Source of the DNA: Humidesulfovibrio mexicanus
GTDB taxonomy: Bacteria > Desulfobacterota > Desulfovibrionia > Desulfovibrionales > Desulfovibrionaceae
DNA: 64,000 nt
Assembly: GCF_900188225.1 (NCBI RefSeq)
Contig: NZ_FZOC01000001.1
Span: 620,596-684,595, forward strand
Direction of reading: 5' to 3'
In this document: piece by piece, positions 1 to 64,000 of the stretch
How the letters are laid out: the number at the start of each line of letters is the position of its first letter
Numbering within the stretch: the stretch's first letter is position 1
Program-made: the position numbers and the translations under genes
The notes under the pieces: generated by a model
Database searches by the model: none
Seen by the model: the letters and a program-made list of their open reading frames with translations, nothing else
Told to the model about the DNA's origin: nothing

Positions 1-1
1 C

Positions 2-451
2 ACCCAGACGGGCAGAGCAGCTCAATCCGGCGCCGCCTTCGGCGACATCCTGAACCAGGAGGTCTCCAAGCCCGGCGCGCAGTCCTCTTCCAGCACCGCA
101 CCCCTGCCCCCTCCGGGCGGACTTGGCACCCTAAGCGCCCTTATCGGGGTTCAGGAGGTCGAGGCCACTGCCCCGGTAACCCAGGCGGAGAATGCGATCA
201 TGGACAAGGTGGACAGCGTGCTCGACAAGTGGGACCAGTACGCGCAAAGCCTTGGGAGCACGGACGGTTCGTCCAGCCTCAAGCAGGCTTACGGCGTGCT
301 CGACGACATCGACGGGGCCGTGCGGCAGATCCGGGGCGACAACCCCGACCTGGCCGAAAAGCACCCCGTCCTGCAGGGCCTGGTCTCGGAGATCGAGGCC
401 ATGACGGTGACGGAACGCATCAAGTTCAACCGCGGGGACTACATGGCCTAG
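2..451 (+). CDS. Hypothetical protein, C-terminal fragment (5' end outside window)
   Basis: An open frame runs from the first bases of the window to TAG at 449-451, so the N-terminus is missing. About 149 residues are visible. The first part is low-complexity Ser/Pro/Gly-rich linker. From about residue 55 the protein becomes a predicted helical, acidic domain (MDKVDSVLDKW onward) ending in ERIKFNRGDYMA. An internal ATG at 200 could be read as a start, but the frame stays open and of similar composition upstream. I do not recognise the family with confidence; deltaproteobacterial flagellar regions often carry small proteins with a similar IKFxRGDY ending, but nothing here proves that. It converges with thpR, and the two share the CTAG at 448-451. 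Confidence 0.6.
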   Translation, partial: TQTGRAAQSGAAFGDILNQEVSKPGAQSSSSTAPLPPPGGLGTLSALIGVQEVEATAPVTQAENAIMDKVDSVLDKWDQYAQSLGSTDGSSSLKQAYGVLDDIDGAVRQIRGDNPDLAEKHPVLQGLVSEIEAMTVTERIKFNRGDYMA

Positions 452-1065
452 GCCTGTCCCCCATCCGGACCCCCGCCGTGGTCGCGGGCCGGATACACTT
501 CCAGGACGGCGTACTTGGGCCCGCCGGGTCCAAGTACGCTGCTCAAAAGCGCCATCTCTTCCACACGCCCCGGCGCGGACAGCGCGCCCGAAAGAGCCAC
601 GGCGATCTCGCCTTCCGCGTTTCCCCAGTCTTCCCCCGGCTCCGCCCGCCGCACCCGACCCAGGGTCACGTGCGGACGGAATGCGCGCGCCTCCGGGGCA
701 AACCCCAAAGGCTCCAGCGCAGCCTCCACGCTCCGGGCCAATTCCGCACAGGGACCGCCACCCTCCGCCAGCCCCAGCCACAGCACGCGCGGCGCGCCGC
801 GGCCGCCAACGCCACTGCCGCCTGGCCCAAGCCTCGCTCCGAATGGCGCGAAGCGCACCGCGCGCAAGGCCTGCCGGACGGCGTCCACGCGCCCCTGCTC
901 CACCTCGCCCAAAAACCGCAGGGTCACATGCCAGTTGCCCGGCCGCGTCCAGGACACGCGCGAAGCCAGCCGCCGCGAAAGCGCCCCGCTCAGCGCGTCC
1001 AGACCGCGCATCCACGTTTCTGGCAAGGGCAGGGCCACAAAACAGCGGATGTTCCTTCCGGACAT
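448..1065 (-). CDS. thpR: RNA 2',3'-cyclic phosphodiesterase (LigT/ThpR, 2H family)
   Basis: A 205-residue protein of the 2H phosphoesterase family, which opens 2',3'-cyclic phosphates on RNA ends. It opens with the typical RCFVALPLP strand. Two catalytic HxT motifs are visible: HVTLRFLGE at about residue 46 and HVTLGRV at about residue 132, as expected for the two-lobed fold. Length fits the family (about 180-200). It lies 6 bp downstream of pncC on the same strand, so the two are likely co-transcribed. Its stop overlaps the stop of the opposing gene by four bases (CTAG). Confidence 0.9.
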   Translation of the reverse strand: MSGRNIRCFVALPLPETWMRGLDALSGALSRRLASRVSWTRPGNWHVTLRFLGEVEQGRVDAVRQALRAVRFAPFGARLGPGGSGVGGRGAPRVLWLGLAEGGGPCAELARSVEAALEPLGFAPEARAFRPHVTLGRVRRAEPGEDWGNAEGEIAVALSGALSAPGRVEEMALLSSVLGPGGPKYAVLEVYPARDHGGGPDGGQA

Positions 1066-1071
1066 GGCCGC

Positions 1072-1605
1072 CTACCGGACAAAAGTCATCATGCCGAACA
1101 GGGCCCCGGCCACGCTTTGGGACTTTACGGAAGCCCGCGCGCCACGAAACAGGAAACACTCCGCCCGGCGGCCGCACGGCCAAGCCCAGGCCACCCACAC
1201 CGTGCCCACGGGCTTTTCCCGCGTGCCGCCAGAAGGTCCGGCGATGCCGGACACGGCCACGGCGCAGCCACGGCCCTCGGGCATTCCGGGCAGGGCCAGC
1301 GCGCCCTGCGCCATGGCCAGCACCACGGGCTCGCTCACGGCCCCGTGCGCCAAGATGAGCGCCGGGTCCACCCCCAGCAGCCCGCTTTTGAGAGCGTTGG
1401 AATAGGCCACCACGCCGCCATGGAACCAGCCGGAGCTGCCGGGCAGGTTGGTCACCGTGCTGGCGAGCAGGCCGCCCGTGCACGATTCCGCCGTGGCCAG
1501 CATCCAGCCATGCCCGGCCACCAGTCGCCCGGCCTCGGAGGCAAGCCGTTCCAGGCGCAGGGCATCCTCCTGCTCCAGCATGTCCGCATGTGAGCCCTTC
1601 TTCAT
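1072..1605 (-). CDS. pncC: CinA-family nicotinamide-nucleotide amidohydrolase (PncC)
   Basis: A 177-residue stand-alone CinA C-terminal domain, which deamidates NMN to nicotinate mononucleotide in pyridine-nucleotide recycling. Family motifs are TAESCTGG near residue 39, the GGVVAYSN segment and VSGIAGPSGG followed by KPVGTV. The N-terminal molybdopterin-like half found in full-length CinA is absent, as in E. coli PncC. The start is an ATG behind a strong GGAGGAAAGG ribosome site. It is the first gene of a probable pncC-thpR unit and diverges from the membrane-protein gene at 1662. Confidence 0.88.
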   Translation of the reverse strand: MKKGSHADMLEQEDALRLERLASEAGRLVAGHGWMLATAESCTGGLLASTVTNLPGSSGWFHGGVVAYSNALKSGLLGVDPALILAHGAVSEPVVLAMAQGALALPGMPEGRGCAVAVSGIAGPSGGTREKPVGTVWVAWAWPCGRRAECFLFRGARASVKSQSVAGALFGMMTFVR

Positions 1606-1632
1606 GATCCTTTCCTCCGTATCGCCGACATC

Positions 1633-1661
1633 TGTTTACAGGACCGCGTCCGGCGTGGCAA
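1633..1661 (-). promoter_or_regulatory. Predicted sigma-70 promoter for pncC-thpR
   Basis: On the minus strand TTGCCA (1656-1661) is followed after 17 bases by TAAACA (1633-1638), about 28 bases before the pncC ATG. Spacing is ideal and the -35 matches at 5 of 6; the -10 is weak. Confidence 0.4.
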
Positions 1662-2123
1662 TTGAAGCGCATGGACAGCGGCGACACCCCCTTGCGCCAG
1701 CGCGCGCAAAACCTCTGGCGACGGCTGCGGCTCACACGCCGCGAGCCTTGGAACTGGCTGGCCCAGAACCTTGCCGCCGCGCTGCTGCCGCCGGGCCTGC
1801 TCTTCCACAGCTGGCCGCTGGTGGTGCTCTCCCTGGCTGGCGTTGCCGCAGCCTGCCTGCCCCTGCCCCTGCCGCCCATGGAGCACACCGGGGCAAAGCG
1901 TCTGGCCCCGCGCATCGAAACCTTCATCGGATTGGAAAGCGCCTGGCTGGCCTTGCCCATGACGCCCCGCAAGAAACGCCAGTTGTGGCTGCTGGGGCTG
2001 GGCGCGCCGCTCACCGCGCTCTTTCTCTGGCTGCAGGATCTCGGCCCCATCGCCATCGCCCTGGCCGTGTGGACGCTTTTGGCCGTGCGCCGCAGGAACA
2101 TCAAGGACGGCATCACCCCCTAG
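1662..2123 (+). CDS. Small inner-membrane protein of unknown function
   Basis: A 153-residue protein with an Arg-rich amphipathic N-terminus and two hydrophobic regions. One is a double-spanning stretch around residues 37-66 and the other lies around residues 108-140. A cytoplasmic-looking segment contains an MTPRKKRQ patch. No catalytic motif is visible. The ribosome site before ATG 1662 is weak (GAAG), so ATG 1671 is a possible alternative. It lies about 100 bp upstream of serS on the same strand but probably has no functional link. I do not recognise the family. Confidence 0.65.
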   Translation: MKRMDSGDTPLRQRAQNLWRRLRLTRREPWNWLAQNLAAALLPPGLLFHSWPLVVLSLAGVAAACLPLPLPPMEHTGAKRLAPRIETFIGLESAWLALPMTPRKKRQLWLLGLGAPLTALFLWLQDLGPIAIALAVWTLLAVRRRNIKDGITP

Positions 2124-2225
2124 GCGCGCATTTTCCCCCTTTATTCCCGGCCCGGCTTTGGGTACACAGCCAAATGCGTCGGCGCCCATCGGCAGGGCCC
2201 GCGCCCCACTTTCAAGGAGAAGACC

Positions 2226-3503
2226 ATGCTTGACCTGAAATTCGTGCAGAAAAACCTCGACGCCGTGTCCCAGGGCCTGGCAAGGCGCTGCAAAACCGAG
2301 CCGGACGTGGCCGAATTCGCCCGGCTGGACGAGGCCCGCATCGCCCTGATCCGCGAGGCCGAGGCCCTCAAGGCCGAGCGCAACTCCGGCTCCGCCGAAG
2401 TGGCCAAGCTCAAGCGCGCAGGGCAGGACGCGACCGAACTCATGGCCCGCATGTCCGCCATGGGCGAGCGGGTCAAGGAACTGGACGCGGAGCTTGCCGT
2501 CATTGAGGCTCAGGAACGCGACTGGCTCTTGAAAGTGCCAAACATTCCGCACGAATCCACACCGGACGGCTGCACCGAGAACGACAACCCGGTGCTGCGC
2601 CACTGGGGGGCCAAGCCGGAGTTCGCCTTCGCGCCCAAGGAGCATTGGGAGCTGGGCCAGGCGTTGGGCGGGTTGGACTTCGAGCGCGCGGGCAAGCTCA
2701 CGGGCTCGCGTTTCTGCGTCAGCTTCGGCTGGGCGGCCCGGCTTGAGCGGGCCCTGGGCGCGTTCATGCTCGATTGCGCTGCCGAAAACGGCTACACCGA
2801 GGTCATTCCTCCATACATCGTGAACAAGGCCTCCATGACCGGCACGGGCCAGTTGCCCAAGTTCGAGGAGGACCTCTTCAAGATCCAGGGCCAGGACTAC
2901 TACCTCATCCCCACGGCCGAGGTGCCGGTGACCAACCTGCACGCGGGCGAAGTGCTGGAGGAGGACCAGCTGCCCCTGGGCTATTGCGCGCTCACCCCCT
3001 GCTTCCGCAGCGAGGCCGGGAGCTACGGCAAGGACACCAAGGGCCTCATCCGCCAGCACCAGTTTCACAAGGTGGAGCTTGTGCGCTTCGCGCATCCGGA
3101 CACATCCTTCGAGGAACTGGAGCGGCTCACCGGGCACGCGGAGATGGTGCTGCAGCGCCTGGGCCTGCACTACCGCGTCATCCAGCTTTGCGGCGGCGAC
3201 CTGGGCTTCTCCTCCTGCAAGACCTACGACATCGAGGTCTGGCTGCCCGGACAGGACAAATACCGCGAAATCTCCTCCTGCTCCAATTTCCTGGACTTCC
3301 AGGCCCGGCGGGCGAACATCCGCTTCAAGGCCAAGGGCGCGAAGAAGAGCGAGTTCCTGCACACCCTGAACGGCTCCGGCTTGGCCGTTGGCCGCACCCT
3401 TGTGGCCGTGCTGGAAAACGGCCAGCAGGCCGATGGGAGCGTTCTGCTGCCAGAGGCCCTGCGCCCCTACATGGGCGGCGTGGAGCGCATCGGGCCGAAA
3501 TAG
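2226..3503 (+). CDS. serS: Serine--tRNA ligase
   Basis: A 425-residue class II aminoacyl-tRNA synthetase that charges tRNA-Ser (and tRNA-Sec). It begins [12 protein letters not shown], followed by the long antiparallel coiled-coil arm (about residues 25-110) that grips the tRNA. The catalytic core has motif 2 ([23 protein letters not shown]) and motif 3 ([17 protein letters not shown]). Full length for the family. The start has a GGAG-type ribosome site (AAGGAGAAG, 2215-2223). It stands alone between the small membrane protein and the riboswitch-controlled nrd operon. Confidence 0.97.
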
Positions 3504-3532
3504 GCGCGGCGCGCGCTGGCGTTTCCAGAATC

Positions 3533-3563
3533 CTGGGGGCAAGGGCGGGACGCCTGCCCCCAG
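3533..3563 (+). terminator. Candidate transcription end after serS (hairpin without clear U-tract)
   Basis: A 9-bp perfect stem, CTGGGGGCA at 3533-3541 pairing with TGCCCCCAG at 3555-3563, begins 30 bases after the serS stop. No run of T follows, so it may be a weak terminator or an mRNA 3'-end stabiliser. Confidence 0.3.
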
Positions 3564-3656
3564 CACGAGCTGCAAAGCCCCGGAGACCAGGATCGGCGCA
3601 GCTTCGCCCGGGGAGCGGCCGCGCCCGCACGTCTGCCTGCGGCGGCAGTCCGGACC

Positions 3657-3681
3657 ATTTTCAAGAATTTTTCTTGAAAAT
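3657..3681. repeat. AT-rich perfect inverted repeat (operator-like)
   Basis: ATTTTCAAGAA and its exact complement TTCTTGAAAAT flank a TTT centre, giving 11 bp per arm. It is markedly AT-rich in a GC-rich background and lies 120 bp upstream of the -35 of the nrdDG promoter. Between 3504 and 3800 I see no gene; this repeat is the main structure there. Confidence 0.55.
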
Positions 3682-3800
3682 CTACAAGCTCTCACCAGCG
3701 GAAGTTCTGCCAGTAATTCATGGCCGTTGGCGCAATCCCCCACCCCTCCGGTCGGGAACAACAGCATTAAAAATCAACAGGTTACAGCACAATAAGCAGC

Positions 3801-3829
3801 TTGACTTCACGCTTCCGGACGCCCATAAG
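3801..3829 (+). promoter_or_regulatory. Sigma-70 promoter of the riboswitch-nrdDG transcript
   Basis: TTGACT (3801-3806), a 17-base spacer and CATAAG (3824-3829) place the transcription start at about 3836, exactly where the cobalamin riboswitch fold begins. Confidence 0.6.
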
Positions 3830-3830
3830 C

Positions 3831-4030
3831 GTTGGTGAGCTGGTGCCTGGACCTGGTCCGGGTGAAAAGGGAATCCGGTGCAAGTCCGGAACTGCCCCGC
3901 AGCGGTAAACGGGTACGCGTCCCCCCATCCGGAACGGATGGCATGACACTGGCGGCAAGCCGGGAAGTCGGCGGACGAAAACGGCGGCCACCGCCCCAAA
4001 CGCCCGCAAGTCCGAAGACCTGCCCGCTCA
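3831..4030 (+). ncRNA. Cobalamin (adenosylcobalamin) riboswitch controlling nrdDG
   Basis: The leader carries the ordered conserved blocks of a cobalamin riboswitch. GGGAATCCGGTGCAAGTCC begins near 3870 and is followed by GCCCCGCAGCGGTAA. Next come GACACTGGCGGCAAGCCGGG near 3945-3963 and the B12 box AGTCCGAAGACCTGCC at 4009-4024. About 150 bases follow before nrdD. They include a small GGGGC-ttc-GCCCC hairpin (4100-4112) that lacks a U-tract, so the switch may act on translation or through Rho. Known riboswitches of this class usually shut off expression when B12 is plentiful. Confidence 0.92.
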
Positions 4031-4170
4031 CGCCCGCTGCAACAACGCGGACGAACTGACGCAACAGCCTCGCGGGAGGGCGATGCGGCACACGGGTACG
4101 GGGCTTCGCCCCACTCCCTGCCGGTCCCCCCGCCGCTTCAAAGACACCACAGACGACATGGAGGAAGCAG

Positions 4171-6351
4171 ATGCTTCACGCCGCAGACACCCCGTCCGAT
4201 CCCATCTCCTCGCAGCCAGCACCGGTGCTCACCCCTCTGCGGCCCATCGCTCCCCCCGTCCAGGTGCGCAAGCGCAACGGCGAAACCATCGCCTTCGACG
4301 CCACCAAAATCCGCTCGGCCATCCGCCGCGCCGGGGCGGCCACGGGCGAATTCGACGACGACGAGGCGAGGCTCATCACCGCGCAGGTGGTGAAGGTGCT
4401 CTCCCACCGCTTTTCCGGACGCGTGCCGGACATTGAGAACATTCAGGACGCGGTGGAGCAGGCGCTTATTTCCGCCAACCACTTCAAGACCATGCGCGCC
4501 TACAGCGTGTACCGTGAACAGCGCGCCAAGCTGCGCCACGACAGAAAGACCGTGGTGGACGTGGCCGCCAGCGTCAACGAATACCTGGACCGGCTGGATT
4601 GGCGGGTGAACGCCAACGCCAACCAGGGCTATTCTCTGGGCGGGCTGATCCTGAACGTCTCCGGCAAGGTGACGGCCAACTACTGGCTGAACCACGTCTA
4701 CCCGAGGGAAGTAGGCCAAGCGCACCGCGAGGGCGACCTGCACATCCACGACCTGGACATGCTGGCCGGCTACTGCGCGGGCTGGTCGCTGCGCACACTT
4801 TTGACCGAAGGCCTGAACGGCGTGCCGGGCAAGGTGGAGGCCAAGCCGCCCAAGCACCTCACCAGCGCCGTGGGGCAGATAGTGAACTTCCTTGGCACCC
4901 TGCAGAACGAATGGGCGGGAGCGCAGGCCTTCAGCTCGTTCGACACCTACATGGCCCCCTTTCTGCGCAAGGACGCGCTGGCCTATGAAGATGTCCGCCA
5001 GTGCATCCAGGAACTCATCTACAACCTCAACGTGCCCTCGCGCTGGGGCACGCAGACCCCCTTCACCAACCTCACCTTCGACTGGACCTGCCCGGACGAC
5101 CTGAAGGAGCAGCGCCCGGTCATCGGCGGCGAGGAGATGCCCTTCACCTACGGCGAGCTCCAGCCGGAAATGGACATGATAAACCGCGCCTACATCGAGG
5201 TGATGACCGAGGGCGACGCCAAGGGCCGCGTGTTCACCTTCCCCATCCCGACGTACAACATCACCAAGGACTTTCCCTGGGACGGGCCCAATGTGGACCT
5301 GCTCTTTGAGATGACCGCCAAGTACGGCCTGCCGTACTTCCAGAACTTCGTGAACTCCGACCTTACGCCCAACATGGTGCGCTCCATGTGCTGCCGCCTG
5401 CAGCTCGACCTGCGCGAACTGCTCAAGCGCGGCAACGGGCTCTTCGGCAGCGCGGAGCAGACCGGCTCGCTCGGCGTCGTCACCATCAACTGCGCACGCC
5501 TGGGCTACCTGTCGCGCGGCAGCGAACGCGACCTGTACGCCCGCCTGGACGCCCTGCTCGACATCTCGCGCACCAGCCTGGAAATAAAGCGCAAGGAGAT
5601 AGAGCGCCGCATGGACGCGGGACTTTTCCCCTACACCAAGCGCTACCTGGGCACCCTGCGCAACCACTTCTCCACCATCGGGGTGAACGGCATCAACGAG
5701 ATGATCCGCAACTTCACCGCCGGGGCCGAGGACATCACCACCGAGGCGGGCTACGCCCTGGCCGTGCGCTTCCTGGACCACCTGCGCGCGCGCATCACCG
5801 GCTACCAGGAGGAGACCGGGCACCTGTACAACCTGGAGGCCACCCCGGCCGAGGGCACCACCTACCGTTTCGCCAAGGAAGACCGCAAGCGCTTCCCGAA
5901 CATCCTCCAGGCGGGCACCCCGGAACAGCCCTACTACACCAATTCCTCGCAACTGCCGGTTGGCTTCACGGACGACCCCTTCGAGGCCCTCACGCGGCAG
6001 GAGCAGCTCCAGCGCAAATACACCGGCGGCACGGTGCTGCACCTGTACATGGGCGAACGGGTTTCGAGCGCAGCGGCCTGCATGGAGCTCGTGCGCCGGT
6101 CGCTCTCCCGCTTCGCGCTGCCCTACATCACGGTAACGCCCACCTTCTCCGTGTGCCCCACCCACGGCTACCTCGACGGGGAGCGCAAAACCTGCCCCAC
6201 ATGCTCCGCGGAGGGCCGCGAGCAGCCCTGCGAAATCTGGACCCGCGTCATGGGCTACTACCGGCCCCGCTCGGCCTTCAACATCGGCAAGAAGGGCGAG
6301 TATGACGAGCGGGTGTGCTTCCGCGAACCGCTGCCCCTGGCTGCGGAATGA
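4171..6351 (+). CDS. nrdD: Anaerobic (class III) ribonucleoside-triphosphate reductase
   Basis: A 726-residue glycyl-radical enzyme that makes dNTPs from NTPs under anoxia, with formate-type reductant chemistry. An N-terminal ATP-cone (about residues 30-120, starting VRKRNGE) gives allosteric control, and the long ten-stranded barrel follows. The C-terminus has the zinc cysteines (VCPTHGY, CPTC) and the radical loop RVMGYYRP, with the radical Gly at about residue 695, followed by FNIGKKGEY. ATG 4171 has a GGAGGAAG ribosome site. It lies downstream of a cobalamin riboswitch and overlaps nrdG at ATGA. This suggests that it is the B12-independent reductase used when cobalamin is short. Confidence 0.95.
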   Translation: MLHAADTPSDPISSQPAPVLTPLRPIAPPVQVRKRNGETIAFDATKIRSAIRRAGAATGEFDDDEARLITAQVVKVLSHRFSGRVPDIENIQDAVEQALISANHFKTMRAYSVYREQRAKLRHDRKTVVDVAASVNEYLDRLDWRVNANANQGYSLGGLILNVSGKVTANYWLNHVYPREVGQAHREGDLHIHDLDMLAGYCAGWSLRTLLTEGLNGVPGKVEAKPPKHLTSAVGQIVNFLGTLQNEWAGAQAFSSFDTYMAPFLRKDALAYEDVRQCIQELIYNLNVPSRWGTQTPFTNLTFDWTCPDDLKEQRPVIGGEEMPFTYGELQPEMDMINRAYIEVMTEGDAKGRVFTFPIPTYNITKDFPWDGPNVDLLFEMTAKYGLPYFQNFVNSDLTPNMVRSMCCRLQLDLRELLKRGNGLFGSAEQTGSLGVVTINCARLGYLSRGSERDLYARLDALLDISRTSLEIKRKEIERRMDAGLFPYTKRYLGTLRNHFSTIGVNGINEMIRNFTAGAEDITTEAGYALAVRFLDHLRARITGYQEETGHLYNLEATPAEGTTYRFAKEDRKRFPNILQAGTPEQPYYTNSSQLPVGFTDDPFEALTRQEQLQRKYTGGTVLHLYMGERVSSAAACMELVRRSLSRFALPYITVTPTFSVCPTHGYLDGERKTCPTCSAEGREQPCEIWTRVMGYYRPRSAFNIGKKGEYDERVCFREPLPLAAE

Positions 6352-7091
6352 GCCGGAACCCGAACGGGGAGGCGGCCTTGAACGTTGGCGGCCTCCTGCC
6401 CTTGAGCACCATCGACTGGCCGGACAGGCTTTCGGCTGTGGTGTTCTGCCAGGGCTGCGCCTGGAACTGCCCGTACTGCCACAACGCGGCCCTGCGCCCC
6501 TTCGGCCCCGGCGACCGCACCTGGGACTCCGTTGCGCAGTGGCTTGATACACGACGCGGCCTGCTGGAAGCTGTGGTCTTCTCCGGCGGGGAGCCGCTGC
6601 TCCAGCCGGGCCTGGCCGACGCCATGGCCCAGGTGCGCGACATGGGCTACGCGGTGGGACTGCACACCAGCGGCATGGCCACGCAGGCCATGGCCCGCGT
6701 GTTGCCCCTGGCGCACTGGGTGGGCATGGACATCAAGGCCCCGGCTCGGCTTTACGAGCGCGTTACCGGCGTCGCGGCCTCGGCGGACGCCGCCTGGGCA
6801 AGCCTGGCCCTGCTGCGAAAATCCGGCGTAGCCTTCGAGCTGCGCACCACCTGGCACCCGCAGGTGCTCACGGAACACGATCTTCTGGAGCTGGCGGGAG
6901 AACTGCGCCAAGGCTTGGCCAACGCCGCGCAGGAGGCCGAAAACGTCCCCTGGGTCATCCAGGCCTTCCAGCCCGATGGCTGCGAAGACGCCGCCCTGGC
7001 CGAAACGGGCCGCGGCCATGTGCCGCGTCAGCTCTCCGAAGCCCTGCAGACCGCCTTGGGCCAGCACGCCAGCCTCGTGGTGCGGCAGTAG
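6348..7091 (+). CDS. nrdG: Anaerobic ribonucleotide reductase activating protein (radical SAM)
   Basis: A 247-residue radical SAM activase that installs the glycyl radical on NrdD. The iron-sulfur motif CAWNCPYC (CxxxCxxC) sits at about residue 42, preceded by the usual TIDWPDRLS segment, and a GGEPLLQ motif follows. The start at 6348 overlaps the nrdD stop as ATGA, which implies translational coupling. An in-frame ATG 33 bases upstream would only add residues inside nrdD. It belongs to the NrdG2-like branch (about 230 residues) rather than the short E. coli NrdG. Confidence 0.93.
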   Translation: MSRNPNGEAALNVGGLLPLSTIDWPDRLSAVVFCQGCAWNCPYCHNAALRPFGPGDRTWDSVAQWLDTRRGLLEAVVFSGGEPLLQPGLADAMAQVRDMGYAVGLHTSGMATQAMARVLPLAHWVGMDIKAPARLYERVTGVAASADAAWASLALLRKSGVAFELRTTWHPQVLTEHDLLELAGELRQGLANAAQEAENVPWVIQAFQPDGCEDAALAETGRGHVPRQLSEALQTALGQHASLVVRQ

Positions 7092-7112
7092 GCCCGGGCC
7101 AGTGCGTGGCGT

Positions 7113-7148
7113 CAGGCTTCCGGAGCGCTGGCGCGCCCCGAAAGCCTG
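7113..7148. terminator. Candidate bidirectional transcription end between convergent genes
   Basis: CAGGCTT (7113-7119) pairs with AAGCCTG (7142-7148). A further inner pairing of GCGC elements lies between the convergent nrdG and the 7156 gene. No U-tract is present, so efficiency is uncertain. Confidence 0.3.
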
Positions 7149-7155
7149 CGCCGGA

Positions 7156-7446
7156 CTACTCGAAATTCTTCCCGTAGCTTCGTGCCCACAGTTCCCCGTT
7201 GGCGTCGAAGACAAAGCTGACGCCTGGGGAGTTCGGGTCGCGGTGGTACAAGACGCAATTGCCCGCCTTGTCCCGCTCGACGACAACGTCCGTCTTTGGG
7301 TCGAACCCCTTGCAGGGTTTGCCCTCCTTCACCTTCCTGGCCGAAGCCGCCTTCGCCTTCTGCCCGCCCTGCTCAGCGGCCTGGCCGCTGACCGCGAAGG
7401 CCAGAATGGCGAAAAGCGCAGCCAAAGCCCAGAACCCTTTCTTCAT
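7156..7446 (-). CDS. Small exported protein of unknown function
   Basis: A 96-residue protein with a clear Sec signal peptide: MKKGFW, then a hydrophobic core, and a probable cleavage after SGQAA at about residue 23. The mature part is short and charged. It has two cysteines (KPCKGFDPK and GNCVLYH), which could form one disulfide, and a C-terminal motif VSFVFDANGELWARSYGKNFE-like beta segment. ATG 7446 has an AGGAG ribosome site. I do not recognise the family. It converges with nrdG and is preceded by a 530-bp non-coding stretch. Confidence 0.75.
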   Translation of the reverse strand: MKKGFWALAALFAILAFAVSGQAAEQGGQKAKAASARKVKEGKPCKGFDPKTDVVVERDKAGNCVLYHRDPNSPGVSFVFDANGELWARSYGKNFE

Positions 7447-7976
7447 GCCCCATCTCCTGCTGGCTTGAAGCCGCGACCCGGCGTCCCCCAGGGACTCGGA
7501 CGCGGTTCCTGTCCGGCCGCGACGGCTCACCGCCCATGGCTCCCCGTTCTGCACGCATCGGGGCTGACCGGGCGCACGCCGGGGCAGCGGCCACGCCCCA
7601 TTGCAGCGGAAGGCATATACGTATTTACGCCACAGAGTAAAGCGCCCAGACCGACACCGAGCTGACAACCGTTCGCTAAAAAAACTCAAGAGACTGTCTG
7701 GAAAAATTTGCCGGGTGCCAGGTACGCGGCGCGGCAGGATGTTCCGGGTCCACCCGATCCGGGGACGGCGGGCGCAGACGCAACCCCTTGGACCGGCACG
7801 TCCGGGGGCGCAGAAGCAGGCGCTGCGTACCTCCTCAATTGCGGGGAAAAGCAGAAAGGCTGTCTTGGGCAAACGCCCGTCGTTGCCGTTGAACCGAAGA
7901 CGGCGCCGCCCGGCGGGCCCTCTCCGGCGCACAGGCGAACCGCCGCGAAGGCGAACCGATCCTGGCTGCCTGACGG
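7447..7976. other. Intergenic stretch with no supported gene
   Basis: These 530 bases between rimO and the small exported-protein gene show no frame with a credible start, ribosome site and protein-like composition. A possible minus-strand promoter for the exported protein lies at 7614-7641. No strong terminator is seen after rimO. Confidence 0.5.
7614..7641 (-). promoter_or_regulatory. Possible promoter of the small exported-protein gene
   Basis: On the minus strand TTTACT (7636-7641), a 16-base spacer and TATATG (7614-7619) lie about 165 bases before the ATG at 7446. Confidence 0.3.
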
Positions 7977-9281
7977 CTAGGCCAGGGCCACCAGGTCGTA
8001 GCTCTGCGCCTGCTCGATGTCGGCCAGAAGAAGCCTGCCGGGCTTGACCTTGGGACCGCTCACGTAGGTCACGCCGTCCACCTCCGGGGCCTGGAACCAC
8101 ACGCGTCCCACGTGCAGCCCCGGCCATTCCGGGCTCTCGTCCTCCACCAGCACCTCCTGCCGGGAGCCGACAAAAGCATCCAGGCGTTCGCGGCTGATGG
8201 ACTCCTGCAGCTTCATGAGGGCATTCCGGCGGCGGGTCTTGGTCCCCTGCGCCACCTGGCCGGGCAACTCCGCCGCGCGGGTGCCCTCCTCCTGATGATA
8301 GGGGAACACCCCCAGGTTGGCGAAGCGCGTACGCGCCACAAAGTCCCTGAGCGCCGCGTAATGCCTGTCCGTCTCGCCGGGGAAGCCCACGATGAGGCTG
8401 GTGCGCAGGGCGGCGTCCGGGAAATGCCTGCGCACGCGGTCCACCACAAGGGAAGGATCCTGCGCGAAGGGGCGGCCCATGGCGGAGAGGATCTCCGGGT
8501 GGGCGTGCTGAAGCGGAATGTCGAAATAGGGCAGAAACGGCCTGCCCAGCCCGGCCATGTGCTTGAGCAGCCCGTCCGTGAGTCCCGCCGGGTACAGGTA
8601 CATGAGCCTGAGCCACTTGAGCCCCTTGATGGGCATGAGCCGGTCGAGCAAGCGCGCCAGACCGTCCGTCATGTCCAGGTCGCGGCCGTAGGACGTCACG
8701 TCCTGGCCCACCACGACCAGCTCCGGCACGCCGCCCTCCTCCACCAGAAGCCGCGCCTCGCGCTCCAGGTCGTCGAGCCCCCGGCTCACGTGGCGGCCGC
8801 GTATGGCCGGAATGGTGCAGAAGGCGCAGCGGTGCGAGCAGCCTTCGCTGATCTTGAGATAGGCATAGGCCGGGCCGGTGGAAAGCCGCCGGGGACCGAG
8901 GGTCTCCAGCCTTTTGCGCCCCAGCGCCGCGCCGATGCGCTCCGGCCACTGGTCCATCTCTCGGGTGGAGAGCCACAGGTCCACCTCCGGCAGGTCGGCC
9001 GCCAGGGCCGCCCGGCCATAGCGGCTCACCAGGCAGCCCGCCACGGCCAGCAGCGGGCGCTTGGGCGCATCCCCGGCCTCCTGGATGGCGGAAAGGATGG
9101 TGTTCACGCTTTCCTCCACCGCCGGGCGGATGAAGCCGCAGGTGTTCACCAGCACAAGGTCGGCATCGGCAACGCCCTCGGCCGGGACAAGCCCTTCGCC
9201 CAAAACGCCCAGCAAACATTCTGTGTCCACGCGGTTCTTGGGGCAGCCGAGGCTGACGGTGTGGACGCGGATGGGCTGCAT
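7977..9281 (-). CDS. rimO: Ribosomal protein S12 methylthiotransferase
   Basis: A 434-residue radical SAM methylthiotransferase that adds a methylthio group to an aspartate of ribosomal protein S12. Three domains are visible. The N-terminal UPF0004 domain has Cys at SLGCPKNRVDTE, NTCGFI and AGCL. The radical SAM core has CSHRCAFC at about residues 149-156, and a C-terminal TRAM domain ends the protein. The SLGCPKN and ISEGCSHRC signatures distinguish RimO from MiaB. ATG 9281 has an AGGAG site; a longer in-frame extension upstream lacks these features and was not used. Confidence 0.95.
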   Translation of the reverse strand: MQPIRVHTVSLGCPKNRVDTECLLGVLGEGLVPAEGVADADLVLVNTCGFIRPAVEESVNTILSAIQEAGDAPKRPLLAVAGCLVSRYGRAALAADLPEVDLWLSTREMDQWPERIGAALGRKRLETLGPRRLSTGPAYAYLKISEGCSHRCAFCTIPAIRGRHVSRGLDDLEREARLLVEEGGVPELVVVGQDVTSYGRDLDMTDGLARLLDRLMPIKGLKWLRLMYLYPAGLTDGLLKHMAGLGRPFLPYFDIPLQHAHPEILSAMGRPFAQDPSLVVDRVRRHFPDAALRTSLIVGFPGETDRHYAALRDFVARTRFANLGVFPYHQEEGTRAAELPGQVAQGTKTRRRNALMKLQESISRERLDAFVGSRQEVLVEDESPEWPGLHVGRVWFQAPEVDGVTYVSGPKVKPGRLLLADIEQAQSYDLVALA

Positions 9282-9323
9282 GAATCGACTCCTGGTTGTT
9301 TTGGGGAAGTTGGGACGGAGGTG

Positions 9324-9351
9324 TTGCGCTTTGCCCGGACTCGTGTAGGAT
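9324..9351 (+). promoter_or_regulatory. Predicted sigma-70 promoter of the histidine-kinase unit
   Basis: TTGCGC (9324-9329), 16 bases, then TAGGAT (9346-9351) precede the GTG start at 9436 by about 85 bases. Confidence 0.4.
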
Positions 9352-9435
9352 TCTTCCTCAAGCACCCTTCCACGCATCCTCCAGAGCACCTTTCGACGCG
9401 CGCCCCCCATCCGGCGCGAGGGGAGGCCCGGCACG

Positions 9436-10920
9436 GTGGAATCCCTGCGGGCGGAGAAGCAATACCGCATCGGCCTCATAGGCGACAAGCATTCCCTTGC
9501 GCCTTTCTGGGAGCTTTTCGCCTCGCTGGGCAACGAGCGCATGTTGCGGCGCATGGGCTTCGAGGCCCTGGCCCTGCGAGAGGAACGCGCAGACCACGGC
9601 GGTTTCGGCGGCACCATGGAACTGCCTGTGCACGCCAACTGGCGCGACATGCTCGCCGCGCACCCCGGGCTCACCCTCGTCATAGAGACCACGGGCGATC
9701 CGGCGCTCCTGGGGGAGCTCCGGCACGGCCTGCCCCTGGACATCGCGCTGGTGGAGCGCGGCGCGGCCAGTTTTTTCGTGCGCCTTTTGTCCACCGACCA
9801 GATGTGGATGGCCTGCAAGGTGGACCTGCTGCACACGCAAACCCTGCTCAAAGGCATCATCGACCAGTTGAAGGAAGAAATCGTCCTGGCCGACGCGGAA
9901 GGCCGCGTCATCGACTGCAACAGGGCCGTTGAGCTGGCCACGGGCCTGTCCAAGGCGGACATGGCGGGCAAACCCCTCAGGCGGTTCTTCCGCATCGAAT
10001 CCACCAGGACCGGACCGCCCGGACGCAACGTCGCGCCGCCTTTGGAGCGGGCCCTGGCATCCCGGCAGGCCGCGGAGGACACCCTGGCCCACGTGGACGA
10101 TTCCGGCCGGATGCACTACACGCGGGAATACATCTACCCCCTGAGCGCCGACACGGAATCGGGCGTGAGCTTTCTGTGCATCCGCCGCGACATCACCGGC
10201 CGCACGGAAATGGAGCAGCGGCTCCAGCAATCCGAGCGGCTTGCCTCCATTGGTGAGCTGAGCACCTACATCGCCCACGAGATCAGAAACCCGCTGTTCG
10301 CCATCGGCGGCTTCGCCAACCAGTTGCTGCGCATCGTGGCCGAGCCCGCCGCCCGCGAAAAGATCGAGATCATCATCGAGGAGGCCAAGCGCCTGGACGG
10401 CATCCTCAAAAGCATCCTCACCTTCGCCCGGCCGCTGGACCCCGGGCACCGGGGCCTGGCCGACGTGAACCGCATCGTGCGCGAGACAATGGAACTCATG
10501 GGCATGGCCTGCGAAAGCAAAGGCATCCAGCTTGACCTTGAACTTGGAGAGCACATCCCCCTGGCCGAGGCCGACCCGGAACTCGTCAAGCAGTGCCTCA
10601 TCAACCTGGTCAAGAATTCCGTGGAAGCCATGCACGGGGGCGGGCGGCTCACCGTGCGGACCGCTGTGGACGACGCGCGCGTGCTGCTTGAGGTGGAGGA
10701 CACCGGCCACGGCATCGCTCCGGAGCTGCGCGACAAGGTCTTCAGCCCCTTCTTCAGCACCAAGGGCAAGGGCTCGGGCCTTGGCCTGGCCATGACCAAG
10801 AAGATAATGGACGAGGTGGGAGGAACGGTGGAGCTCTCCAGCCTGCCGGGGCAAGGCACGCGGGTCGCCCTGCGCCTGCCCCCCCAACTCGCTGTTGCGA
10901 AACCGGGGACGGACGGATAG
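9436..10920 (+). CDS. PAS-domain sensor histidine kinase with a Rossmann-like N-terminal region
   Basis: A 494-residue kinase with no predicted membrane span. Residues 1-120 form an alternating alpha/beta segment (YRIGLIGDKHS, TLVIETTGDPALL, IALVERGAASFF) that looks like a nucleotide-binding fold. A PAS/PAC unit follows (about 135-260). HisKA has the phospho-acceptor His281 in HEIRNPL. The ATPase domain has N (INLVKNSVEAM), G1 (DTGHGIAP) and G2 (GKGSGLGLAM) boxes. GTG 9436 has a GGGAGG site. No response regulator is adjacent, so its partner is unknown. rdgB begins 9 bases after its stop. Confidence 0.88.
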   Translation: MESLRAEKQYRIGLIGDKHSLAPFWELFASLGNERMLRRMGFEALALREERADHGGFGGTMELPVHANWRDMLAAHPGLTLVIETTGDPALLGELRHGLPLDIALVERGAASFFVRLLSTDQMWMACKVDLLHTQTLLKGIIDQLKEEIVLADAEGRVIDCNRAVELATGLSKADMAGKPLRRFFRIESTRTGPPGRNVAPPLERALASRQAAEDTLAHVDDSGRMHYTREYIYPLSADTESGVSFLCIRRDITGRTEMEQRLQQSERLASIGELSTYIAHEIRNPLFAIGGFANQLLRIVAEPAAREKIEIIIEEAKRLDGILKSILTFARPLDPGHRGLADVNRIVRETMELMGMACESKGIQLDLELGEHIPLAEADPELVKQCLINLVKNSVEAMHGGGRLTVRTAVDDARVLLEVEDTGHGIAPELRDKVFSPFFSTKGKGSGLGLAMTKKIMDEVGGTVELSSLPGQGTRVALRLPPQLAVAKPGTDG

Positions 10921-10929
10921 ACTGTCCGG

Positions 10930-11562
10930 ATGACCGCAGCCAAGCCCCTCCCAAAGAAGACCCTTGTCCTGGCGACCCGCAACGCGGGCAAAATCCGCGA
11001 ACTGCAGGCCCTGCTCTCTGGCCTGGGGTTCGAGATACTCGGCCTCGACTCTTTCCCGCACATGGGAGAGATTGAGGAGACCGGCAGCACCTTTGCGGAA
11101 AATTCGCTGCTGAAGGCGCGCACCGTGGCCACGGCCACGGGCCTGGTCGCCCTGGCCGACGACTCCGGCCTGGAGGTGGACGCCTTGGACGGCGCGCCGG
11201 GGGTATACTCGGCACGCTATTCCGATCCCGGCGCCACAGACGAGAAGAACAACCAGAAGCTCCTCGACGCCCTGCGCACCGTGCCTGAAGAACGGCGCGG
11301 CTGCCGTTTCGTCAGCGTTGTGGCGGCCTCAGCGCCCGGCGGGGCCGAGCTTCTGGCCGAGGGCCGCTGGGAAGGCCGCGTGCTGACCGCTCCCCGCGGG
11401 GCTGGCGGCTTCGGCTACGACCCGCTCTTCCTGGACCTGGAGCTGGGCCAAAGCGCGGCCGAGCTCGCTGCAGACGAGAAAAACGCCCGCTCGCACCGGG
11501 GCCGCGCCCTGCGCGCCCTGCTGACCCAGTGGCCCGCCTTCTGGGAACGGGTCCAGGGCTGA
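10930..11562 (+). CDS. rdgB: XTP/dITP diphosphatase (HAM1/RdgB)
   Basis: A 210-residue house-cleaning nucleotidase that hydrolyses ITP, dITP and XTP to monophosphates, keeping deaminated purines out of nucleic acids. Family motifs are LATRNAGKIRE at residue 13, the FAENSLLKA helix, and LADDSGLEVDALDGAPGVYSARY, which contains the metal-binding acidic residues. The C-terminal SHRGRAL element is also present. It lies between the kinase gene and glmS with short gaps, probably on one transcript. Confidence 0.94.
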   Translation: MTAAKPLPKKTLVLATRNAGKIRELQALLSGLGFEILGLDSFPHMGEIEETGSTFAENSLLKARTVATATGLVALADDSGLEVDALDGAPGVYSARYSDPGATDEKNNQKLLDALRTVPEERRGCRFVSVVAASAPGGAELLAEGRWEGRVLTAPRGAGGFGYDPLFLDLELGQSAAELAADEKNARSHRGRALRALLTQWPAFWERVQG

Positions 11563-11596
11563 CATCCCCCCCACTTTTCGCCAACGGAGAAACAGC

Positions 11597-13423
11597 ATGT
11601 GCGGAATCATCGGTTACTGCGGACACAGGCCAGCCGTCCCCCTTGTGGTTGAGGGCCTGCGCCGTCTCGAATACCGGGGCTACGACTCCGCCGGGGTCAG
11701 CTTCGTGGCCGGGGGCGAACTTTCGGTCATCCGTGCCGAAGGCAAGCTTTCCAGCCTGGAGCGCAAGCTGGAGCGCCAGCACGTGTTCACCGCCACCTCC
11801 GGCATGGGCCACACCCGCTGGGCCACCCACGGCCCCCCGGTGGAACGGAACGCCCACCCGCACCTGGACCACACGGGCCGACTGGCCATCATCCACAACG
11901 GCATCATCGAGAACTACCAGGAAATCAAAGCCGAACTCGCCCAGAAAGGCGTGGAGTTCCGCTCCGACACCGATTCCGAAGTGCTGGTCAACCTCATCTC
12001 CGACTGTCTGGAGGACGTTGGCGGCGATGTGACCCGCGCCATCTCCAAGGCGCTTTCCCTGGTGGAGGGAGCCTACGCCATCGTGGTCATGAGCGCCGAC
12101 CACCCCGGCACCCTCTGGGCCACCCGCGCGGCCAGCCCGCTGGTGATGGGCGTGGGCACCGGCGAAAACTTCCTGGGTTCGGACATCCCGGCCTTTCTGC
12201 CCTACACCCGCGACGTGGTCTTCCTGGAGGACGGCGAACTGGTCAAGATCACCGCCACCACCTGGGAGGTGCTCAAGACCGACACCCTCGCCCCCGTGGA
12301 CAAGACGGTCAGCCGCATCAACTGGGATGTGCAGGCCGCCGAAAAGGGCGGATTCAAGCATTTCATGCTCAAAGAGATCTTCGAGCAGCCCAAGGTCATC
12401 CGCGACTGCCTGCTGGGCCGCGTGGACCAGCAAAGCGGACAGGTGCGCCTGCCCGAGCTGGACGGACTGCCCGTGCCGGAGCGGCTGCACATCGTGGCCT
12501 GCGGCACCAGCTACCACGCCGGTCTTTGGGGCCTGTACCTGCTGGAGAAGCTTGCGGGAATTCCCGTGCAGGTGGAGATCGCCTCCGAATTCCGCTACCG
12601 CGACCCCATCCTGCCCAAGAACGGCGTGGTGCTCGCCATCAGCCAAAGCGGCGAGACCATGGACACCATGGCCGGGGTCAAGCTGGCCAAAAGCCGCGGG
12701 CTGCCGGTCATCGGCCTGTGCAACGTGGTGGGGTCGAGCATCTCGCGCGAGTCGGACTACGTGGTCTACAGCCAGGCCGGGCCGGAAATCAGCGTGGCCT
12801 CCACCAAGGCCATGTGCAGCCAGCTTTGCGCCCTGCTTCTGCTCACCCTCTATTGGGGGCGCAGGTCCGGCCGCCTGGACACGGCCCAATGCACCGCCAT
12901 TCTGCGCGGCCTGCAGGACATGCCGCGGGTGCTCGAAGACGCCCTGCCCTCCCTGCGTGCAGAAGCCCAGCGCCTGGCCCGGCACTACGCCGAGGCCACC
13001 AGCTTCCTCTACCTGGGGCGCGGACCAAGCTACCCCCTTGCCCTGGAAGGCGCGCTCAAGCTGAAGGAAATCAGCTATATCCATGCGGAAGGCTATGCCT
13101 CCGGCGAAATGAAGCACGGTCCCATAGCGCTTATCGACCCGCGCTTCCCCACCTTCGCCATGGCCCTGGACGACGAGTTCTTCCCCAAGGTGAAATCCAA
13201 CCTGGTGGAGGTGCAGGCGCGCGCGGGCGAAATCATCGCACTTACCAACGAGGGCCTGGACCTCGCGGTGGAGCACCCCTGGTTTGTGCCCAAGGCCCAG
13301 GCGCCGCTCTCGGCCTTTGTAGTCTTGCCAGCTCTGCAGCTTTTCGCGTATGAAATGGCCGATTACCTCGGCAAGGACGTGGACCAGCCGCGAAACCTGG
13401 CCAAGAGCGTCACCGTCGAGTAG
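11597..13423 (+). CDS. glmS: Glutamine--fructose-6-phosphate aminotransferase (isomerizing)
   Basis: A 608-residue enzyme that makes glucosamine-6-phosphate, the entry to peptidoglycan and LPS amino sugars. It starts MCGIIGY, and after Met removal the Cys is the N-terminal nucleophile of the class II glutamine amidotransferase domain (about 1-240). Two SIS domains follow (about 290-420 and 460-600), with CGTSYHA, SQSGETMDT and the closing KSVTVE tail that completes the active site. Full length. The leader is only 34 bases, so no glmS ribozyme fits here. Confidence 0.97.
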   Translation: MCGIIGYCGHRPAVPLVVEGLRRLEYRGYDSAGVSFVAGGELSVIRAEGKLSSLERKLERQHVFTATSGMGHTRWATHGPPVERNAHPHLDHTGRLAIIHNGIIENYQEIKAELAQKGVEFRSDTDSEVLVNLISDCLEDVGGDVTRAISKALSLVEGAYAIVVMSADHPGTLWATRAASPLVMGVGTGENFLGSDIPAFLPYTRDVVFLEDGELVKITATTWEVLKTDTLAPVDKTVSRINWDVQAAEKGGFKHFMLKEIFEQPKVIRDCLLGRVDQQSGQVRLPELDGLPVPERLHIVACGTSYHAGLWGLYLLEKLAGIPVQVEIASEFRYRDPILPKNGVVLAISQSGETMDTMAGVKLAKSRGLPVIGLCNVVGSSISRESDYVVYSQAGPEISVASTKAMCSQLCALLLLTLYWGRRSGRLDTAQCTAILRGLQDMPRVLEDALPSLRAEAQRLARHYAEATSFLYLGRGPSYPLALEGALKLKEISYIHAEGYASGEMKHGPIALIDPRFPTFAMALDDEFFPKVKSNLVEVQARAGEIIALTNEGLDLAVEHPWFVPKAQAPLSAFVVLPALQLFAYEMADYLGKDVDQPRNLAKSVTVE

Positions 13424-13477
13424 CAACCGCGGCCGAACGAGCCGCCAAACCGGACCAGACGCCGGAGAACGCCCGTC

Positions 13478-14929
13478 ATGTCCCAAATGGCCCTGCCACG
13501 CAAACGCCCCGTGCTGCTCCTTGTCTCGCTGTTCCTGGCGCTCGGCTTCCTGGGCACCACGCTTGTGAGCTACCACGTCTCGCGGCAGGCCATCCGCGAC
13601 TCCATACTCACCCAGGAACTGCCGCTGACCTCGGACAACGTGTATTCCGAGATCCTGAAGGATCTGGTGCGGCCGGTGTTCGTGGCCTCCATGATGGCCA
13701 GCGACACCTTCCTGCGCGACTGGACCCTGGACGGCGAACGGGACCAGACCCGCCTTACGCGCTACCTGCGCGAGGTCATGGGCAGGTACGGGGCTTTCAC
13801 GGCCTTCTTCGTGTCCGACAAGAGCGGCAACTACTACCACCCCTCCGGCGTGCTCAAGCGGGTGAACTCCCTTGAGAACCGCGACGCCTGGTACTACCGC
13901 GTGCGGGCCATGAAGGAGCCCTACGAGATCAACGTGGACCCGGACATGGCCAACCGGGACCTGTTGACCATCTTCATCAACTACCGCGTGCTGGACTACA
14001 AGGGCGAATTCCTCGGCGCCGCCGGGGTGGGACTTACCGTGGAGGCCGTGCGTTCCGCCATCGGCCTGTACCAGGCCCGTTTCGACCGCCGCATCTCTTT
14101 CGTGGATCCGCAGGGGCGCATCCTGCTGGCGGGCGACAAGGCCGCCTATCCGGACAGCAACATCCACTTCGTGGAAGGCCTGCGCGAGCTGGCTCCCGCG
14201 CTGTTGAGCCAGAAGAGCGGCTCCTACGAATACGTTCGCGACGGGGCCACACACCTGCTCAATGTGCGCTACATTCCGGAACTCAAATGGTTCCTGTTCG
14301 TCGAAAAGACGGAAGACTCGGCGTTGGAAGGCATCCGGCGCACCCTGTACGTGAACTTGGCGGTGTGCGCCCTGGTCACCCTGCTCGTGGTCTGGATCAC
14401 CGGGGTGGCCATTACCCGCTACCAGCGGCGCGTGGAGGAAATGGCCACAACGGACAAGCTCACCGGCCTTTTGAACCGGCAGGCCCTGGATGTCCTCTTT
14501 CAGCAGTCCCTGAGCCTCGCCAAACGCTCGGGCGACCCCCTGTGCGTGGTCCTGGCCGACCTCGACCACTTCAAGGACATCAACGACCGCCACGGCCACA
14601 TGGCCGGAGACCAGGCGCTCCGCCGCACGGCGGCCCTGCTGCGGCAAACCCTGCGCGCCTCCGATGTGATCAGCCGCTGGGGTGGCGAAGAATTTCTGAT
14701 GGTATTCAAGGGCTGCGACCGTGATGCGGCCGCCGCCCTGGCCGAAAAGCTGCGCGTCAGCCTTGAGCGCGACCCCGAACTGGCCATAGTGGCCCCGGAG
14801 GGCGTCACCCTGAGCTTGGGCGTGGCCCAATACGCGCCGGGAGAGAGCGTGGAAAGCCTTGTGGGCCGCGCCGATGCAGCCCTGTACCAGGCCAAGCAGC
14901 AAGGCCGCAACCGGGTGGTTTTGGCCTAG
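13478..14929 (+). CDS. Membrane-bound diguanylate cyclase with extracytoplasmic Cache-type sensor
   Basis: A 483-residue c-di-GMP synthase. An N-terminal membrane segment (about residues 10-30) and a second one (about 290-312) bracket a large periplasmic region, which has features of a dCache sensor (YYHPSGVLKRVN, WYYRV, INYRVLDY). The cytoplasmic GGDEF domain begins TTDKLTGLLNR; its active loop is GGEEF at residues 402-406. No RxxD inhibitory site is apparent just before the loop. No EAL domain is present. It converges with the pabB-pabC gene, sharing CTAG at 14926-14929. Confidence 0.92.
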   Translation: MSQMALPRKRPVLLLVSLFLALGFLGTTLVSYHVSRQAIRDSILTQELPLTSDNVYSEILKDLVRPVFVASMMASDTFLRDWTLDGERDQTRLTRYLREVMGRYGAFTAFFVSDKSGNYYHPSGVLKRVNSLENRDAWYYRVRAMKEPYEINVDPDMANRDLLTIFINYRVLDYKGEFLGAAGVGLTVEAVRSAIGLYQARFDRRISFVDPQGRILLAGDKAAYPDSNIHFVEGLRELAPALLSQKSGSYEYVRDGATHLLNVRYIPELKWFLFVEKTEDSALEGIRRTLYVNLAVCALVTLLVVWITGVAITRYQRRVEEMATTDKLTGLLNRQALDVLFQQSLSLAKRSGDPLCVVLADLDHFKDINDRHGHMAGDQALRRTAALLRQTLRASDVISRWGGEEFLMVFKGCDRDAAAALAEKLRVSLERDPELAIVAPEGVTLSLGVAQYAPGESVESLVGRADAALYQAKQQGRNRVVLA

Positions 14930-16749
14930 CCGACGCCTCCCGCCAGCTCGCACGCCATCCACCAGCGCACGGAGTTCACCAGCCATGCCCGCGTGGCCCG
15001 CCGCACATCGTCCGGGGTCAGCGTGCGCTCCCGCGCAATCCCCCGTGCAAGCAGCCGTTCCCGAAACACGCCGGGCAACAGGCCGCAGCGCAGGGGCGGC
15101 GTCGCCAGCTCTCCATCAAGCAGCAGCACCAGGCTGGCCCGCGTGCTTTCGGTCACCTCGCCGCGCCGGTTCACCAGCAGCACATCGTCGCAATCCGGGC
15201 GCGAGGCCAACGCCGCCTCGAACAAATCGCGGCGTGTGGTCTTGTGCGCCAGCAGTTCATCGGACTCGTCCACTGGCCTTGGCGCAAAGCCCAGACGCAC
15301 CCGCGAGCGCCCGCCGGACAACGGCGCGGCCTCGAACCGCAGCGCCCCGTCGCGCGGGAGCAGCAACCTAGCCTTCAGGCGTCCGCGCGGATGTCTGCGC
15401 GCCAATTCCGCCAACGCGCGCCGCACCGCCGCGCCATCGTACACGAAGCCGAAGTGCCCGGCCGACCGCGCAAGCCGCTCCAAATGCCACTCCAAGAGCG
15501 GGTAGCAGCCATTGCGCAGCAGCAGGGACTCGAGGAGCTCGAATTCCGCCTGCGGCTCAAGAGCAAAGCGCAGCTTGGTCAGGCACTCGGCGTATTCGCC
15601 CGCTGCGTTCGAGTCGTAGGTCACGCCGCCGCCCACGCCAAGCCGGGCCAGACTGCTCTCGCGGTCCAGCTGAATGGTGCGGATGGGCACGCTGAAGCAG
15701 CCCCGGACGCGCCCCGCTGGCGAAGGCTCAAGCAGCCCTATGGCCCCGCAATACAGCCCGCGCGGCTGCGGCTCCAGCTCGCGTATCAGCTCCGTGGCGC
15801 GTATCTTGGGCGCTCCGGTGATGGAGCCGCACGGAAACAGGGCGCGCAGGACCTCGGCCAACCCGGCGTCCGGCTTCAGGCGCGCGCGCACGTCCGAGGT
15901 CATCTGGAACAGGGTGGGGTACTCCTCCACATGGAAAAGCCTGGGCGCGCGCACGCTGCCGGGCTCGGCCACGCGGCCCAGATCGCTGCGCAGCAAATCC
16001 ACGATCATGACGTTTTCCGCCCGATTCTTGGGGCAGGCGAAGAGCCCCTCCCGAAGGCGGCGATCCTCGGCCTCCGAACGGCCGCGCGGCGCGGTGCCCT
16101 TCATGGGCCGCGCCAGCACCCCGCCCTCGCCATCCAGGCGGAAGAACAGCTCTGGCGACAGGGACAGGATTTCAAAACGCCCCAGGTCCAGCCAAGCGCA
16201 AAACCCGCCAGCCTGGGCGCGGGCCAGCTCCACGAACCAACCCAGGCCGCTGCCGCCCATGCGGGCCTCGAAGGGCAGCGTGTAGTTCACCTGATAGGTC
16301 TCGCCCTCTGCTATCCATTCACGCAAGCGGGCGAAACGCTCGGCATAGCGCCGGGGCGGGACCAGGGCGCGCCAAGGGCCTGCCTGAAAGGCCGCGTGCT
16401 CCTGCGCAAGCTCGGACCAGGCCAGCGGGGCGGCATGGTAGGCCGCCCAGGCCAAAGGCAATCCGTTCATGGAGCTGTGGACGCACAGGGCGGCATCGAA
16501 GGCGGGCGCAGCCTCGTAAGCCAGGGCGAGGACCACCCAGCGCCCGGCGAGGCTCTGGGCCTCGGCCCACTGTACAAGTGCCACGACCTCCGGATGCGCC
16601 CAGGCGTGACGAATCGCAAGGGGCTGTCCGAAAGCCAGGGTCCGGCCCCAGCCGCCGTCGCTTCCTCCTGCCGCGCCCGTCTTGGCCGAAGCATCGAAAA
16701 ACACCGCGCCATGGCGGGGAGGCGACGGTTGCCCAGGGTGCCGCGTCAC
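14926..16749 (-). CDS. pabB: Aminodeoxychorismate synthase component I fused to 4-amino-4-deoxychorismate lyase (PabB-PabC)
   Basis: A 607-residue fusion for p-aminobenzoate and folate synthesis. The N-terminal part (to about residue 375) is a chorismate-binding PabB domain with SLSPELFF, RPMKGTAPRGR and GSITGAPKIRATELI. From about 390 a PLP-dependent PabC-like lyase domain follows (LLESLLLRNGCYPLLEWHLERL and the NRRGEVTESTRASLVL segment). I chose GTG 16749 because it overlaps the upstream TGA as GTGA. The frame is open further upstream, but there it lies inside the preceding gene. A separate glutaminase (PabA) is not in the window. Confidence 0.9.
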   Translation of the reverse strand: MTRHPGQPSPPRHGAVFFDASAKTGAAGGSDGGWGRTLAFGQPLAIRHAWAHPEVVALVQWAEAQSLAGRWVVLALAYEAAPAFDAALCVHSSMNGLPLAWAAYHAAPLAWSELAQEHAAFQAGPWRALVPPRRYAERFARLREWIAEGETYQVNYTLPFEARMGGSGLGWFVELARAQAGGFCAWLDLGRFEILSLSPELFFRLDGEGGVLARPMKGTAPRGRSEAEDRRLREGLFACPKNRAENVMIVDLLRSDLGRVAEPGSVRAPRLFHVEEYPTLFQMTSDVRARLKPDAGLAEVLRALFPCGSITGAPKIRATELIRELEPQPRGLYCGAIGLLEPSPAGRVRGCFSVPIRTIQLDRESSLARLGVGGGVTYDSNAAGEYAECLTKLRFALEPQAEFELLESLLLRNGCYPLLEWHLERLARSAGHFGFVYDGAAVRRALAELARRHPRGRLKARLLLPRDGALRFEAAPLSGGRSRVRLGFAPRPVDESDELLAHKTTRRDLFEAALASRPDCDDVLLVNRRGEVTESTRASLVLLLDGELATPPLRCGLLPGVFRERLLARGIARERTLTPDDVRRATRAWLVNSVRWWMACELAGGVG

Positions 16750-17231
16750 GGTAGGGTGTCCTTGAGGATGCGCAGCACCTGGGCGGCGCTCTGTTCCACC
16801 ACGTCCAGGCAGCGTTCCCTGGCTCCGCTGGGGCCGAAGGCCAGACGGCCCTCGTCGGTGTCCAGGCGGCAGCCGCAGACCTCGGAACAGCGGTCCGACC
16901 CGAAGCGCGACAAGAAAAAGCATCGAAATTCCTGCACAGAGGCGTAGCACTGGTCCAGCTCATCCTCCGCGCCATCGCGTCCAAGGGCCAAGCCAAGGGC
17001 CATGACAGCCCCGGCAAGCGCACCACAGGGGCCGTCGGTGCGGGAAAGGCCGCTGCAGAACCCCGTGGCCAGGCGGGGCAGCAAGGGGGAGCGGACGCCC
17101 AGTGCCTCGGCGCAGGCCAGGAGCACGGACTCCGCGCATAACAGCGGGGGCTGCGAGCCGAAGCGTTCGCGCGCACGCGCGCCAGCGGCGGCGGGGTCAC
17201 AATATGGAGAAACAGTGCTGCAGCCCGGCAT
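16746..17231 (-). CDS. C-GCAxxG-C-C family protein
   Basis: A 161-residue cysteine-rich protein of the C_GCAxxG_C_C family. The pattern is visible in order: CAESVLLAC, then GFCSG, GPCGALAGAVMALGLALG, and a C-terminal CSEVCGC cluster. Such proteins are presumed redox or metal proteins, but no function is established. ATG 17231 has a modest AAGGA site; further upstream the frame is unlike protein. Its TGA overlaps the GTG of the pabB-pabC gene, so the two are translationally coupled, a pairing I cannot explain. Confidence 0.85.
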   Translation of the reverse strand: MPGCSTVSPYCDPAAAGARARERFGSQPPLLCAESVLLACAEALGVRSPLLPRLATGFCSGLSRTDGPCGALAGAVMALGLALGRDGAEDELDQCYASVQEFRCFFLSRFGSDRCSEVCGCRLDTDEGRLAFGPSGARERCLDVVEQSAAQVLRILKDTLP

Positions 17232-17367
17232 GGTCCTTCGCCTCACACGTTCATGGTTGGACGCGGAGAGCGCGTCCGGCGAAAGGCGAATGTGCCAAAA
17301 GCCCGCCCGGCAGTCCAATGGGAATGCGTGATGCGGGTCTTTCACGCTGCTAATGGCGCAAGGAAAC

Positions 17368-17394
17368 GAAAAAAGCCCCGGCGCTGCCGGGGCT
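17368..17394 (-). terminator. Rho-independent terminator of rpmB
   Basis: On the minus strand AGCCCCGGC pairs with GCCGGGGCT across a short loop and is followed by TTTTTT (17369-17374). It lies 30 bases beyond the rpmB stop. Confidence 0.85.
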
Positions 17395-17423
17395 CTCTCG
17401 TTGCTGATGGGCAATGGCGAGTC

Positions 17424-17639
17424 TTAGGCCGCAACCACCGGACGGGGGGCGGGCTTCACCACCGCGCCGCTGCGGATGCAGCGGGTGCAGGCGCGGACGT
17501 AGCGCACTTCGCCGGAGGGAAGAACGGTCTTGACGCGCTGCAGGTTGGGCAGAAAACGACGCCGGGTGCGGTTGTTGGCGTGGCTCACGTTGTTGCCGGA
17601 GCTGGGGTGCTTGCCGCAAATATCGCACGTCTGGGACAT
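17424..17639 (-). CDS. rpmB: 50S ribosomal protein L28
   Basis: A 71-residue L28 beginning [12 protein letters not shown] with the usual [20 protein letters not shown] core. It is the zinc-ribbon form, with two CxxC-type pairs (CDIC and CTRC). ATG 17639 follows a strong AGGAGG site; an upstream in-frame ATG lacks one. It is a single-gene unit with its own promoter (17730-17758) and terminator (17368-17394), divergent from the lipid operon. Confidence 0.96.
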
Positions 17640-17729
17640 ATGGGGATCCTCCTGAAACATTGCTCTATGTAGGGGCACGGCCAGCGCCGCGCCGTACCGG
17701 AGATAGCTTTCCGGACTCGGGGAAGTGGA

Positions 17730-17758
17730 CTTTTAGCCCCGCGCCGGGAAAAACGCAA
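17730..17758 (-). promoter_or_regulatory. Promoter of rpmB
   Basis: Minus strand TTGCGT (17753-17758), 17 bases, TAAAAG (17730-17735). The -35 boxes of this and the divergent yceD promoter are only 11 bases apart, so the two may compete or share an activator. Confidence 0.45.
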
Positions 17759-17769
17759 GTGCTTTTTTC

Positions 17770-17797
17770 TTGACAAACAAAAAGCCCCCCGTATAGA
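17770..17797 (+). promoter_or_regulatory. Strong sigma-70 promoter of the yceD-rpmF-plsX-fab operon
   Basis: A perfect TTGACA (17770-17775), a 16-base spacer and TATAGA (17792-17797) give a start near 17804. That leaves a leader of about 14 bases that contains just the AGGAG site. Confidence 0.7.
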
Positions 17798-17817
17798 CAT
17801 GCGACCTGCGAGGAGAC

Positions 17818-18336
17818 ATGAGCGAACTGTGGATCCCATTGGGCGACATCCCGGCCGAGGGCCGGGAATTTCATTTCACGGACCAGTCCCTGTGGACCGG
17901 GCCGATGAAGGAGCTGCGCGTTCCCGGCGCGGTGCGCCGTCCGTTCGAGGCCGACATGCGCATCGTCCCGCAGGACGACGGATTCCTGGTCACGGGCGGT
18001 TTCTCCGGATCGCTCATCGTGCCCTGCGGCCGCTGCGCCGAGGACTTCGAACTGGCGCTCGGCGGCGACTTCGAGAGTTTCGAAGCGCCGGACGCTGACG
18101 AAGGCCTTGAGGGCGAGGGCCGCCTGCGCATGAACGCCGGCCAGCCGGAGTTCGACGCCGGGGGCTACCTGTGGGAGCAGTTCATCCTCGCGCTTCCGGA
18201 GACCCCGGTCTGCGCCGAGGACTGCAAAGGGCTTTGCCCCACGTGCGGCGTGAACCGCAACCAGACAACCTGCGCCTGCAGCCGGGACGATGGCGACCCG
18301 AGGCTTGCGGTCCTGCGCAACTTGAAGCTATCATAA
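17818..18336 (+). CDS. YceD/DUF177 family protein
   Basis: A 172-residue DUF177 (YceD) protein, the usual partner immediately upstream of rpmF in bacteria. It is implicated in 23S rRNA accumulation in E. coli and plants. The family signature is CGRCAEDFELAL near residue 65, and CPTCGVNRNQTTC in the C-terminal third forms a second cysteine cluster. The context yceD-rpmF-plsX-fabH is canonical. ATG 17818 has AGGAG three bases before it. Confidence 0.92.
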   Translation: MSELWIPLGDIPAEGREFHFTDQSLWTGPMKELRVPGAVRRPFEADMRIVPQDDGFLVTGGFSGSLIVPCGRCAEDFELALGGDFESFEAPDADEGLEGEGRLRMNAGQPEFDAGGYLWEQFILALPETPVCAEDCKGLCPTCGVNRNQTTCACSRDDGDPRLAVLRNLKLS

Positions 18337-18399
18337 GAAACGCGAACGCGCGGGTTCCGCACCCGCCGCGTCCCAAGCACCAATAAAAGGAGCGCCACC

Positions 18400-18579
18400 A
18401 TGGCCCTGCCCAAGAAAAAGACCTCCAAGTCCCGCAAGAACATGCGCCGCGCCCACGACCACGTGGCCACCCCCAATGTCGTGCTGTGCAAGTGCGGCGA
18501 GCCCGTGCTGCCCCACCGCGCCTGCTCCGCCTGTGGCAACTACAAGGACCGCCAGGCCCTGACCCCCGCGAATGCTTGA
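18400..18579 (+). CDS. rpmF: 50S ribosomal protein L32
   Basis: A 59-residue L32 starting MALPKKKTSKSRKNMRRAHD. It has the zinc-ribbon cysteines CKCGEP and CSACGNY. The ribosome site is AAAGGAG. Its TGA (18577-18579) overlaps the plsX ATG (18572) by 8 bases, so ribosomal and lipid genes are tightly coupled, as in many bacteria. Confidence 0.96.
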   Translation: MALPKKKTSKSRKNMRRAHDHVATPNVVLCKCGEPVLPHRACSACGNYKDRQALTPANA

Positions 18580-19612
18580 GAAAGCGCCCCGCATAGCCGT
18601 TGACGCCATGGGGGGCGACATAGGCCCCAGGGTCAACGTGCCCGCCGCTGTGCAGGCCGCCCGCGAAGGAATCAACATCACCCTGGTGGGAGATGAAGAA
18701 ATCCTTCGCGGCGAGCTTGCGCGCATTGACGGGGCCGACGCCCTGCCCATCGACATCCGCCACGCCTCCCAGGTGGTGGAGATGGAAGAAAAACCCTCCG
18801 ATGCGCTCCGGCGCAAGAAGGATTCCTCCATTCAGGTGGCCTGCCAACTGGTGAAGGAAGGTCTGGCCGACGGCGTGGTCAGCGCGGGCAATTCCGGGGC
18901 GAGCGTCGCCTGCGGCATGTTCGTGCTCGGCCGCATCAAGGGCGTGGAGCGCCCGGCCCTGGCCAGCATCATGCCCACGGAGAAGGAGCCCATAGTGCTG
19001 CTGGACGTTGGCGCCAACGTGGACTCCAAGCCCTTCCACCTGGCCCAGTTCGGCCTCATGGGCGATGTGCTGGCGAGAGATGTGCTGGGCGTGGACAAAC
19101 CCCGCGTGGGGCTCCTGTCCATCGGCGAGGAAGAAGGCAAGGGCAACAGCACGGTCAAGGAAGCCTTTGACCTGCTGAAGCAGACCAAGCTGAACTTCGT
19201 CGGCAACGTGGAGGGACGCGACATCTTCACCGGCGACCTTGACGTGGCCGTGTGCGACGGGTTCGTGGGCAACATCTGCCTCAAGCTCTCCGAAGGCTTG
19301 GCGCGCAGCTTCGGCCGCGTGCTCAAGCGCGAGCTGAAACGACACATGCTTTCCCGCATGGGCGCGGCGCTCTCCATGCGCTCGCTCAAGAACTTCGCCC
19401 AGATGATGGACTACGCGGAATACGGCGGCGCGCCGCTTCTGGGCCTGAAGAGCATCCTCATCGTCTGCCACGGGGCCAGCAACATCAAGGCCGTCACCAA
19501 CGCAACGCGCATGGCCGCCACCTTTGTGGAACGAAAGGCCCACGAACACTTGGCCGCCAAACTCGCCGCCCACAGCGAACTCGGGCAGTTCAGCAGGCAC
19601 AAGGCCTCTTAG
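18572..19612 (+). CDS. plsX: Phosphate acyltransferase PlsX
   Basis: A 346-residue peripheral membrane enzyme that converts acyl-ACP to acyl-phosphate for phospholipid synthesis. Family motifs are IAVDAMGGDIGP at the N-terminus, VSAGNSGA, the IGEEEGKGN segment and CDGFVGNICLK. ATG 18572 overlaps the end of rpmF. Full length for the family. It feeds PlsY (not in the window) and stands next to fabH, linking fatty-acid and phospholipid synthesis. Confidence 0.96.
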   Translation: MLEKAPRIAVDAMGGDIGPRVNVPAAVQAAREGINITLVGDEEILRGELARIDGADALPIDIRHASQVVEMEEKPSDALRRKKDSSIQVACQLVKEGLADGVVSAGNSGASVACGMFVLGRIKGVERPALASIMPTEKEPIVLLDVGANVDSKPFHLAQFGLMGDVLARDVLGVDKPRVGLLSIGEEEGKGNSTVKEAFDLLKQTKLNFVGNVEGRDIFTGDLDVAVCDGFVGNICLKLSEGLARSFGRVLKRELKRHMLSRMGAALSMRSLKNFAQMMDYAEYGGAPLLGLKSILIVCHGASNIKAVTNATRMAATFVERKAHEHLAAKLAAHSELGQFSRHKAS

Positions 19613-19691
19613 AGCCCCGGACCTGAGACCGCCCCGATTCCGCATAACCCTGCCGATCCCCCTCGGCGAGAGCCCGGAACAGAGCACCCAC

Positions 19692-20681
19692 ATGAATACC
19701 CCCTGCTACATCCGCGCAATTGGCCACTGCGTGCCGGAGCGCATCCTCACCAATGCCGACTTCGAGCGCATGGTGGACACCAACGACGAATGGATCGTTA
19801 CCCGGACCGGCATCCGTGAGCGCCACGTGGCCCTCAATGGCGAAACCTGCGTCGACCTCTGCCTCGGCGCCAGCCAGGCCGCCCTGGCCCAGGCGGGCAT
19901 GGACGCCCAGGAACTCACCCATGTCATCGTGGGCACCTTTTCGGCCGACTCCGTCATCCCCTCGGCCGCGTGCATGTTGTCGCACAGGCTGGGCATCTCC
20001 GGCCGCATGGCCATGGACCTTTCCGCCGCCTGCTCGGGCTTCCTGTACGCGGTGGAGACCGCGCGGGCCCTGCTGATGCTGCACCCCAAGGCGAAAATCC
20101 TCGTGGCCGCCTGCGACATCGTGTCCTCCCGCGTGGACTACACCGACCGCAGCACCTGCGTGCTCTTCGGCGATGGCGCCGGTGCGGTGATCCTCACGGC
20201 GGAGCCGGGGCAGGGATCGAGCGAAGTGGTGGATGTGCTGCTCGCCGCGGACGGCGCCGTCGGCGACCTGCTGACCGTCAAGGGCGGCGGCTCGGGCACG
20301 CCGTACAAGCTGAATGACGCCATCCGCAAGGATTTTTTCGTGGAGATGAACGGCCGCGAGGTGTACAAGCACGCCGTGCGCAACATGAGCGGCATTTGTG
20401 AGGAAATACTCACAAAACACGGCCTCACCGACAGGGACGTGGACGTGTTCATCCCGCACCAGGCCAACCTGCGCATCGTGGAGGCCGTGGGCAAGCGCCT
20501 GAACCTGCCCGAAGAGCGTGTGTTCACCAACCTGCAGAAATATGGCAACACCTCCGCCGCGTCCGTGCCGCTGGCCCTTTCAGAGGCCGTGGGCGAAGGG
20601 GTCATAAAACCCGGACACACGGTGCTGCTGGGCACCTTTGGCGGCGGCTTCACCTGGGGTTCCGCCCTGTTGCGCTTCTAG
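19692..20681 (+). CDS. fabH: Beta-ketoacyl-ACP synthase III (KASIII)
   Basis: A 329-residue initiating condensing enzyme joining acetyl-CoA with malonyl-ACP. The catalytic triad is visible: Cys in LSAACSGFLYA at about residue 115, His in IPHQANLRI and Asn in YGNTSAAS. The N-terminal IRAIGHCVPERILTN and RTGIRERH motifs match FabH. ATG 19692 was chosen over upstream in-frame codons because the FabH N-terminus begins there; its ribosome site is weak. It follows plsX by 79 bases. Confidence 0.96.
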   Translation: MNTPCYIRAIGHCVPERILTNADFERMVDTNDEWIVTRTGIRERHVALNGETCVDLCLGASQAALAQAGMDAQELTHVIVGTFSADSVIPSAACMLSHRLGISGRMAMDLSAACSGFLYAVETARALLMLHPKAKILVAACDIVSSRVDYTDRSTCVLFGDGAGAVILTAEPGQGSSEVVDVLLAADGAVGDLLTVKGGGSGTPYKLNDAIRKDFFVEMNGREVYKHAVRNMSGICEEILTKHGLTDRDVDVFIPHQANLRIVEAVGKRLNLPEERVFTNLQKYGNTSAASVPLALSEAVGEGVIKPGHTVLLGTFGGGFTWGSALLRF

Positions 20682-20766
20682 CTCCTGCGCGTTTGCAGTC
20701 CGGCGGATTTTCGGGTAGGTAGCCGTGGCAATCATCCATCAAACCAGGACCACGAAGGGAGAGCAC

Positions 20767-21510
20767 ATGAGCGACATGCCCAGGGTTGCACTCGTCACCG
20801 GCGGTTCGCGCGGCATTGGCCGCGCCTGCGCCGAACGCCTGGCCAAGGACGGCTTCGAGGTCTACCTGACCTATGTCAGCCGCCCGGAAGAGGCCGAGAA
20901 GACCGTGGCCGCCATAGCCGAGGGCGGGGGCGAGGCCAGGGCCTTCCGTCTGGACGCCACCAGCCGCGAGGCCGTGAGCGCCTTTTTCGCCGAGGAGATC
21001 AAGGACAAGGTGGAGCTGGCCGCGCTGGTGAACAACGCGGGCATCACCAAGGACGGGCTCATCATCCGCATGAAGGACGAGGACTGGGACCGCGTCATCC
21101 AGGTGAATCTCACCGGCGCCTTCGCCTGTCTGCGCGAGGCCGCCAAGATCATGGTCAAGCAGCGTTCCGGCCGCATCATCAACATCGCCTCCGTGGTGGG
21201 GCAGATGGGCAACGCCGGCCAGGCCAACTACTGCGCCGCCAAGGCCGGCCTCATCGGGCTGACCAAAAGCGCCGCGCGCGAACTGGCGGGACGCGGCATC
21301 ACCGTCAACGCCGTCACCCCTGGCTTTGTCCAGACCGACATGACTGCGGTGCTGCCCGAAGCCGTTGTTTCCAAAATGCTTGAGAGCATCCCCCTTGGCC
21401 GCCTGGGCTCGACCGAGGACATCGCAAGCGCCGTCTCGTTCCTGGCGGGACCTGGCGCGGGCTATGTCACCGGGCAGATCCTGGCCGTCAACGGCGGGAT
21501 GTACATGTAA
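20767..21510 (+). CDS. fabG: 3-oxoacyl-ACP reductase
   Basis: A 247-residue short-chain dehydrogenase performing the NADPH-dependent reduction step of fatty-acid elongation. The cofactor motif is GGSRGIGRA near residue 12, with NNAGITKD, catalytic Ser in INIASVVG and the YCAAK Tyr-Lys pair. The C-terminal GYVTGQILAVNGGMYM is characteristic. ATG 20767 follows AAGGGAGAG; a GTG 42 bases upstream is less likely. Confidence 0.96.
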   Translation: MSDMPRVALVTGGSRGIGRACAERLAKDGFEVYLTYVSRPEEAEKTVAAIAEGGGEARAFRLDATSREAVSAFFAEEIKDKVELAALVNNAGITKDGLIIRMKDEDWDRVIQVNLTGAFACLREAAKIMVKQRSGRIINIASVVGQMGNAGQANYCAAKAGLIGLTKSAARELAGRGITVNAVTPGFVQTDMTAVLPEAVVSKMLESIPLGRLGSTEDIASAVSFLAGPGAGYVTGQILAVNGGMYM

Positions 21511-21548
21511 CCGTATTCAACAAGTAAACCACACCTTTTGGAGGGACC

Positions 21549-21779
21549 ATGTCCGTAGCCGAGAAAGTCAAAGCCATCGTCGTGGAGCAGCTGGGCGTTT
21601 CCGCCGACGAAGTGAAGCCCGAGGCCTCCTTTGTCGAGGATCTGGGAGCCGACTCCCTGGACCTCACCGAGCTGATCATGGCCATGGAAGAGGCTTTTGA
21701 CATCGAGATCGATGACGAAGAGGCGCAGAAGATCCTCAAGGTCAAGGACGCCATCGACTACATCGAAAAGCACAAATAG
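21549..21779 (+). CDS. acpP: Acyl carrier protein
   Basis: A 76-residue acidic carrier protein. The phosphopantetheine attachment Ser is in [10 protein letters not shown] at about residue 37. It begins [17 protein letters not shown], typical of bacterial AcpP. A TTGGAGGGA ribosome site precedes it. The downstream gap contains a strong hairpin (21816-21853) that may protect or partly terminate the abundant acpP message. Confidence 0.97.
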
Positions 21780-21815
21780 GGACAGGACTCCGGGTCCTTC
21801 CCGCCACGACATCTT

Positions 21816-21853
21816 CGGAGCGCCCTGCCTGCGTTGGGCTGCGGGGCGCTCCG
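21816..21853 (+). other. Stable hairpin between acpP and fabF
   Basis: CGGAGCGCCC (21816-21825) pairs perfectly with GGGCGCTCCG (21844-21853), 10 bp with an 18-base loop. No U-tract follows, so it is more likely an mRNA-stability or processing element, or a leaky terminator, than a full stop. Confidence 0.45.
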
Positions 21854-21899
21854 CCATTTCACCGCACGGGCTGCCCCCGAAAATAACGGATACGTCTGC

Positions 21900-23138
21900 A
21901 TGAACAGGGTTGTCGTCACGGCCGTGGCCGCCATCACCCCCCTTGGAAACGATTCTGATGCAAGCTGGGAGAACCTGCTGGCCGGAAAGTCCGGCATCGC
22001 CAAGGTTTCCAGCTTCGATGCGACCGGCCACGACACGCAGATCGCCGGTGAGGTGAAGGGCTTTGACCCCACCAAATACATCAACGCCAAGTCCGCGCGC
22101 CGCATGGAAAAATTTGTTCAGTACGCTGTGGCCTCCTCCAAAATGCTCATGGAACGCGCGGGGTACAGCATCCCGCCGGAACAGGGCCACAGGGCAGGGG
22201 TCATCATCGGCGTGGGCCTGGGAGGGCTGGACGGCATCGAGCACCAGCACCAGAAGCTCATCGATGCCGGTCCGGGGCGCATCACCCCCTTCTTCATCCC
22301 CACCATCATCGCCAACATGGCGGCGGGCATGGTCTCCATCGAGCACGGCGCGCGCGGCACCAACATTTGCACCACAACGGCCTGCGCCTCCGGAACGCAC
22401 GCCATCGGCTGCGCGTTTTCGGAAATCAAGCTGGGCCGCAACGATGTCATGATCTGCGGCGGAGCCGAGAGCACCATCACCCCTCTGGCCTTCGCCGGGT
22501 TCAACGCCATGAAGGCGCTCAGCACCCGCAACGACGACCCCGAGCACGCTTCGCGCCCCTTCGACAAGGAGCGCGACGGCTTCATCATGGGCGAGGGCTG
22601 CGGCTTGCTGCTGCTGGAAAGCCTGGAACACGCCAAGGCGCGCGGGGCCGAGATTCTGGCCGAGGTGGTGGGCTTCGGCGCTTCCGGAGACGCCTACCAC
22701 ATGACCGCCCCGCCCGAGGACGGTTCCGGCGCGGCCATCGCCATGCAAAAGGCCGTGGAGGAGGCAGGCATAGCCCTGACCGAGGTGGACCACATCAACG
22801 CCCACGGCACCAGCACCTACCTGAACGACCTGTGCGAGACGCGCGCCATCAAGACCGTGTTCGGGGCGCACGCCAAGAACATCGTCATCACCGCCAACAA
22901 AGGCCAGACTGGGCATCTGCTCGGTGCGGCGGGCGGCGTGGAGGCCGTGTTCAGCGTCATGACGCTCACGACCGGCGTCATTCCCGGCACGGTGAACCAG
23001 ATTACCCCGGACCCCGAATGCGACCTGGACTACTGCGCAGACGGGCCGAGGAACAAGCAGGTCGGCTACGTGCTCTCGAACTCCTTCGGGTTCGGCGGCA
23101 CCAACGGCTGCCTGCTCTTCAAGCGCTACGAGGACTAA
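21900..23138 (+). CDS. fabF: Beta-ketoacyl-ACP synthase II
   Basis: A 412-residue elongating condensing enzyme. The catalytic Cys lies in [10 protein letters not shown] at about residue 162, the two histidines in [11 protein letters not shown] and [14 protein letters not shown], and the C-terminal [10 protein letters not shown] loop is present. I chose ATG 21900 because [16 protein letters not shown] is the usual N-terminus; the upstream open frame is the acpP-fabF hairpin region. It is co-transcribed with acpP and glyA. Confidence 0.96.
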
Positions 23139-23190
23139 CGGGCGCGCACACGGCCGCCCGGCACGAAACATCGCCACACGAGGACGCACC

Positions 23191-24429
23191 ATGGAAGAAC
23201 TCTTCATCCAGGATCCGGAGATCGCCGCCGCTGTCGCGGGGGAAATCGACCGGCAAGTCGGCAAGCTCGAACTCATCGCCTCGGAGAACTTCACCTCCAC
23301 GGCGGTGCGCCAGGCCATGGGCAGCGTGCTCACCCACAAGTACGCGGAAGGTTATCCCGGCAAGCGCTACTACGGCGGCTGCGAATTCGTGGACCAGGTG
23401 GAGGAGCTTGCCCGCGAGCGCGCCAAGCAGCTCTTCGGCGCCGGCTACGCCAACGTGCAGCCCCACTCCGGCTCCCAGGCCAACATGGCCGTGTACTTCG
23501 CCGCGTGCAAGCCCGGCGACACCGTGCTCGGCATGAACCTGGCCCACGGCGGCCACCTTACCCACGGCAGCCCGGTGAACTTCTCCGGCAAGCTGTACAA
23601 CATGGTCTCCTATGGCGTCTCCCAGGACACCCAGACCATCGACTACGACGAGCTGGAAAAGACCGCCAAGGAGACCAAGCCCCGCATGATCATCGCCGGG
23701 GCCAGCGCCTATCCGCGCGTCATCGACTTCAAGCGCTTCCGGAAAATCGCCGACGAGGTGGGCGCGGTGCTCATGGTGGACATGGCCCACATCGCGGGCC
23801 TCATCGCCGCCGAGCTGCACCCCAACTGCATCGAGCACGCGCACTTCACCACCACCACCACCCACAAGACCCTGCGCGGCCCCCGCGGCGGCATGATCCT
23901 CGCCTCAGAGGACCAGACCAAGGTGCTGAACTCGCAAATCTTCCCCGGAATCCAGGGCGGCCCGCTCATGCACGTCATCGCGGCCAAGGCAGTGGCCTTC
24001 GGCGAGGCCCTGCAGCCTGGCTTCAAGCAGTACCAGGAGCAGGTGGTCAAGAACGCCGGGGCCCTGGCAGGGTATCTCAAGGACGCCGGCTTCGACCTCG
24101 TGTCCGGCGGCACGGACAACCACCTCATGCTGGTGGACCTGCGCAGCAAGAAGATCACCGGCAAGGACGCGGAGATCGCCCTGGACAAGGCGGGCATCAC
24201 CGTGAACAAGAATGGCATTCCCTTCGACACCACGCCGCCCACCGTGACCTCCGGCATCCGCATCGGCACCCCGGCCCTCACCACTCGCGGCATGATCGAA
24301 GAGGACATGCTGGCCGTGGCCGAGGCCATCACCGCCGCGCTGGACAACATGGACAACGACTCCGTGCTCGATGAAATCCGCCTGGAGGTGGAGGACTTCG
24401 CCCGCGAGTTCCCCCTCTTCGCCTGGTAG
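23191..24429 (+). CDS. glyA: Serine hydroxymethyltransferase
   Basis: A 412-residue PLP enzyme interconverting serine and glycine and charging tetrahydrofolate with one-carbon units. PLP-lysine motif [14 protein letters not shown] at about residue 222; N-terminal [10 protein letters not shown] and [19 protein letters not shown] are diagnostic. It is the last gene of the operon and is followed immediately by a strong terminator at 24441. Confidence 0.97.
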
Positions 24430-24440
24430 AGACCGTTCCC

Positions 24441-24485
24441 GCCGCCCGGACCGACAGCGTGAAGCCCGGTCCGGGCGGCTTTTTT
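24441..24485 (+). terminator. Rho-independent terminator of the yceD-glyA operon
   Basis: GCCGCCCGGACC (24441-24452) pairs with GGTCCGGGCGGC (24468-24479), a perfect 12-bp stem followed by TTTTTT. Confidence 0.93.
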
Positions 24486-24512
24486 CCCCCAAGGCTTCGG
24501 GAGGCCCTGCAC

Positions 24513-24977
24513 ATGAGCGAACGCATCCCCTGGCCCGTCTACTTCATGCGCATCGCGCACCTGGTGGCCGAGCGCTCCACCTGCCTGCGCAGGAAGGTTG
24601 GCGCGGTGGCCGTGCGCGACAAGCGCATGATCGCCACAGGCTACAACGGCACCCCCACAAACGTGCCCCACTGCGCCGAGGTCGGCTGCATCCGCGAGCG
24701 CCTGGGCATTCCGTCCGGACAGCGGCACGAGCTGTGTCGAGGCCTGCACGCAGAGCAGAACGTCATCATCCAGTGCGCCCTGCACGGGCTGTCCTTGGCC
24801 GGCGCTGAAATATACTGCACCACCGAGCCCTGTCTCATCTGCACCAAGATGCTCATCAACTGCCAGGTCAAGGCCATCTATTTCGCCGAGTCCTACCCGG
24901 ACGAACTGGCCAACGCCATGCTCAAGGAAGCGGGGGTGGAACATGCCCACATGCCTGGGGACTACCGGAACTCCTGA
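24513..24977 (+). CDS. dCMP deaminase family protein (ComEB-like)
   Basis: A 154-residue zinc deaminase. The active site is the HAEQN motif (zinc His and proton-shuttle Glu) at about residue 76 and the [12 protein letters not shown] zinc-cysteine pair. An extra Cys/His-bearing loop (HCAEVGC) resembles the second zinc site of bacterial dCMP deaminases, so conversion of dCMP to dUMP for thymidylate supply is likely. ATG 24513 follows GGGAGG. Its end overlaps the start of ribD by 35 bases. Confidence 0.88.
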
Positions 24978-26118
24978 CGCCTTCATGCGCCGCGCGGCCG
25001 AGCTGGCCCTGCGCGGACGCGGGGCCACGGCCCCGAATCCCTGCGTGGGCGCCGTGCTGGTGCGCGGCGGCGACATCGTCGCCGAAGGCTGGCACAAGGC
25101 CCACGGCGGCCCCCACGCCGAGGTCAACTGCCTGGCCGATGCGGCTCGCAAGGGCGTGAACCCGGCCGAGTGCACGCTCTTCGTCACCCTTGAGCCATGC
25201 AACCACCATGGCAAGACACCGCCCTGCACGGGCGCCATCCTGAAGGCGGGCGTCCAAAAGGTCGTGGTGGGCTGCGTGGACCCCAACCCCGATGTTGCGG
25301 GCGGCGGCATTGCGACCCTGCGCGCCGCCGGGGTGGAGGTGGCCGTGGGCGTGGAGGAGATCCTCTGCCGCGACCTCATCCACGAGTTCGTGATCTGGAA
25401 GACCACCGGCCGCACCTGCAACATCCTCAAAATGGCCAGCACCTTGGACGGCAAGATCGCCGCGCGCGGCGGACGGCCCCAGGCCGTCAGCGGCCCGGAG
25501 GCGCAAAAGGACGTGCACCGGCTGCGCGCGCAGGTGCAGGCGGTCATCGTGGGCGGCAACACCTTCTACGGCGACAATCCGCAGCTTACCTGCAGGCTGG
25601 CCGAGCCGGACCAGGCCGCCCTGACAGAGGGCTTTTGCCAGCCGTACGCGGTCATCGTCACCAGCAGCCTGCCCAAAGCCTACTCCAACTTCACCATTCT
25701 GCGCCAGCGGCCGCAGCAGGCCCTGTTCTGGACCAGCGAATACGCGGCAAAGACCCCCCTGGCAGACGAACTGCGCGAACGCGGCACGCGCATCTGGGGC
25801 CTGCCGGAACTTCCGGGCGCGGGCGGGCGCGGGCTCGACTTCGCCCCGGCCTTCGAGCGCCTGCGCCAGGAGCTTTCCTGCCACCTGACCCTGTGCGAGG
25901 GCGGCGGGCACCTGGCCCTGAGCCTATGCCGACAGATGCTGGTGGACGAGTTCGTGCTCTACCTGGCCCCGCGCGTGCTGGGCGACGCGGAGGGCAAGAG
26001 CCTCTTCGCGGGCGAGGCGGTGCAAAGCATGGAGCAGGCCCTGCCCTTCCGGCTGGCCCACGCGTCCTCCTGCGGGGAGGACTTGAAGCTCACCTACAAA
26101 CCCCGCGGGGAGGCGTAA
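24943..26118 (+). CDS. ribD: Bifunctional pyrimidine deaminase/reductase of riboflavin synthesis
   Basis: A 391-residue fusion carrying out steps 2 and 3 of riboflavin synthesis. The N-terminal deaminase has PHAEVNC and [11 protein letters not shown] zinc motifs (residues about 50-90). The C-terminal reductase begins near residue 150 ([38 protein letters not shown]). ATG 24943 keeps the conserved [14 protein letters not shown] start and overlaps the dCMP deaminase gene; ATG 24985 would be a shorter alternative. ribE starts at the base after its stop. I see no FMN riboswitch upstream. Confidence 0.93.
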
Positions 26119-26781
26119 ATGTTCACCGGACTGGTGCAGGGCATGGGCCGCGTGGAGGCAGTGGAGCCCAAGGGCAAGGAGACGCGCCTGAAGCTGCGCG
26201 CCCTGTTCGACTTGGCGCACATCGTTCCGGGCGAGTCCATCGCGGTGAACGGCGCGTGCCTCACCGTGGAGACCTTCGGCGACAAATGGTTCACGGCCTA
26301 CGCCAGCGCCGAGACCCTGGCCCACACCAACCTGGGCGGCCTCAAAAGCGGCGATGCCGTGAACCTGGAGCGCGCCCTGGCCCTGGGCGACCGCCTGGGC
26401 GGGCATCTGGTGAGCGGGCACGTGGACTGCCTGGCCACGGTGTCCTCCATAGAACCCGCCGGAGAGAGCCGCGTGTACTGCCTCTCCTTCCCGGCGGAGC
26501 ACGGGGCCTTTGTCATCCCAAAGGGCTCGGTGACGCTGGACGGCATCAGCCTGACGGTGAACGCCTGCGGGCCGGACAGCCTGTGCGTGAACATCATCCC
26601 CGCCACCCAGCGCGAGACCACCATCTCCGGCTGGAAGCCCGGCGCGAAGGTCAATATGGAGACCGACCTCATCGGCAAATACGTGCGCAACATGCTGGCC
26701 GCCTGGATGGGCGGCCAAGCGCCCGAGGCCAAGCCGACATCGCGGCTCAGCCTGGACTTTTTGAAGGAGCACGGATTCTAG
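26119..26781 (+). CDS. ribE: Riboflavin synthase, alpha subunit
   Basis: A 220-residue two-barrel lumazine-binding protein making riboflavin by dismutation of 6,7-dimethyl-8-ribityllumazine. The N-terminal MFTGLVQGMGRVE and the repeated GESIAVNGACLTVE and GSVTLDGISLTVN blocks show the duplicated lumazine-binding fold. It is immediately adjacent to ribD. ribBA and ribH do not follow, so the pathway genes are split in this genome. Confidence 0.94.
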   Translation: MFTGLVQGMGRVEAVEPKGKETRLKLRALFDLAHIVPGESIAVNGACLTVETFGDKWFTAYASAETLAHTNLGGLKSGDAVNLERALALGDRLGGHLVSGHVDCLATVSSIEPAGESRVYCLSFPAEHGAFVIPKGSVTLDGISLTVNACGPDSLCVNIIPATQRETTISGWKPGAKVNMETDLIGKYVRNMLAAWMGGQAPEAKPTSRLSLDFLKEHGF

Positions 26782-26834
26782 CACCGCGCGGCGCAGCGCC
26801 CATGCCTGCGCCGCCGCCCCATACGGAGGACCAG

Positions 26835-27239
26835 ATGCCGCGACGCCTCGCCGCCCTGCTCGTCCTGCTGCTGCTGGCCGCCTGCGCCAGCGCCACCAAT
26901 CTGCGCCCCGGCCCGGAAGGCCCGCCGCCCGGCGGCCTGACCATGCTCTATCCGCAAAAGCCCGAGGCCGTGCTCGAGGCGGCCATCCGCGGCCTGCCGC
27001 ACATCGGCCTGCATGTGGTGGAGATCGACCCCGCCGGGCGCTACCTGCTGGCCGAGCGCGGCATCAACGCCATGAGCAACGGCGAGAACGTGGGCGTGTA
27101 CATCGCGCCCTCGGGCGAGGGCTCCAGCGTCACCGTGGTCTCGCGCCGCAAGACGGCAACCAACATCGGGGCCAAGGACTTCACCATGCCCGTGCATTTG
27201 CAGCTTGGGCTGGTGCTCGGCCGGGCCATGCCCAAGTAG
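26835..27239 (+). CDS. Putative lipoprotein of unknown function
   Basis: A 134-residue protein with a short signal peptide and a lipobox LLLAAC (lipidated Cys at about residue 17). The mature part has mixed alpha/beta composition with no recognised motif (YPQKPEAVLEAAIRGLPHIGLHVVE, then GENVGVYIAPSGEGSSVTVVSRR); such proteins often match DUF3568-like small lipoproteins, but I cannot confirm this. ATG 26835 has a CGGAGGA site. It ends just before a bidirectional terminator. Confidence 0.75.
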   Translation: MPRRLAALLVLLLLAACASATNLRPGPEGPPPGGLTMLYPQKPEAVLEAAIRGLPHIGLHVVEIDPAGRYLLAERGINAMSNGENVGVYIAPSGEGSSVTVVSRRKTATNIGAKDFTMPVHLQLGLVLGRAMPK

Positions 27240-27266
27240 GGGGGCACCGCACCTCCCAGCACGTCG

Positions 27267-27304
27267 AAAGCCCCGAAGCGGACGCGCGTCCACTCCGGGG
27301 CTTT
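27267..27304. terminator. Bidirectional terminator between the lipoprotein gene and ilvN
   Basis: AAAGCCCCG (27267-27275) pairs with CGGGGCTTT (27296-27304); A and T runs at the two ends suit transcripts from both sides. Confidence 0.7.
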
Positions 27305-27331
27305 GCCCTTTGGCCCGGCAGGGGCCGCCGC

Positions 27332-27667
27332 TTACGCCGCGCTCTGGGCGCTGGGACCGGCCGCCTCCCACCCTGCCATGCACGCGTCCATGCGCGAAAG
27401 CGCGCTGCCGTCGGCCTCGAAGGCCAGCACCTCCAGCACGTCGTAGAGCTTGCGCACCTGCCGGATCATCTGCTCCAGGCGCTCGTCGCGGTGGACGAGC
27501 AGCCAGATGCGGCTGGTTCCGGCCGCGCCCCCGCCGCTCTGCGGGGTGCACAAAATGCCCTCCACGTTGAAGGCGCGCCGGGCGAAAAGCCCGCACACAT
27601 GCGTCATCACGCCGGGGTGGTTGTTCACGGTAAGACGCAGGGCCATGAGTTTGTCTTCGGCGGTCAT
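27332..27667 (-). CDS. ilvN: Acetolactate synthase small (regulatory) subunit
   Basis: A 111-residue ACT-domain protein (LRLTVNNHPGVMTHVCGLFARRAFNVEGI), the valine-sensing subunit of acetohydroxyacid synthase. It is short, like enterobacterial IlvN, lacking the second domain of IlvH. It lies 12 bases downstream of ilvB and is co-transcribed under the same attenuator. It ends at a terminator shared with the convergent lipoprotein gene. Confidence 0.92.
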   Translation of the reverse strand: MTAEDKLMALRLTVNNHPGVMTHVCGLFARRAFNVEGILCTPQSGGGAAGTSRIWLLVHRDERLEQMIRQVRKLYDVLEVLAFEADGSALSRMDACMAGWEAAGPSAQSAA

Positions 27668-27679
27668 CGCTGTGCCTCC

Positions 27680-29449
27680 TTATGCGTTGGTGCTGGCCGC
27701 GCAGGCGGCAGGGGCGTCCTGGCAGATCATCTCGGTGTTGGCGGCTCCCGGCGGGACCATGGGGTACACGTTCTCGCGGGCGTCCACGGGCACGCGCACC
27801 AGGCAGGGGCCTTCGCGCAGCAGCGCGCGCTCAAGCTCGGCCATGGGGTCGCGGGCCTGGGACAGGTCCACGGCGCGCACGCCGAAGCCCTCGGCTATTT
27901 TGAGGAAGTCGATGTGATGGCGATAGGTGGAGGCGAACACGCGCCGCCCGTAGAAGAGGTCCTGCTGCTGCTGCACCAGACCCAGGGACCCGTTGTCGGC
28001 CAGCACGATGGCCACGCTGGCCCCGGTCTCGGCCGCGGTGGCCAGTTCCTGGATGTTCATCTGCAGGCTGCCGTCGCCGGTGAAGCACACCACCCGGCGG
28101 CCCGGATTGGCCAGCGCCGCGCCAATGGCCGTGGGCAGGCCGAAGCCCATGGTGCCAAGCCCGCCGGAGGTGAGCCAGGCGCGCGGCTTGAGGTCCGGAT
28201 AGGCCTGGGCGGCGCGCATCTGGTGCTGGCCCACATCGGTGACCACGATGGCCCCGTCCTGCCCGGCGCCGTCCGCTGCGGAGGTGAGGATATCGCCGGA
28301 GCAGCGCACCAGTCCGTAAGGGGTCAGCGGATTGCCCGCGCCGGGCAGATCCTGCGGGTTCTCGGCCTTGCAGGCGGCCACGCGCGCCAGCCAGGCGGCG
28401 CGGTCCGGGTTCTTTGCCCCGCCTGAGACCAGGGGCAGCATGGCCGTCAGGGCGGTGCGCACATCGGCGCGGATGGCCAGGTGCGCGGCCTTGAGCTTGT
28501 CCAGCTCGCTGTGGTCGATGTCCAGATGGATGAGCGCGGCGTTGGGGCAGAACTCGTCCAGGCGGCCCGTGGCGCGGTCGTCCAGCCGCGCGCCCGCCAC
28601 CATGAGCAGGTCGCACTCGCCCATGAGGGTGTTTGCCGCGCGGGTGCCGTGCATCCCAAGCATCCCGATGTTCAGGGGATGGGCATCGGGCAGGATGCCC
28701 AGGCCCAGAAGCGACATGGTGACGGGCAGCCCCGCGGCCTCGGCAAAGGCGCGCGCGCCCGGCCCGGCTCCGGAGGCCGCGACGCCAGCGCCCAGCAGCA
28801 GGATGGGCCGCCGCGACTGGGCCAGCATCCGCGCGGCCCGTTCCAGCGAGGGCTGGTCCGGCGGCTCCACGGGATCGGGCCCGCCGGGCTCGGGCAGGCG
28901 CTCCACGCTGATGCGCGCGGCCTGCACATCCTTGGGGATGTCCACCAGCACCGGGCCTGGACGGCCGGAGGACGCGATGCGAAACGCCTCCGGGATGACG
29001 CGCAACAGCTCCTCGGCGCTGCGCACCAGGAAGTTGTGCTTGGTCACCGGAATGCTCATGCCGTAGATGTCCACTTCCTGGAAGGCGTCGGTGCCGATCA
29101 TGGAGCTGGGCACCTGGCCGGTGATGCAGATGACGGGCACGGAGTCGAGCTTGGCGTCGGCCAGAGCGGTGAGGGTGTTGGTGGCGCCGGGGCCGGAGGT
29201 GGCGAAGAACACGGCGGGTTCGCCCGTGGTGCGGGCCATGCCCTGGGCCATGAACCCGGCCCCCTGCTCGTGGCGGGCCAGCACGTGGCGGATGGCCGTG
29301 CTGCGGGACAGGGCATCGTACAGGGGCAGGTTGGCCCCGCCGGGAATGCCCGGAATGATGCGCACGCCCTGGCGTTCCAGCAGGCGGATGACGAGCTCGG
29401 CTCCGGTCATGGACATGGGGGTCGGCTGGCCTTTTGCGGCGGTCGGCAT
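27680..29449 (-). CDS. ilvB: Acetolactate synthase large (catalytic) subunit
   Basis: A 589-residue ThDP enzyme condensing pyruvate with pyruvate or 2-oxobutyrate, the first common step to Val, Leu and Ile. N-terminal PYR domain with the conserved Glu in [11 protein letters not shown]; central FAD/DHAP-like domain; C-terminal ThDP motif [15 protein letters not shown] through [16 protein letters not shown] 29449 has a GGGAGG site. Its leader (29450-29704) carries a branched-chain-rich peptide and a terminator. Confidence 0.96.
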
Positions 29450-29544
29450 GAGACACCTCCCTTCTGTGGGGGCCCCGGCTGCGCTGTCGGTGTGGTGGCT
29501 TGGCTGTTCTCCCCGAATTGTGGCCCACCAGGGCCGGGAGAACG

Positions 29545-29578
29545 GAAAACCCCCGCCGACTCGCGCCGACGGGGGTTT
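29545..29578 (-). terminator. Attenuator terminator in the ilvBN leader
   Basis: On the minus strand AAACCCCCG pairs with CGGGGGTTT, and TTTT precedes the next bases. It sits 25 bases beyond the leader-peptide stop and about 95 bases before ilvB, the expected place for a transcription attenuator. Confidence 0.85.
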
Positions 29579-29602
29579 GGGTTTGCGAAGAAAACCTGCC
29601 CG

Positions 29603-29704
29603 CTACGACGCGATGTCGCCTACGACGCCTACTACGACGATGACGGCGCAGGCGCGCAGGGCCGGGGCGGCTAGGGCCAGGGCAAGAGCGGCGGTGCGGT
29701 TCAT
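29603..29704 (-). CDS. ilvBN leader peptide (attenuation)
   Basis: A 33-codon frame, ATG 29704 to TAG 29603-29605. It encodes a peptide rich in the regulated amino acids: [11 protein letters not shown] in the first half, then the run AVIVVVGVVGDIAS with six Val and two Ile in eleven residues. It is immediately followed by a terminator hairpin and then ilvB. It closely resembles the ivbL leader of E. coli ilvBN in design. Its ribosome site is weak. Ribosome stalling at the Val/Ile codons when charged tRNA is scarce should prevent the terminator from folding. Confidence 0.8.
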   Translation of the reverse strand: MNRTAALALALAAPALRACAVIVVVGVVGDIAS

Positions 29705-29748
29705 CGTGGTTCGGCTCACAGGTTGCGGGTTTGTCTGCTGAACGTGTC

Positions 29749-29776
29749 CTTACGCCCAATCTCGGAAAAAGGTCAA
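29749..29776 (-). promoter_or_regulatory. Possible ilvBN promoter inside the end of cheV
   Basis: Minus strand TTGACC (29771-29776) overlaps the cheV stop codon. A -10-like TAAGGA lies about 17 bases downstream. The -35 is good and the -10 poor. Confidence 0.35.
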
Positions 29777-30735
29777 GCTCCCGCCGCACCACGGCGCTCA
29801 AGAATCATGTCGCGCACCTGGTGGGTAAGCCCGCCGAACTCCGGCTTGGTGATCTGGGCGTCGGCCCCAACGCTTTGCCCCTTGTGGAGCAACCCCTTGG
29901 AAATAAGCGAGGAAAACAGGATCACCGGCAGTTCCTTGAGCACGGGATCGCTCTTGATGCTCTTGGTCAGGGTATAGCCGTCCATGCGCGGCATCTCCAC
30001 GTCGGAGACAACGGCGTCCAGCAGGCGCGGAGCGGGAACGCCAAGACGCTGCGCCTCGGCCTTGAGCCCCTGCAAATGCGCCCAGGCGTCCTCGCCGTTG
30101 TTCTTGACCTCGACCTCGAAGCCTGCGGCCTCGAAGTTGCGGCGCAACAGAAAGCGCACGGAGGTGGAGTCGTCCACAAGAAGCACGCGCAAGGGGTCGT
30201 CCAGGCTGGGCGCGGGGATGCTTTCGGGTTCTTCGTTGGGCAGGGCGTTCAGCTCGGCCAGGGCGCGCTCCAGGTCCAGCAGCAGGGCGAAATGGTCGCC
30301 CAGGCGCACGGTGCCGGTGATGCAGTTGCCGGGCATGTCGGCCAAATAGCGGCTGGGCGGCTCCACCTCGCTCCAGCTTACGCGGTGGATCATGGTGACG
30401 CCGGAGACGAGGAACCCGGTGCGCACGCCGTTGAATTCGGTCACGAGGATGGGCTCGTGGCTGGACGGGGCGCGGGTGACGCCGAGCCACACGGACAGGT
30501 CCACCACGGGCAGGACCATGTCGCGCAGGGGAATGACCCCGAGGTAGCTGGGGTGCGCGGCGGAATCGCACGGCTCAAGCTGCGGCGGGGACTCGATGAT
30601 CTCGAGCACCTTGGCCACGTTGACGCCGAAGTAGGCGTTCTCCGCCAAGCCGCCTTCTCCGGGCTGGGCCAGGTAGAGTTCGATGATCTCCAACTCGTTG
30701 GTGCCGGACTCCAGCAGAATGTTGGTCTGGTTCAT
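29773..30735 (-). CDS. cheV: Chemotaxis protein CheV (CheW-receiver fusion)
   Basis: A 320-residue coupling protein. Residues about 15-165 form a CheW domain (FGVNVAKVLEII, GVIPLRDMVLPVVDLS). From about 180 there is a CheY-like receiver with the acidic pocket LLVDDS, the phospho-acceptor Asp in VVSDVEMPRMDG, and the KPEFGG lysine. It probably adjusts receptor-CheA coupling. No other che genes are nearby; it lies between neuB and the ilvBN attenuator. Confidence 0.93.
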   Translation of the reverse strand: MNQTNILLESGTNELEIIELYLAQPGEGGLAENAYFGVNVAKVLEIIESPPQLEPCDSAAHPSYLGVIPLRDMVLPVVDLSVWLGVTRAPSSHEPILVTEFNGVRTGFLVSGVTMIHRVSWSEVEPPSRYLADMPGNCITGTVRLGDHFALLLDLERALAELNALPNEEPESIPAPSLDDPLRVLLVDDSTSVRFLLRRNFEAAGFEVEVKNNGEDAWAHLQGLKAEAQRLGVPAPRLLDAVVSDVEMPRMDGYTLTKSIKSDPVLKELPVILFSSLISKGLLHKGQSVGADAQITKPEFGGLTHQVRDMILERRGAAGA

Positions 30736-30793
30736 GCGGGCTCGCCCCTGCTCCTGGTGGCCGATGGCTCCGGCCCGGTGTTCGATACGGGTC

Positions 30794-31888
30794 CTAGGTG
30801 GACTGGGAGGCCGCGCTGGCGTGGCGCACAGGCAGGGCCAGGTGCTCCCACTGCAGGGGCTCCTCGTGCTTCACGCTGCGCAAAATGGCCGCGCCGAGCA
30901 CCTCGTCCCAGTGAACGGGGGAAATGCCGTCCAGGGGGCTGCGCGTGGTCAGGTCGGCCGGGGTCAGCACGTGGCCGGCGGGCAAATCGCGCGAGAAGAC
31001 CATGCACTTGCGCAGTTTCTTGGCCGCGGCCTGTTCCTCGGGAAAAACCTTCTTGCCCTTCTGGATCATGCAAGCCTCCACCTCGCGGATCATGGCCACA
31101 AGTTCGGCCAGCTCCGCAGGCTCCAGCGAGGCTTTGTGGTCGGTGCCGACCTGGTTCTTGTCCAGGGTGAAGTGGCGCTCCACCACGCAGGCGCCCAGGG
31201 CCACGGAGGCCACGCTGGGGGCCAGACCGCGCTCGTGCCCGGAATAGCCCACGGGCAGGCCATAGCGTTCGCGCAGGAACTCCATCACCGGCAGACCGAT
31301 CTGCTCCGGAGCGCAGGGATAGGAGCTGTTGCAGTGCAGCAGCACAAGCCTCTCGTTGCGCTGGCGGATGAGGGACACCGCGGCGTCAACCTCCTCCAGG
31401 GTGCTCATGCCCGTACTCATGATGATGGGCAGCCCGCTCGCGGCGATCTTGCGCACAAGGGGCACGTTCACCAGGTCTGCAGAGCAGATCTTGATGAGCT
31501 GCATTCCAAGACCCAGCATCTCTTCAAGGCTCACCTCGTCCCAGGCGGAGGCGAAGAACACCAGCCCGAGCGACTCGGTCAATTCCTTGAGTTCGGCCAT
31601 CTGCTCCACGGAAAGTTCGAGCGCCTTGCGGTGCGCGCCGTAGGTGGGGCCAAAGCTGTTGGCGCCTGTGTAGGGAGCCTCGCGCCCGGCGCGCGTCAAA
31701 AGCGACTCCATGTGGCGCTTCTGGAACTTCACGGCGTCCACTCCGGCGCGCGCAGCCTCCTGGACCATGCGCCGGGCCTGTGCCATGTCGCCCTGGTGGT
31801 TGTTGCCCACCTCGGCCACGATGAAACAGGGATGCCCCTGGCCGATTGCACGCCCGGACGGAAGCGTTATGCTGTTGACCTGCGCCAT
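30794..31888 (-). CDS. N-acetylneuraminate/pseudaminate synthase family protein (NeuB)
   Basis: A 364-residue TIM-barrel enzyme condensing phosphoenolpyruvate with an N-acetylated hexosamine to give a nonulosonic (sialic-type) acid, with a C-terminal SAF (antifreeze-like) domain from about 295. Motifs: EVGNNHQGD, VKFQKR, KICSADLVN, STGMSTLEEVD, HCNSSYP, GYSGHERG, ERHFTLDK. Which sugar acid is made cannot be read from sequence. It sits 2 bases after the regulator gene, so they are probably one unit; other nonulosonate genes are absent. Confidence 0.9.
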   Translation of the reverse strand: MAQVNSITLPSGRAIGQGHPCFIVAEVGNNHQGDMAQARRMVQEAARAGVDAVKFQKRHMESLLTRAGREAPYTGANSFGPTYGAHRKALELSVEQMAELKELTESLGLVFFASAWDEVSLEEMLGLGMQLIKICSADLVNVPLVRKIAASGLPIIMSTGMSTLEEVDAAVSLIRQRNERLVLLHCNSSYPCAPEQIGLPVMEFLRERYGLPVGYSGHERGLAPSVASVALGACVVERHFTLDKNQVGTDHKASLEPAELAELVAMIREVEACMIQKGKKVFPEEQAAAKKLRKCMVFSRDLPAGHVLTPADLTTRSPLDGISPVHWDEVLGAAILRSVKHEEPLQWEHLALPVRHASAASQST

Positions 31889-31890
31889 GC

Positions 31891-32505
31891 TTACAACCTC
31901 ACGATCTCGAGCCCCCTCCTGGTGGAGAGGGGCTGCAGTTGCTGATGAATCTCGTCCTGGCGGCCGAAAGAAGTGATGACCACGGCCTGGCAGTCCACCT
32001 GCTCCAACACCACGGGAGCGGAGATGACGTAGCGGTGGAACGGCGCGCCGTGCTTGCCCGTGTCGTTGTCCACCACGGCCACAACCTGGAAGGCGGTGTC
32101 GCGCAGGGCGGAAAGCACCACCTCGCAGGTCTCGGACGCGCCGAACAGCGCGATCCTGCGGCGTCCGCGAGCCTCCAGGCCGCGCAGGCGGTTGGCGATG
32201 AAATCCTTGATGTTGGTGTACAGGCGAATGGTCTCGCTGGAGTAGTCGCTGAACATCTGTCGGCGGCTCTTTTCGCCTCCGCTGGTGAGGACATAGCGGT
32301 AGCTTTTGCCGTTCACCGGCCGGTACTCGATGAGGTTCTGCTCCTGCAGGAGCTTCAGGTACTGGTTGACCATGGCTCCGCTGAGCTTGAGCCGCCGTCC
32401 CAGTTCGTACTGCGACAGGCCGGAATCCTGGGACAGGGAGTCCAGAATGGCCAGCACGCGCGTCTCCTTGCTGGGCTTGAGATATTTCCCTTCAGAAAGC
32501 AGCAT
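31891..32505 (-). CDS. Winged-helix regulator fused to a Rossmann-like (PglD-N/CoA-binding type) domain
   Basis: A 204-residue protein. Residues about 10-75 form a winged helix-turn-helix (TRVLAILDSLSQDSGLSQYELGRRL, then LSGAMVNQYLKLL). After a linker, residues about 115-204 look like a small Rossmann fold (RRIALFGASETCEVVLSAL, VVAVVDND, AVVITSFG) similar to the N-terminal domain of sugar O-acyltransferases such as PglD. I infer a sugar- or nucleotide-responsive regulator of the adjacent neuB. ATG 32505; the start has no clear ribosome site. Confidence 0.75.
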   Translation of the reverse strand: MLLSEGKYLKPSKETRVLAILDSLSQDSGLSQYELGRRLKLSGAMVNQYLKLLQEQNLIEYRPVNGKSYRYVLTSGGEKSRRQMFSDYSSETIRLYTNIKDFIANRLRGLEARGRRRIALFGASETCEVVLSALRDTAFQVVAVVDNDTGKHGAPFHRYVISAPVVLEQVDCQAVVITSFGRQDEIHQQLQPLSTRRGLEIVRL

Positions 32506-32864
32506 GTTCGTTCACTCAGTGGTTGGTGCCTGGGTCCTGTTCCGCGCTATTTCGGCTTGCTCCTGGCTGCGGAAGCCTCTGCCGCATGAAGTCCACGCCA
32601 CAGGCCATGCAATTTCCGGGCAACAATGCGCAAATCATTCACCTGGTCAATAATTTTCATAAAAAATCAAAGTCCAGAATAGGATTGGAATAGCCCACCC
32701 CCGCAAGCGGTGTCAAGAAGCCCCCACCTCCACGGCAGGCTGCGAACCAGTCCCGCCGCGCTTCCGGGCAGGCTTGATCATTCATGGAGCCAATGAACCG
32801 TCACTGTCAAACTTCCGCCAACAGCGTGTTTCAAACCCCGAAGCCCGGACGGGCTCATTTCCCC

Positions 32865-32893
32865 TTGCCACCATGTTTGCGGCCAACTATAGT
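32865..32893 (+). promoter_or_regulatory. Sigma-70 promoter of fadD
   Basis: TTGCCA (32865-32870), exactly 17 bases, TATAGT (32888-32893): near-consensus boxes with ideal spacing. Confidence 0.65.
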
Positions 32894-32898
32894 CCACC

Positions 32899-32915
32899 GG
32901 CGCTTTTAAAGCGCC
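32899..32915. promoter_or_regulatory. Palindromic operator-like site at the fadD transcription start
   Basis: GGCGCTTT-T-AAAGCGCC is a perfect 8-bp inverted repeat starting about six bases after the -10 box, where a repressor would block initiation. As RNA it would form a hairpin at the very 5' end. Confidence 0.5.
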
Positions 32916-32938
32916 ACGACGCCGCACGAGGGTTCACA

Positions 32939-34666
32939 ATGTCTGAGATCGACCGTCCCTGGCTTTCGCATTATGATCAAAATGTCCCGGCAGCGCCCAA
33001 ACTTGCCGTCAAGCCGGTGTTCGATCTGCTGGACGATGCCGCGTCGCGCTGGCCGGACCGCCCTGCCGTCGTATTCCAGAACACCAGCATCAGCTACGCC
33101 AAGCTCAAGAAATATTCCGGCCTGGTGGCGGCCAACTTGCGCAAGCAGGGGCTCAGGCGCGGCGACCGCGTGGCCGTCATGCTGCCCAACACCCCGCAGA
33201 CGGTCATCGCCTACTGGGGCGTGCTGCGCGCGGGAGGCACGGTGGTCTTCACCAACCCGCTCTACATGGAGACGGAGATTCTCCACCAACTCAAGGACTC
33301 CGGCGCGCGCTTCGTCATCACCCTGGATTTGCTGTGGCCCAAGCTGGAACCCCTGCGCCCCCAGCTTGGCGTCGAAAAATTCTTCGTCACCAGCATCGCC
33401 GACTCCCTGCGCTTCCCCCTGTCCATTCTCTACAAGCTGCGCGCCTGGCGCGAGGGCCAGAACCGCAAGGTGCCCTTCGACGGTGACACCGTGCATACCT
33501 GGGGTTCGCTGTTGGGCGGGCTTTCCACCTACACGGTCAAGGGAATCATACCGGAAAAGGACCTGGCGCTCTTGCAGTACACCGGCGGCACCACTGGCCT
33601 GGCCAAGGGCTGCATGATCACCCACGCCAACCTTTGCGCCAACGCCCTGCAGTGCACCGCCATGCTGCCCGGCATGGGCGAAAAGCAGGAACTCTTCCTC
33701 GGCGTGCTGCCCTACTTCCACATCTACGGCCTCACCGTGTGCCTGAACCTGTGCACCGCGCTGGGGGCCACACAAATTCCCTTCGCCCGCTACGTCCCGG
33801 CAGACGTGCTCAAGACCATCCACAGGGAACGCCCCACGGTGTTCCCTGGCGCGCCCTCGGTGTACATCTCCCTGTTGCAGCAAAAGAACGTCGGCACCTA
33901 CGATTTGTCCTCCATCCGCTACTGCGTGTCCGGCTCCGCCCCCATGCCGGTGGAGTGGTTCGAGCAGTTCCGGCAGGCCACGGGCGCGCGCATCTGCGAG
34001 GGCTACGGCCTGTCCGAGGCCAGCCCGGTGACGCACATCAACCCCCTGCACGGCGTGGCCAAGCACGGGTCCATCGGCCTGCCCGTGCCCGGCACCGACG
34101 CCAAGATCGTGGACATGGACCTGGGCGGCCCGGCCCTGCCGCCGGGCAAGCTGGGTGAACTGGCCGTGCGCGGCCCGCAGGTCATGGCCGGATACTACAA
34201 CCGCCCGGACGAAACCGCCGACGTGCTCCGCAACGGCTGGCTCTACACCGGCGACATCGCCTACATGGACGAGGACGGCTACTTCTTCATCGTGGACCGC
34301 AAGAAGGACCTCATCATCAGCGCGGGCTACAACATCTACCCGCGCGAGATCGACGAGATTCTGCACCAGCACCCCAAGGTGCAGGAGGCCGTGGCCGTGG
34401 GCATCCCCTGCGATGCGCGGGGCGAAGTGGTCAAGGTGTACGTGGTGCCAAAGCCCGGGGAAACCCCCACCAAGGCAGAGATCATCGCCTTCTGCCGCCA
34501 GAAGCTGGCCGGCTACAAGGTGCCCCGCCATGTGGAATTCCGCGAAAGCCTGCCCAAGACCATGGTGGGCAAGGTGCTGCGCCGCGCCCTGCGCGCGGAG
34601 GAAGCCGAACGGACAGGGACCGGCGCCTCGCCCAAGGTGGTGGACGACACCAGCGCGGAATCCTGA
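32939..34666 (+). CDS. fadD: Long-chain fatty-acid--CoA ligase (AMP-binding)
   Basis: A 575-residue acyl-adenylate-forming enzyme activating fatty acids as CoA thioesters. P-loop YTGGTTGLAKG at about residue 218, GYGLSEASPV (A5), YTGDIAYMDEDGYFFIVDRKKDLIISAGYNIYPREI (A7-A8) and the catalytic Lys in KTMVGKVLRR near the C-terminus are all present. ATG 32939 matches the start of recognisable homology; an upstream in-frame stretch overlaps the promoter. Substrate chain length is inferred from the family only. Confidence 0.92.
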   Translation: MSEIDRPWLSHYDQNVPAAPKLAVKPVFDLLDDAASRWPDRPAVVFQNTSISYAKLKKYSGLVAANLRKQGLRRGDRVAVMLPNTPQTVIAYWGVLRAGGTVVFTNPLYMETEILHQLKDSGARFVITLDLLWPKLEPLRPQLGVEKFFVTSIADSLRFPLSILYKLRAWREGQNRKVPFDGDTVHTWGSLLGGLSTYTVKGIIPEKDLALLQYTGGTTGLAKGCMITHANLCANALQCTAMLPGMGEKQELFLGVLPYFHIYGLTVCLNLCTALGATQIPFARYVPADVLKTIHRERPTVFPGAPSVYISLLQQKNVGTYDLSSIRYCVSGSAPMPVEWFEQFRQATGARICEGYGLSEASPVTHINPLHGVAKHGSIGLPVPGTDAKIVDMDLGGPALPPGKLGELAVRGPQVMAGYYNRPDETADVLRNGWLYTGDIAYMDEDGYFFIVDRKKDLIISAGYNIYPREIDEILHQHPKVQEAVAVGIPCDARGEVVKVYVVPKPGETPTKAEIIAFCRQKLAGYKVPRHVEFRESLPKTMVGKVLRRALRAEEAERTGTGASPKVVDDTSAES

Positions 34667-34698
34667 CCCGCCGCATCCACCGCGGCAAGACGAACCAC

Positions 34699-34735
34699 AG
34701 CGCCCCGCCCCTCCAAGGCCGGGGCGCTTTCTTCT
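34699..34735 (+). terminator. Rho-independent terminator of fadD
   Basis: AGCGCCCC (34699-34706) pairs with GGGGCGCT (34721-34728), followed by TTTCTTCTTC. Confidence 0.8.
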
Positions 34736-34860
34736 TCAGCGCGCATCATGTCACACGGTCGGCGTGTGCGCGACACCGGACGCAAGCATACTCTCCCCAT
34801 AGGACAGCGTTCAGGCGTTGCGCAAAGTGCGCCCGCCCCTGTCCAAGGGAGGCCCCAAGC

Positions 34861-35049
34861 ATGGACCGCACCCCGCCTGCCACGGCAGCAAAGCCCAGAC
34901 ACGTCACGCCCGCCTCCTCCACCGCTTCGGTCCGAGGCCTGGCGTACACCCTCTTCCGACACGGCCGCGGCCTGTCCCACGAGGAATCGCTCCGCAGGAT
35001 GCGCGCATCCCTGCCCATGGGGCCGGATTGGCCGCCCAAGGCCGCCTAA
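34861..35049 (+). CDS. Possible small basic protein, unknown
   Basis: A 62-codon frame with ATG 34861 behind a well-placed GGGAGG (34849-34854). The first half is low-complexity Pro/Ala/Thr; the second half (GLAYTLFRHGRGLSHEESLRRMRASLP) looks like a helix with conserved-type composition. It fills the gap between fadD and the cyclophilin terminator. With only sequence to go on it may be real or chance. Confidence 0.4.
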   Translation: MDRTPPATAAKPRHVTPASSTASVRGLAYTLFRHGRGLSHEESLRRMRASLPMGPDWPPKAA

Positions 35050-35067
35050 GGTCGGCCGGGGGACATG

Positions 35068-35102
35068 AAAAAAGACGGCCCCCGCCTGAAGCGGAAGCCG
35101 CC
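35068..35102 (-). terminator. Rho-independent terminator of the cyclophilin gene
   Basis: On the minus strand GGCGGCTTCCGC pairs through a 12-bp stem (some G-U pairs) with GCGGGGGCCGTC, and TTTTTT (35068-35073) follows. Confidence 0.8.
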
Positions 35103-35127
35103 CTGCCCTGGCGAAAACGTTCCCGGC

Positions 35128-35733
35128 CTACTGGGCCAAAATGCTGGCCTTCTTGATGATCACGGGCTGCACGGGCACATCGTCGAACATGCCCTTCTTG
35201 CCAGTGCGCACGCCCTTGATCTCGTCCACCACGCGCTTGCCGTCCACCACCACGCCGAACACGGCGTAGCCCCAGCCCTCGTCGGTCTTGCCGCGATGGT
35301 CCAGAAAACGGTTGTCGCGCACGTTGATGAAGAACTGGGCAGACGCCGAGTGCGGGTCCGAGGTGCGGGCCATGGCAACGGTATACAGGGTGTTTTTCAG
35401 GCCGTTGCCCGCCTCGTTGCGGATGCCGGGGCCCGTGGGCTTTTCGCGCATGTTGGCGTCGAAGCCGCCGCCCTGGACCATGAAGCCGTTGATGACACGG
35501 TGGAAAATGGTGCCGTCGTAGTGCCCGCTCTTCACGTAGGACAGGAAGTTGGCCACCGAGAGCGGGGCCTTGTCTTTGTAGAGTTCGATGACAATGTCGC
35601 CCTTGCTGGTTTCGAGCTTGACCAGGGTCTTGCCTGCCGTGGAGCCGGGCTGGGCGGCACTCTGGGCCAGGCAGGGCGCGGCCAGGGCAAGCGCCAAGCC
35701 AATGCCCATGAACAGACGGAGGAAACGCTGCAT
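35128..35733 (-). CDS. Exported peptidyl-prolyl cis-trans isomerase, cyclophilin type
   Basis: A 201-residue cyclophilin with a Sec signal peptide (cleavage after PCLAQ, about residue 24), so it folds proteins in the periplasm. The core has [24 protein letters not shown], the catalytic Arg in [13 protein letters not shown], and [10 protein letters not shown]. It most resembles PpiA. ATG 35733 has an AAAGGAG site. It is a single-gene unit divergent from the 35924 gene. Confidence 0.93.
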
Positions 35734-35784
35734 GGTGGATTCTCCTTTGTTGTCCGGATGTTCGCGGGCTTTCCCGCTTGCGGG

Positions 35785-35813
35785 ACCCTAGCAGACGCGC
35801 CCGCCCAGGGCAA
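35785..35813 (-). promoter_or_regulatory. Promoter of the cyclophilin gene
   Basis: Minus strand TTGCCC (35808-35813), 17 bases, TAGGGT (35785-35790). A CCCGC-aa-GCGGG hairpin lies in the leader. Confidence 0.4.
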
Positions 35814-35858
35814 TGGCGCGCATTCCCGTCTGCGACGGGGAAAATCCGCGTCCCCCGG

Positions 35859-35887
35859 TTGTCAGCACGCGGTCGATGGGCTAGCCT
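35859..35887 (+). promoter_or_regulatory. Promoter of the exported unknown and CHASE2 cyclase
   Basis: TTGTCA (35859-35864), 17 bases, TAGCCT (35882-35887), 37 bases before the ATG at 35924. Confidence 0.4.
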
Positions 35888-35923
35888 TGGGTCACCGCTC
35901 CCGCCGAACCAGGAGGCTTCGCC

Positions 35924-36799
35924 ATGCAGACAACACCCCGCCCGTTCCGGGCCTGTCCAGTCGGGCTGGCCCTGGCCGCGCTGCTGGTCCTGGCAGTTGT
36001 TTGCCCGGCCCAGGCACAAGAGCCGGCCCAGGCCGCGCCGGAGGCGTTGTCGGCCGACCGCGCCATCGCCACAGCGCCCGTGCGGCATGTGCTGGTCAAG
36101 GCCATGGGCCAGGGCGCCACCCCCAAGGAGGCCGAAGCCCAGGCGGTGCGCAACGCGCGCGCCCTGGCCGCCGAACGGCTCAAGGCCCTTGGCGGCGAAA
36201 ACGCCCTGTTCCCCGGCGAGGCCTTCCAGCGCATCGTGAGCCTGCGGCACTTCCCGGCCATGGGCTTCAGCCCGGCTCGGGCGGTGCTGCTGCTTGAACT
36301 GCGCCTGCGCGGCCAGGCCGAGCCTACACCCTCTGACGCGAAGCTTCTGACGCTCCGCGCCACGGTTCAGGATGCGGAACTCAACCTGATGGCCGACCGT
36401 CCCTGCGAAGCAGCCGTCCTGCACCTGCCCGCCGGTGCAGACGAGCCCGAATTCCTTCCAGGCGGCACGCAGGTTCTGCGCTTGACGCCTGGACGCTCCG
36501 CATCGGTGGCCCTGCCGCACGGCGCCCATGACGTTGTTGCGCTTGGCTGCACAGGGGGCCTGGCCCTCCCGGCCGATCCGGCCACGGTCAACGAAGCGCT
36601 GACAAAGGCCCGCGCGGGCAGGCCCCGCCCGGCCCAGCTGGAAGGAGTGGTCTCCGACTGCGTGGAGTTGCGGCTCGATCTTGGCGCGACGCGGCAACGC
36701 TCCATGCGCCTCAAGGGGCCGGACACGCCCGTCAACATGACCGGCGCGGCCGGACGCGACGCCGGACTTCCCGATCCCCCGGCCGCGACAGCGCCCTGA
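35924..36799 (+). CDS. Exported protein of unknown function
   Basis: A 291-residue protein with a Sec signal (hydrophobic residues about 13-28, likely cleavage after AQAQ). A helical repeat-like section follows (GATPKEAEAQAVRNARALAAERLKAL), reminiscent of LPP20/SIMPL-type domains, then a beta-rich part and a Pro/Ala-rich tail. AGGAGG precedes ATG 35924. It ends 5 bases before the CHASE2 cyclase gene, so it may deliver or sense the signal for that cyclase. This link is inference. Confidence 0.72.
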   Translation: MQTTPRPFRACPVGLALAALLVLAVVCPAQAQEPAQAAPEALSADRAIATAPVRHVLVKAMGQGATPKEAEAQAVRNARALAAERLKALGGENALFPGEAFQRIVSLRHFPAMGFSPARAVLLLELRLRGQAEPTPSDAKLLTLRATVQDAELNLMADRPCEAAVLHLPAGADEPEFLPGGTQVLRLTPGRSASVALPHGAHDVVALGCTGGLALPADPATVNEALTKARAGRPRPAQLEGVVSDCVELRLDLGATRQRSMRLKGPDTPVNMTGAAGRDAGLPDPPAATAP

Positions 36800-36804
36800 C
36801 GGCC

Positions 36805-38760
36805 ATGCCCGCGCTCTTGCCCCCACTGCCGCCGCCCGCACGCGGCCTGCTGGTCGCAGGACTGGCGGTGGCCCTGCTGAGCCTCACCTTCGCCCTTGCT
36901 CCGCAGCCCTTCGAGCGGCTGGAACTGGCGGCCTCCGACCTGCGGCTCCGCCTTGCGCCGCGACCCCAGCCCAGCCCGGATGTTGTGCTGCTCACCATCG
37001 ACGACGCCACCCTGGGCGCATACGGCGGCTGGCCCCTGCCCAGAGCGGTCCATGCGCGGGTGATCGACACCCTCACCCGCTGCGGGGTCTCGCTGGTGGC
37101 CTTCGACATCGTGTTCCGGGGCGCGGCTTCCGGAGAATCCGGCCCGGCCGAGGACACGGCCCTTGAGGAAGCCATCCGCCGCAATGGGCGCGTGCTGCTG
37201 CCTGTGGGGGTGGCTCTTGTGCGCGAGACGGAAGTGGTGCGGCTGTCACCGGAACCGGACGACCTGCCGCTGTTGCCGTCGCTCATCGCACCCGGCGACC
37301 TGCGCGTTCAGAAACTGCTCCAGACCGAGCAAACGGTGCTGCCTGCGGCGCGTTTTTCCCGCCACGCCTTGGGGCTTGGGCACATCGCCGCCACCCCGGA
37401 CGCGGACGGCGCGTACCGCCGGATGCCGCTGCTTGTCGGATACCATGGCCAGGTTCTGCCCGCCCTTGCCCTGCGCCTTGCGGCCAGCCACCTCAAGGCC
37501 TCCATCGAACCGCACCAGGGCCGGGTGGACCTTGTGCGCGAAGGACTGCGTCTGCCGATCCCCACGGACGCTTCTGGAGTGCTGGCGGTCAACTTCGCGG
37601 CCCCATGGGGGCGAGGATTCTGGCATCTCTCCTACGCCGAAACGCTTGATGCCGCCGGAGACCCCGCGCGCATGGCCTTCCTGCGGCAAGGGCTTGAGGG
37701 CAAGGCCGTGCTGGTGGGGCTGGCCGCCTCCGGCACCACGGACATCAAGGCCACGGCGCTCTCACGGGCCGACCCGCTGGTCACCCTGCACGCCAATCTG
37801 GCGAGCCAGATCCTGACCCGCGCCAGCCTTCCGGCCACGCCTCCCTGGGCCGGAGCGGTGATGGGAGCCGTGTTCCTTGCCGCCGCCGCCCTGCTCTATC
37901 TGCGCCTGCCGCTGCGGCTGTTCCTGCCCTCCGGGATTCTCCTCGCCCTGCTCTGCCCGGCCGCCAACATGGCCCTGTACGCAGCCACGGGCCTCGCGCC
38001 TGGACTTGTGGCACCAAGCCTCGCCGTGACCACGGGCGTACTGGCCCTGCTGGCGGACGCCCTGGCCCGCACCGCGCGCGACACCGCCCGCCAGCGCCGC
38101 ATCCTGGAGGCCTACTTCTCCCCCAGCATCGCCCGGCAAATCCTGGACTCCGGCGAGGACATCATGCAGGGCAGAAGCGTGGACCTCACCATACTCTTTG
38201 CGGACATCGCGGGCTTCACCGCCATGAGCGACCGCATGGATCCCGCCGAGGTACAGCGGTTCCTGGGCGAATACTTCGAGGAAATGACGGCCTGCGTGTT
38301 CCGGAACCAGGGAGCCGTGGACAAGTACATGGGCGACGGCCTCATGGCCTTTTTCGGCTATCCGGAAACGGACACTGCGGATTCGCTGGAAAACGCCAGA
38401 CTTTCGGCCGTGAACGGAGTGCGCGCGGCGGTGGAGATGCAGGCCGCCGTATCCCGCCTGAACCTCCGCTGGCGTGAGCAGGGCAGGCAGGCCGTGGCGG
38501 TGCGCATCGGGGTCAACACCGGCCACGCCATCGTGGGCGACATGGGCAGCGCCAGCCGCCGCGAGTTCACTGTGCTCGGGCGCAACGTCAACATGGCGCA
38601 ACGGCTGGAAGGGGCGGCGTCTCCGGGCGACGTGCTCTTGAGCGCCCGCACGGCCGCGCTGGTCCGAAGCCAATTCCGGCTGCGCGAACCCATCGCCCTA
38701 CGGCTCAAGGGGTTCGACAAGGAGATGGAAGCCCGGCCCGTGGAGCTGCCCGAGGTCTAG
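36805..38760 (+). CDS. CHASE2-domain class III adenylate/guanylate cyclase
   Basis: A 651-residue membrane receptor-cyclase. One N-terminal span (about 12-32) leads to an extracytoplasmic CHASE2 domain (DVVLLTIDDATLGAYGGWPLPR through about residue 330). Three spans follow (about 345-415), then a class III catalytic domain. The metal-binding Asp residues are 467 (LFADIAGFT) and 511 (KYMGDG), and the transition-state region is LGRNVNMAQRLE. All key catalytic residues appear intact. The Lys in KYMGD suggests ATP, but the substrate is not certain. It converges with the CbiA-like gene, sharing CTAG. Confidence 0.92.
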   Translation: MPALLPPLPPPARGLLVAGLAVALLSLTFALAPQPFERLELAASDLRLRLAPRPQPSPDVVLLTIDDATLGAYGGWPLPRAVHARVIDTLTRCGVSLVAFDIVFRGAASGESGPAEDTALEEAIRRNGRVLLPVGVALVRETEVVRLSPEPDDLPLLPSLIAPGDLRVQKLLQTEQTVLPAARFSRHALGLGHIAATPDADGAYRRMPLLVGYHGQVLPALALRLAASHLKASIEPHQGRVDLVREGLRLPIPTDASGVLAVNFAAPWGRGFWHLSYAETLDAAGDPARMAFLRQGLEGKAVLVGLAASGTTDIKATALSRADPLVTLHANLASQILTRASLPATPPWAGAVMGAVFLAAAALLYLRLPLRLFLPSGILLALLCPAANMALYAATGLAPGLVAPSLAVTTGVLALLADALARTARDTARQRRILEAYFSPSIARQILDSGEDIMQGRSVDLTILFADIAGFTAMSDRMDPAEVQRFLGEYFEEMTACVFRNQGAVDKYMGDGLMAFFGYPETDTADSLENARLSAVNGVRAAVEMQAAVSRLNLRWREQGRQAVAVRIGVNTGHAIVGDMGSASRREFTVLGRNVNMAQRLEGAASPGDVLLSARTAALVRSQFRLREPIALRLKGFDKEMEARPVELPEV

Positions 38761-40169
38761 CCGGGCGTTGCCCCGTGCCCGGAGCGGAAACGCAGGGCCG
38801 CGCGCACGAAGGCCGGAGCCCAATGCGGCGCGCCCAGCGCGTGGATGTGCGTGTACGAAGCAAAGACATTGCCCGCGAGCAGACCATCCCGGCCGGACAG
38901 CATTCCATGCCCGCGCAGCATCCGCAACGCCAAGGGCGGCAGACTGGAGCCAGCATCGGTTTCAGTGCAGGCAGAATAATGGAATTCATGCCCGCTGAGG
39001 CGCAGGCCAAGCGGATGGAACGGGTTGTCGGCCTCCACCAGGGCCTCCACATAGCCGAGGCCCTGCGGCTTGGCGCACAGGCGGGTCGAAAGCGGGAACA
39101 CGCCCGCCAAATCGTGCCGAGCGTCGTCCAGTTGCACCGCGCGGCACAGGTACATGAACCCGCCGCACTCTGCGTACATGGGCAGCCCGTGCTCCGCCAA
39201 CGCGCGCACATGGCTGCGAATGCCCACGTTCGCCGAAAGGGCCGCGGCCTGGGTCTCTGGAAATCCACCGCCCAGATACAGCCCATGCAGCTCCGGCCAG
39301 GGCTCGTCCGAAAGCAGGCTCACGCGGCGCAGCTCGGCCCCGGCGCGCGCAAGCGCCTCAAGATTCTCCGGGTAATAGAACCACAGGGCCGCATCGTGAA
39401 CATAGCCGATGACCGGCGCCTGCTCCGGCGTGCACACCCGTTCCGGCCAGGGGACCAGAGCGGTCGGCGCAAGGGGCGCCGCAGCCCGCGCGGTATCGAG
39501 CACGCGATCCAGCTTGACGCAGCGCTCCACCACATCGGCGATGGCGTCCAGCGCCGCCTCGCGCGCGCCGTGCTCCTGGTCGGACACAAGCCCCATGTGC
39601 CGCTCCGGAATGGGATTTGCGGTCATTTTGGGCAGGCAGCCAAGCACGGGAACCCCGGCCAGTTCCTCAATGCAACGGGTCAGGATGGCGCGGTGCCGCT
39701 CCCCGGCCGTGCGATTCAGAATGACTCCGGCGAGGGCGAGCCCTGGCTCAAAGGCCTTGCACCCGGCCACAATGGCTGCGGCGGTGCGCGTCATCTTGGT
39801 GGCGTCCAGCACAAGAATCACCGGTGCGGAGAGCTGCCGCGCCAGTTCAGCTGTGGAGCAGGTGCCCTCAACGTCCTTGCCGTCAAACAGCCCGCGATTG
39901 CCCTCGATGACGGAAATGTCCGCCGTACGGGCGCGCTCGGCGAACAGCGCAGCCACCACCTGGCGGTCAAGCAGGAAGGGATCGAGGTTGCAGGCGGGGC
40001 GACGGGAGGCGTGGAACAGCCATGCCGCGTCGATGTAGTCCGGTCCCTTTTTGAAGGGCTGGACCGCGAGTCCCTGGCGCGCAAGGGCGCGGCACAGGCC
40101 TATGGAAACAAAAGTTTTACCCGAGCCGCCGGACAGGCCGGCCAGAACGATGCGGGGTGGGTTCTGCAT
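38757..40169 (-). CDS. Cobyrinate a,c-diamide synthase-like glutamine amidotransferase (CbiA/DsrN type)
   Basis: A 470-residue two-domain amidase. An N-terminal dethiobiotin-synthetase-like ATPase (AGLSGGSGKTFVSIGL, then KKGPDYIDAAWL) is joined to a GATase-3 domain with YLGGGFPE and the catalytic Cys in MYAECGGFMYLC. The family amidates cobyrinate. In sulfur oxidisers the homologue DsrN amidates siroheme, and the place directly behind dsrABD favours that role here. ATG 40169 lies beyond the dsr terminator; the frame is open further upstream only through that hairpin. Confidence 0.9.
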   Translation of the reverse strand: MQNPPRIVLAGLSGGSGKTFVSIGLCRALARQGLAVQPFKKGPDYIDAAWLFHASRRPACNLDPFLLDRQVVAALFAERARTADISVIEGNRGLFDGKDVEGTCSTAELARQLSAPVILVLDATKMTRTAAAIVAGCKAFEPGLALAGVILNRTAGERHRAILTRCIEELAGVPVLGCLPKMTANPIPERHMGLVSDQEHGAREAALDAIADVVERCVKLDRVLDTARAAAPLAPTALVPWPERVCTPEQAPVIGYVHDAALWFYYPENLEALARAGAELRRVSLLSDEPWPELHGLYLGGGFPETQAAALSANVGIRSHVRALAEHGLPMYAECGGFMYLCRAVQLDDARHDLAGVFPLSTRLCAKPQGLGYVEALVEADNPFHPLGLRLSGHEFHYSACTETDAGSSLPPLALRMLRGHGMLSGRDGLLAGNVFASYTHIHALGAPHWAPAFVRAALRFRSGHGATPG

Positions 40170-40195
40170 GGCGTTGGGCTCGCGTTCGGAAACGA

Positions 40196-40223
40196 GAAAA
40201 GCCTTGCCCGTCCGGGCAAGGCC
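40196..40223 (-). terminator. Terminator of dsrABD
   Basis: On the minus strand GCCTTGCCC pairs with GGGCAAGGC (40201-40222), followed by TTTTC. It separates dsrD from the CbiA/DsrN-like gene, allowing reduced read-through. Confidence 0.8.
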
Positions 40224-40253
40224 CTCTCGTAACAAGCGGTGGGAGCGAAAGGT

Positions 40254-40496
40254 CTAGTCCTCGCCATCGGCGTGCTTGCCGGCGCCGGACAGGCCGTACA
40301 TGGTGGTGCTGCCGGAAGACCAGAACACCAGAATCTCCTCGTTGACCATCTGGGTGAGGATCTTCTTCACATCGCGACCCTTCTCATCCGGGAACAGGCC
40401 GGTGAAGTCGTTGAAGTAGAACTTGCTCTTGCTCTTGGCCTTGGAATTGATGAATTCAATGATCTTGGCTTTCGCCTCTTCATACACAAGCGCCAT
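40254..40496 (-). CDS. dsrD: Dissimilatory sulfite reductase D (DsrD)
   Basis: An 80-residue winged-helix protein found with dsrAB in sulfate reducers. DsrD has been reported to stimulate DsrAB activity and not to bind DNA as first supposed. Sequence: KIIEFINSKAKSKSKFYFNDF, then KKILTQMVNEEILVFWSSGSTTMYGL, typical of the family. It lies 69 bases after dsrB and just before the terminator. Confidence 0.95.
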   Translation of the reverse strand: MALVYEEAKAKIIEFINSKAKSKSKFYFNDFTGLFPDEKGRDVKKILTQMVNEEILVFWSSGSTTMYGLSGAGKHADGED

Positions 40497-40565
40497 GGTG
40501 TTGCCCCTTTGTTGAGTGAGGGGCGCGGAGAGAATCCCCGCGCCCCGTATATCTCAAGCGCTAAA

Positions 40566-41711
40566 TTAGAACTTGAACTGGGTGGTCTGGCGCCAGGTGT
40601 AGTACGCCGGATCACGGAAGTCGTCGATCAGGTGGGCGGAGAACTCCAGATCGCACTTCTCGAAGAAGCGCTCCCAACCGATGCGGTTGGCCCAGTCGCC
40701 CAGGCGCTCGTACTTGCGGGCATCGGCGGCGTAGGCGTCCAGGATCTTCTTGATGACCTTGGTCATGGTCGGCCAGCGGGGCGGCTCGTTGGGGATGAAG
40801 GGCACCACGACCTTGGAGAAGGAGGGCTTGGTCATGCGGTTGCTGATCTTGCCGCCGACCATGAGGGCGATGCCGTCACCGTCCTTGTCGGCCAGGGGCA
40901 TGGCCGGGCACATGGTGTAGCAGTTGCCGCAGAACATGCAACGCTCGTTCTTCACGGCAACGGTGTTCACCTGCTTGCCCTGGTACTCGATTTTGGTGGG
41001 ACGGATTGCGCCGGTCGGGCAGGCGGCCACGGCCAGGGGCACTTCGCACACGTTGTCGAGGTTCTCGTGGTCGATGATCGGGGGCTTGCGGTGAATGCCC
41101 AGGATGGCGATGTCGGAGCAGTGCACCGCGCCGCACATGTTCAGGCAGCACGCCATGGAGATGCGCACAGGGGCGGGCAGGCGCATGTTCTGGAACTCCT
41201 CGAACACCACGTCCATGGTGGCCTTCACGGTACCAGAGGCGTCGGTGGCGGGGGTGTGGCAGTGGACCCAACCCTGCGTGTGCACGATGTTGGTGACGCC
41301 GGCGCCGGTGCCGCCGACGGGGAACTTGTGCGAGCCGCCCGCGAACTTCATGCCGTTCAGCTCGGCCTTGAGGGCCTTGGCGGCCTCAAGGGTTTCGACC
41401 ATGAACTCGATGTTGTTGCGGGTGGTGAAGCGCAGGTGACCGCCGCAGTACTTGTCGGCGATGTCGCAGATCTCGCGGATGTGGGTCACGGACATGAGGC
41501 GCGCGCCACCGCAACGGATGGTGAACACCTTGTCGCCGGAGAGGGCGACGTGCATCAAGAGGCCCGGCTCCAGGATCTCATGGTAGTCCCAGTTGCCCTT
41601 GTTCTTGGCGATGATCGGGGGCAGGAACTTGGTGAAGTGCTGGGGACCGATGTCCGTGATGCGGTTCTGCATCGGTTTTTCGGGATTGTATCCGGAAGAA
41701 ATGAAGGCCAT
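40566..41711 (-). CDS. dsrB: Dissimilatory sulfite reductase beta subunit
   Basis: A 381-residue subunit of the siroheme/[4Fe-4S] enzyme that reduces sulfite in energy metabolism. It has the ferredoxin-like N- and C-terminal sulfite-reductase lobes, the cofactor cysteines in [13 protein letters not shown], and an inserted [4Fe-4S] ferredoxin domain ([18 protein letters not shown], with CPTGAI before it). The C-terminal [12 protein letters not shown] is typical. It starts 20 bases after dsrA. Confidence 0.97.
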
Positions 41712-41731
41712 GTTATGCGTCCTCCTTCAGG

Positions 41732-43045
41732 TTAGCGCTGGTGCTTGGAGCGGTAATCGGCGATCTCACGCTGCCAGCCGCCCTTCACGTCATCTTCCTT
41801 CCAGAAAATGTACGGATTGTGGCGGGGCTCCCTCACGTGGCGGGGATCGGCGGTCAAGCCGGTCACTTCCAGGAGCTTGGCGAAGCCGAGGCGCTTCAGG
41901 GTCTCGCCGATACGCTCGCGGTTCTTGCCTTCTTCCATCCACCAATCCCAGGTGGCTTCGATGAACTCCTTGATCTCGTCGTAGGGTTCCTCGACCTTGA
42001 TGAAGGGGATGGTGAGCGAGCCCATCTGCGGGCCGTCGAGGATCGGGGCCTTGGCGCCGACCAGGATGGAGCAGCCGCGATCGTTGCCGATCTTGAGCGC
42101 GCGGGGCATGACGCAGATGCAGTGCATGCAGCGCACGCATTCCTTGTTGTTGATCTCCAGCTTGCCGTTTTCGTAACGGATGCACTGGCTCGGGCAGCGC
42201 TCGACGACTTCCTTCTGGATGTCGAACTTGCCCCAGTCGCGGCCGGCGTAGGCGCCGGCGTTGGGGGCCAGCTCGCCGCCGACGTAGGCGGCCACGGCCT
42301 TCTGGTCAACGCGGATCTCGTCGCGCCAGGTGCCGATGAAGCTCATGTCGGAGCGGGCGATGGAGGCCACGCAGCCCAGCGAGCAGCCGTCGAACTTGAA
42401 CTTGAACTTGTAGGGGAAGGCGGGGCGGTGCAGCTCGTCCTGATACTGCTGGGTCAGCTGGTAGCACAGCTCCTGGGTGTCGTAGCAGGCGTACTCGCAG
42501 CGGGACTCGCCCAGGCAGCAGGCCGGGGTGCGCAGGTTGGAGCCCGAGCCGCCCAGGTCGTTGTTCATGTTGTGGGTCAGTTCGAAGAAGATTTCCTCGA
42601 GCTGCGGGGTGCTGGTGCCGATGAGCACGATGTCGCCGGTGGCGCCGTGCATGTTGGTCAGGCCGGAACCGCGCAGCTCCCAAAGGTCGCACAGCTGACG
42701 GAGGAACTCGGTCTTGTAGAACATGCCGGAGGGCTGGGCCACGCGAACGGTGTGGAAGTGGGCCACGCCGGGATACTTCTCGGGCTGGTCGCAGTAACGG
42801 CCGATGACGCCGCCGCCGTAGCCGAACACGCCCACGATGCCGCCGTGCTTCCAGTGGGTTTCGCCGTCCACATAGGAAAGCTCGAGCAGACCAAGCAGGT
42901 CGTCCGGGCACTCGGCGGGAATCTGGTACTCGACGCCCTTGGGATTCGCATACCGATGCTCGATCTCCTGCTTAATGTCGGACACAAAGCTGGGCCACGG
43001 GCCGCTTTCCAGCTGGTCCAACAAGGGGGTTTTGTGTTTCGCCAT
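41732..43045 (-). CDS. dsrA: Dissimilatory sulfite reductase alpha subunit
   Basis: A 437-residue catalytic subunit. The siroheme-[4Fe-4S] ligands follow the C-X5-C...C-X3-C scheme: CLGESRC near residue 177 and CSLGC near residue 222. A ferredoxin insert (CPSQCIRY, then CVRCMHCICVMP) supplies a second cluster. GGAGG precedes ATG 43045. The transcript begins about 170 bases upstream at a TTGACA promoter. Confidence 0.97.
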   Translation of the reverse strand: MAKHKTPLLDQLESGPWPSFVSDIKQEIEHRYANPKGVEYQIPAECPDDLLGLLELSYVDGETHWKHGGIVGVFGYGGGVIGRYCDQPEKYPGVAHFHTVRVAQPSGMFYKTEFLRQLCDLWELRGSGLTNMHGATGDIVLIGTSTPQLEEIFFELTHNMNNDLGGSGSNLRTPACCLGESRCEYACYDTQELCYQLTQQYQDELHRPAFPYKFKFKFDGCSLGCVASIARSDMSFIGTWRDEIRVDQKAVAAYVGGELAPNAGAYAGRDWGKFDIQKEVVERCPSQCIRYENGKLEINNKECVRCMHCICVMPRALKIGNDRGCSILVGAKAPILDGPQMGSLTIPFIKVEEPYDEIKEFIEATWDWWMEEGKNRERIGETLKRLGFAKLLEVTGLTADPRHVREPRHNPYIFWKEDDVKGGWQREIADYRSKHQR

Positions 43046-43221
43046 TCCCTTAACCTCCGTTGTTTGAAGTAAGATGTTGCCACACTCCTGAAACTACCCG
43101 GCATGCGCCCGCTGGCGCGCGGGGCCGTCGCCGGATGTCTTTCCTCCATCAGGCGAGGCGCTTGTGAATCGGCTCACACGGGCAGGGCCAGTGCCACCAA
43201 TTCCAGCGCATGATTCCTCAT

Positions 43222-43251
43222 CTGTTACGGAAAATCCACCGTCTCTGTCAA
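43222..43251 (-). promoter_or_regulatory. Sigma-70 promoter of dsrABD
   Basis: Minus strand TTGACA (43246-43251, perfect), 18 bases, TAACAG (43222-43227). Confidence 0.55.
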
Positions 43252-43254
43252 CAT

Positions 43255-43266
43255 AAATCCGGATTT
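43255..43266. promoter_or_regulatory. AAATCCGGATTT palindrome upstream of the dsrABD -35 box
   Basis: A perfect 12-base palindrome centred about 45 bases before the predicted start. That is the usual position for an activator or a CRP/FNR-like regulator. Confidence 0.5.
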
Positions 43267-43432
43267 GAATGGCTTCTCATGCGTCTTTGCGCACAAGCCG
43301 CCCCAAGAGAGCCCCGGTTGATTTCCGCTGCGGGCCGGGGTAAGCAGGCTTGCCCGGAGGTCCGGGCAAAAGGCGTATGCCAGCCTGCCCGTAACCACTA
43401 GCGCAAACCAGGCTTGCCAGGCAATCACTATC

Positions 43433-44167
43433 TTGACTCGCACCACCGACTCCTCCACCGGCTGCAGGCGCTGCGGCGCGTGCTGCGCCGAGGGCGGCCC
43501 CGGCCTCCACGGCGAAGACGCCGCGCTCTTCCTCGGACAGGACGCGCTGCCGCTCTCCATGCTGGTGGCCTACCGCCGCGGCGAGCCCATGCGGGACCAG
43601 ATCAAGGGAATCATCGCCCCCCTGACGCGCGAGATGCTCAAGATCAAGAGCGCTTCGGGCTCGCGGGCCTGCCTGTTCTACGACGGCAGAAGCCGCTCCT
43701 GCGGGCTGTACGACCGCCGCCCGGCCGAATGCCGCGCCCTGCTTTGCCTGGACACCAGCGCCCTGGCGGCCATGTACGATGCGGACCGGCTTACCCGCGC
43801 GGACCTGCTGCCCACGGGCCACCCGCTGCGCGATGTGCTGGCCGAGCACGACGCCCTGACGCCGCCAACGCGCATCGCCACGCTGGCCGAGGCCTTCCGC
43901 GCCGGGGGCGCCGCCGGGCAGGACGCCTTAGAGGAGCTTACCCGCATGGTCCTGGCGGACAGGGCCTTCCGCAACGCCCTCGCAAGCCGCGCCGGCATCG
44001 ACGCCGAGTATCACGACTTCTTCCTCGGCCGGGACATGGCGGCGCTGCTGGCCGCGCACGGGCTCGCCCTGCGCGACGACGCGGGCACCGGCTTCCGCAT
44101 CCAGACCGACCCGCTGTGGCGCGCACAAGGCGCAGCGGGCACCCCCATACCACGGAGACGCATATGA
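43433..44167 (+). CDS. YkgJ-type cysteine-cluster protein
   Basis: A 244-residue protein starting at a TTG, with CRRCGACC at residues 11-18 and a distal C...C cluster (RACLFYDGRSRSCGLYDRRPAECRALLC). This is the CxxCxCC/YkgJ pattern thought to bind zinc or an iron-sulfur cluster. No better start is in frame, and the ribosome site is poor, so the true N-terminus is uncertain. The stop overlaps the next gene as ATGA (44164-44167), indicating coupling. Confidence 0.75.
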   Translation: MTRTTDSSTGCRRCGACCAEGGPGLHGEDAALFLGQDALPLSMLVAYRRGEPMRDQIKGIIAPLTREMLKIKSASGSRACLFYDGRSRSCGLYDRRPAECRALLCLDTSALAAMYDADRLTRADLLPTGHPLRDVLAEHDALTPPTRIATLAEAFRAGGAAGQDALEELTRMVLADRAFRNALASRAGIDAEYHDFFLGRDMAALLAAHGLALRDDAGTGFRIQTDPLWRAQGAAGTPIPRRRI

Positions 44168-44421
44168 AAGACGAGCTTGGCGTTTACTATTATCCCGCCC
44201 CCCAGCACCCGGAGGCGCGCATGTACGTGCGCAAATACGCCGGGCGCGTAGAGTTCCGCATGTGGCACCGCGACGACACGACCGTGTGGGACAAGCACCA
44301 GTGGCTGCCCTACGCGGTCATCGAGCAGGCCGCCGCCATGTTCAAGGCCAGCGGCAAGGAAACCGATCCCGCCAGCCTCTACGACATCAGCGTGGCGGAA
44401 CGCCTGCTCATGGAGGAATAG
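44164..44421 (+). CDS. Small conserved-looking protein of unknown function
   Basis: An 85-residue soluble protein rich in aromatic residues (VYYYPAPQHPEARMYVRKYAGRVEFRMWHRDD, then VWDKHQWLPYAVIEQAAAMFK). It has a beta-rich first half and a helical end. No cysteine, no signal peptide. It is translationally coupled to the Cys-cluster gene and 6 bases ahead of the antiporter gene. I do not recognise it. Confidence 0.72.
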   Translation: MKDELGVYYYPAPQHPEARMYVRKYAGRVEFRMWHRDDTTVWDKHQWLPYAVIEQAAAMFKASGKETDPASLYDISVAERLLMEE

Positions 44422-44427
44422 AACGCC

Positions 44428-45660
44428 ATGCGCAAGGCCCTTCCCCTGGTTCTTGCCGCCCTGGTCACCATGCCGGGCCTGGGTCTGCGCCTGTCCGGGA
44501 TCCACCTGGACGCGCCTTCCATGGCGCTGATCTCCGGCCTGGCCATCCTTGGCGCGTCGTTTCTGCTCCTGTGGGCCTGCGACGTGGCCCAGATGGACAT
44601 TCCGCAGACCCTGGCCCTGGCCGTGGTGGCGCTCATCGCCGTGCTGCCGGAATACGCGGTGGACATGTACTTCACCTGGCAGGCGGGCCAGCACCCGGAG
44701 TCCGACTACGCCCACTACGCCATCGCCAACATGACCGGCGCGAACCGGCTCTTGATCGGCGTGGCCTGGTCGGCCATCGCGGGGCTGCACTGGTTCAAAA
44801 CCCGCCGCCGCGTCATTCTGGATGTTGAGCAGCGCACCGAGGTGCTGTTTCTGGGCATGGCCACGGCCTACGCCTTCCTCATCCCCATCAAGGGCAGCCT
44901 GGCCTGGTACGACGGCGTGGTGTTCCTGGCCATGTACGCGTGGTACATCCGCCTGGCCAGCCAGCGTCCCTGCTCGGATTGCGAGCTGGAAGGCCCGGCC
45001 GAACTCATCGGCGCACTGCCCAGGACGCGGCGCAGGCAGGCCACGCTCCTGCTCTTCCTGTTCGCCGCCGGGGTCATCCTGGCCAACGCCGAACCCTTCA
45101 GCGAGAACCTGGTGGCCACGGGCAAGGTCTTCGGCATCAACGAGTTCCTGCTGGTGCAGTGGCTCGCGCCCATCGCCTCCGAGGCCCCGGAGTTCATCGT
45201 GGCCATCATGTTCGTGCTGCGCGGCCAGGCGGCCGTGGCCATGGGCAGCCTCATCTCCAGCAAGCTCAACCAGTGGACGCTGCTGGTGGGCATGATTCCC
45301 GGCGTGTACGGCGTCTCCAGCGGCGGGTTCGAGGTTCCGCTGCCCCTTGGCCCGTTCCAGATGCACGAGATCTTCCTCACCGCCGCCCAGTCGCTCATGG
45401 CCGTGGCGCTGCTGGCCTCGCTCTCCCTGGGGCCGCGCTCGGCCCTGCTGCTCTTCTGCATGTTCGCGGGCCAGTTGCTCAGCCCCTATGTGGTGGAGGG
45501 CCTGAACCTCCCCGAACTTCCCTGGGGCAACGGCACGGATGGCCTGCACCAGCTCTTCAGCGCGGGCTATGTGGCGCTCTTCGCCGCAATCGCCCTGGCC
45601 AAACGGCGCGATGTCTGGGAACTCCGGCTCGGAGCCAGCGTGGAGCAGCGCATCGTGTAG
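44428..45660 (+). CDS. Sodium/calcium exchanger-family membrane protein
   Basis: A 410-residue protein with about ten membrane spans in two inverted halves. The alpha repeats carry the ion-site motifs VALIAVLPEYAVD (first half) and APIASEAPEFIVA (second half), diagnostic of CaCA exchangers. A cytoplasmic loop near residue 180 contains CSDCE. The transported ion is not determinable. It lies in a same-direction run with the YkgJ, 85-residue, CBS and HPP genes. Confidence 0.87.
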   Translation: MRKALPLVLAALVTMPGLGLRLSGIHLDAPSMALISGLAILGASFLLLWACDVAQMDIPQTLALAVVALIAVLPEYAVDMYFTWQAGQHPESDYAHYAIANMTGANRLLIGVAWSAIAGLHWFKTRRRVILDVEQRTEVLFLGMATAYAFLIPIKGSLAWYDGVVFLAMYAWYIRLASQRPCSDCELEGPAELIGALPRTRRRQATLLLFLFAAGVILANAEPFSENLVATGKVFGINEFLLVQWLAPIASEAPEFIVAIMFVLRGQAAVAMGSLISSKLNQWTLLVGMIPGVYGVSSGGFEVPLPLGPFQMHEIFLTAAQSLMAVALLASLSLGPRSALLLFCMFAGQLLSPYVVEGLNLPELPWGNGTDGLHQLFSAGYVALFAAIALAKRRDVWELRLGASVEQRIV

Positions 45661-45715
45661 CGCGCGGGGCCCGGACGGGCATCGCCGGAGCGGCTTGATT
45701 CAAAAGGAGGATGCG

Positions 45716-46327
45716 ATGGGACACGAGTTCCAGCCTCTTGGCGTGGACGTGGACGACATCCTGGCCGCCATGCGCCAGGCCGGAAGCTACCTGGACATCA
45801 CGCCCTCCGATGCATTGTCCCTGTACCGCCTTGCCTTGGGCCACGCCCTGTCGCGACTGCGGCTCGGCATCTCGGTGGAGCGGCTCATGACCCGCGAGGT
45901 CCGCGTCATCGCCGCCGACGCCCCAGCCGCCGAGGCTGCCGCCCTGCTGGCGGAAACCGGCTTTTCCGGCGCTCCCGTGCTTGAAGGAGACACCCTTGTG
46001 GGTGTGTTGAGCTTCAAGGACTTCCTCCCCAGGCTCGGCCTGCCCAGGAACGCCACGCCCATGGCCCTGGTGGCGGAACGCATCGGGCGGCCGCACGGCG
46101 GCGATGCGGCCTGCGGGGAATGCGGCTTCGCCGGGCTCGCCGCCCGTGACCTCATGACCGCTCCGGCCCTGACCATCGGCCCGGAGGCGCCCATCGGCCA
46201 GGCGGCCACCCTCATGGAGACGCGCGGCGTCAACCGCCTGCCCGTGCTGCACGACGGCGCGCTTGTGGGCATCATCAGCCGGGGAGACGTGGTGCGCGCC
46301 AGCCAGTCCCTTGCCGTTGAGGAGTAG
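45716..46327 (+). CDS. CBS-pair protein
   Basis: A 203-residue cytoplasmic protein with a helical N-terminus (about 1-50) and two CBS motifs: VERLMTREVRVIAADAPAAEAA...GVLSFKDFL and ARDLMTAPALTIGPEAPIGQAA...GIISRGDVVR. Such pairs bind adenine nucleotides. AGGAGG precedes ATG 45716. It ends 3 bases before the HPP membrane gene. HPP proteins often carry a C-terminal CBS pair, so this may be the detached regulatory half. Confidence 0.87.
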   Translation: MGHEFQPLGVDVDDILAAMRQAGSYLDITPSDALSLYRLALGHALSRLRLGISVERLMTREVRVIAADAPAAEAAALLAETGFSGAPVLEGDTLVGVLSFKDFLPRLGLPRNATPMALVAERIGRPHGGDAACGECGFAGLAARDLMTAPALTIGPEAPIGQAATLMETRGVNRLPVLHDGALVGIISRGDVVRASQSLAVEE

Positions 46328-46330
46328 CGT

Positions 46331-46861
46331 ATGCGGTTCTTCGAGAAAATGCGCGGCTCGGGAACCTGCCCGCCCGTGGTGCGCCCCCTGGAGACCCTCT
46401 CGTCCTTCCTGGGTTCGCTGGCTGGCATGGCGCTGCTGGGCTGGCTGCACGCAAAGCTGGCCGACCCGGCCGGACTGGCGCTGCTCATCGGCTCATTCGG
46501 GGCCTCAGCCGTGCTGATCTTCGGCGCGCCCAAGAGCCCACTGGCCCAGCCGCGCAACCTCGTGGGCGGGCACGCGCTCTCCGCGTTCGTCGGGGTGAGC
46601 GTGGGGCTCGCCCTGCCAGAGCCGCTGTGGCTCACGGCCGCCCTCGCCGTAGCCACGGCCATTGCGGCCATGCACCTGACCAGAACCCTGCATCCGCCGG
46701 GCGGGGCCACGGCGCTCATCGCCGTCACAAGCGGCCCGGCCATCCGGTCCCTGGGCTACGTGTATGTGCTGTGTCCGGCGCTGGCCGGGGCGCTCATCCT
46801 GCTGTCGGCCGCGCTCCTGACAAACGCCCTCACCCCCGGCAGACGCTACCCGGAATACTAG
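46331..46861 (+). CDS. HPP-family membrane protein
   Basis: A 176-residue integral membrane protein with four spans. The family motif HPPGGATALIA is at about residue 121, preceded by SFGASAVLIFGAP and QPRNLVGGHALSAFVGV. Some HPP proteins have been implicated in nitrite transport in chloroplasts and cyanobacteria, but bacterial roles are largely unknown. It is the last gene of this run, converging with the CLC gene 9 bases further on. Confidence 0.88.
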   Translation: MRFFEKMRGSGTCPPVVRPLETLSSFLGSLAGMALLGWLHAKLADPAGLALLIGSFGASAVLIFGAPKSPLAQPRNLVGGHALSAFVGVSVGLALPEPLWLTAALAVATAIAAMHLTRTLHPPGGATALIAVTSGPAIRSLGYVYVLCPALAGALILLSAALLTNALTPGRRYPEY

Positions 46862-46870
46862 TGGTGAGCC

Positions 46871-48712
46871 TCAGCTCCCGTCTTGCTGGGCCCGCACGGC
46901 CTGCACGCCCTCGGCGTAGGCCCGGAACACGGCCCGGCGGTTCAGCACGCCCAGAAGCCGCCCATCGCCTTCACCGCCAGCGGTCGCGGCCAACACGGGC
47001 AGTTGCGCGCAGCCGCTCTCCACGAACTTGAGCAGGGCGGAATACACGTCTTCGTCCGGCGTCACGAAAAACAGCGGCCCCATGATGTCCCGCGCCACCA
47101 CCAAGTCGTGCAGTTCCTCCCGGAACACCAGGGCGCGCGCCTTGTGCAGCTCCACCAGGCCGCACAGGCGGCCGTCCGGCCCACGCACGGGAAAGGTGCG
47201 CGCGGGGCTGTTGCGCATCAGGTCGGCCATCACCCGCAGGGTGGACCCGGCCTCCAGCACCACGGGCAGGCAGGGCATGTAGCGCCCGTCCACAACGGTC
47301 TTCTCCAGCACATTCACGGTGGCGTCCGCCGCGTGGGCGGGCGAATCGAACTTGCTCTCCACCTGGTTGTCGTAAAGCGACACCTTGCGGCACAGGGCGA
47401 TGCACAGGGCCGAGGAAAGCATGAGCGGGGCCAGCAGCCCGTACCCGCGCGAGAGCTCGCAGACCATCACCAACGGGCCGATGGGCGCCTTGGCGATGCC
47501 GGAGAAGAAGGCCGCCATGCCCACCAGCACATAGCTGCCGGGTTCGGGCGCGATGTCCGGCCAGCGCGCGTGGGCCACCTGCCCCACCACCCCGCCGGAA
47601 AGCCCGCCCACGAAGAGCGCCGGGGCGAACATGCCGCCGCTCATGCCCGAGCCGATGCTCAGGCTGGTGGCCAGGGTCTTGGCCAGCACCATGCCCACCA
47701 GCAGCATGACCGGAATGTGCCCCAGCAGGGCCATTTCCAGCCAACCGTAGCCCCCGGCCAGGGCCGAGGGAAACAGTGCGCCGGTGCAGCCCGCCAAGAG
47801 CCCGCCCAACCCCAGGGTCCACATGATGCCCAGGCGCTCGCGCACGGGGGCGAAAAGCCTGGTCTTGCAGGCGCGGAAGCTGCCCATGAACAGGTACGCC
47901 GCGCCGGAACAGACCACGGCCATGAGGGCATAGAAGAGCAGCTCGCGCGGGTCGCGGAACTGGAAAGCGGGCGCGGCCAAAATGGCCTCGGACCCGAAAA
48001 AGAACGTGAACACGCTGTAGGCGGTCACCGAGCTCATGACCGCGGGCAGGATGGCCTCGGCCTCGAAGTCCTCGCGGTACACCACCTCCACGGCGGTGAG
48101 CGCCCCGCCAAGGGGGGCGCGAAAAATGGCCCCCATGCCGCCCGCCGCTCCGGCCAGGAGCAGGATCCTGCGCTCGCGGGCGGAGAGCTTGAGCCGCTGC
48201 GCCAGCCAGGAGCCCACTCCGCCGCCGATCTGGGCGATGGGGCCTTCCCTGCCCGCGCTGCACCCGCTGGCGATGGTGAGGATGGAGGCCAGGCCCCGGA
48301 TGACAGGCACGCGTGGGGGCACCAGCCCTCCGGCCCGGTGAAAGGCCCGGGTGGTGGCGTCCGTGCCGTCGGTGCCGGCGGTGACGGTTTCGGGCACATA
48401 GCGCTGGATGAAGAAGCCCGTGAAAAGCCCGGCGGACAAGCCGAACAGGGGCACCAGCCAGGGCCGCGGATCGCCCTGCGGCATGTGGAACAGGCGCTCG
48501 CCAGCGGGGCTGGGGAGCGGCATACCGGCCACATGGCGCAGCAGATAGCCCTGCAGCCACTCCACGGCGGCGAAGTAGCCGCTGGCCGCCAGCCCGGCGG
48601 CAAGGCCCACGGCAACCCCATAGGCCAGCCAGCGCCAGGAATGGGCGTGCCGCAACGAGCGCAGGACATCGGCCAGCGCGGCCCCCAGGCGGGTGATGCG
48701 GGAAATCGGCAT
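46871..48712 (-). CDS. CLC-type chloride channel/antiporter with CBS domains
   Basis: A 613-residue CLC protein. The ion-pathway signatures are SGCSAGREGPIAQIG and GSGMSGGMFAPALFVGG, with the gating Glu in GREGP. About ten to twelve helices occupy residues 25-440, and a C-terminal CBS pair (about 465-600) is cytoplasmic. Whether it is a channel or an H+/Cl- exchanger cannot be decided. ATG 48712 starts at MPISRITR; longer extensions lack a ribosome site. Confidence 0.92.
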   Translation of the reverse strand: MPISRITRLGAALADVLRSLRHAHSWRWLAYGVAVGLAAGLAASGYFAAVEWLQGYLLRHVAGMPLPSPAGERLFHMPQGDPRPWLVPLFGLSAGLFTGFFIQRYVPETVTAGTDGTDATTRAFHRAGGLVPPRVPVIRGLASILTIASGCSAGREGPIAQIGGGVGSWLAQRLKLSARERRILLLAGAAGGMGAIFRAPLGGALTAVEVVYREDFEAEAILPAVMSSVTAYSVFTFFFGSEAILAAPAFQFRDPRELLFYALMAVVCSGAAYLFMGSFRACKTRLFAPVRERLGIMWTLGLGGLLAGCTGALFPSALAGGYGWLEMALLGHIPVMLLVGMVLAKTLATSLSIGSGMSGGMFAPALFVGGLSGGVVGQVAHARWPDIAPEPGSYVLVGMAAFFSGIAKAPIGPLVMVCELSRGYGLLAPLMLSSALCIALCRKVSLYDNQVESKFDSPAHAADATVNVLEKTVVDGRYMPCLPVVLEAGSTLRVMADLMRNSPARTFPVRGPDGRLCGLVELHKARALVFREELHDLVVARDIMGPLFFVTPDEDVYSALLKFVESGCAQLPVLAATAGGEGDGRLLGVLNRRAVFRAYAEGVQAVRAQQDGS

Positions 48713-48825
48713 GGGCTTGGCTACCCCCGTCCGACTTGAGAAGTCAACGCCGGATGCTTGCTTTCGCCCCTGGCAGCACGTATTGATGCCAATTGTCGCC
48801 CCCTCGTGGGGCAAAGGAGCGTATC

Positions 48826-49827
48826 ATGACGCAATGGTGGCACTGGGTCGGATTCAACCTGCTGGTCCTTGTCCTGCTCGCCTTCGACCTGGGCGTGCTG
48901 CACAAGAACCACCGCGAGGTGGGCGTAAAGGAATCGCTCTGGCTCAGCTTCGGCTACTTCGTGCTGGCGCTCTGCTTTTCCGGGGTGATTTTCCACTTCG
49001 AGGGGCGCGCGGCGGGGGTCGAGTTCCTCACCGGCTATCTCATCGAAAAAAGCCTCAGCATCGACAACATCTTCGTGTTCGTGCTCATTTTCACCCATTT
49101 CCAGGTGCCCAAGAAGGCGCAGCACACCGTGCTCTTCTGGGGCGTGCTGGGCGCGCTGGTCATGCGCGCGGCGCTCATCCTGGCCGGAGCCGCGGTCCTC
49201 TCGGCCTTCCACTGGGTCATTTACGTGTTCGGGGCCTTCCTCATCCTGACCGGCGTCAAGATGCTCATGACCATCAACGAGGTGCCGGACCTCTCGGGCA
49301 ACCGGGTCACGCGCTTCATGCGCAGGCACTTCCGCGTCACCGAGGGCTACGAGGGCGAGCGTTTCGTGGTGCTGCGCGACGGTGTGCGGCTCATCACCCC
49401 GCTGCTCATCGTGCTGGTGCTGGTGGAGTTCTCGGACGTGGTCTTCGCCCTGGACTCCATCCCGGCCATCTTCGCCATCACCAAGGACCCGTTCCTGGTC
49501 TACACGTCCAACGTGTTCGCCATACTGGGCCTGCGGGCGCTGTTCTTCGCGCTGGCGGGCATCATCCACCGCTTCCACTACCTCAAATACGGGCTGTCCA
49601 TCGTGCTGGTGGTGGTGGGCGGCAAAATGGTCGTCAACGCCGCCTTCGGGCACGTCATCCCCACCGAGTGGGCGCTGCTGCTCACTGCGGCCATCATCGG
49701 GTCCTCCGTTGCGCTCTCGGTGTACCGCACGCGCGGCCTGCCCGCGGAGGCGGCCGAAACCGTCATGCCGCGCGGCTGGGTGCCTGGCAGCCCGCCAAAG
49801 GACGAACCAGGCGCAGACAGGAAATAG
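48826..49827 (+). CDS. TerC-family membrane protein
   Basis: A 333-residue protein with about nine membrane segments. The conserved charged core is LIEKSLSIDNIFVF and FALDSIPAIFAITKDPFLVYTSN, whose Asp and Asn residues in membranes fit metal handling. TerC proteins include tellurite-resistance-associated proteins and manganese exporters. AAGGAGC precedes ATG 48826. A GCCCC-ctcgt-GGGGC hairpin lies just upstream of the ribosome site. I do not see a yybP-ykoY manganese riboswitch. Confidence 0.92.
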   Translation: MTQWWHWVGFNLLVLVLLAFDLGVLHKNHREVGVKESLWLSFGYFVLALCFSGVIFHFEGRAAGVEFLTGYLIEKSLSIDNIFVFVLIFTHFQVPKKAQHTVLFWGVLGALVMRAALILAGAAVLSAFHWVIYVFGAFLILTGVKMLMTINEVPDLSGNRVTRFMRRHFRVTEGYEGERFVVLRDGVRLITPLLIVLVLVEFSDVVFALDSIPAIFAITKDPFLVYTSNVFAILGLRALFFALAGIIHRFHYLKYGLSIVLVVVGGKMVVNAAFGHVIPTEWALLLTAAIIGSSVALSVYRTRGLPAEAAETVMPRGWVPGSPPKDEPGADRK

Positions 49828-49850
49828 CCGGACCCGACCGCCACGGCAGA

Positions 49851-49890
49851 AAAACGCCCCGGCCGTCCGAACAGGACAGCCGGGGCGTTT
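49851..49890. terminator. Bidirectional terminator between terC and the MauE/DoxX gene
   Basis: AAACGCCCCGG (49852-49862) pairs with CCGGGGCGTTT (49880-49890). Confidence 0.8.
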
Positions 49891-49912
49891 CATCGCCGCA
49901 GCGGCGCACGGC

Positions 49913-50392
49913 CTAAGGGAGCAGCGCCCCGTCCCGCGAATCGGCCCGGTTTTGAGCCTCCCAGGCGGCCAGCGGCAGGCAAAGCAGCAGCGCATCGCGG
50001 CCCATGTACCAGAGCATGGGCGCCGCTTCCTCCGGACTTGAGGTGAAACAGCCGCAGGCCACGTTCAAGCCCCGCGCGTAATTGAAAACAATAGCCGCGA
50101 AAAAAGCCGCCAACAGGCCGAAGGACAGGAGCACGGCCGCGCGGCTCCACAATCCCGTATACAGGCACAGGCCCAGCACCAGCTCGAACCAGGGCAGCCA
50201 AAGGGCGGTCAGGTTCACCAGGGCCTCGGGCAGCAGGCGGTAGTCGCGCACAATGCCCGCAAAGGCCTGGGGATGAATGATCTTGTCCGCGCTGGCGTAC
50301 AAAAACACCACGGCCACGGCCATGCGCAGCAGCCAGGCCACGGACTCCCAGGGAAAGCCGCCGGGCGCTACTTCTTCCCGCAATCCCGGCAT
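49913..50392 (-). CDS. MauE/DoxX-like membrane protein
   Basis: A 159-residue protein with four spans (LLRMAVAVVFLYASADKIIHP, then WFELVLGLCLY, and others). It has a Cys pair in GLNVACGCFTSS, matching the MauE/DoxX redox-linked family. ATG 50392 has a perfect GGAGGG site and lies inside the end of the rhodanese gene (25-base overlap), which fits a membrane redox partner for the adjacent rhodanese. Confidence 0.85.
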   Translation of the reverse strand: MPGLREEVAPGGFPWESVAWLLRMAVAVVFLYASADKIIHPQAFAGIVRDYRLLPEALVNLTALWLPWFELVLGLCLYTGLWSRAAVLLSFGLLAAFFAAIVFNYARGLNVACGCFTSSPEEAAPMLWYMGRDALLLCLPLAAWEAQNRADSRDGALLP

Positions 50393-50898
50393 TGTCCCTC
50401 CGGAGCGCCAGCCGCCCGCGACATGGCCCCGCCCTTGGCCACGGGAAGGCGCTCGGCCTGCCACAAGGCCCACCCGTTCTTGAGCTCCACCACGTTCTTG
50501 ACCCCAGCGCCGCGCAGGTGCTTGGCCAACGTCGCGGCAAGGGTGCAACGCTCACCATCGCAATAGGCGATCACCGCGTCCTTGCCGGCAAGAAGGGGCT
50601 TGATGTCCTGGAACTGCGAGGCGAACTCGCGCGGGGGCAGCCACACGGCCCCCTGGATGTGCCCCATCTCGTATTCCAGCTGCGAACGGGCATCGAGGAA
50701 CACCGCCCGGCCGGACAAAAAGAGCAGGGCCGCGTCCTTGACGCCGATCTCACCGGAGGCGCCCACCGTGACGGCGCTTTGGGCCGCGTGAACGAGCGGC
50801 AGGCCGTCCGGCCGCAGGGCGTTGCTCCCGGCTGCAAGAACGCCGGACAGGGCGATGATGCCCAGGCATTGGCCAATGATTCTTGAAGCATGACGCAT
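50368..50898 (-). CDS. Exported rhodanese-domain protein
   Basis: A 176-residue protein with an N-terminal hydrophobic signal/anchor (about 10-28). A single rhodanese domain follows (AVFLDARSQLEYEMGHIQGAVWLP, active loop YCDGERC). It also has a C-terminal CRDCGKK cysteine pair outside the domain. It probably carries sulfane sulfur in the periplasm. ATG 50898 has a GGAG site. It overlaps the MauE-like gene. Confidence 0.87.
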   Translation of the reverse strand: MRHASRIIGQCLGIIALSGVLAAGSNALRPDGLPLVHAAQSAVTVGASGEIGVKDAALLFLSGRAVFLDARSQLEYEMGHIQGAVWLPPREFASQFQDIKPLLAGKDAVIAYCDGERCTLAATLAKHLRGAGVKNVVELKNGWALWQAERLPVAKGGAMSRAAGAPEGQCRDCGKK

Positions 50899-50966
50899 GG
50901 CAGGTCTCCGAAACGTGTCCATCCCAAATCCCCGCGCAGCACGGGGCCCCGCTTCAAACGAGGCGC

Positions 50967-50995
50967 AGCCTATTCCAAGTCCAGGGGAAACGCAA
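50967..50995 (-). promoter_or_regulatory. Promoter of the rhodanese-MauE pair
   Basis: Minus strand TTGCGT (50990-50995), 17 bases, TAGGCT (50967-50972). Confidence 0.4.
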
Positions 50996-51008
50996 TTTGG
51001 CGGCTGCC

Positions 51009-52298
51009 CTACCCCGCCGCAAGCGACCAAGCCACTGCCAACGCCGCGCAGAGCGCCCCCACCGCGACAGGCGGCAGACGCAGCAGCGCCAGCAGGGCGC
51101 CTGCGGCCAGAACCACCGCGACCCAGTCCACGCCGCCTTCAAATCCACCAGGGAGAAAAACCGCACCCCCGACAAGCAGACACAACTTGAGCAGCACCCC
51201 GACAAGGGCCGCGCCGATGCCGACCGAGGCGGCCCGGACACGCGGATTCGCGGCAAAGGCGGCGGCATGGGGCGCTACGCCAAGGGCCAGGAACAATCCG
51301 GGAAGCAGCAAGCCCAACACGGCCAGCACCGATCCCAGAACCCCCGCCGCTGCCTGCGGCAATGCGCCAGGATGCGCCCACCCGGCAACGAAGCCCACGT
51401 GCTCGGCCACCAGGGCCAGCGGCCCCGGAGCAATGGCCGCCAGGCCCAGACCCGGCGCGAGCTGTGCGGACGAAATCCATCCCTGCCGCTGGACCACATC
51501 GGCCAGGGAGGCCAGCACGCCCCAGGCACCGCCGAACGCGAAGGCACCGGTGCGCATGGCCAGGGAAAACAGCCTGGGCAGAATGGAATCCGTCCCGAGC
51601 AGCAGGTGCGCCGCCCCGGCGAGCCCGATCCAGACCCCCGCGAACAGGGCGGCCAGGCGCAAGCCCCGCCGCCAGACACCGGCATCGGCGGCGATGGGAT
51701 TGCGTCGGCTTCCGCCTTCGGCTTGCGCCCCTTCCACCGGATCGAGCCCGAAGAGTTCCGGCCGCAGCCCGCCCAGCCACAAGCCCATGAGCGCGGCGGC
51801 GATGACGATCCCCGTGAACTTGAGCCGCAGCCCCCAGCTCATGAGAAAACTGGCTGCGGCAAAGGCCCAGAACACCGGATGCGCAAGGCGCGAGCGCCCC
51901 ATGCGCCACAGAGCCGACAAGGCGAGCGCCACGCCCATTGCGGACAGGCCGGTCAACGCCGCGTCCATCTGCCCCTGCCACGCCGCAGCCGTTGCGCCCC
52001 AGGTCAGGGCCAGCAGCACCAGCACCCCCGGAAGCGCCCAAAGCGCCCCAGCCAGCGCACCTCCGGCAGGACCGCGCAGTTCCCTGCCAAGGCACACAGC
52101 AAGCAGGAAGCCCTGCGGACCGGGCAACAACGCGCAGGCCCCGCGCAGGCGCAAGAAGGCCGCATCGTCCATCCAGCCCAGCCTGTCCACAAGCTCCCGG
52201 CGCAGCCGTCCAGCCTGGGCCGCGCCACCGACAAAACCGACGCAGCCCAGCCGCAGCCAACACCGGACGAAATCACGCAAGGAGATCGAACTGCTCAT
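51009..52298 (-). CDS. chrA: Chromate transporter, long-chain (two-domain) ChrA
   Basis: A 429-residue CHR-family protein with duplicated halves. The N-half starts with GFVGGAAQAG and has the LLPGPQGFLLA motif; the C-half repeats it as FGGAWGVL and IAPGPLALVAEHVGFVAGW. About eleven hydrophobic segments are visible. ChrA proteins extrude chromate, or act on sulfate-like anions; in a sulfate reducer either use is possible. ATG 52298 lacks a strong ribosome site. Confidence 0.88.
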   Translation of the reverse strand: MSSSISLRDFVRCWLRLGCVGFVGGAAQAGRLRRELVDRLGWMDDAAFLRLRGACALLPGPQGFLLAVCLGRELRGPAGGALAGALWALPGVLVLLALTWGATAAAWQGQMDAALTGLSAMGVALALSALWRMGRSRLAHPVFWAFAAASFLMSWGLRLKFTGIVIAAALMGLWLGGLRPELFGLDPVEGAQAEGGSRRNPIAADAGVWRRGLRLAALFAGVWIGLAGAAHLLLGTDSILPRLFSLAMRTGAFAFGGAWGVLASLADVVQRQGWISSAQLAPGLGLAAIAPGPLALVAEHVGFVAGWAHPGALPQAAAGVLGSVLAVLGLLLPGLFLALGVAPHAAAFAANPRVRAASVGIGAALVGVLLKLCLLVGGAVFLPGGFEGGVDWVAVVLAAGALLALLRLPPVAVGALCAALAVAWSLAAG

Positions 52299-52363
52299 GG
52301 ACGACCTGTGCCAACTTTGGCCGCTGCTGTCGAGTGCAGCCCGCGCTTCCACGTACAAAACCC

Positions 52364-52391
52364 TGCACATCACATGTGCACGAACATGCAC
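52364..52391. promoter_or_regulatory. Inverted-repeat cluster (candidate upstream activator site)
   Basis: TGCACAT-cac-ATGTGCA (52364-52380) is a perfect 7-bp inverted repeat, followed by GTGCA/TGCAC (52376-52391). The cluster lies about 80-105 bases before the predicted sigma-54 start, the usual enhancer-binding distance. Confidence 0.5.
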
Positions 52392-52440
52392 AAAACCAGA
52401 TGATCCTGTAACCGCGTGGCGCATTTGCTCGTCTTATTGG

Positions 52441-52457
52441 TTGGCACGAAACTCGCA
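52441..52457 (+). promoter_or_regulatory. Sigma-54 promoter of the MacA-like gene
   Basis: TTGGCACGAAACTCGCA has the invariant GG (52443-52444) and GC (52455-52456) separated by exactly 10 bases. It matches TGGCAC-N5-TTGC with one mismatch. The predicted start is about 52468. Confidence 0.6.
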
Positions 52458-52499
52458 AACAGCGTTTCAATCGCTTGACTTTACGCCAGGATGTGAGCC

Positions 52500-53807
52500 A
52501 TGCCAAACACCGCCAATCCGCAGCCGGTCCACACGCGGCCCCCTGCCGCCCCACGGACCCGCACCCAGGAGACCAACTTGAATTTCAGAAACATGTTCCA
52601 AGGAAAGCGCAGGGTCGCCATTCTCGCCTGCGTCCTGCTGCTCGGTCTCGGCGTAGGCTGGCAGCAACTGCGCGGGTCCAAATCCGAAACCGCCTACAAG
52701 ACGACAAAGGCGGAACGCGGGGACATCTCGTCCACGGTCACCTCTTCGGGCACCATCAACCCCGTGGTTACGGTCACTGTGGGCACGCCGGTGTCCGGCA
52801 TCATCAAGGAACTCTTCGCCGACTACAACTCCCCGGTGAAAAAGGGGCAGGTCATCGCCCAAATCGATCCGGCCAGCTACCGCGCCCAGGTGGACCAGAG
52901 CCGGGGCAGCTACCTGAACGCCAAGGCCAATCTGGACAAGGCCAAGGTCACCCTGGCCGATGCCGAACGCACCTTGCGGCGCTATCAAAATCTGGTGAAG
53001 GACGGCTCGGTCTCGGTGAGCGACTACGATTCCTACGCCACGGCCGCCGCCTCGGCTCAGGCGGCTGTGACCGCCGCGCAAGGCAGCGTGGACCAGGCCA
53101 AGGGCGCCTTTGACCAGGCCAAGACCAACCTCGACTACACCACCATCACCTCGCCGGTGGACGGCATCGTCATCTCCCGCGCGGTGGAGGTGGGGCAGAC
53201 CGTCACCGCGAGCATGTCCACCCCGACGTTGTTCACCATCGCCCAGGACCTGACCAAGATGCAGATCAGCGCCACGGTGGACGAGTCGGACATCGGAAAA
53301 ATCCGCGAGGGCGGCGAAGCGAGCTTCACCGTGGACGCATACCCAGAGACCCGCTTCACCGGAGTCGTGACCCAGGTGCGCAACGCAGCCACCACGGTCT
53401 CCAACGTGGTCACCTATGCGGTGATGGTCGGCGTGGACAACCCGGAGTTGAAGCTGAAGCCCGGCATGACCGCAAACGTCACCTTCACGGCGGAATCGCG
53501 CCAGGGGGTGCTCAAGGTCGCCACCGCGGCCTTGCGCTTCCGTCCCAAGGGGCCCAATGGCAAGAGCCTGCCCACGGCCAAGCTTCCGGCAGGGCACAAA
53601 AACGTCTACGTGCTCCGCAACGGAGCGCCCCAGGCCGTGGCCGTCACCCTCGGCGTGGGCAACGACAAGGACACCGAAATCCTGAGCGGCGCGCTCAAGG
53701 AAGGAGACGAAGTGGTGTTGGAGGCCCTGAGCGCCAGCGAGGCCAAAACGGCGAGCAATCCCCTGGGCGGGGCTCGCGGGCCGGGCATGGGCCCCCCGCC
53801 GCGCTAA
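52500..53807 (+). CDS. MacA/HlyD-type periplasmic adaptor protein
   Basis: A 435-residue membrane-fusion protein. One membrane anchor lies at about 38-56, followed by split barrel-sandwich lipoyl motifs (VSGIIKELFADYNSPVKKGQVIAQID and DYTTITSPVDGIVISRAVEVGQTV). A coiled-coil hairpin (about 125-215) and a beta-barrel complete the fold; the tail is Gly/Pro-rich. The start could be TTG 52578, which has AGGAG before it, rather than ATG 52500. The usual MacB ATPase gene does not follow. Confidence 0.87.
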   Translation: MPNTANPQPVHTRPPAAPRTRTQETNLNFRNMFQGKRRVAILACVLLLGLGVGWQQLRGSKSETAYKTTKAERGDISSTVTSSGTINPVVTVTVGTPVSGIIKELFADYNSPVKKGQVIAQIDPASYRAQVDQSRGSYLNAKANLDKAKVTLADAERTLRRYQNLVKDGSVSVSDYDSYATAAASAQAAVTAAQGSVDQAKGAFDQAKTNLDYTTITSPVDGIVISRAVEVGQTVTASMSTPTLFTIAQDLTKMQISATVDESDIGKIREGGEASFTVDAYPETRFTGVVTQVRNAATTVSNVVTYAVMVGVDNPELKLKPGMTANVTFTAESRQGVLKVATAALRFRPKGPNGKSLPTAKLPAGHKNVYVLRNGAPQAVAVTLGVGNDKDTEILSGALKEGDEVVLEALSASEAKTASNPLGGARGPGMGPPPR

Positions 53808-53827
53808 GGCCCACGTTCGCGCCAACG

Positions 53828-53859
53828 ACAAAGGGGGAGCTTTTGCTCCCCCTTTTTTT
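53828..53859 (+). terminator. Rho-independent terminator of the MacA-like gene
   Basis: AAAGGGGGAGC (53830-53840) pairs with GCTCCCCCTTT (53845-53855) and is followed by TTTT. Confidence 0.88.
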
Positions 53860-53928
53860 CGCCGCTGCGCGGAGTCCTGGTGTGATGCAAAGGGGCGGAG
53901 CCCCCCGGTCCTCAGCGCGGTGATGCGG

Positions 53929-54225
53929 CTAGCATTCGCCATCCAAAAGAAAACGCAGGGCCTTACCCGCCCGCGTGACCTTGAACTCGACGATTTCATA
54001 GGTGGCCGCGCCCTGGGTGACAAAGGGATCCTGCTCCAGCACGGCAGCCAGTTCCCAGCGGCTCCCCGCCTGGGCCAGGATGATCCCGCCGCTGCGCGGC
54101 TCGCGCGGTCCGGACAGCAGAAATATCCCGGCCTGGTAGTTGGCCTCCAGGAACTTGCGGTGGGCGGGCAGCAATTCGTCGATGACCTCAATGGGCTTTA
54201 CGTAGTTCACGTGTACAAGAAACAT
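53929..54225 (-). CDS. YciI-family protein
   Basis: A 98-residue ferredoxin-like-fold protein (MFLVHVNYVKPIEVIDELLPAHRKFLE), with the family's conserved His in AHRKFL and Asp in EQDPFV. YciI proteins are thought to be small hydrolases or lactone-type enzymes, but the substrate is unknown. AGGAG precedes ATG 54225. It follows nagZ at 127 bases and may be in the same minus-strand unit. Confidence 0.85.
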   Translation of the reverse strand: MFLVHVNYVKPIEVIDELLPAHRKFLEANYQAGIFLLSGPREPRSGGIILAQAGSRWELAAVLEQDPFVTQGAATYEIVEFKVTRAGKALRFLLDGEC

Positions 54226-54351
54226 CTGCTCTCCTGGGTTGGAAGGGGTGGCGTTCTCGACCTTGTACGGCGGAACCCGGCCAGGACTCAAGGTGTTTTC
54301 GGGAAGAAATCCCGGAAATCGCGGGAAAGAGGCCCTCGGACGGGCAACGGG

Positions 54352-55530
54352 TCATTCCCCGGCTGCTGTTGCAGGAACCGAAAGCCGCGCGGTCTTGAGG
54401 GCCAGCACGCGCCCGGCCGATTGCCGGATGCGCTCCGCACTGACAGCCCCCTCGGCCACGAGTTCCATGAGCGTGTCCAGCGCCCTGCGGGCGATGTCCG
54501 GGTCGTGCTCCAGGTTGTTGCCAATGAGCAGCACGTCGGCTCCGGCGTTCACCGCAAGGCCCAGCGCCTCCTTGAAGCCGTATTGTCCGGCCACGGCGCG
54601 CATCTGCAGATCGTCGGTCACCACCACGCCGGGGAAGCCCAACCGTTCGCGCAGCAATCCCGTGACGACCGCCTTGGACAGGGTGGCCGGGCGCCGGGCG
54701 TCGAGCTTGGCGTTGAACACGTGCGCGGTCATGACCATGTCCGCCCGCCCATCGCGGATGAGCGCGGCGAAGGGGGTCAGTTCGGACTCGGTCCAAGTGG
54801 CCGTGATGTCGGTGAAGCCGAGGTGGCTGTCGGCCGTCGAAGACCCGTGGCCGGGAAAGTGCTTGGCCGCGGTGAGCACGCCCTGAGCGTGCAGGCCTGC
54901 GGCGAAGGCTCCGGCGCACACCGACACGCGGCCGGGGTCCGGGGAAAAGCTGCGGCCGATGCCGCCAATGACCGGGTTGGCGGGATTCACGTCCACATCG
55001 CACACCGGGGCGAAATCCAGGTTCAAGCCCGCACCTCGCAGCATCCTGCCCGTCGCCGTCCCGGCCTCGAAGGCCGCACGGCCCAGGGCGTCGTGCTCCG
55101 GGCAGAGCTCGGCGGCAGCGGGAGAGTCCGGGAACCCGTTCGCGGCCTTCAGGCGCTGCACACGGCCGCCCTCCTGGTCCACGGCGATGAACAACGGCGG
55201 CATTGCCGCGTCGTGCGCGGCCTTGGCCAGGGCGGCCGTAAGCCTCGCCACCTGCCCGGGGTCGACGATGTTGCGGCCGGGCGCGCCGCCCAGCGCCGCA
55301 TCGCGGTCGAAGAGGATGACCCCGCCCAGGTTCAGCTCCGCCACCTGCCGCAAAATGGGCAGAGGAGCGCCGGAGGCGTCCCTGGGCTCGGCCCCGCGAA
55401 AGCCCACCAGCAGCATCTGCCCGGCCTGCCGCCGCAGTTCCGCGGAAGGAGGCTCAGGCCGCGTCAGGGCGCAGCCCTGGGCCAGGGCGACCAGCAGCAG
55501 GACTGCGGCCAGGCGGACATGGCGGCGCAT
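54352..55530 (-). CDS. nagZ: Glycoside hydrolase family 3 beta-N-acetylhexosaminidase, lipoprotein
   Basis: A 392-residue GH3 enzyme releasing N-acetylglucosamine in peptidoglycan recycling. The lipobox is LAQGC (Cys at about residue 20), so it is exported and lipidated, unlike cytoplasmic E. coli NagZ. The catalytic signature KHFPGHGSSTADSHLG lies at about residue 222, and the nucleophile Asp is in VVTDDLQM. The start ATG 55530 lies 3 bases after the small Lrp-domain gene. Confidence 0.9.
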   Translation of the reverse strand: MRRHVRLAAVLLLVALAQGCALTRPEPPSAELRRQAGQMLLVGFRGAEPRDASGAPLPILRQVAELNLGGVILFDRDAALGGAPGRNIVDPGQVARLTAALAKAAHDAAMPPLFIAVDQEGGRVQRLKAANGFPDSPAAAELCPEHDALGRAAFEAGTATGRMLRGAGLNLDFAPVCDVDVNPANPVIGGIGRSFSPDPGRVSVCAGAFAAGLHAQGVLTAAKHFPGHGSSTADSHLGFTDITATWTESELTPFAALIRDGRADMVMTAHVFNAKLDARRPATLSKAVVTGLLRERLGFPGVVVTDDLQMRAVAGQYGFKEALGLAVNAGADVLLIGNNLEHDPDIARRALDTLMELVAEGAVSAERIRQSAGRVLALKTARLSVPATAAGE

Positions 55531-55533
55531 GGG

Positions 55534-55818
55534 CTAGATCCGCTCGCCGCCGAGCGAGAAGGTGCTCTCGATGTCGTAGCTGGAGATGACGCGGTAGGAA
55601 ATGAGCGTCTCCGTGCCGGTGATGCCCTGGATGAGCAGCATCTTCTCCGTGACGATGGCGGCCAGATCGTCGTTGTCCTTGGCGCGGATGATGGCGACCA
55701 AGTCATAGCGGCCGCCCACGGAATGCACTTCGCTGATGCCCTCGATGGCCACCAGCTTCTGGGCCACCACGTTGATGGCCGTGGGCTGGACGTGCATGAG
55801 CACGATTGCGTTGGTCAT
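55534..55818 (-). CDS. Stand-alone Lrp/AsnC ligand-binding (RAM) domain protein
   Basis: A 94-residue effector domain without any helix-turn-helix (MHVQPTAINVVAQKLVAIEGISEVHSVGGRYDLVAIIRAKD, then SYRVISSYDIESTF). Such SraA-type proteins bind amino acids and assemble into decamers. GGAGGATC precedes ATG 55818. It has its own promoter (55838-55866) and is 3 bases ahead of nagZ. Confidence 0.88.
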   Translation of the reverse strand: MTNAIVLMHVQPTAINVVAQKLVAIEGISEVHSVGGRYDLVAIIRAKDNDDLAAIVTEKMLLIQGITGTETLISYRVISSYDIESTFSLGGERI

Positions 55819-55837
55819 GGCGATCCTCCGTTGCGGC

Positions 55838-55866
55838 ACACTACCGCTTTGCCTCGGCTTGGTCAA
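55838..55866 (-). promoter_or_regulatory. Promoter of the RAM-domain/nagZ unit
   Basis: Minus strand TTGACC (55861-55866), 17 bases, TAGTGT (55838-55843). Confidence 0.5.
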
Positions 55867-55889
55867 AGGGGATGCGGTTTGGCGGGCGC

Positions 55890-55924
55890 AAAAAAGGGGG
55901 AACGGCCGCTGCCGTCCCCCCTTT
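55890..55924 (-). terminator. Rho-independent terminator after ppiD
   Basis: On the minus strand AAAGGGGGGACGGC pairs with GCCGTTCCCCCTTT and a run of T follows (55890-55895). It separates the aroA-like/acn/ppiD unit from the RAM/nagZ unit. Confidence 0.85.
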
Positions 55925-55944
55925 GCGTGTCCTGGTTGCACGGG

Positions 55945-57852
55945 CTAGTTCAGCAGATCCTGGCGGACGATCTCCACCTTGACGGTGGCGCGCAGGTTCT
56001 TGAGCAGGGCCTCGAACAGCTCCTGCCGGAAGGCCGCCGCGCCCTGGCTCATCCACAAACGTTTTTCCTTGTCCCACTCGCCCTCCGGGGCGGGGATGCG
56101 CTCGCCCACGCGGGCAAGAACGACAGCATCGGGCAGTTCATAGGGCTGCTTGAGCCACACCCCGGCAGCTCCGGAAAAGATGTCCTGGACGAACTGCGGG
56201 TTTCCTCCGGCCAGGGCGATTGCTCCCTGGCGGTCCAGCGGGGAGCTGGTCCTGATCTCGGCCTTGTGCTGGGCCATTGCGGCGGCGGCATCGGCTCCGG
56301 AAAGCTGGGCGAGCACGGCCTTGGCCTTTTCCAGGGCCAACTTGCGGGTCTCCTCGCGCCTCACTTCGGCCAGCACCTTGTCCTTCACGGACTCAAAGGG
56401 CAGCACGGCCTCCGGCTTGCCTTCGATCCTTTCGGCCAGCAGATACCCGCGCGCGGGCTCCATGGACAGCGGGGTCTTGGCGCCCTCGCCGTCGGCCAGG
56501 GCGAACAGGGTCTCCGCGGCCTCCTTCTTGAGGCCGAACTGGCTCTGCACGGACGCCATGTCGAGCATGTCGCTCTTCTGGGTGGCCAAGCCAAGCTTCT
56601 GGGCAATCTTGCCCAGTTTGACCCCGGCGGCGATCTCGTCCATGCTCTGGTCCAGAATTTCATTGATCTTCTCGCTGGCGCGTTCCTCGGCCATGCGCTT
56701 GCGCAGTTCCGGGGCGGCTTCCTCAAGGGCCACCTTGCCCGCCGGGCGCGCGGCCTCAAGCTTGATGAGGTGCCAGCCGAACTGGGTGCGGACGGGTTCG
56801 CTCACCTGTCCAGGCTTGAGCGCCTTGGCCGCGTCCTCGAAAGGCTTGACCATCGCCCCCTCGGCGAACCAGGGCAGCTCGCCGCCCTTGCTTGCGCTGC
56901 CGGGGTCCTGGGAGAACTTCTTGGCCAAGGCTTCGAAGCTGGCGCCCTTCTTGAGCTGCTCCTGAATCCCCTTGACCGTGGCGAGCACCGTGTCCGCGAC
57001 GTTCTGGGGGGCGTTTTCGGGCACCTGCAGCAGAATGTGCCGGGCGCGCAGCTGCGCGGGATGCTTGAAGGCGTCGGCGTTGGCCTCGTACTGCTTGCGC
57101 ACGTCCTCGTCGCTCACCTTCTGGGCGGCGGCCAGGTCGGCGATGCTGATGGGGAGATACTCCAGACGGATGCGCGCGGGCTCCTTGTAGCGATCCTTGG
57201 AGGCCTCGTACTGGGCCTTGAGCTGCTCCTCGCCGGGGTTCACCTCACCGGCCAGGGCCGCAAGCGGAAACGCCAGGGTGTCCACGCGCACGGTCTCGCG
57301 CGCCCACTGGAACAGACCTTTGGCCTCGGGCTCGGAGACCCAGGCGGCCACGGCCGAAAAGCCCTGCAGCTTCTGAATGATCTGGCTGGTCTTGAGCTCG
57401 TCCTCAAAGACCTTGGGCGTGGTGCGGTTCTGGGCCAGGGAATTCTTGTAGATGGCGGGATCGAAAGCCCCGTTGGCCCCGTGGAACGCCGGGATGCTGC
57501 TGATGACCGCGCGCAGTTCCGGCGCGGACACGGTGACGCCCATGTCGCGGGCGGCGGCCAGCAGCAGCCTGGTGTTCACCAGTTCGGCCAGGATGGCCTG
57601 CTTGAACTGGGGCGTATTGAGCTCCTCGGCGCTGGCGCCGGGATTCTGCCGGCGCATGGACGTGACCGCGTCCTCGTAGGCCTTCTGGAACTCGCGGGCG
57701 CTGATGGCGTCCTTGCCCACATAGGCGACCACGGGCTCCTTCTTGTCAGAGAAGTTGCCCATGCCGAAGTAGAACACGAACACGACGATGATGATGCCGA
57801 AGGCGATCTTGATGCCCCAGCTCTGGGCGTTCTGGCGTAACCTTTCGAGCAT
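55945..57852 (-). CDS. ppiD: SurA N-domain/PpiD-like peptidyl-prolyl isomerase, membrane anchored
   Basis: A 635-residue folding factor. A single N-terminal membrane anchor (about 14-35) leads to a SurA-type chaperone domain (about 40-200). A parvulin domain follows (ARHILLQVPENAP, then GGELPWFAEGAMVKPFEDAA). The C-terminal region has a further SurA-like segment. GGAG precedes ATG 57852. It lies 44 bases after the aconitase gene. Confidence 0.9.
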   Translation of the reverse strand: MLERLRQNAQSWGIKIAFGIIIVVFVFYFGMGNFSDKKEPVVAYVGKDAISAREFQKAYEDAVTSMRRQNPGASAEELNTPQFKQAILAELVNTRLLLAAARDMGVTVSAPELRAVISSIPAFHGANGAFDPAIYKNSLAQNRTTPKVFEDELKTSQIIQKLQGFSAVAAWVSEPEAKGLFQWARETVRVDTLAFPLAALAGEVNPGEEQLKAQYEASKDRYKEPARIRLEYLPISIADLAAAQKVSDEDVRKQYEANADAFKHPAQLRARHILLQVPENAPQNVADTVLATVKGIQEQLKKGASFEALAKKFSQDPGSASKGGELPWFAEGAMVKPFEDAAKALKPGQVSEPVRTQFGWHLIKLEAARPAGKVALEEAAPELRKRMAEERASEKINEILDQSMDEIAAGVKLGKIAQKLGLATQKSDMLDMASVQSQFGLKKEAAETLFALADGEGAKTPLSMEPARGYLLAERIEGKPEAVLPFESVKDKVLAEVRREETRKLALEKAKAVLAQLSGADAAAAMAQHKAEIRTSSPLDRQGAIALAGGNPQFVQDIFSGAAGVWLKQPYELPDAVVLARVGERIPAPEGEWDKEKRLWMSQGAAAFRQELFEALLKNLRATVKVEIVRQDLLN

Positions 57853-57896
57853 GGTGTCTCCGGTGCTTGGCGGTCGGTTGGCGGCTGGCTGGCGCG

Positions 57897-59819
57897 CTAG
57901 GACAGGCGGACGGTGTTAAGCAGTCCGCCCGATTGGATAATCTCCAGTTCCTTGGTCGTCAAATCATTTGTTACGGCCACTTTTGCCCCGCCCTCCACGG
58001 CGATGTCCACGGCCTTGCCGGGCCGGATGTCTGCCACGGGGATGGTGAGCGAAGCGCCCTGGGCCAGGGTGTCGTAGTCGTCCTTGTTGACGAGCAGCAG
58101 CGGCAGAATGCCGAAATTGACCAGGTTTGCGCGATGGATGCGCGCCAGGCTCTTGACGATGACGGCCTTGACGCCCAGGTGGCGCGGGGCCAGCGCGGCG
58201 TGCTCGCGGCTGGAGCCCTGGCCGTAGTTCTCGCCGCCCAGAATGAAGCCGCCGCCCAAGGCCTCGATGCGGGAGACGAAGTCGGGATCGACCTTCTCGA
58301 ACACGTGGCGGCTGATGGCCGGGATATTGGACCGCAGCGCCATGATGGCCGCGCCCGCGGGCATGATGTGGTCGGTGGTGATGTTGTCGCCCACCTTGAG
58401 GGCGATCTTGCCTTCCAGGCTGGCGGGCAGGGCGGAGAAGCGCTCCAGGGCCACGATGTTGGGGCCGCGCAGGATCTCAACGTCGCGGCCTTCCTCGGGC
58501 GGGAACACGAAGAGCTGGCGGATGCCCGGTACGCGCCGGGGCAGTTCGGCCTTGACCGGGGCCGAACCCCAGGTGGCGGGATCGGTGAACTTTCCGGCCA
58601 GCGCGGCGTTGGCGGCGGTCTGCGGGCTCACCAGGTACACCTGGGCGTCCTGGGTGCCGCTGCGGCCCTCGAAGTTGCGGTTGAAGGTGCGCGCGCACAC
58701 GCCCTTGGAGACCGGCGAACCGCCGATGCCGATGCAGGGGCCGCAGGCGCACTCAAGAATGCGGGCGCCAGCGTCGAGCAGCACGTCCAGCAGACCCTCG
58801 GCGGTGAGCAGCTTCAACACCTGCTTGGAGCCCGGCGCAATGAGCAGGTCGCAGGCCGGGTCGATGCGCTTGCCGCGCAAAATCTCGGCCGTGGCCTTGA
58901 GGTCGGTGTAGGAGGAGTTGGTGCAGGAGCCGATCGCCGCCTGGTCCACGCGCATTCCGTCCAGATCCTTGATGCGCACCATGCGGTCGGGCATGTGCGG
59001 GGCCGCGGCCAGCGGGGCAAGGGCGGAGAGGTCGATCTCGACCTCCTCGTCGTAGGTGGCCCTGGGGTCGGCGCAAAGGGCCACGAAATCCTCGGGGCGG
59101 CCCATGCGCGCCAGGAACTTCTTGGTCTGGGCGTCGCTGGGGAAGATGCTGGTGGTTGCGCCCAGCTCCGCGCCCATGTTGGTGATGGTGGCGCGCTCCG
59201 GGACGGTCAAGGTGGCCACGCCGGGACCGGAGAACTCCATCACCTTGCCCACGCCGCCCTTGACGGACAGCAGCCCCAGCAGATGCAGGATCACGTCCTT
59301 GGCGCTGGCCCAGCCGACAAGCTGGCCCACAAGCCGGACCCGCACCACCTTGGGCATGGGCAGCATGTACGGCTCGCCAGCCATGGCGAGCGCCACGGAA
59401 AGCCCGCCCGCGCCCATGGCCAGGCTGCCCACGCCGCCCGCCGTGGGCGTGTGGGAATCGGAGCCGATGAGGGTCTTGCCCGGCTTGGCGAAATTCTCCA
59501 GGTGCAGCTGGTGGCAAATGCCCGTGCCCGGGGGCGAAAACACGATGCCGTATTTGGCGGCGATGGTGCGCAGGTAGCGGTGGTCGTCCGGGTTGCGGAA
59601 GCCGGTCTGCAGCGTGTTGTGGTCCACGTAGCTCACGGAAAGCTCGGTGCGCACGCGGGGAATGCCGATGGCCTCGAACTGCAGGTAGGCCATTGTGCCC
59701 GTGGCGTCCTGCGTCAGGGTCTGGTCGATGCGCAGGCCGATCTCGGCTCCCGGCGTCATCTTGCCGGAAACGAGGTGCTGGGCGATGATCTTCTGGACGA
59801 GGTTGCGCGCTTTGGCCAT
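57897..59819 (-). CDS. Aconitate hydratase, Aquifex type
   Basis: A 640-residue aconitase interconverting citrate and isocitrate. The [4Fe-4S] cysteines are in GSCTNSS and the ACGPC pair; the substrate-site motifs GSDSHTPTAGG and GGENYGQGSSREHAAL are present. Its length is shorter than AcnA/AcnB (about 890), matching the compact Aquifex/mitochondrial-related group. A swivelling C-domain (about 470-640) is retained. Confidence 0.94.
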   Translation of the reverse strand: MAKARNLVQKIIAQHLVSGKMTPGAEIGLRIDQTLTQDATGTMAYLQFEAIGIPRVRTELSVSYVDHNTLQTGFRNPDDHRYLRTIAAKYGIVFSPPGTGICHQLHLENFAKPGKTLIGSDSHTPTAGGVGSLAMGAGGLSVALAMAGEPYMLPMPKVVRVRLVGQLVGWASAKDVILHLLGLLSVKGGVGKVMEFSGPGVATLTVPERATITNMGAELGATTSIFPSDAQTKKFLARMGRPEDFVALCADPRATYDEEVEIDLSALAPLAAAPHMPDRMVRIKDLDGMRVDQAAIGSCTNSSYTDLKATAEILRGKRIDPACDLLIAPGSKQVLKLLTAEGLLDVLLDAGARILECACGPCIGIGGSPVSKGVCARTFNRNFEGRSGTQDAQVYLVSPQTAANAALAGKFTDPATWGSAPVKAELPRRVPGIRQLFVFPPEEGRDVEILRGPNIVALERFSALPASLEGKIALKVGDNITTDHIMPAGAAIMALRSNIPAISRHVFEKVDPDFVSRIEALGGGFILGGENYGQGSSREHAALAPRHLGVKAVIVKSLARIHRANLVNFGILPLLLVNKDDYDTLAQGASLTIPVADIRPGKAVDIAVEGGAKVAVTNDLTTKELEIIQSGGLLNTVRLS

Positions 59820-59863
59820 GTTTCGCTGTGCTCCTTGTGCTTCCTGGAATGTCAGGGACGCCG

Positions 59864-60160
59864 CTAAAAAGCGAGCCCGCCTGCGCGGGTCACGTCGTCC
59901 TCGCTGATGCCGAGACGGATGCGGTTGATCTTCTTGCGCCGGAACTCCATCTCCACCTCAAGGCGCAGCTTGTCCTGCTGCAGGCGGAAGATTTCAGCCG
60001 CGTGAAAAACCCCCTTGGCGGGGTCCTCCGCGGCCAAAAGTTCGCGGCACTTGGCCACGCAGGCGTCACGCTCCACGGCAAAGGCCGCCATCTCCGCCTC
60101 GCAGCGGGAGATGGCCTCAGCCGGAGATTCTGACTCTGCGGTTTTTGGGCTTTGCGTCAT
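59864..60160 (-). CDS. Small coiled-coil protein of unknown function
   Basis: A 98-residue charged, helical protein (ISRCEAEMAAFAVERDACVAKCRELLAAED, then IFRLQQDKLRLEVEMEFRRKKINRIRLG). No signal peptide. ATG 60160 lies inside the end of the aroA-like gene (44-base overlap), and the stop is 44 bases ahead of the aconitase gene, so it belongs to that unit. I do not recognise it. Confidence 0.72.
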   Translation of the reverse strand: MTQSPKTAESESPAEAISRCEAEMAAFAVERDACVAKCRELLAAEDPAKGVFHAAEIFRLQQDKLRLEVEMEFRRKKINRIRLGISEDDVTRAGGLAF

Positions 60161-61781
60161 GCTTCTCGGGCTCCTTGGGGGCGGGCGCGATGTCGCGCGC
60201 CACGGGCAGGGAGTTGAACAACGCCCAGAACCTGGGCCACAGGGCGGCCAGGCCGCCGGGATTGTCCAGGGCGATGCCCGGCCGGACAAAGGAAATGAGC
60301 GCCAAGCCCAGGGTGGCCCAGGGGTCCGGCGCGGTCCACACGCCCTCCCACGGGGCGGTGGGGCCGCTCGTCACCTCAAGGCTGTCCCCGTCCGGGCCAT
60401 CGTCGGCGGTAAAACGCGCGCCCAAACGATCCAGCAGGTCCATGATCCACACGCGCGCGGCGGAGCCCTGCGCGCCTGCGGGCAAGGCCACACGCGCACC
60501 GCCAGCCTTGAGGGCCAGGGCCAGGGCCAGCGGCAGGTAGCGCGGATCGCGCCCCATGCCCAAGGTCTGGCCGGGGTTGAGGGCCGCGCCCCGGCATACG
60601 GCCGCGCCGCCCTCGAAGGTCGGGGCCAGGCCAAGGGCCTTGAAATCCGCAAGAACCTGGGCGGACAGCGCCAACTCGCCGGACAGGCGGGCAAACCCGC
60701 CGGCCAGCGCGGGCACGGCCAGGGCATAGGCGCACAGCGCCGGGTCCAGCGGCAGCGCCGGGGCCTTGGGCACGCGGGGAGAACCGGCAGAAATGACATA
60801 TTCGTCACCTTTGCGCCCAGCCTTCACCTGGCACAGGGTCAACACGGCCACGGCCTCGTCCAAGGCCTCGGCCTGGGCGGCGGCGGCGCGGGGCTCACGG
60901 CACAAGGCGATGCGCAGGCCCTCGGGATAGCTCCATGCGGCCGTGGCCAGGGCCTGGGCGAAGAGCGCCGGGGTTTCCGGGGCGAGCTCGATGCGCGAGG
61001 CCATGCGGCCGCCGGACTCCAGCCTGGCGGGCAGGCCGCGGGTGCGGGGGTTCATGGGCGCAAGACGTGCGCCCAGCTGGGGCAGTAGGGCGTCGAGCGG
61101 CCGGAGGTCCAGGGACTTCAGGCCCACGCCTCCGGCGAATTTGCTTCGGCCCGCGTCGCGCAGGGCCAGGGCGATGAGCGCATACAGGGTGAAGGGCTCC
61201 TCGCCGGCAAAGACGAGCGCGTCTTCGAAATGCAGGGGAAACTCGTCGGAGGTCTTCTCCAGCCCTGCGGCCTCCAGGGCGTCGTCGGTCCAGGAAAGGT
61301 GCGCCCCGCACTGGTTGAGCGCCTTCACCAGCTCGATGAGCGGGTCGGAGAGGACCACCCCGCCAATGCGCAGGGACTGCCCCGTGGCCGCGGCCAGCAG
61401 GGCCAGCAGCCTGACGCGGGCGCGGGAACGCGGGCCGGTGATGTCCATGTCCACGCTTTCGGAGCGGGGAGCAAGGGTGAAGGGCTTGTCCGCCGCACGG
61501 CGCTGGGACTGGGCCTCCAGGCCGAAAGCGCCCAGCAGCGCGAAAAGCTGGCGAGTAAGGCGCGGGTCCAGGTCCTGCTGACGGCTCATCTGGTCGAAGG
61601 CGCTCCAGAGCTGCTTCTCCAGGTCGCGGTCCAGCACCTGCCGCCCTTTGGCGGCGCGCTGCACCAGCTTCATCCTGCGGGCCACCTGGGCCAGCAGACG
61701 GGCGTCAATGTCGAGCAAATCCTCCAGGATGCCGGTCCTGTGGCGCGGTCCCTTGTCAAATGCGATGGGGCTGTCGGTCAT
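60117..61781 (-). CDS. Divergent AroA (EPSP synthase)-like protein with helical N-terminal extension
   Basis: A 554-residue protein. Residues about 15-110 are helical with a chorismate-mutase-like flavour (LEDLLDIDARLLAQVARRMKLV, then DLEKQLWSAFDQM). The rest follows the repeated fold of EPSP synthase (ARVRLLALLAAATGQSLRIGGVVLSDP..., RYLPLALALALKAGGARVALP). The usual catalytic signatures are not recognisable: no AGSKS-type lysine loop and no NAGTAMR motif. It may have altered chemistry in aromatic amino-acid synthesis. ATG 61781 follows AAAGGGA. Confidence 0.72.
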   Translation of the reverse strand: MTDSPIAFDKGPRHRTGILEDLLDIDARLLAQVARRMKLVQRAAKGRQVLDRDLEKQLWSAFDQMSRQQDLDPRLTRQLFALLGAFGLEAQSQRRAADKPFTLAPRSESVDMDITGPRSRARVRLLALLAAATGQSLRIGGVVLSDPLIELVKALNQCGAHLSWTDDALEAAGLEKTSDEFPLHFEDALVFAGEEPFTLYALIALALRDAGRSKFAGGVGLKSLDLRPLDALLPQLGARLAPMNPRTRGLPARLESGGRMASRIELAPETPALFAQALATAAWSYPEGLRIALCREPRAAAAQAEALDEAVAVLTLCQVKAGRKGDEYVISAGSPRVPKAPALPLDPALCAYALAVPALAGGFARLSGELALSAQVLADFKALGLAPTFEGGAAVCRGAALNPGQTLGMGRDPRYLPLALALALKAGGARVALPAGAQGSAARVWIMDLLDRLGARFTADDGPDGDSLEVTSGPTAPWEGVWTAPDPWATLGLALISFVRPGIALDNPGGLAALWPRFWALFNSLPVARDIAPAPKEPEKHDAKPKNRRVRISG

Positions 61782-61815
61782 GGATTCCCTTTTCCGGGGG
61801 TAGTGTAAAAAGGGA

Positions 61816-61844
61816 CTCATAGCCCGAATTTACCCGGCGGGCAA
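61816..61844 (-). promoter_or_regulatory. Promoter of the aroA-like/acn/ppiD unit
   Basis: Minus strand TTGCCC (61839-61844), 17 bases, TATGAG (61816-61821). Confidence 0.45.
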
Positions 61845-61893
61845 GCCTGGCCGCAAACGGGAAATCCCGTCGGCGAGAAGGCTTGATTCTCGA

Positions 61894-61903
61894 AGAATAT
61901 TCT
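61894..61903. promoter_or_regulatory. AGAATATTCT palindrome in the aroA-like/livG divergent region
   Basis: A perfect 10-base palindrome about 90 bases upstream of the livG -35 and 50 bases upstream of the minus-strand promoter; operator-like but unassigned. Confidence 0.35.
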
Positions 61904-61984
61904 GCGCATGTCATTTTTTTACAACAAACCCGCCGCAAAAACACGACTAAACCCTGCGCTTACATTTTTTGCAAATCTTCACGC

Positions 61985-62014
61985 TTGATTTTATTCACCA
62001 GGAGTCTTTATACT
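61985..62014 (+). promoter_or_regulatory. Predicted promoter of livG
   Basis: TTGATT (61985-61990), 18 bases, TATACT (62009-62014). The predicted start at about 62021 is only about five bases before the livG ATG. Confidence 0.45.
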
Positions 62015-62025
62015 GCGCGCCACCT

Positions 62026-62790
62026 ATGGCAAATCTTGAACTTTCCGACATCAGCGTCCGCTTCGGCGGCTTGCAGGCCCTGACCGACGTCTCCTTCCGC
62101 GTTCGCGAGGGCGACATCGTCGGGCTCATAGGCCCCAACGGCGCGGGCAAGACCACCGTGTTCAACGTCATCACCGGGGTCTACAGAACCAGCGCGGGCC
62201 AGGTGCGCTACGACGGCGCGCCCCTTTCCGGAATGCGGCCGCACAAAATATTGGCCATGGGCGTGGCGCGCACCTTCCAGAACATCCGCCTGTTCCAGAA
62301 CATGACGGCCCTTGAAAACGTCATGGTGGCCCAGCATTGCCGCACCAGGGCCGGCGTGCTGGGGGCCGTGCTGCGCACGCGCGCGCAAAAGCGGGAGGAA
62401 GCGCGCATCCGCGAGAAGTCCCTGGCTGCGCTGGAGTTCATGGACCTGGGCGGTTTCGCCCACGAACTGGCCTCCAACATGGCCTACGGGCTGCAACGCA
62501 GGCTGGAGATCGCCCGGGCGCTTGCCAGCGAGCCCAAGACCATCCTGCTGGACGAACCCGCCGCCGGACTGAACCCGGCGGAAAGCCGCGAGCTGATGCA
62601 CACCATCGCCCGCATCAGCTCTCTGGGCATCAACATCCTCATGGTGGAACACGACATGAAGGTGGTCATGGGCATTTGCCGCCACATCGTCGTGCTGGAT
62701 CACGGCGTGATGATCGCCGAAGGCAAGCCTGAAGAGATTCAGCGCGACCCCAGGGTGATCGAGGCATATTTGGGGAACGAACATCACTAA
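62026..62790 (+). CDS. livG: Branched-chain amino-acid ABC transporter ATP-binding protein
   Basis: A 254-residue ABC ATPase of the LivG subfamily. Walker A is GPNGAGKTT at about residue 37. The signature-loop region is degenerate (NMAYGLQRRLEIARAL in place of LSGGQ), as usual for LivG. Walker B is ILLDEPAAGLNP, and the switch His lies in VEHDM. ATG 62026 is used; an upstream in-frame TTG at 61969 lies across the promoter. Permeases are presumably beyond the window. Confidence 0.92.
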   Translation: MANLELSDISVRFGGLQALTDVSFRVREGDIVGLIGPNGAGKTTVFNVITGVYRTSAGQVRYDGAPLSGMRPHKILAMGVARTFQNIRLFQNMTALENVMVAQHCRTRAGVLGAVLRTRAQKREEARIREKSLAALEFMDLGGFAHELASNMAYGLQRRLEIARALASEPKTILLDEPAAGLNPAESRELMHTIARISSLGINILMVEHDMKVVMGICRHIVVLDHGVMIAEGKPEEIQRDPRVIEAYLGNEHH

Positions 62791-62805
62791 AGGGGGAATT
62801 GACTG

Positions 62806-63972
62806 ATGAAACGTGCGTTCAAACTGCTGTCCATGCTGGCGCTCGCCTCGCTGGTGGCCTTTGGCTGCGGCGGCGAGAAGAAGGAAGAGAAAACGGCCGA
62901 GGCCCCTGTGGCCGGCATCAAGATCGGCAGCCTGGGCCCCCTGACCGGCCCCTACGCCGCCGACGGCAACGACATCAAGAACGGCGTCATGGCCGCCATC
63001 GAGGTCATGAACCCCGAAATGGGCGCGCTGGGCCCCGTGACCCTGCAGTCCGAAGACGACGCCTGCGATCCGCGCCAGGCCGTGGCCGCCGCCAACAAAC
63101 TCATCAACGAGAAGGTCACCGCCGTCATCGGCGCGTACTGCTCCAGCGCCACCATCCCCGCCTCCGAGCCGCTCATCAGCGCCAAGATATTCATGATCAC
63201 CCCGGCCTCCACCAGCGAGAAGGTCACCGAGCGCGGAATGCCCTACATGTTCCGCACCTGCGGCCGCGACGACGACCAGAGCAAGGCCGCCATCAAGTTC
63301 ATGACCGACCAGCTCAAGGCCAAGACCGTGTACATCGTGGACGACAAAACCACCTACTCCCAGGGCCTGGCCGACAACGTGGAGAAGCTGGCCGCCGACG
63401 CGGGTCTGCAGATGCTGGGCCACGAGCATGTGAACCAGGGCGACAAGGACTACTCCGCCGTGCTGACCAAGGTGAAGGCCGCCAAGCCCGACGTGTTCTA
63501 CGTGAGCCTGCAGAACAGCGCTTCGGCCGCTCCCATGCTCATCCAGACCGCGCGCATGGGCATCAAGGCCAAGATCCTGGCCCAGGACGCCGTGTACCAC
63601 CCGCAGTTGATGGAGCTGGCCAAGAAGGACGCCGAGGGCGTGTTTCTGACCTTCGGCTACACCGACAAGGAGACCCCGGAGTACAAGAAGTTCTACGAGG
63701 CCTACAAGGGCAAGTACGGCGAGCCCGGCGCGTATTCCGCCTACTCCTACGACTCCACCGTGGCCTATCTGAAGGCCGTGAAGGCCGCCGGATCCACCGA
63801 CCCCGAAAAGGTCAAGGCCGAGCTCATGAAGCTTGAGTTCAACGGCGCCTCCAAGAAGATCAAGTACAAGGAGAACGGGGACTCCGGCTCCAACTATGTC
63901 ATCCAGGTGGTGAAGGACGGCACGTTCACCAACTACTGGAACCCCGAGACCGGCGAGCTCTTCGCGAAGTAG
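62806..63972 (+). CDS. livK: Branched-chain amino-acid ABC transporter substrate-binding lipoprotein
   Basis: A 388-residue type I periplasmic-binding protein. A signal peptide with lipobox VAFGC lipidates Cys at about residue 21. The ligand-binding fold begins IKIGSLGPLTGPYAADG, with the conserved IGAYCSSATIPASEPL and MFRTCGRDDDQ segments. It follows livG by 15 bases. Leu/Ile/Val is the likely ligand by family, but other amino acids are possible. Confidence 0.93.
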   Translation: MKRAFKLLSMLALASLVAFGCGGEKKEEKTAEAPVAGIKIGSLGPLTGPYAADGNDIKNGVMAAIEVMNPEMGALGPVTLQSEDDACDPRQAVAAANKLINEKVTAVIGAYCSSATIPASEPLISAKIFMITPASTSEKVTERGMPYMFRTCGRDDDQSKAAIKFMTDQLKAKTVYIVDDKTTYSQGLADNVEKLAADAGLQMLGHEHVNQGDKDYSAVLTKVKAAKPDVFYVSLQNSASAAPMLIQTARMGIKAKILAQDAVYHPQLMELAKKDAEGVFLTFGYTDKETPEYKKFYEAYKGKYGEPGAYSAYSYDSTVAYLKAVKAAGSTDPEKVKAELMKLEFNGASKKIKYKENGDSGSNYVIQVVKDGTFTNYWNPETGELFAK

Positions 63973-64000
63973 GTCCGGCTTCCCAATCCTGTGACACAAT

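Follow-up and report, generated by a model that had tools for sequence, protein, structure and literature searches.

In Streptomyces, a cobalamin riboswitch reportedly precedes nrdABS (Borovok et al. in 2006), and B12 is said to repress this B12-independent ribonucleotide reductase (RNR) in favour of the class II enzyme. For delta-proteobacteria, the accessible text of Rodionov et al. 2004 (PMC545781) reports B12-elements before nrdDG in Desulfovibrio vulgaris and Desulfuromonas. NrdJ was present in all delta-proteobacteria studied there, and it was proposed that B12 inhibits the B12-independent isozyme. In Propionibacterium acnes, the accessible text of a 2013 RNA-seq paper (PMC3848588) annotates cobalamin riboswitches before nrdDG and nrdAB and suggests early termination for nrdAB. 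In Oleidesulfovibrio alaskensis G20, riboswitches of metE and cbiK appear in the accessible text of PMC11124144.

The window, as we call the whole 64 kb stretch of DNA analysed, contains a class III operon in a comparable setting. The main elements of the locus are as follows.

3801-3829, + strand: probable sigma-70-type promoter (TTGACT 3801-3806, 17 nt, CATAAG 3824-3829), from the sequence and the clade pattern
3824-4041, + strand: cobalamin riboswitch aptamer (RF00174, cmscan), overlapping the -10 box at its 5' end
4161-4167, + strand: ribosome-binding site of nrdD, GAGGAAG, from the sequence
4171-6351, + strand: nrdD, class III (anaerobic) ribonucleoside-triphosphate reductase, 726 aa (TIGR02487, NF006126)
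6348-7091, + strand: nrdG, activating radical-SAM protein (NrdG2; TIGR02495), start placed from the sequence

RF00174 matched at 3824-4041 on the + strand over model positions 1-189 of 189 with 105.3 bits (E 2.6e-25; gathering score, 31.5 bits). This was a single match, and RF00174 was the sole Rfam family reaching its gathering threshold within the 64 kb. Thus, the covariance model recovered the riboswitch that had been proposed from the letters alone. We take the RF00174 family to be AdoCbl-sensing. The riboswitch lies between serS (2226-3503, named by reading the translation) and nrdD, 5' of nrdD (4171) and on the same strand, in a genome that also encodes NrdJ. TTGAC followed by an ATA-containing -10 box at 17-19 nt spacing is found in all 12 leaders of the window-type nrdD clade; a strict consensus promoter scan did not return the TTGACT/CATAAG pair at 3801-3829. 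The -10 box occupies the same bases as the 5' edge of the Rfam match. From the promoter position, the RNA is expected to begin near 3836, so that roughly the first twelve positions of the match probably belong to the promoter and not to the RNA. The original prediction placed a promoter, a riboswitch and nrdD in direct order, and this order is supported by the full-length RF00174 match, the promoter pattern in 12/12 leaders and the nrdD family matches. NrdD scored 502 bits with TIGR02487 (cut-off 326) and 1158 bits with NF006126. Its translation, read by eye, contains RVMGYYRP and, at the C-terminus, CPTHGY...CPTC, which we take to be the glycyl-radical motif and the zinc cysteines, respectively. 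NrdG scored 194 bits with TIGR02495 NrdG2 (cut-off 131), measured on the ORF from 6315; the ORF list gives GTG 6315 as its start, but there is also an ATG at 6348 that shares the sequence ATGA with the stop codon of nrdD.

The genome (3.52 Mb, 15 contigs, estimated 100% complete) contains other reductases and other B12 switches. As anticipated, a search for nrdJ found a class II NrdJ (730.9 bits with TIGR02504; 1217 bits with NF006417, cut-off 961), and no class I RNR small subunit was detected in the genome. A second NrdD (L086, 686 aa) is 49% identical to the window NrdD over 691 aligned positions and lies in an nrdGD operon. No RF00174 match occurs in the 3.4 kb searched at this operon, and none of the four genome-wide matches is nearby. 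It should be mentioned that "PRK08270" was considered as a label for the lineage of the window NrdD and was rejected; the second NrdD also passes that model (1021.8 bits). The three RF00174 matches besides that of nrdD precede metE (NF003556, 450.7 bits on a partial ORF; cut-off 541), cbiK (NF047852, 196.4 bits, below the cut-off of 400) and cobT (TIGR03160, 428.8 bits, over the cut-off). A MetH-like protein in the genome covers model positions 44-854 of 1182 and scores under the cut-off. Judged from its named relatives, we infer that the organism is a sulfate reducer.

We propose, with a probability of roughly 0.85, that the riboswitch represses nrdDG at sufficient B12, that NrdDG is a reserve reductase and that the unswitched nrdGD stays available; here we infer the ligand, the direction of control and the reserve role. 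When intracellular B12 is sufficient, the riboswitch would repress the nrdDG operon. When AdoCbl is too scarce for NrdJ, NrdDG would be made as a reserve, B12-independent reductase. metE would follow this reserve logic as well, and a switch of the same kind lies before cbiK and cobT, genes of B12 synthesis. The second class III operon would be available with or without B12. Because the second NrdD is unswitched, B12 repression would not leave NrdJ as the sole reductase, and this weakens the picture of a simple hand-over from class III to class II. The original prediction that B12 repression favours the class II enzyme is thus consistent with the RF00174 match and the presence of NrdJ; it is incomplete in that the unswitched nrdGD remains.

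How the switch would be read out was considered by comparison of the 12 leaders of the window-type clade, including that of the window. Three elements of the leader are relevant.

3895-3906, + strand: L5 loop segment CCCCGCAGCGGT, a motif in 12/12 leaders, named L5 by analogy to published cobalamin riboswitch models
4067-4079, + strand: near-invariant hairpin GCCTCGCGGGAGG, candidate P13/L13 of the expression platform, from the alignment of 12 leaders
4080-4160, + strand: GC-rich linker with no U-tract, from folding, shuffles and a T-run scan

In the published model of the cobalamin riboswitch, L5 pairs with L13 of the expression platform (accessible text of PMC9600662). At the 4067-4079 hairpin, GCCTCGNGGGAGG is present in 11 of the 12 leaders and L104 deviates. 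Between the aptamer and this hairpin, the 12 leaders have another hairpin of variable sequence. RNAalifold on the 12 leaders retained only parts of the post-P1 hairpin and the 4067-4079 hairpin, plus three outer pairs. The candidate L13 loop reads GCGGG in seven leaders, GTGGG in one and GAGGG in four; it is the exact complement of part of L5 in 7/12, with one wobble in one and one mismatch in four. An L5-L13 kissing loop in window-type leaders is therefore plausible from these sequences. In the most plausible form of the read-out, pairing of L5 with the conserved hairpin would change the downstream fold, and the changed fold would act on translation or on Rho-dependent termination, with no role for a U-tract terminator. 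A leader ORF (GGGAGG then ATG 4083) was also considered and rejected; by eye, the ATG is missing in several of the 12 leaders.

It is possible, although we regard it as somewhat less than an even chance, that the read-out is premature transcription termination, either Rho-dependent or at a GC-rich hairpin without a U-tract, as in relatives that have a classical terminator. Read by eye, related nrdD leaders have strong hairpins in L029 (from a Geobacteraceae MAG), where a U-tract follows, and in L037 (from a Desulfobulbaceae MAG), and five of the 12 clade leaders have T-runs of 4-6 about 64-67 nt past the aptamer. The window leader itself, however, has no T-run of at least 4 between the aptamer and nrdD, and a scan of the + strand of 3500-4300 found no terminator-like site. 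These two scans agree with the original remark that no U-tract terminator is visible before nrdD. Linker 4080-4160 and the end of the element before it can fold into a strong hairpin, at about 4073-4135.

We then consider whether the switch goes with NrdJ. Of 60 nrdD loci of the order, which were chosen across genera and not at random, 30 (in 29 genomes) carry RF00174 upstream in the orientation of nrdD. Counting these 29 and the window's own, NrdJ_Z is over its cut-off in 29/30 genomes with a switched nrdD, narrowly so in G096 (404 bits) and G003 (406 bits); the exception is G100. Ten genomes of the order have neither NrdJ_Z nor a class I/II large-subunit match. In three of them, a comparison by hand nonetheless places RF00174 no more than 1.1 kb upstream of nrdD: G100 (one contig, 100% complete), G039 (99% complete draft) and G070 (85% complete draft). 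Thus, the simple account of NrdDG as a backup of NrdJ fits the majority of the genomes considered, with exceptions. A case that would not be expected from the reserve logic is genus g13, where a probably B12-dependent RNR also has a weak RF00174 match in front of it. Among the 80 nearest NrdD relatives, RF00174 lies upstream on the same strand at 13 loci, and eight loci have less than 500 nt of upstream sequence. NrdJ was tried as a predictor of the switch in this set and was rejected as weak: when those eight loci and L073 are excluded, NrdJ_Z is over its cut-off in 12/13 switched and 39/58 unswitched genomes. The predictor is weak because class I subunits also seem to be near or over the NrdJ_Z cut-off. 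The thirteenth switched genome, that of L006, has sub-threshold NrdJ_Z pieces only.

The switch might instead divide labour between two class III enzymes, with the B12-repressed NrdD as auxiliary and the unswitched NrdD as housekeeping enzyme. This was addressed in the family of the window genome, by its named relatives probably Desulfovibrionaceae, where RF00174 was searched for in 34 of the 60 family genomes within a sample of 120. Genus g2, in which NrdD matches are mostly in pieces, accounts for 21 of the other 26. Among the 23 genomes with at least two NrdDs among the matches listed, 21 have both a switched and an unswitched copy, none has all copies switched and two (G080 and G109) have none switched. 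The 11 genomes with one NrdD among the matches listed include three in which it is switched (G096, G101 and G102), although in G096 two NrdD matches were counted and one is among those listed. The pairing in 21 of 23 genomes argues for a division of labour, as does G100, which holds one switched and one unswitched NrdD with no class I/II large-subunit match. However, the 29/30 count given above makes class II the usual partner of a switched nrdD, and we consider a division of labour to have about one chance in three. Repression of a reserve NrdDG remains the preferred reading.

The switched copies are not one lineage. In a tree of 140 NrdDs (89 unswitched, 43 switched, 8 not scored), made with FastTree only, 22 rows of unswitched family NrdDs form one set (support 96). 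A native-type set has nine rows, all nine switched (support 99), and the window-type set has 12 rows, 12/12 switched (support 99), including two named Desulfovibrio MAGs. These two switched lineages are about 49% identical. Two switched rows of genus g2 (L141 and L143), on very long branches at the tree root, could be assigned to neither set. The tool gave a warning on the long rows L145 and L128, and L142 was dropped (<300 aa). The window-type set is nested in a set of 23 rows (21 switched, support 98) with MAGs named Actinobacteria, Geobacteraceae, Desulfobulbaceae, Deltaproteobacteria, Alphaproteobacteria and Acidobacteria; other near relatives are mostly from beta- and gammaproteobacteria without the switch. 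The natural reading of this tree is that the window-type operon was transferred across classes, in one direction or the other. We tentatively suggest that, in this family, the riboswitch goes with a constant slot among the RNRs: a reserve NrdD repressed by B12, next to one that is unswitched. This slot may be filled across genera by two distant NrdD lineages; outside the family, the lineage of the window is closest to NrdDs of MAGs that bear the names of other classes and phyla. Because the switched copy would have been replaced across species with B12 control kept, selection may have acted on how the enzyme is regulated and not on which enzyme it is; on balance we lean slightly against this whole account.

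Returning to the read-out, control of translation is a further, rather unlikely, alternative. In the ligand-free state, the Shine-Dalgarno (SD)-like GGGAGG half of the 4067-4079 hairpin would pair with a C-rich segment downstream and the nrdD ribosome-binding site would be freed; with B12, the hairpin would form against L5 and the C-rich segment would mask the site. The GGGAGG half is present in 11/12 leaders and the window has no U-tract, both of which fit this alternative. To test access to the SD site, the 12 leaders were folded and each was compared with 200 dinucleotide-shuffled versions of its linker. In L006, the predicted accessibility difference was +0.32, which was reached by 1% of shuffles, and the difference in L089 and L101 tends in this direction too, at 10-12% of shuffles. 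In contrast, nine of the 12 leaders show no difference beyond shuffles. The window is one of the nine, and its nrdD site is predicted by folding to be less accessible in the ligand-free state (-0.17), the opposite sign. SD-sequestration as a general model thus found support by folding only in L006 and, weakly, in L089 and L101, and it was not adopted. Finally, it is very improbable that the aptamer is merely a degenerate, non-functional relic, since it scores 105 bits across the full RF00174 model and RF00174 is found in all 12 window-type leaders compared, though their flanking sequence has diverged.

Compared with the reported Streptomyces system, where the class I enzyme NrdABS is under the switch, the window has the class III enzyme in this place. 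In P. acnes, according to the accessible text of PMC3848588, a cobalamin riboswitch is likewise annotated before a class III operon, and the genome encodes NrdJ; this system differs in that P. acnes is an actinobacterium, its class I operon is also switched and NrdR boxes are described. The metE and cbiK switches of O. alaskensis G20 correspond to two of the three other switched genes of the window genome. An nrd riboswitch is unmentioned in the main text of PMC11124144, where the term nrd has 0 occurrences, and the term is also absent from the main text of PMC3766115, on RNA-motif regulons of ten Desulfovibrionales genomes. D. vulgaris and Desulfuromonas, according to the accessible text of PMC545781, share with the window the riboswitch family, the operon, the presence of NrdJ and the proposed logic. 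The original prediction treated the switch on a class III enzyme of a sulfate reducer as an open question; its interpretation is right in outline, and the nrdDG arrangement has already been known as a prediction since that 2004 report. A switched nrdDG beside an unswitched nrdGD is not mentioned in the same accessible text, and the split is a feature of the window genome. The paralogue split, together with two NrdD lineages under one switch, was not met in the literature searched, which does not prove its absence elsewhere. The locus is thus a clean extra example of a cofactor-dependent isozyme choice, of a kind described before, and the addition made here is that only one of the two class III copies of the genome carries the switch. 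This split is the useful part: it suggests that a regulatory element was kept on non-orthologous enzymes, and it allows a test of whether the B12-repressed NrdD serves as a backup for NrdJ or divides the work with the second NrdD.

The cobalamin riboswitch (RF00174) is also found before other genes in the Humidesulfovibrio mexicanus genome: metE, cbiK and cobT each lie behind another copy (loci L003, L002 and L004). The metE and cobT aptamers cover model positions 47-167 only. At two of the fetched loci, L092 and L012, two cobalamin riboswitches are arranged divergently with about 150-240 bases between them, and one of the two precedes nrdD.

L092, 288-477, minus strand: cobalamin riboswitch
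L092, 716-917, plus strand: cobalamin riboswitch
L012, 835-1029, minus strand: cobalamin riboswitch
L012, 1177-1373, plus strand: cobalamin riboswitch

Genome G100, a single contig, encodes one NrdD with the riboswitch upstream and another without it (L125 and L149); no match to a class I or II large subunit was found in this genome. In genus g2 (for example, G011, G016 and G062), the NrdD matches are mostly broken into pieces. These pieces lie inside a single open frame and look as if they belong to an enzyme with an internal insertion.

In genus g13, an RNR of about 900-970 aa also has a weak RF00174 match (39-46 bits) upstream.

L147 (genome G096): RNR with weak RF00174 match
L148 (genome G101): the same
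G109:C5:254633-256705: the same
G114:C35:172099-174177: the same

The class II profile NrdJ_Z gives these RNRs 391-404 bits, near the cut-off, and those of L147 and L148 possess an NrdJ-like C-terminus (CPECG...CKACGYTTCG). Within G096, the leader of the L147 RNR looks similar by eye to that of nrdD. The g13 RNR is probably a B12-dependent enzyme. A B12 switch on such an RNR would be unexpected.
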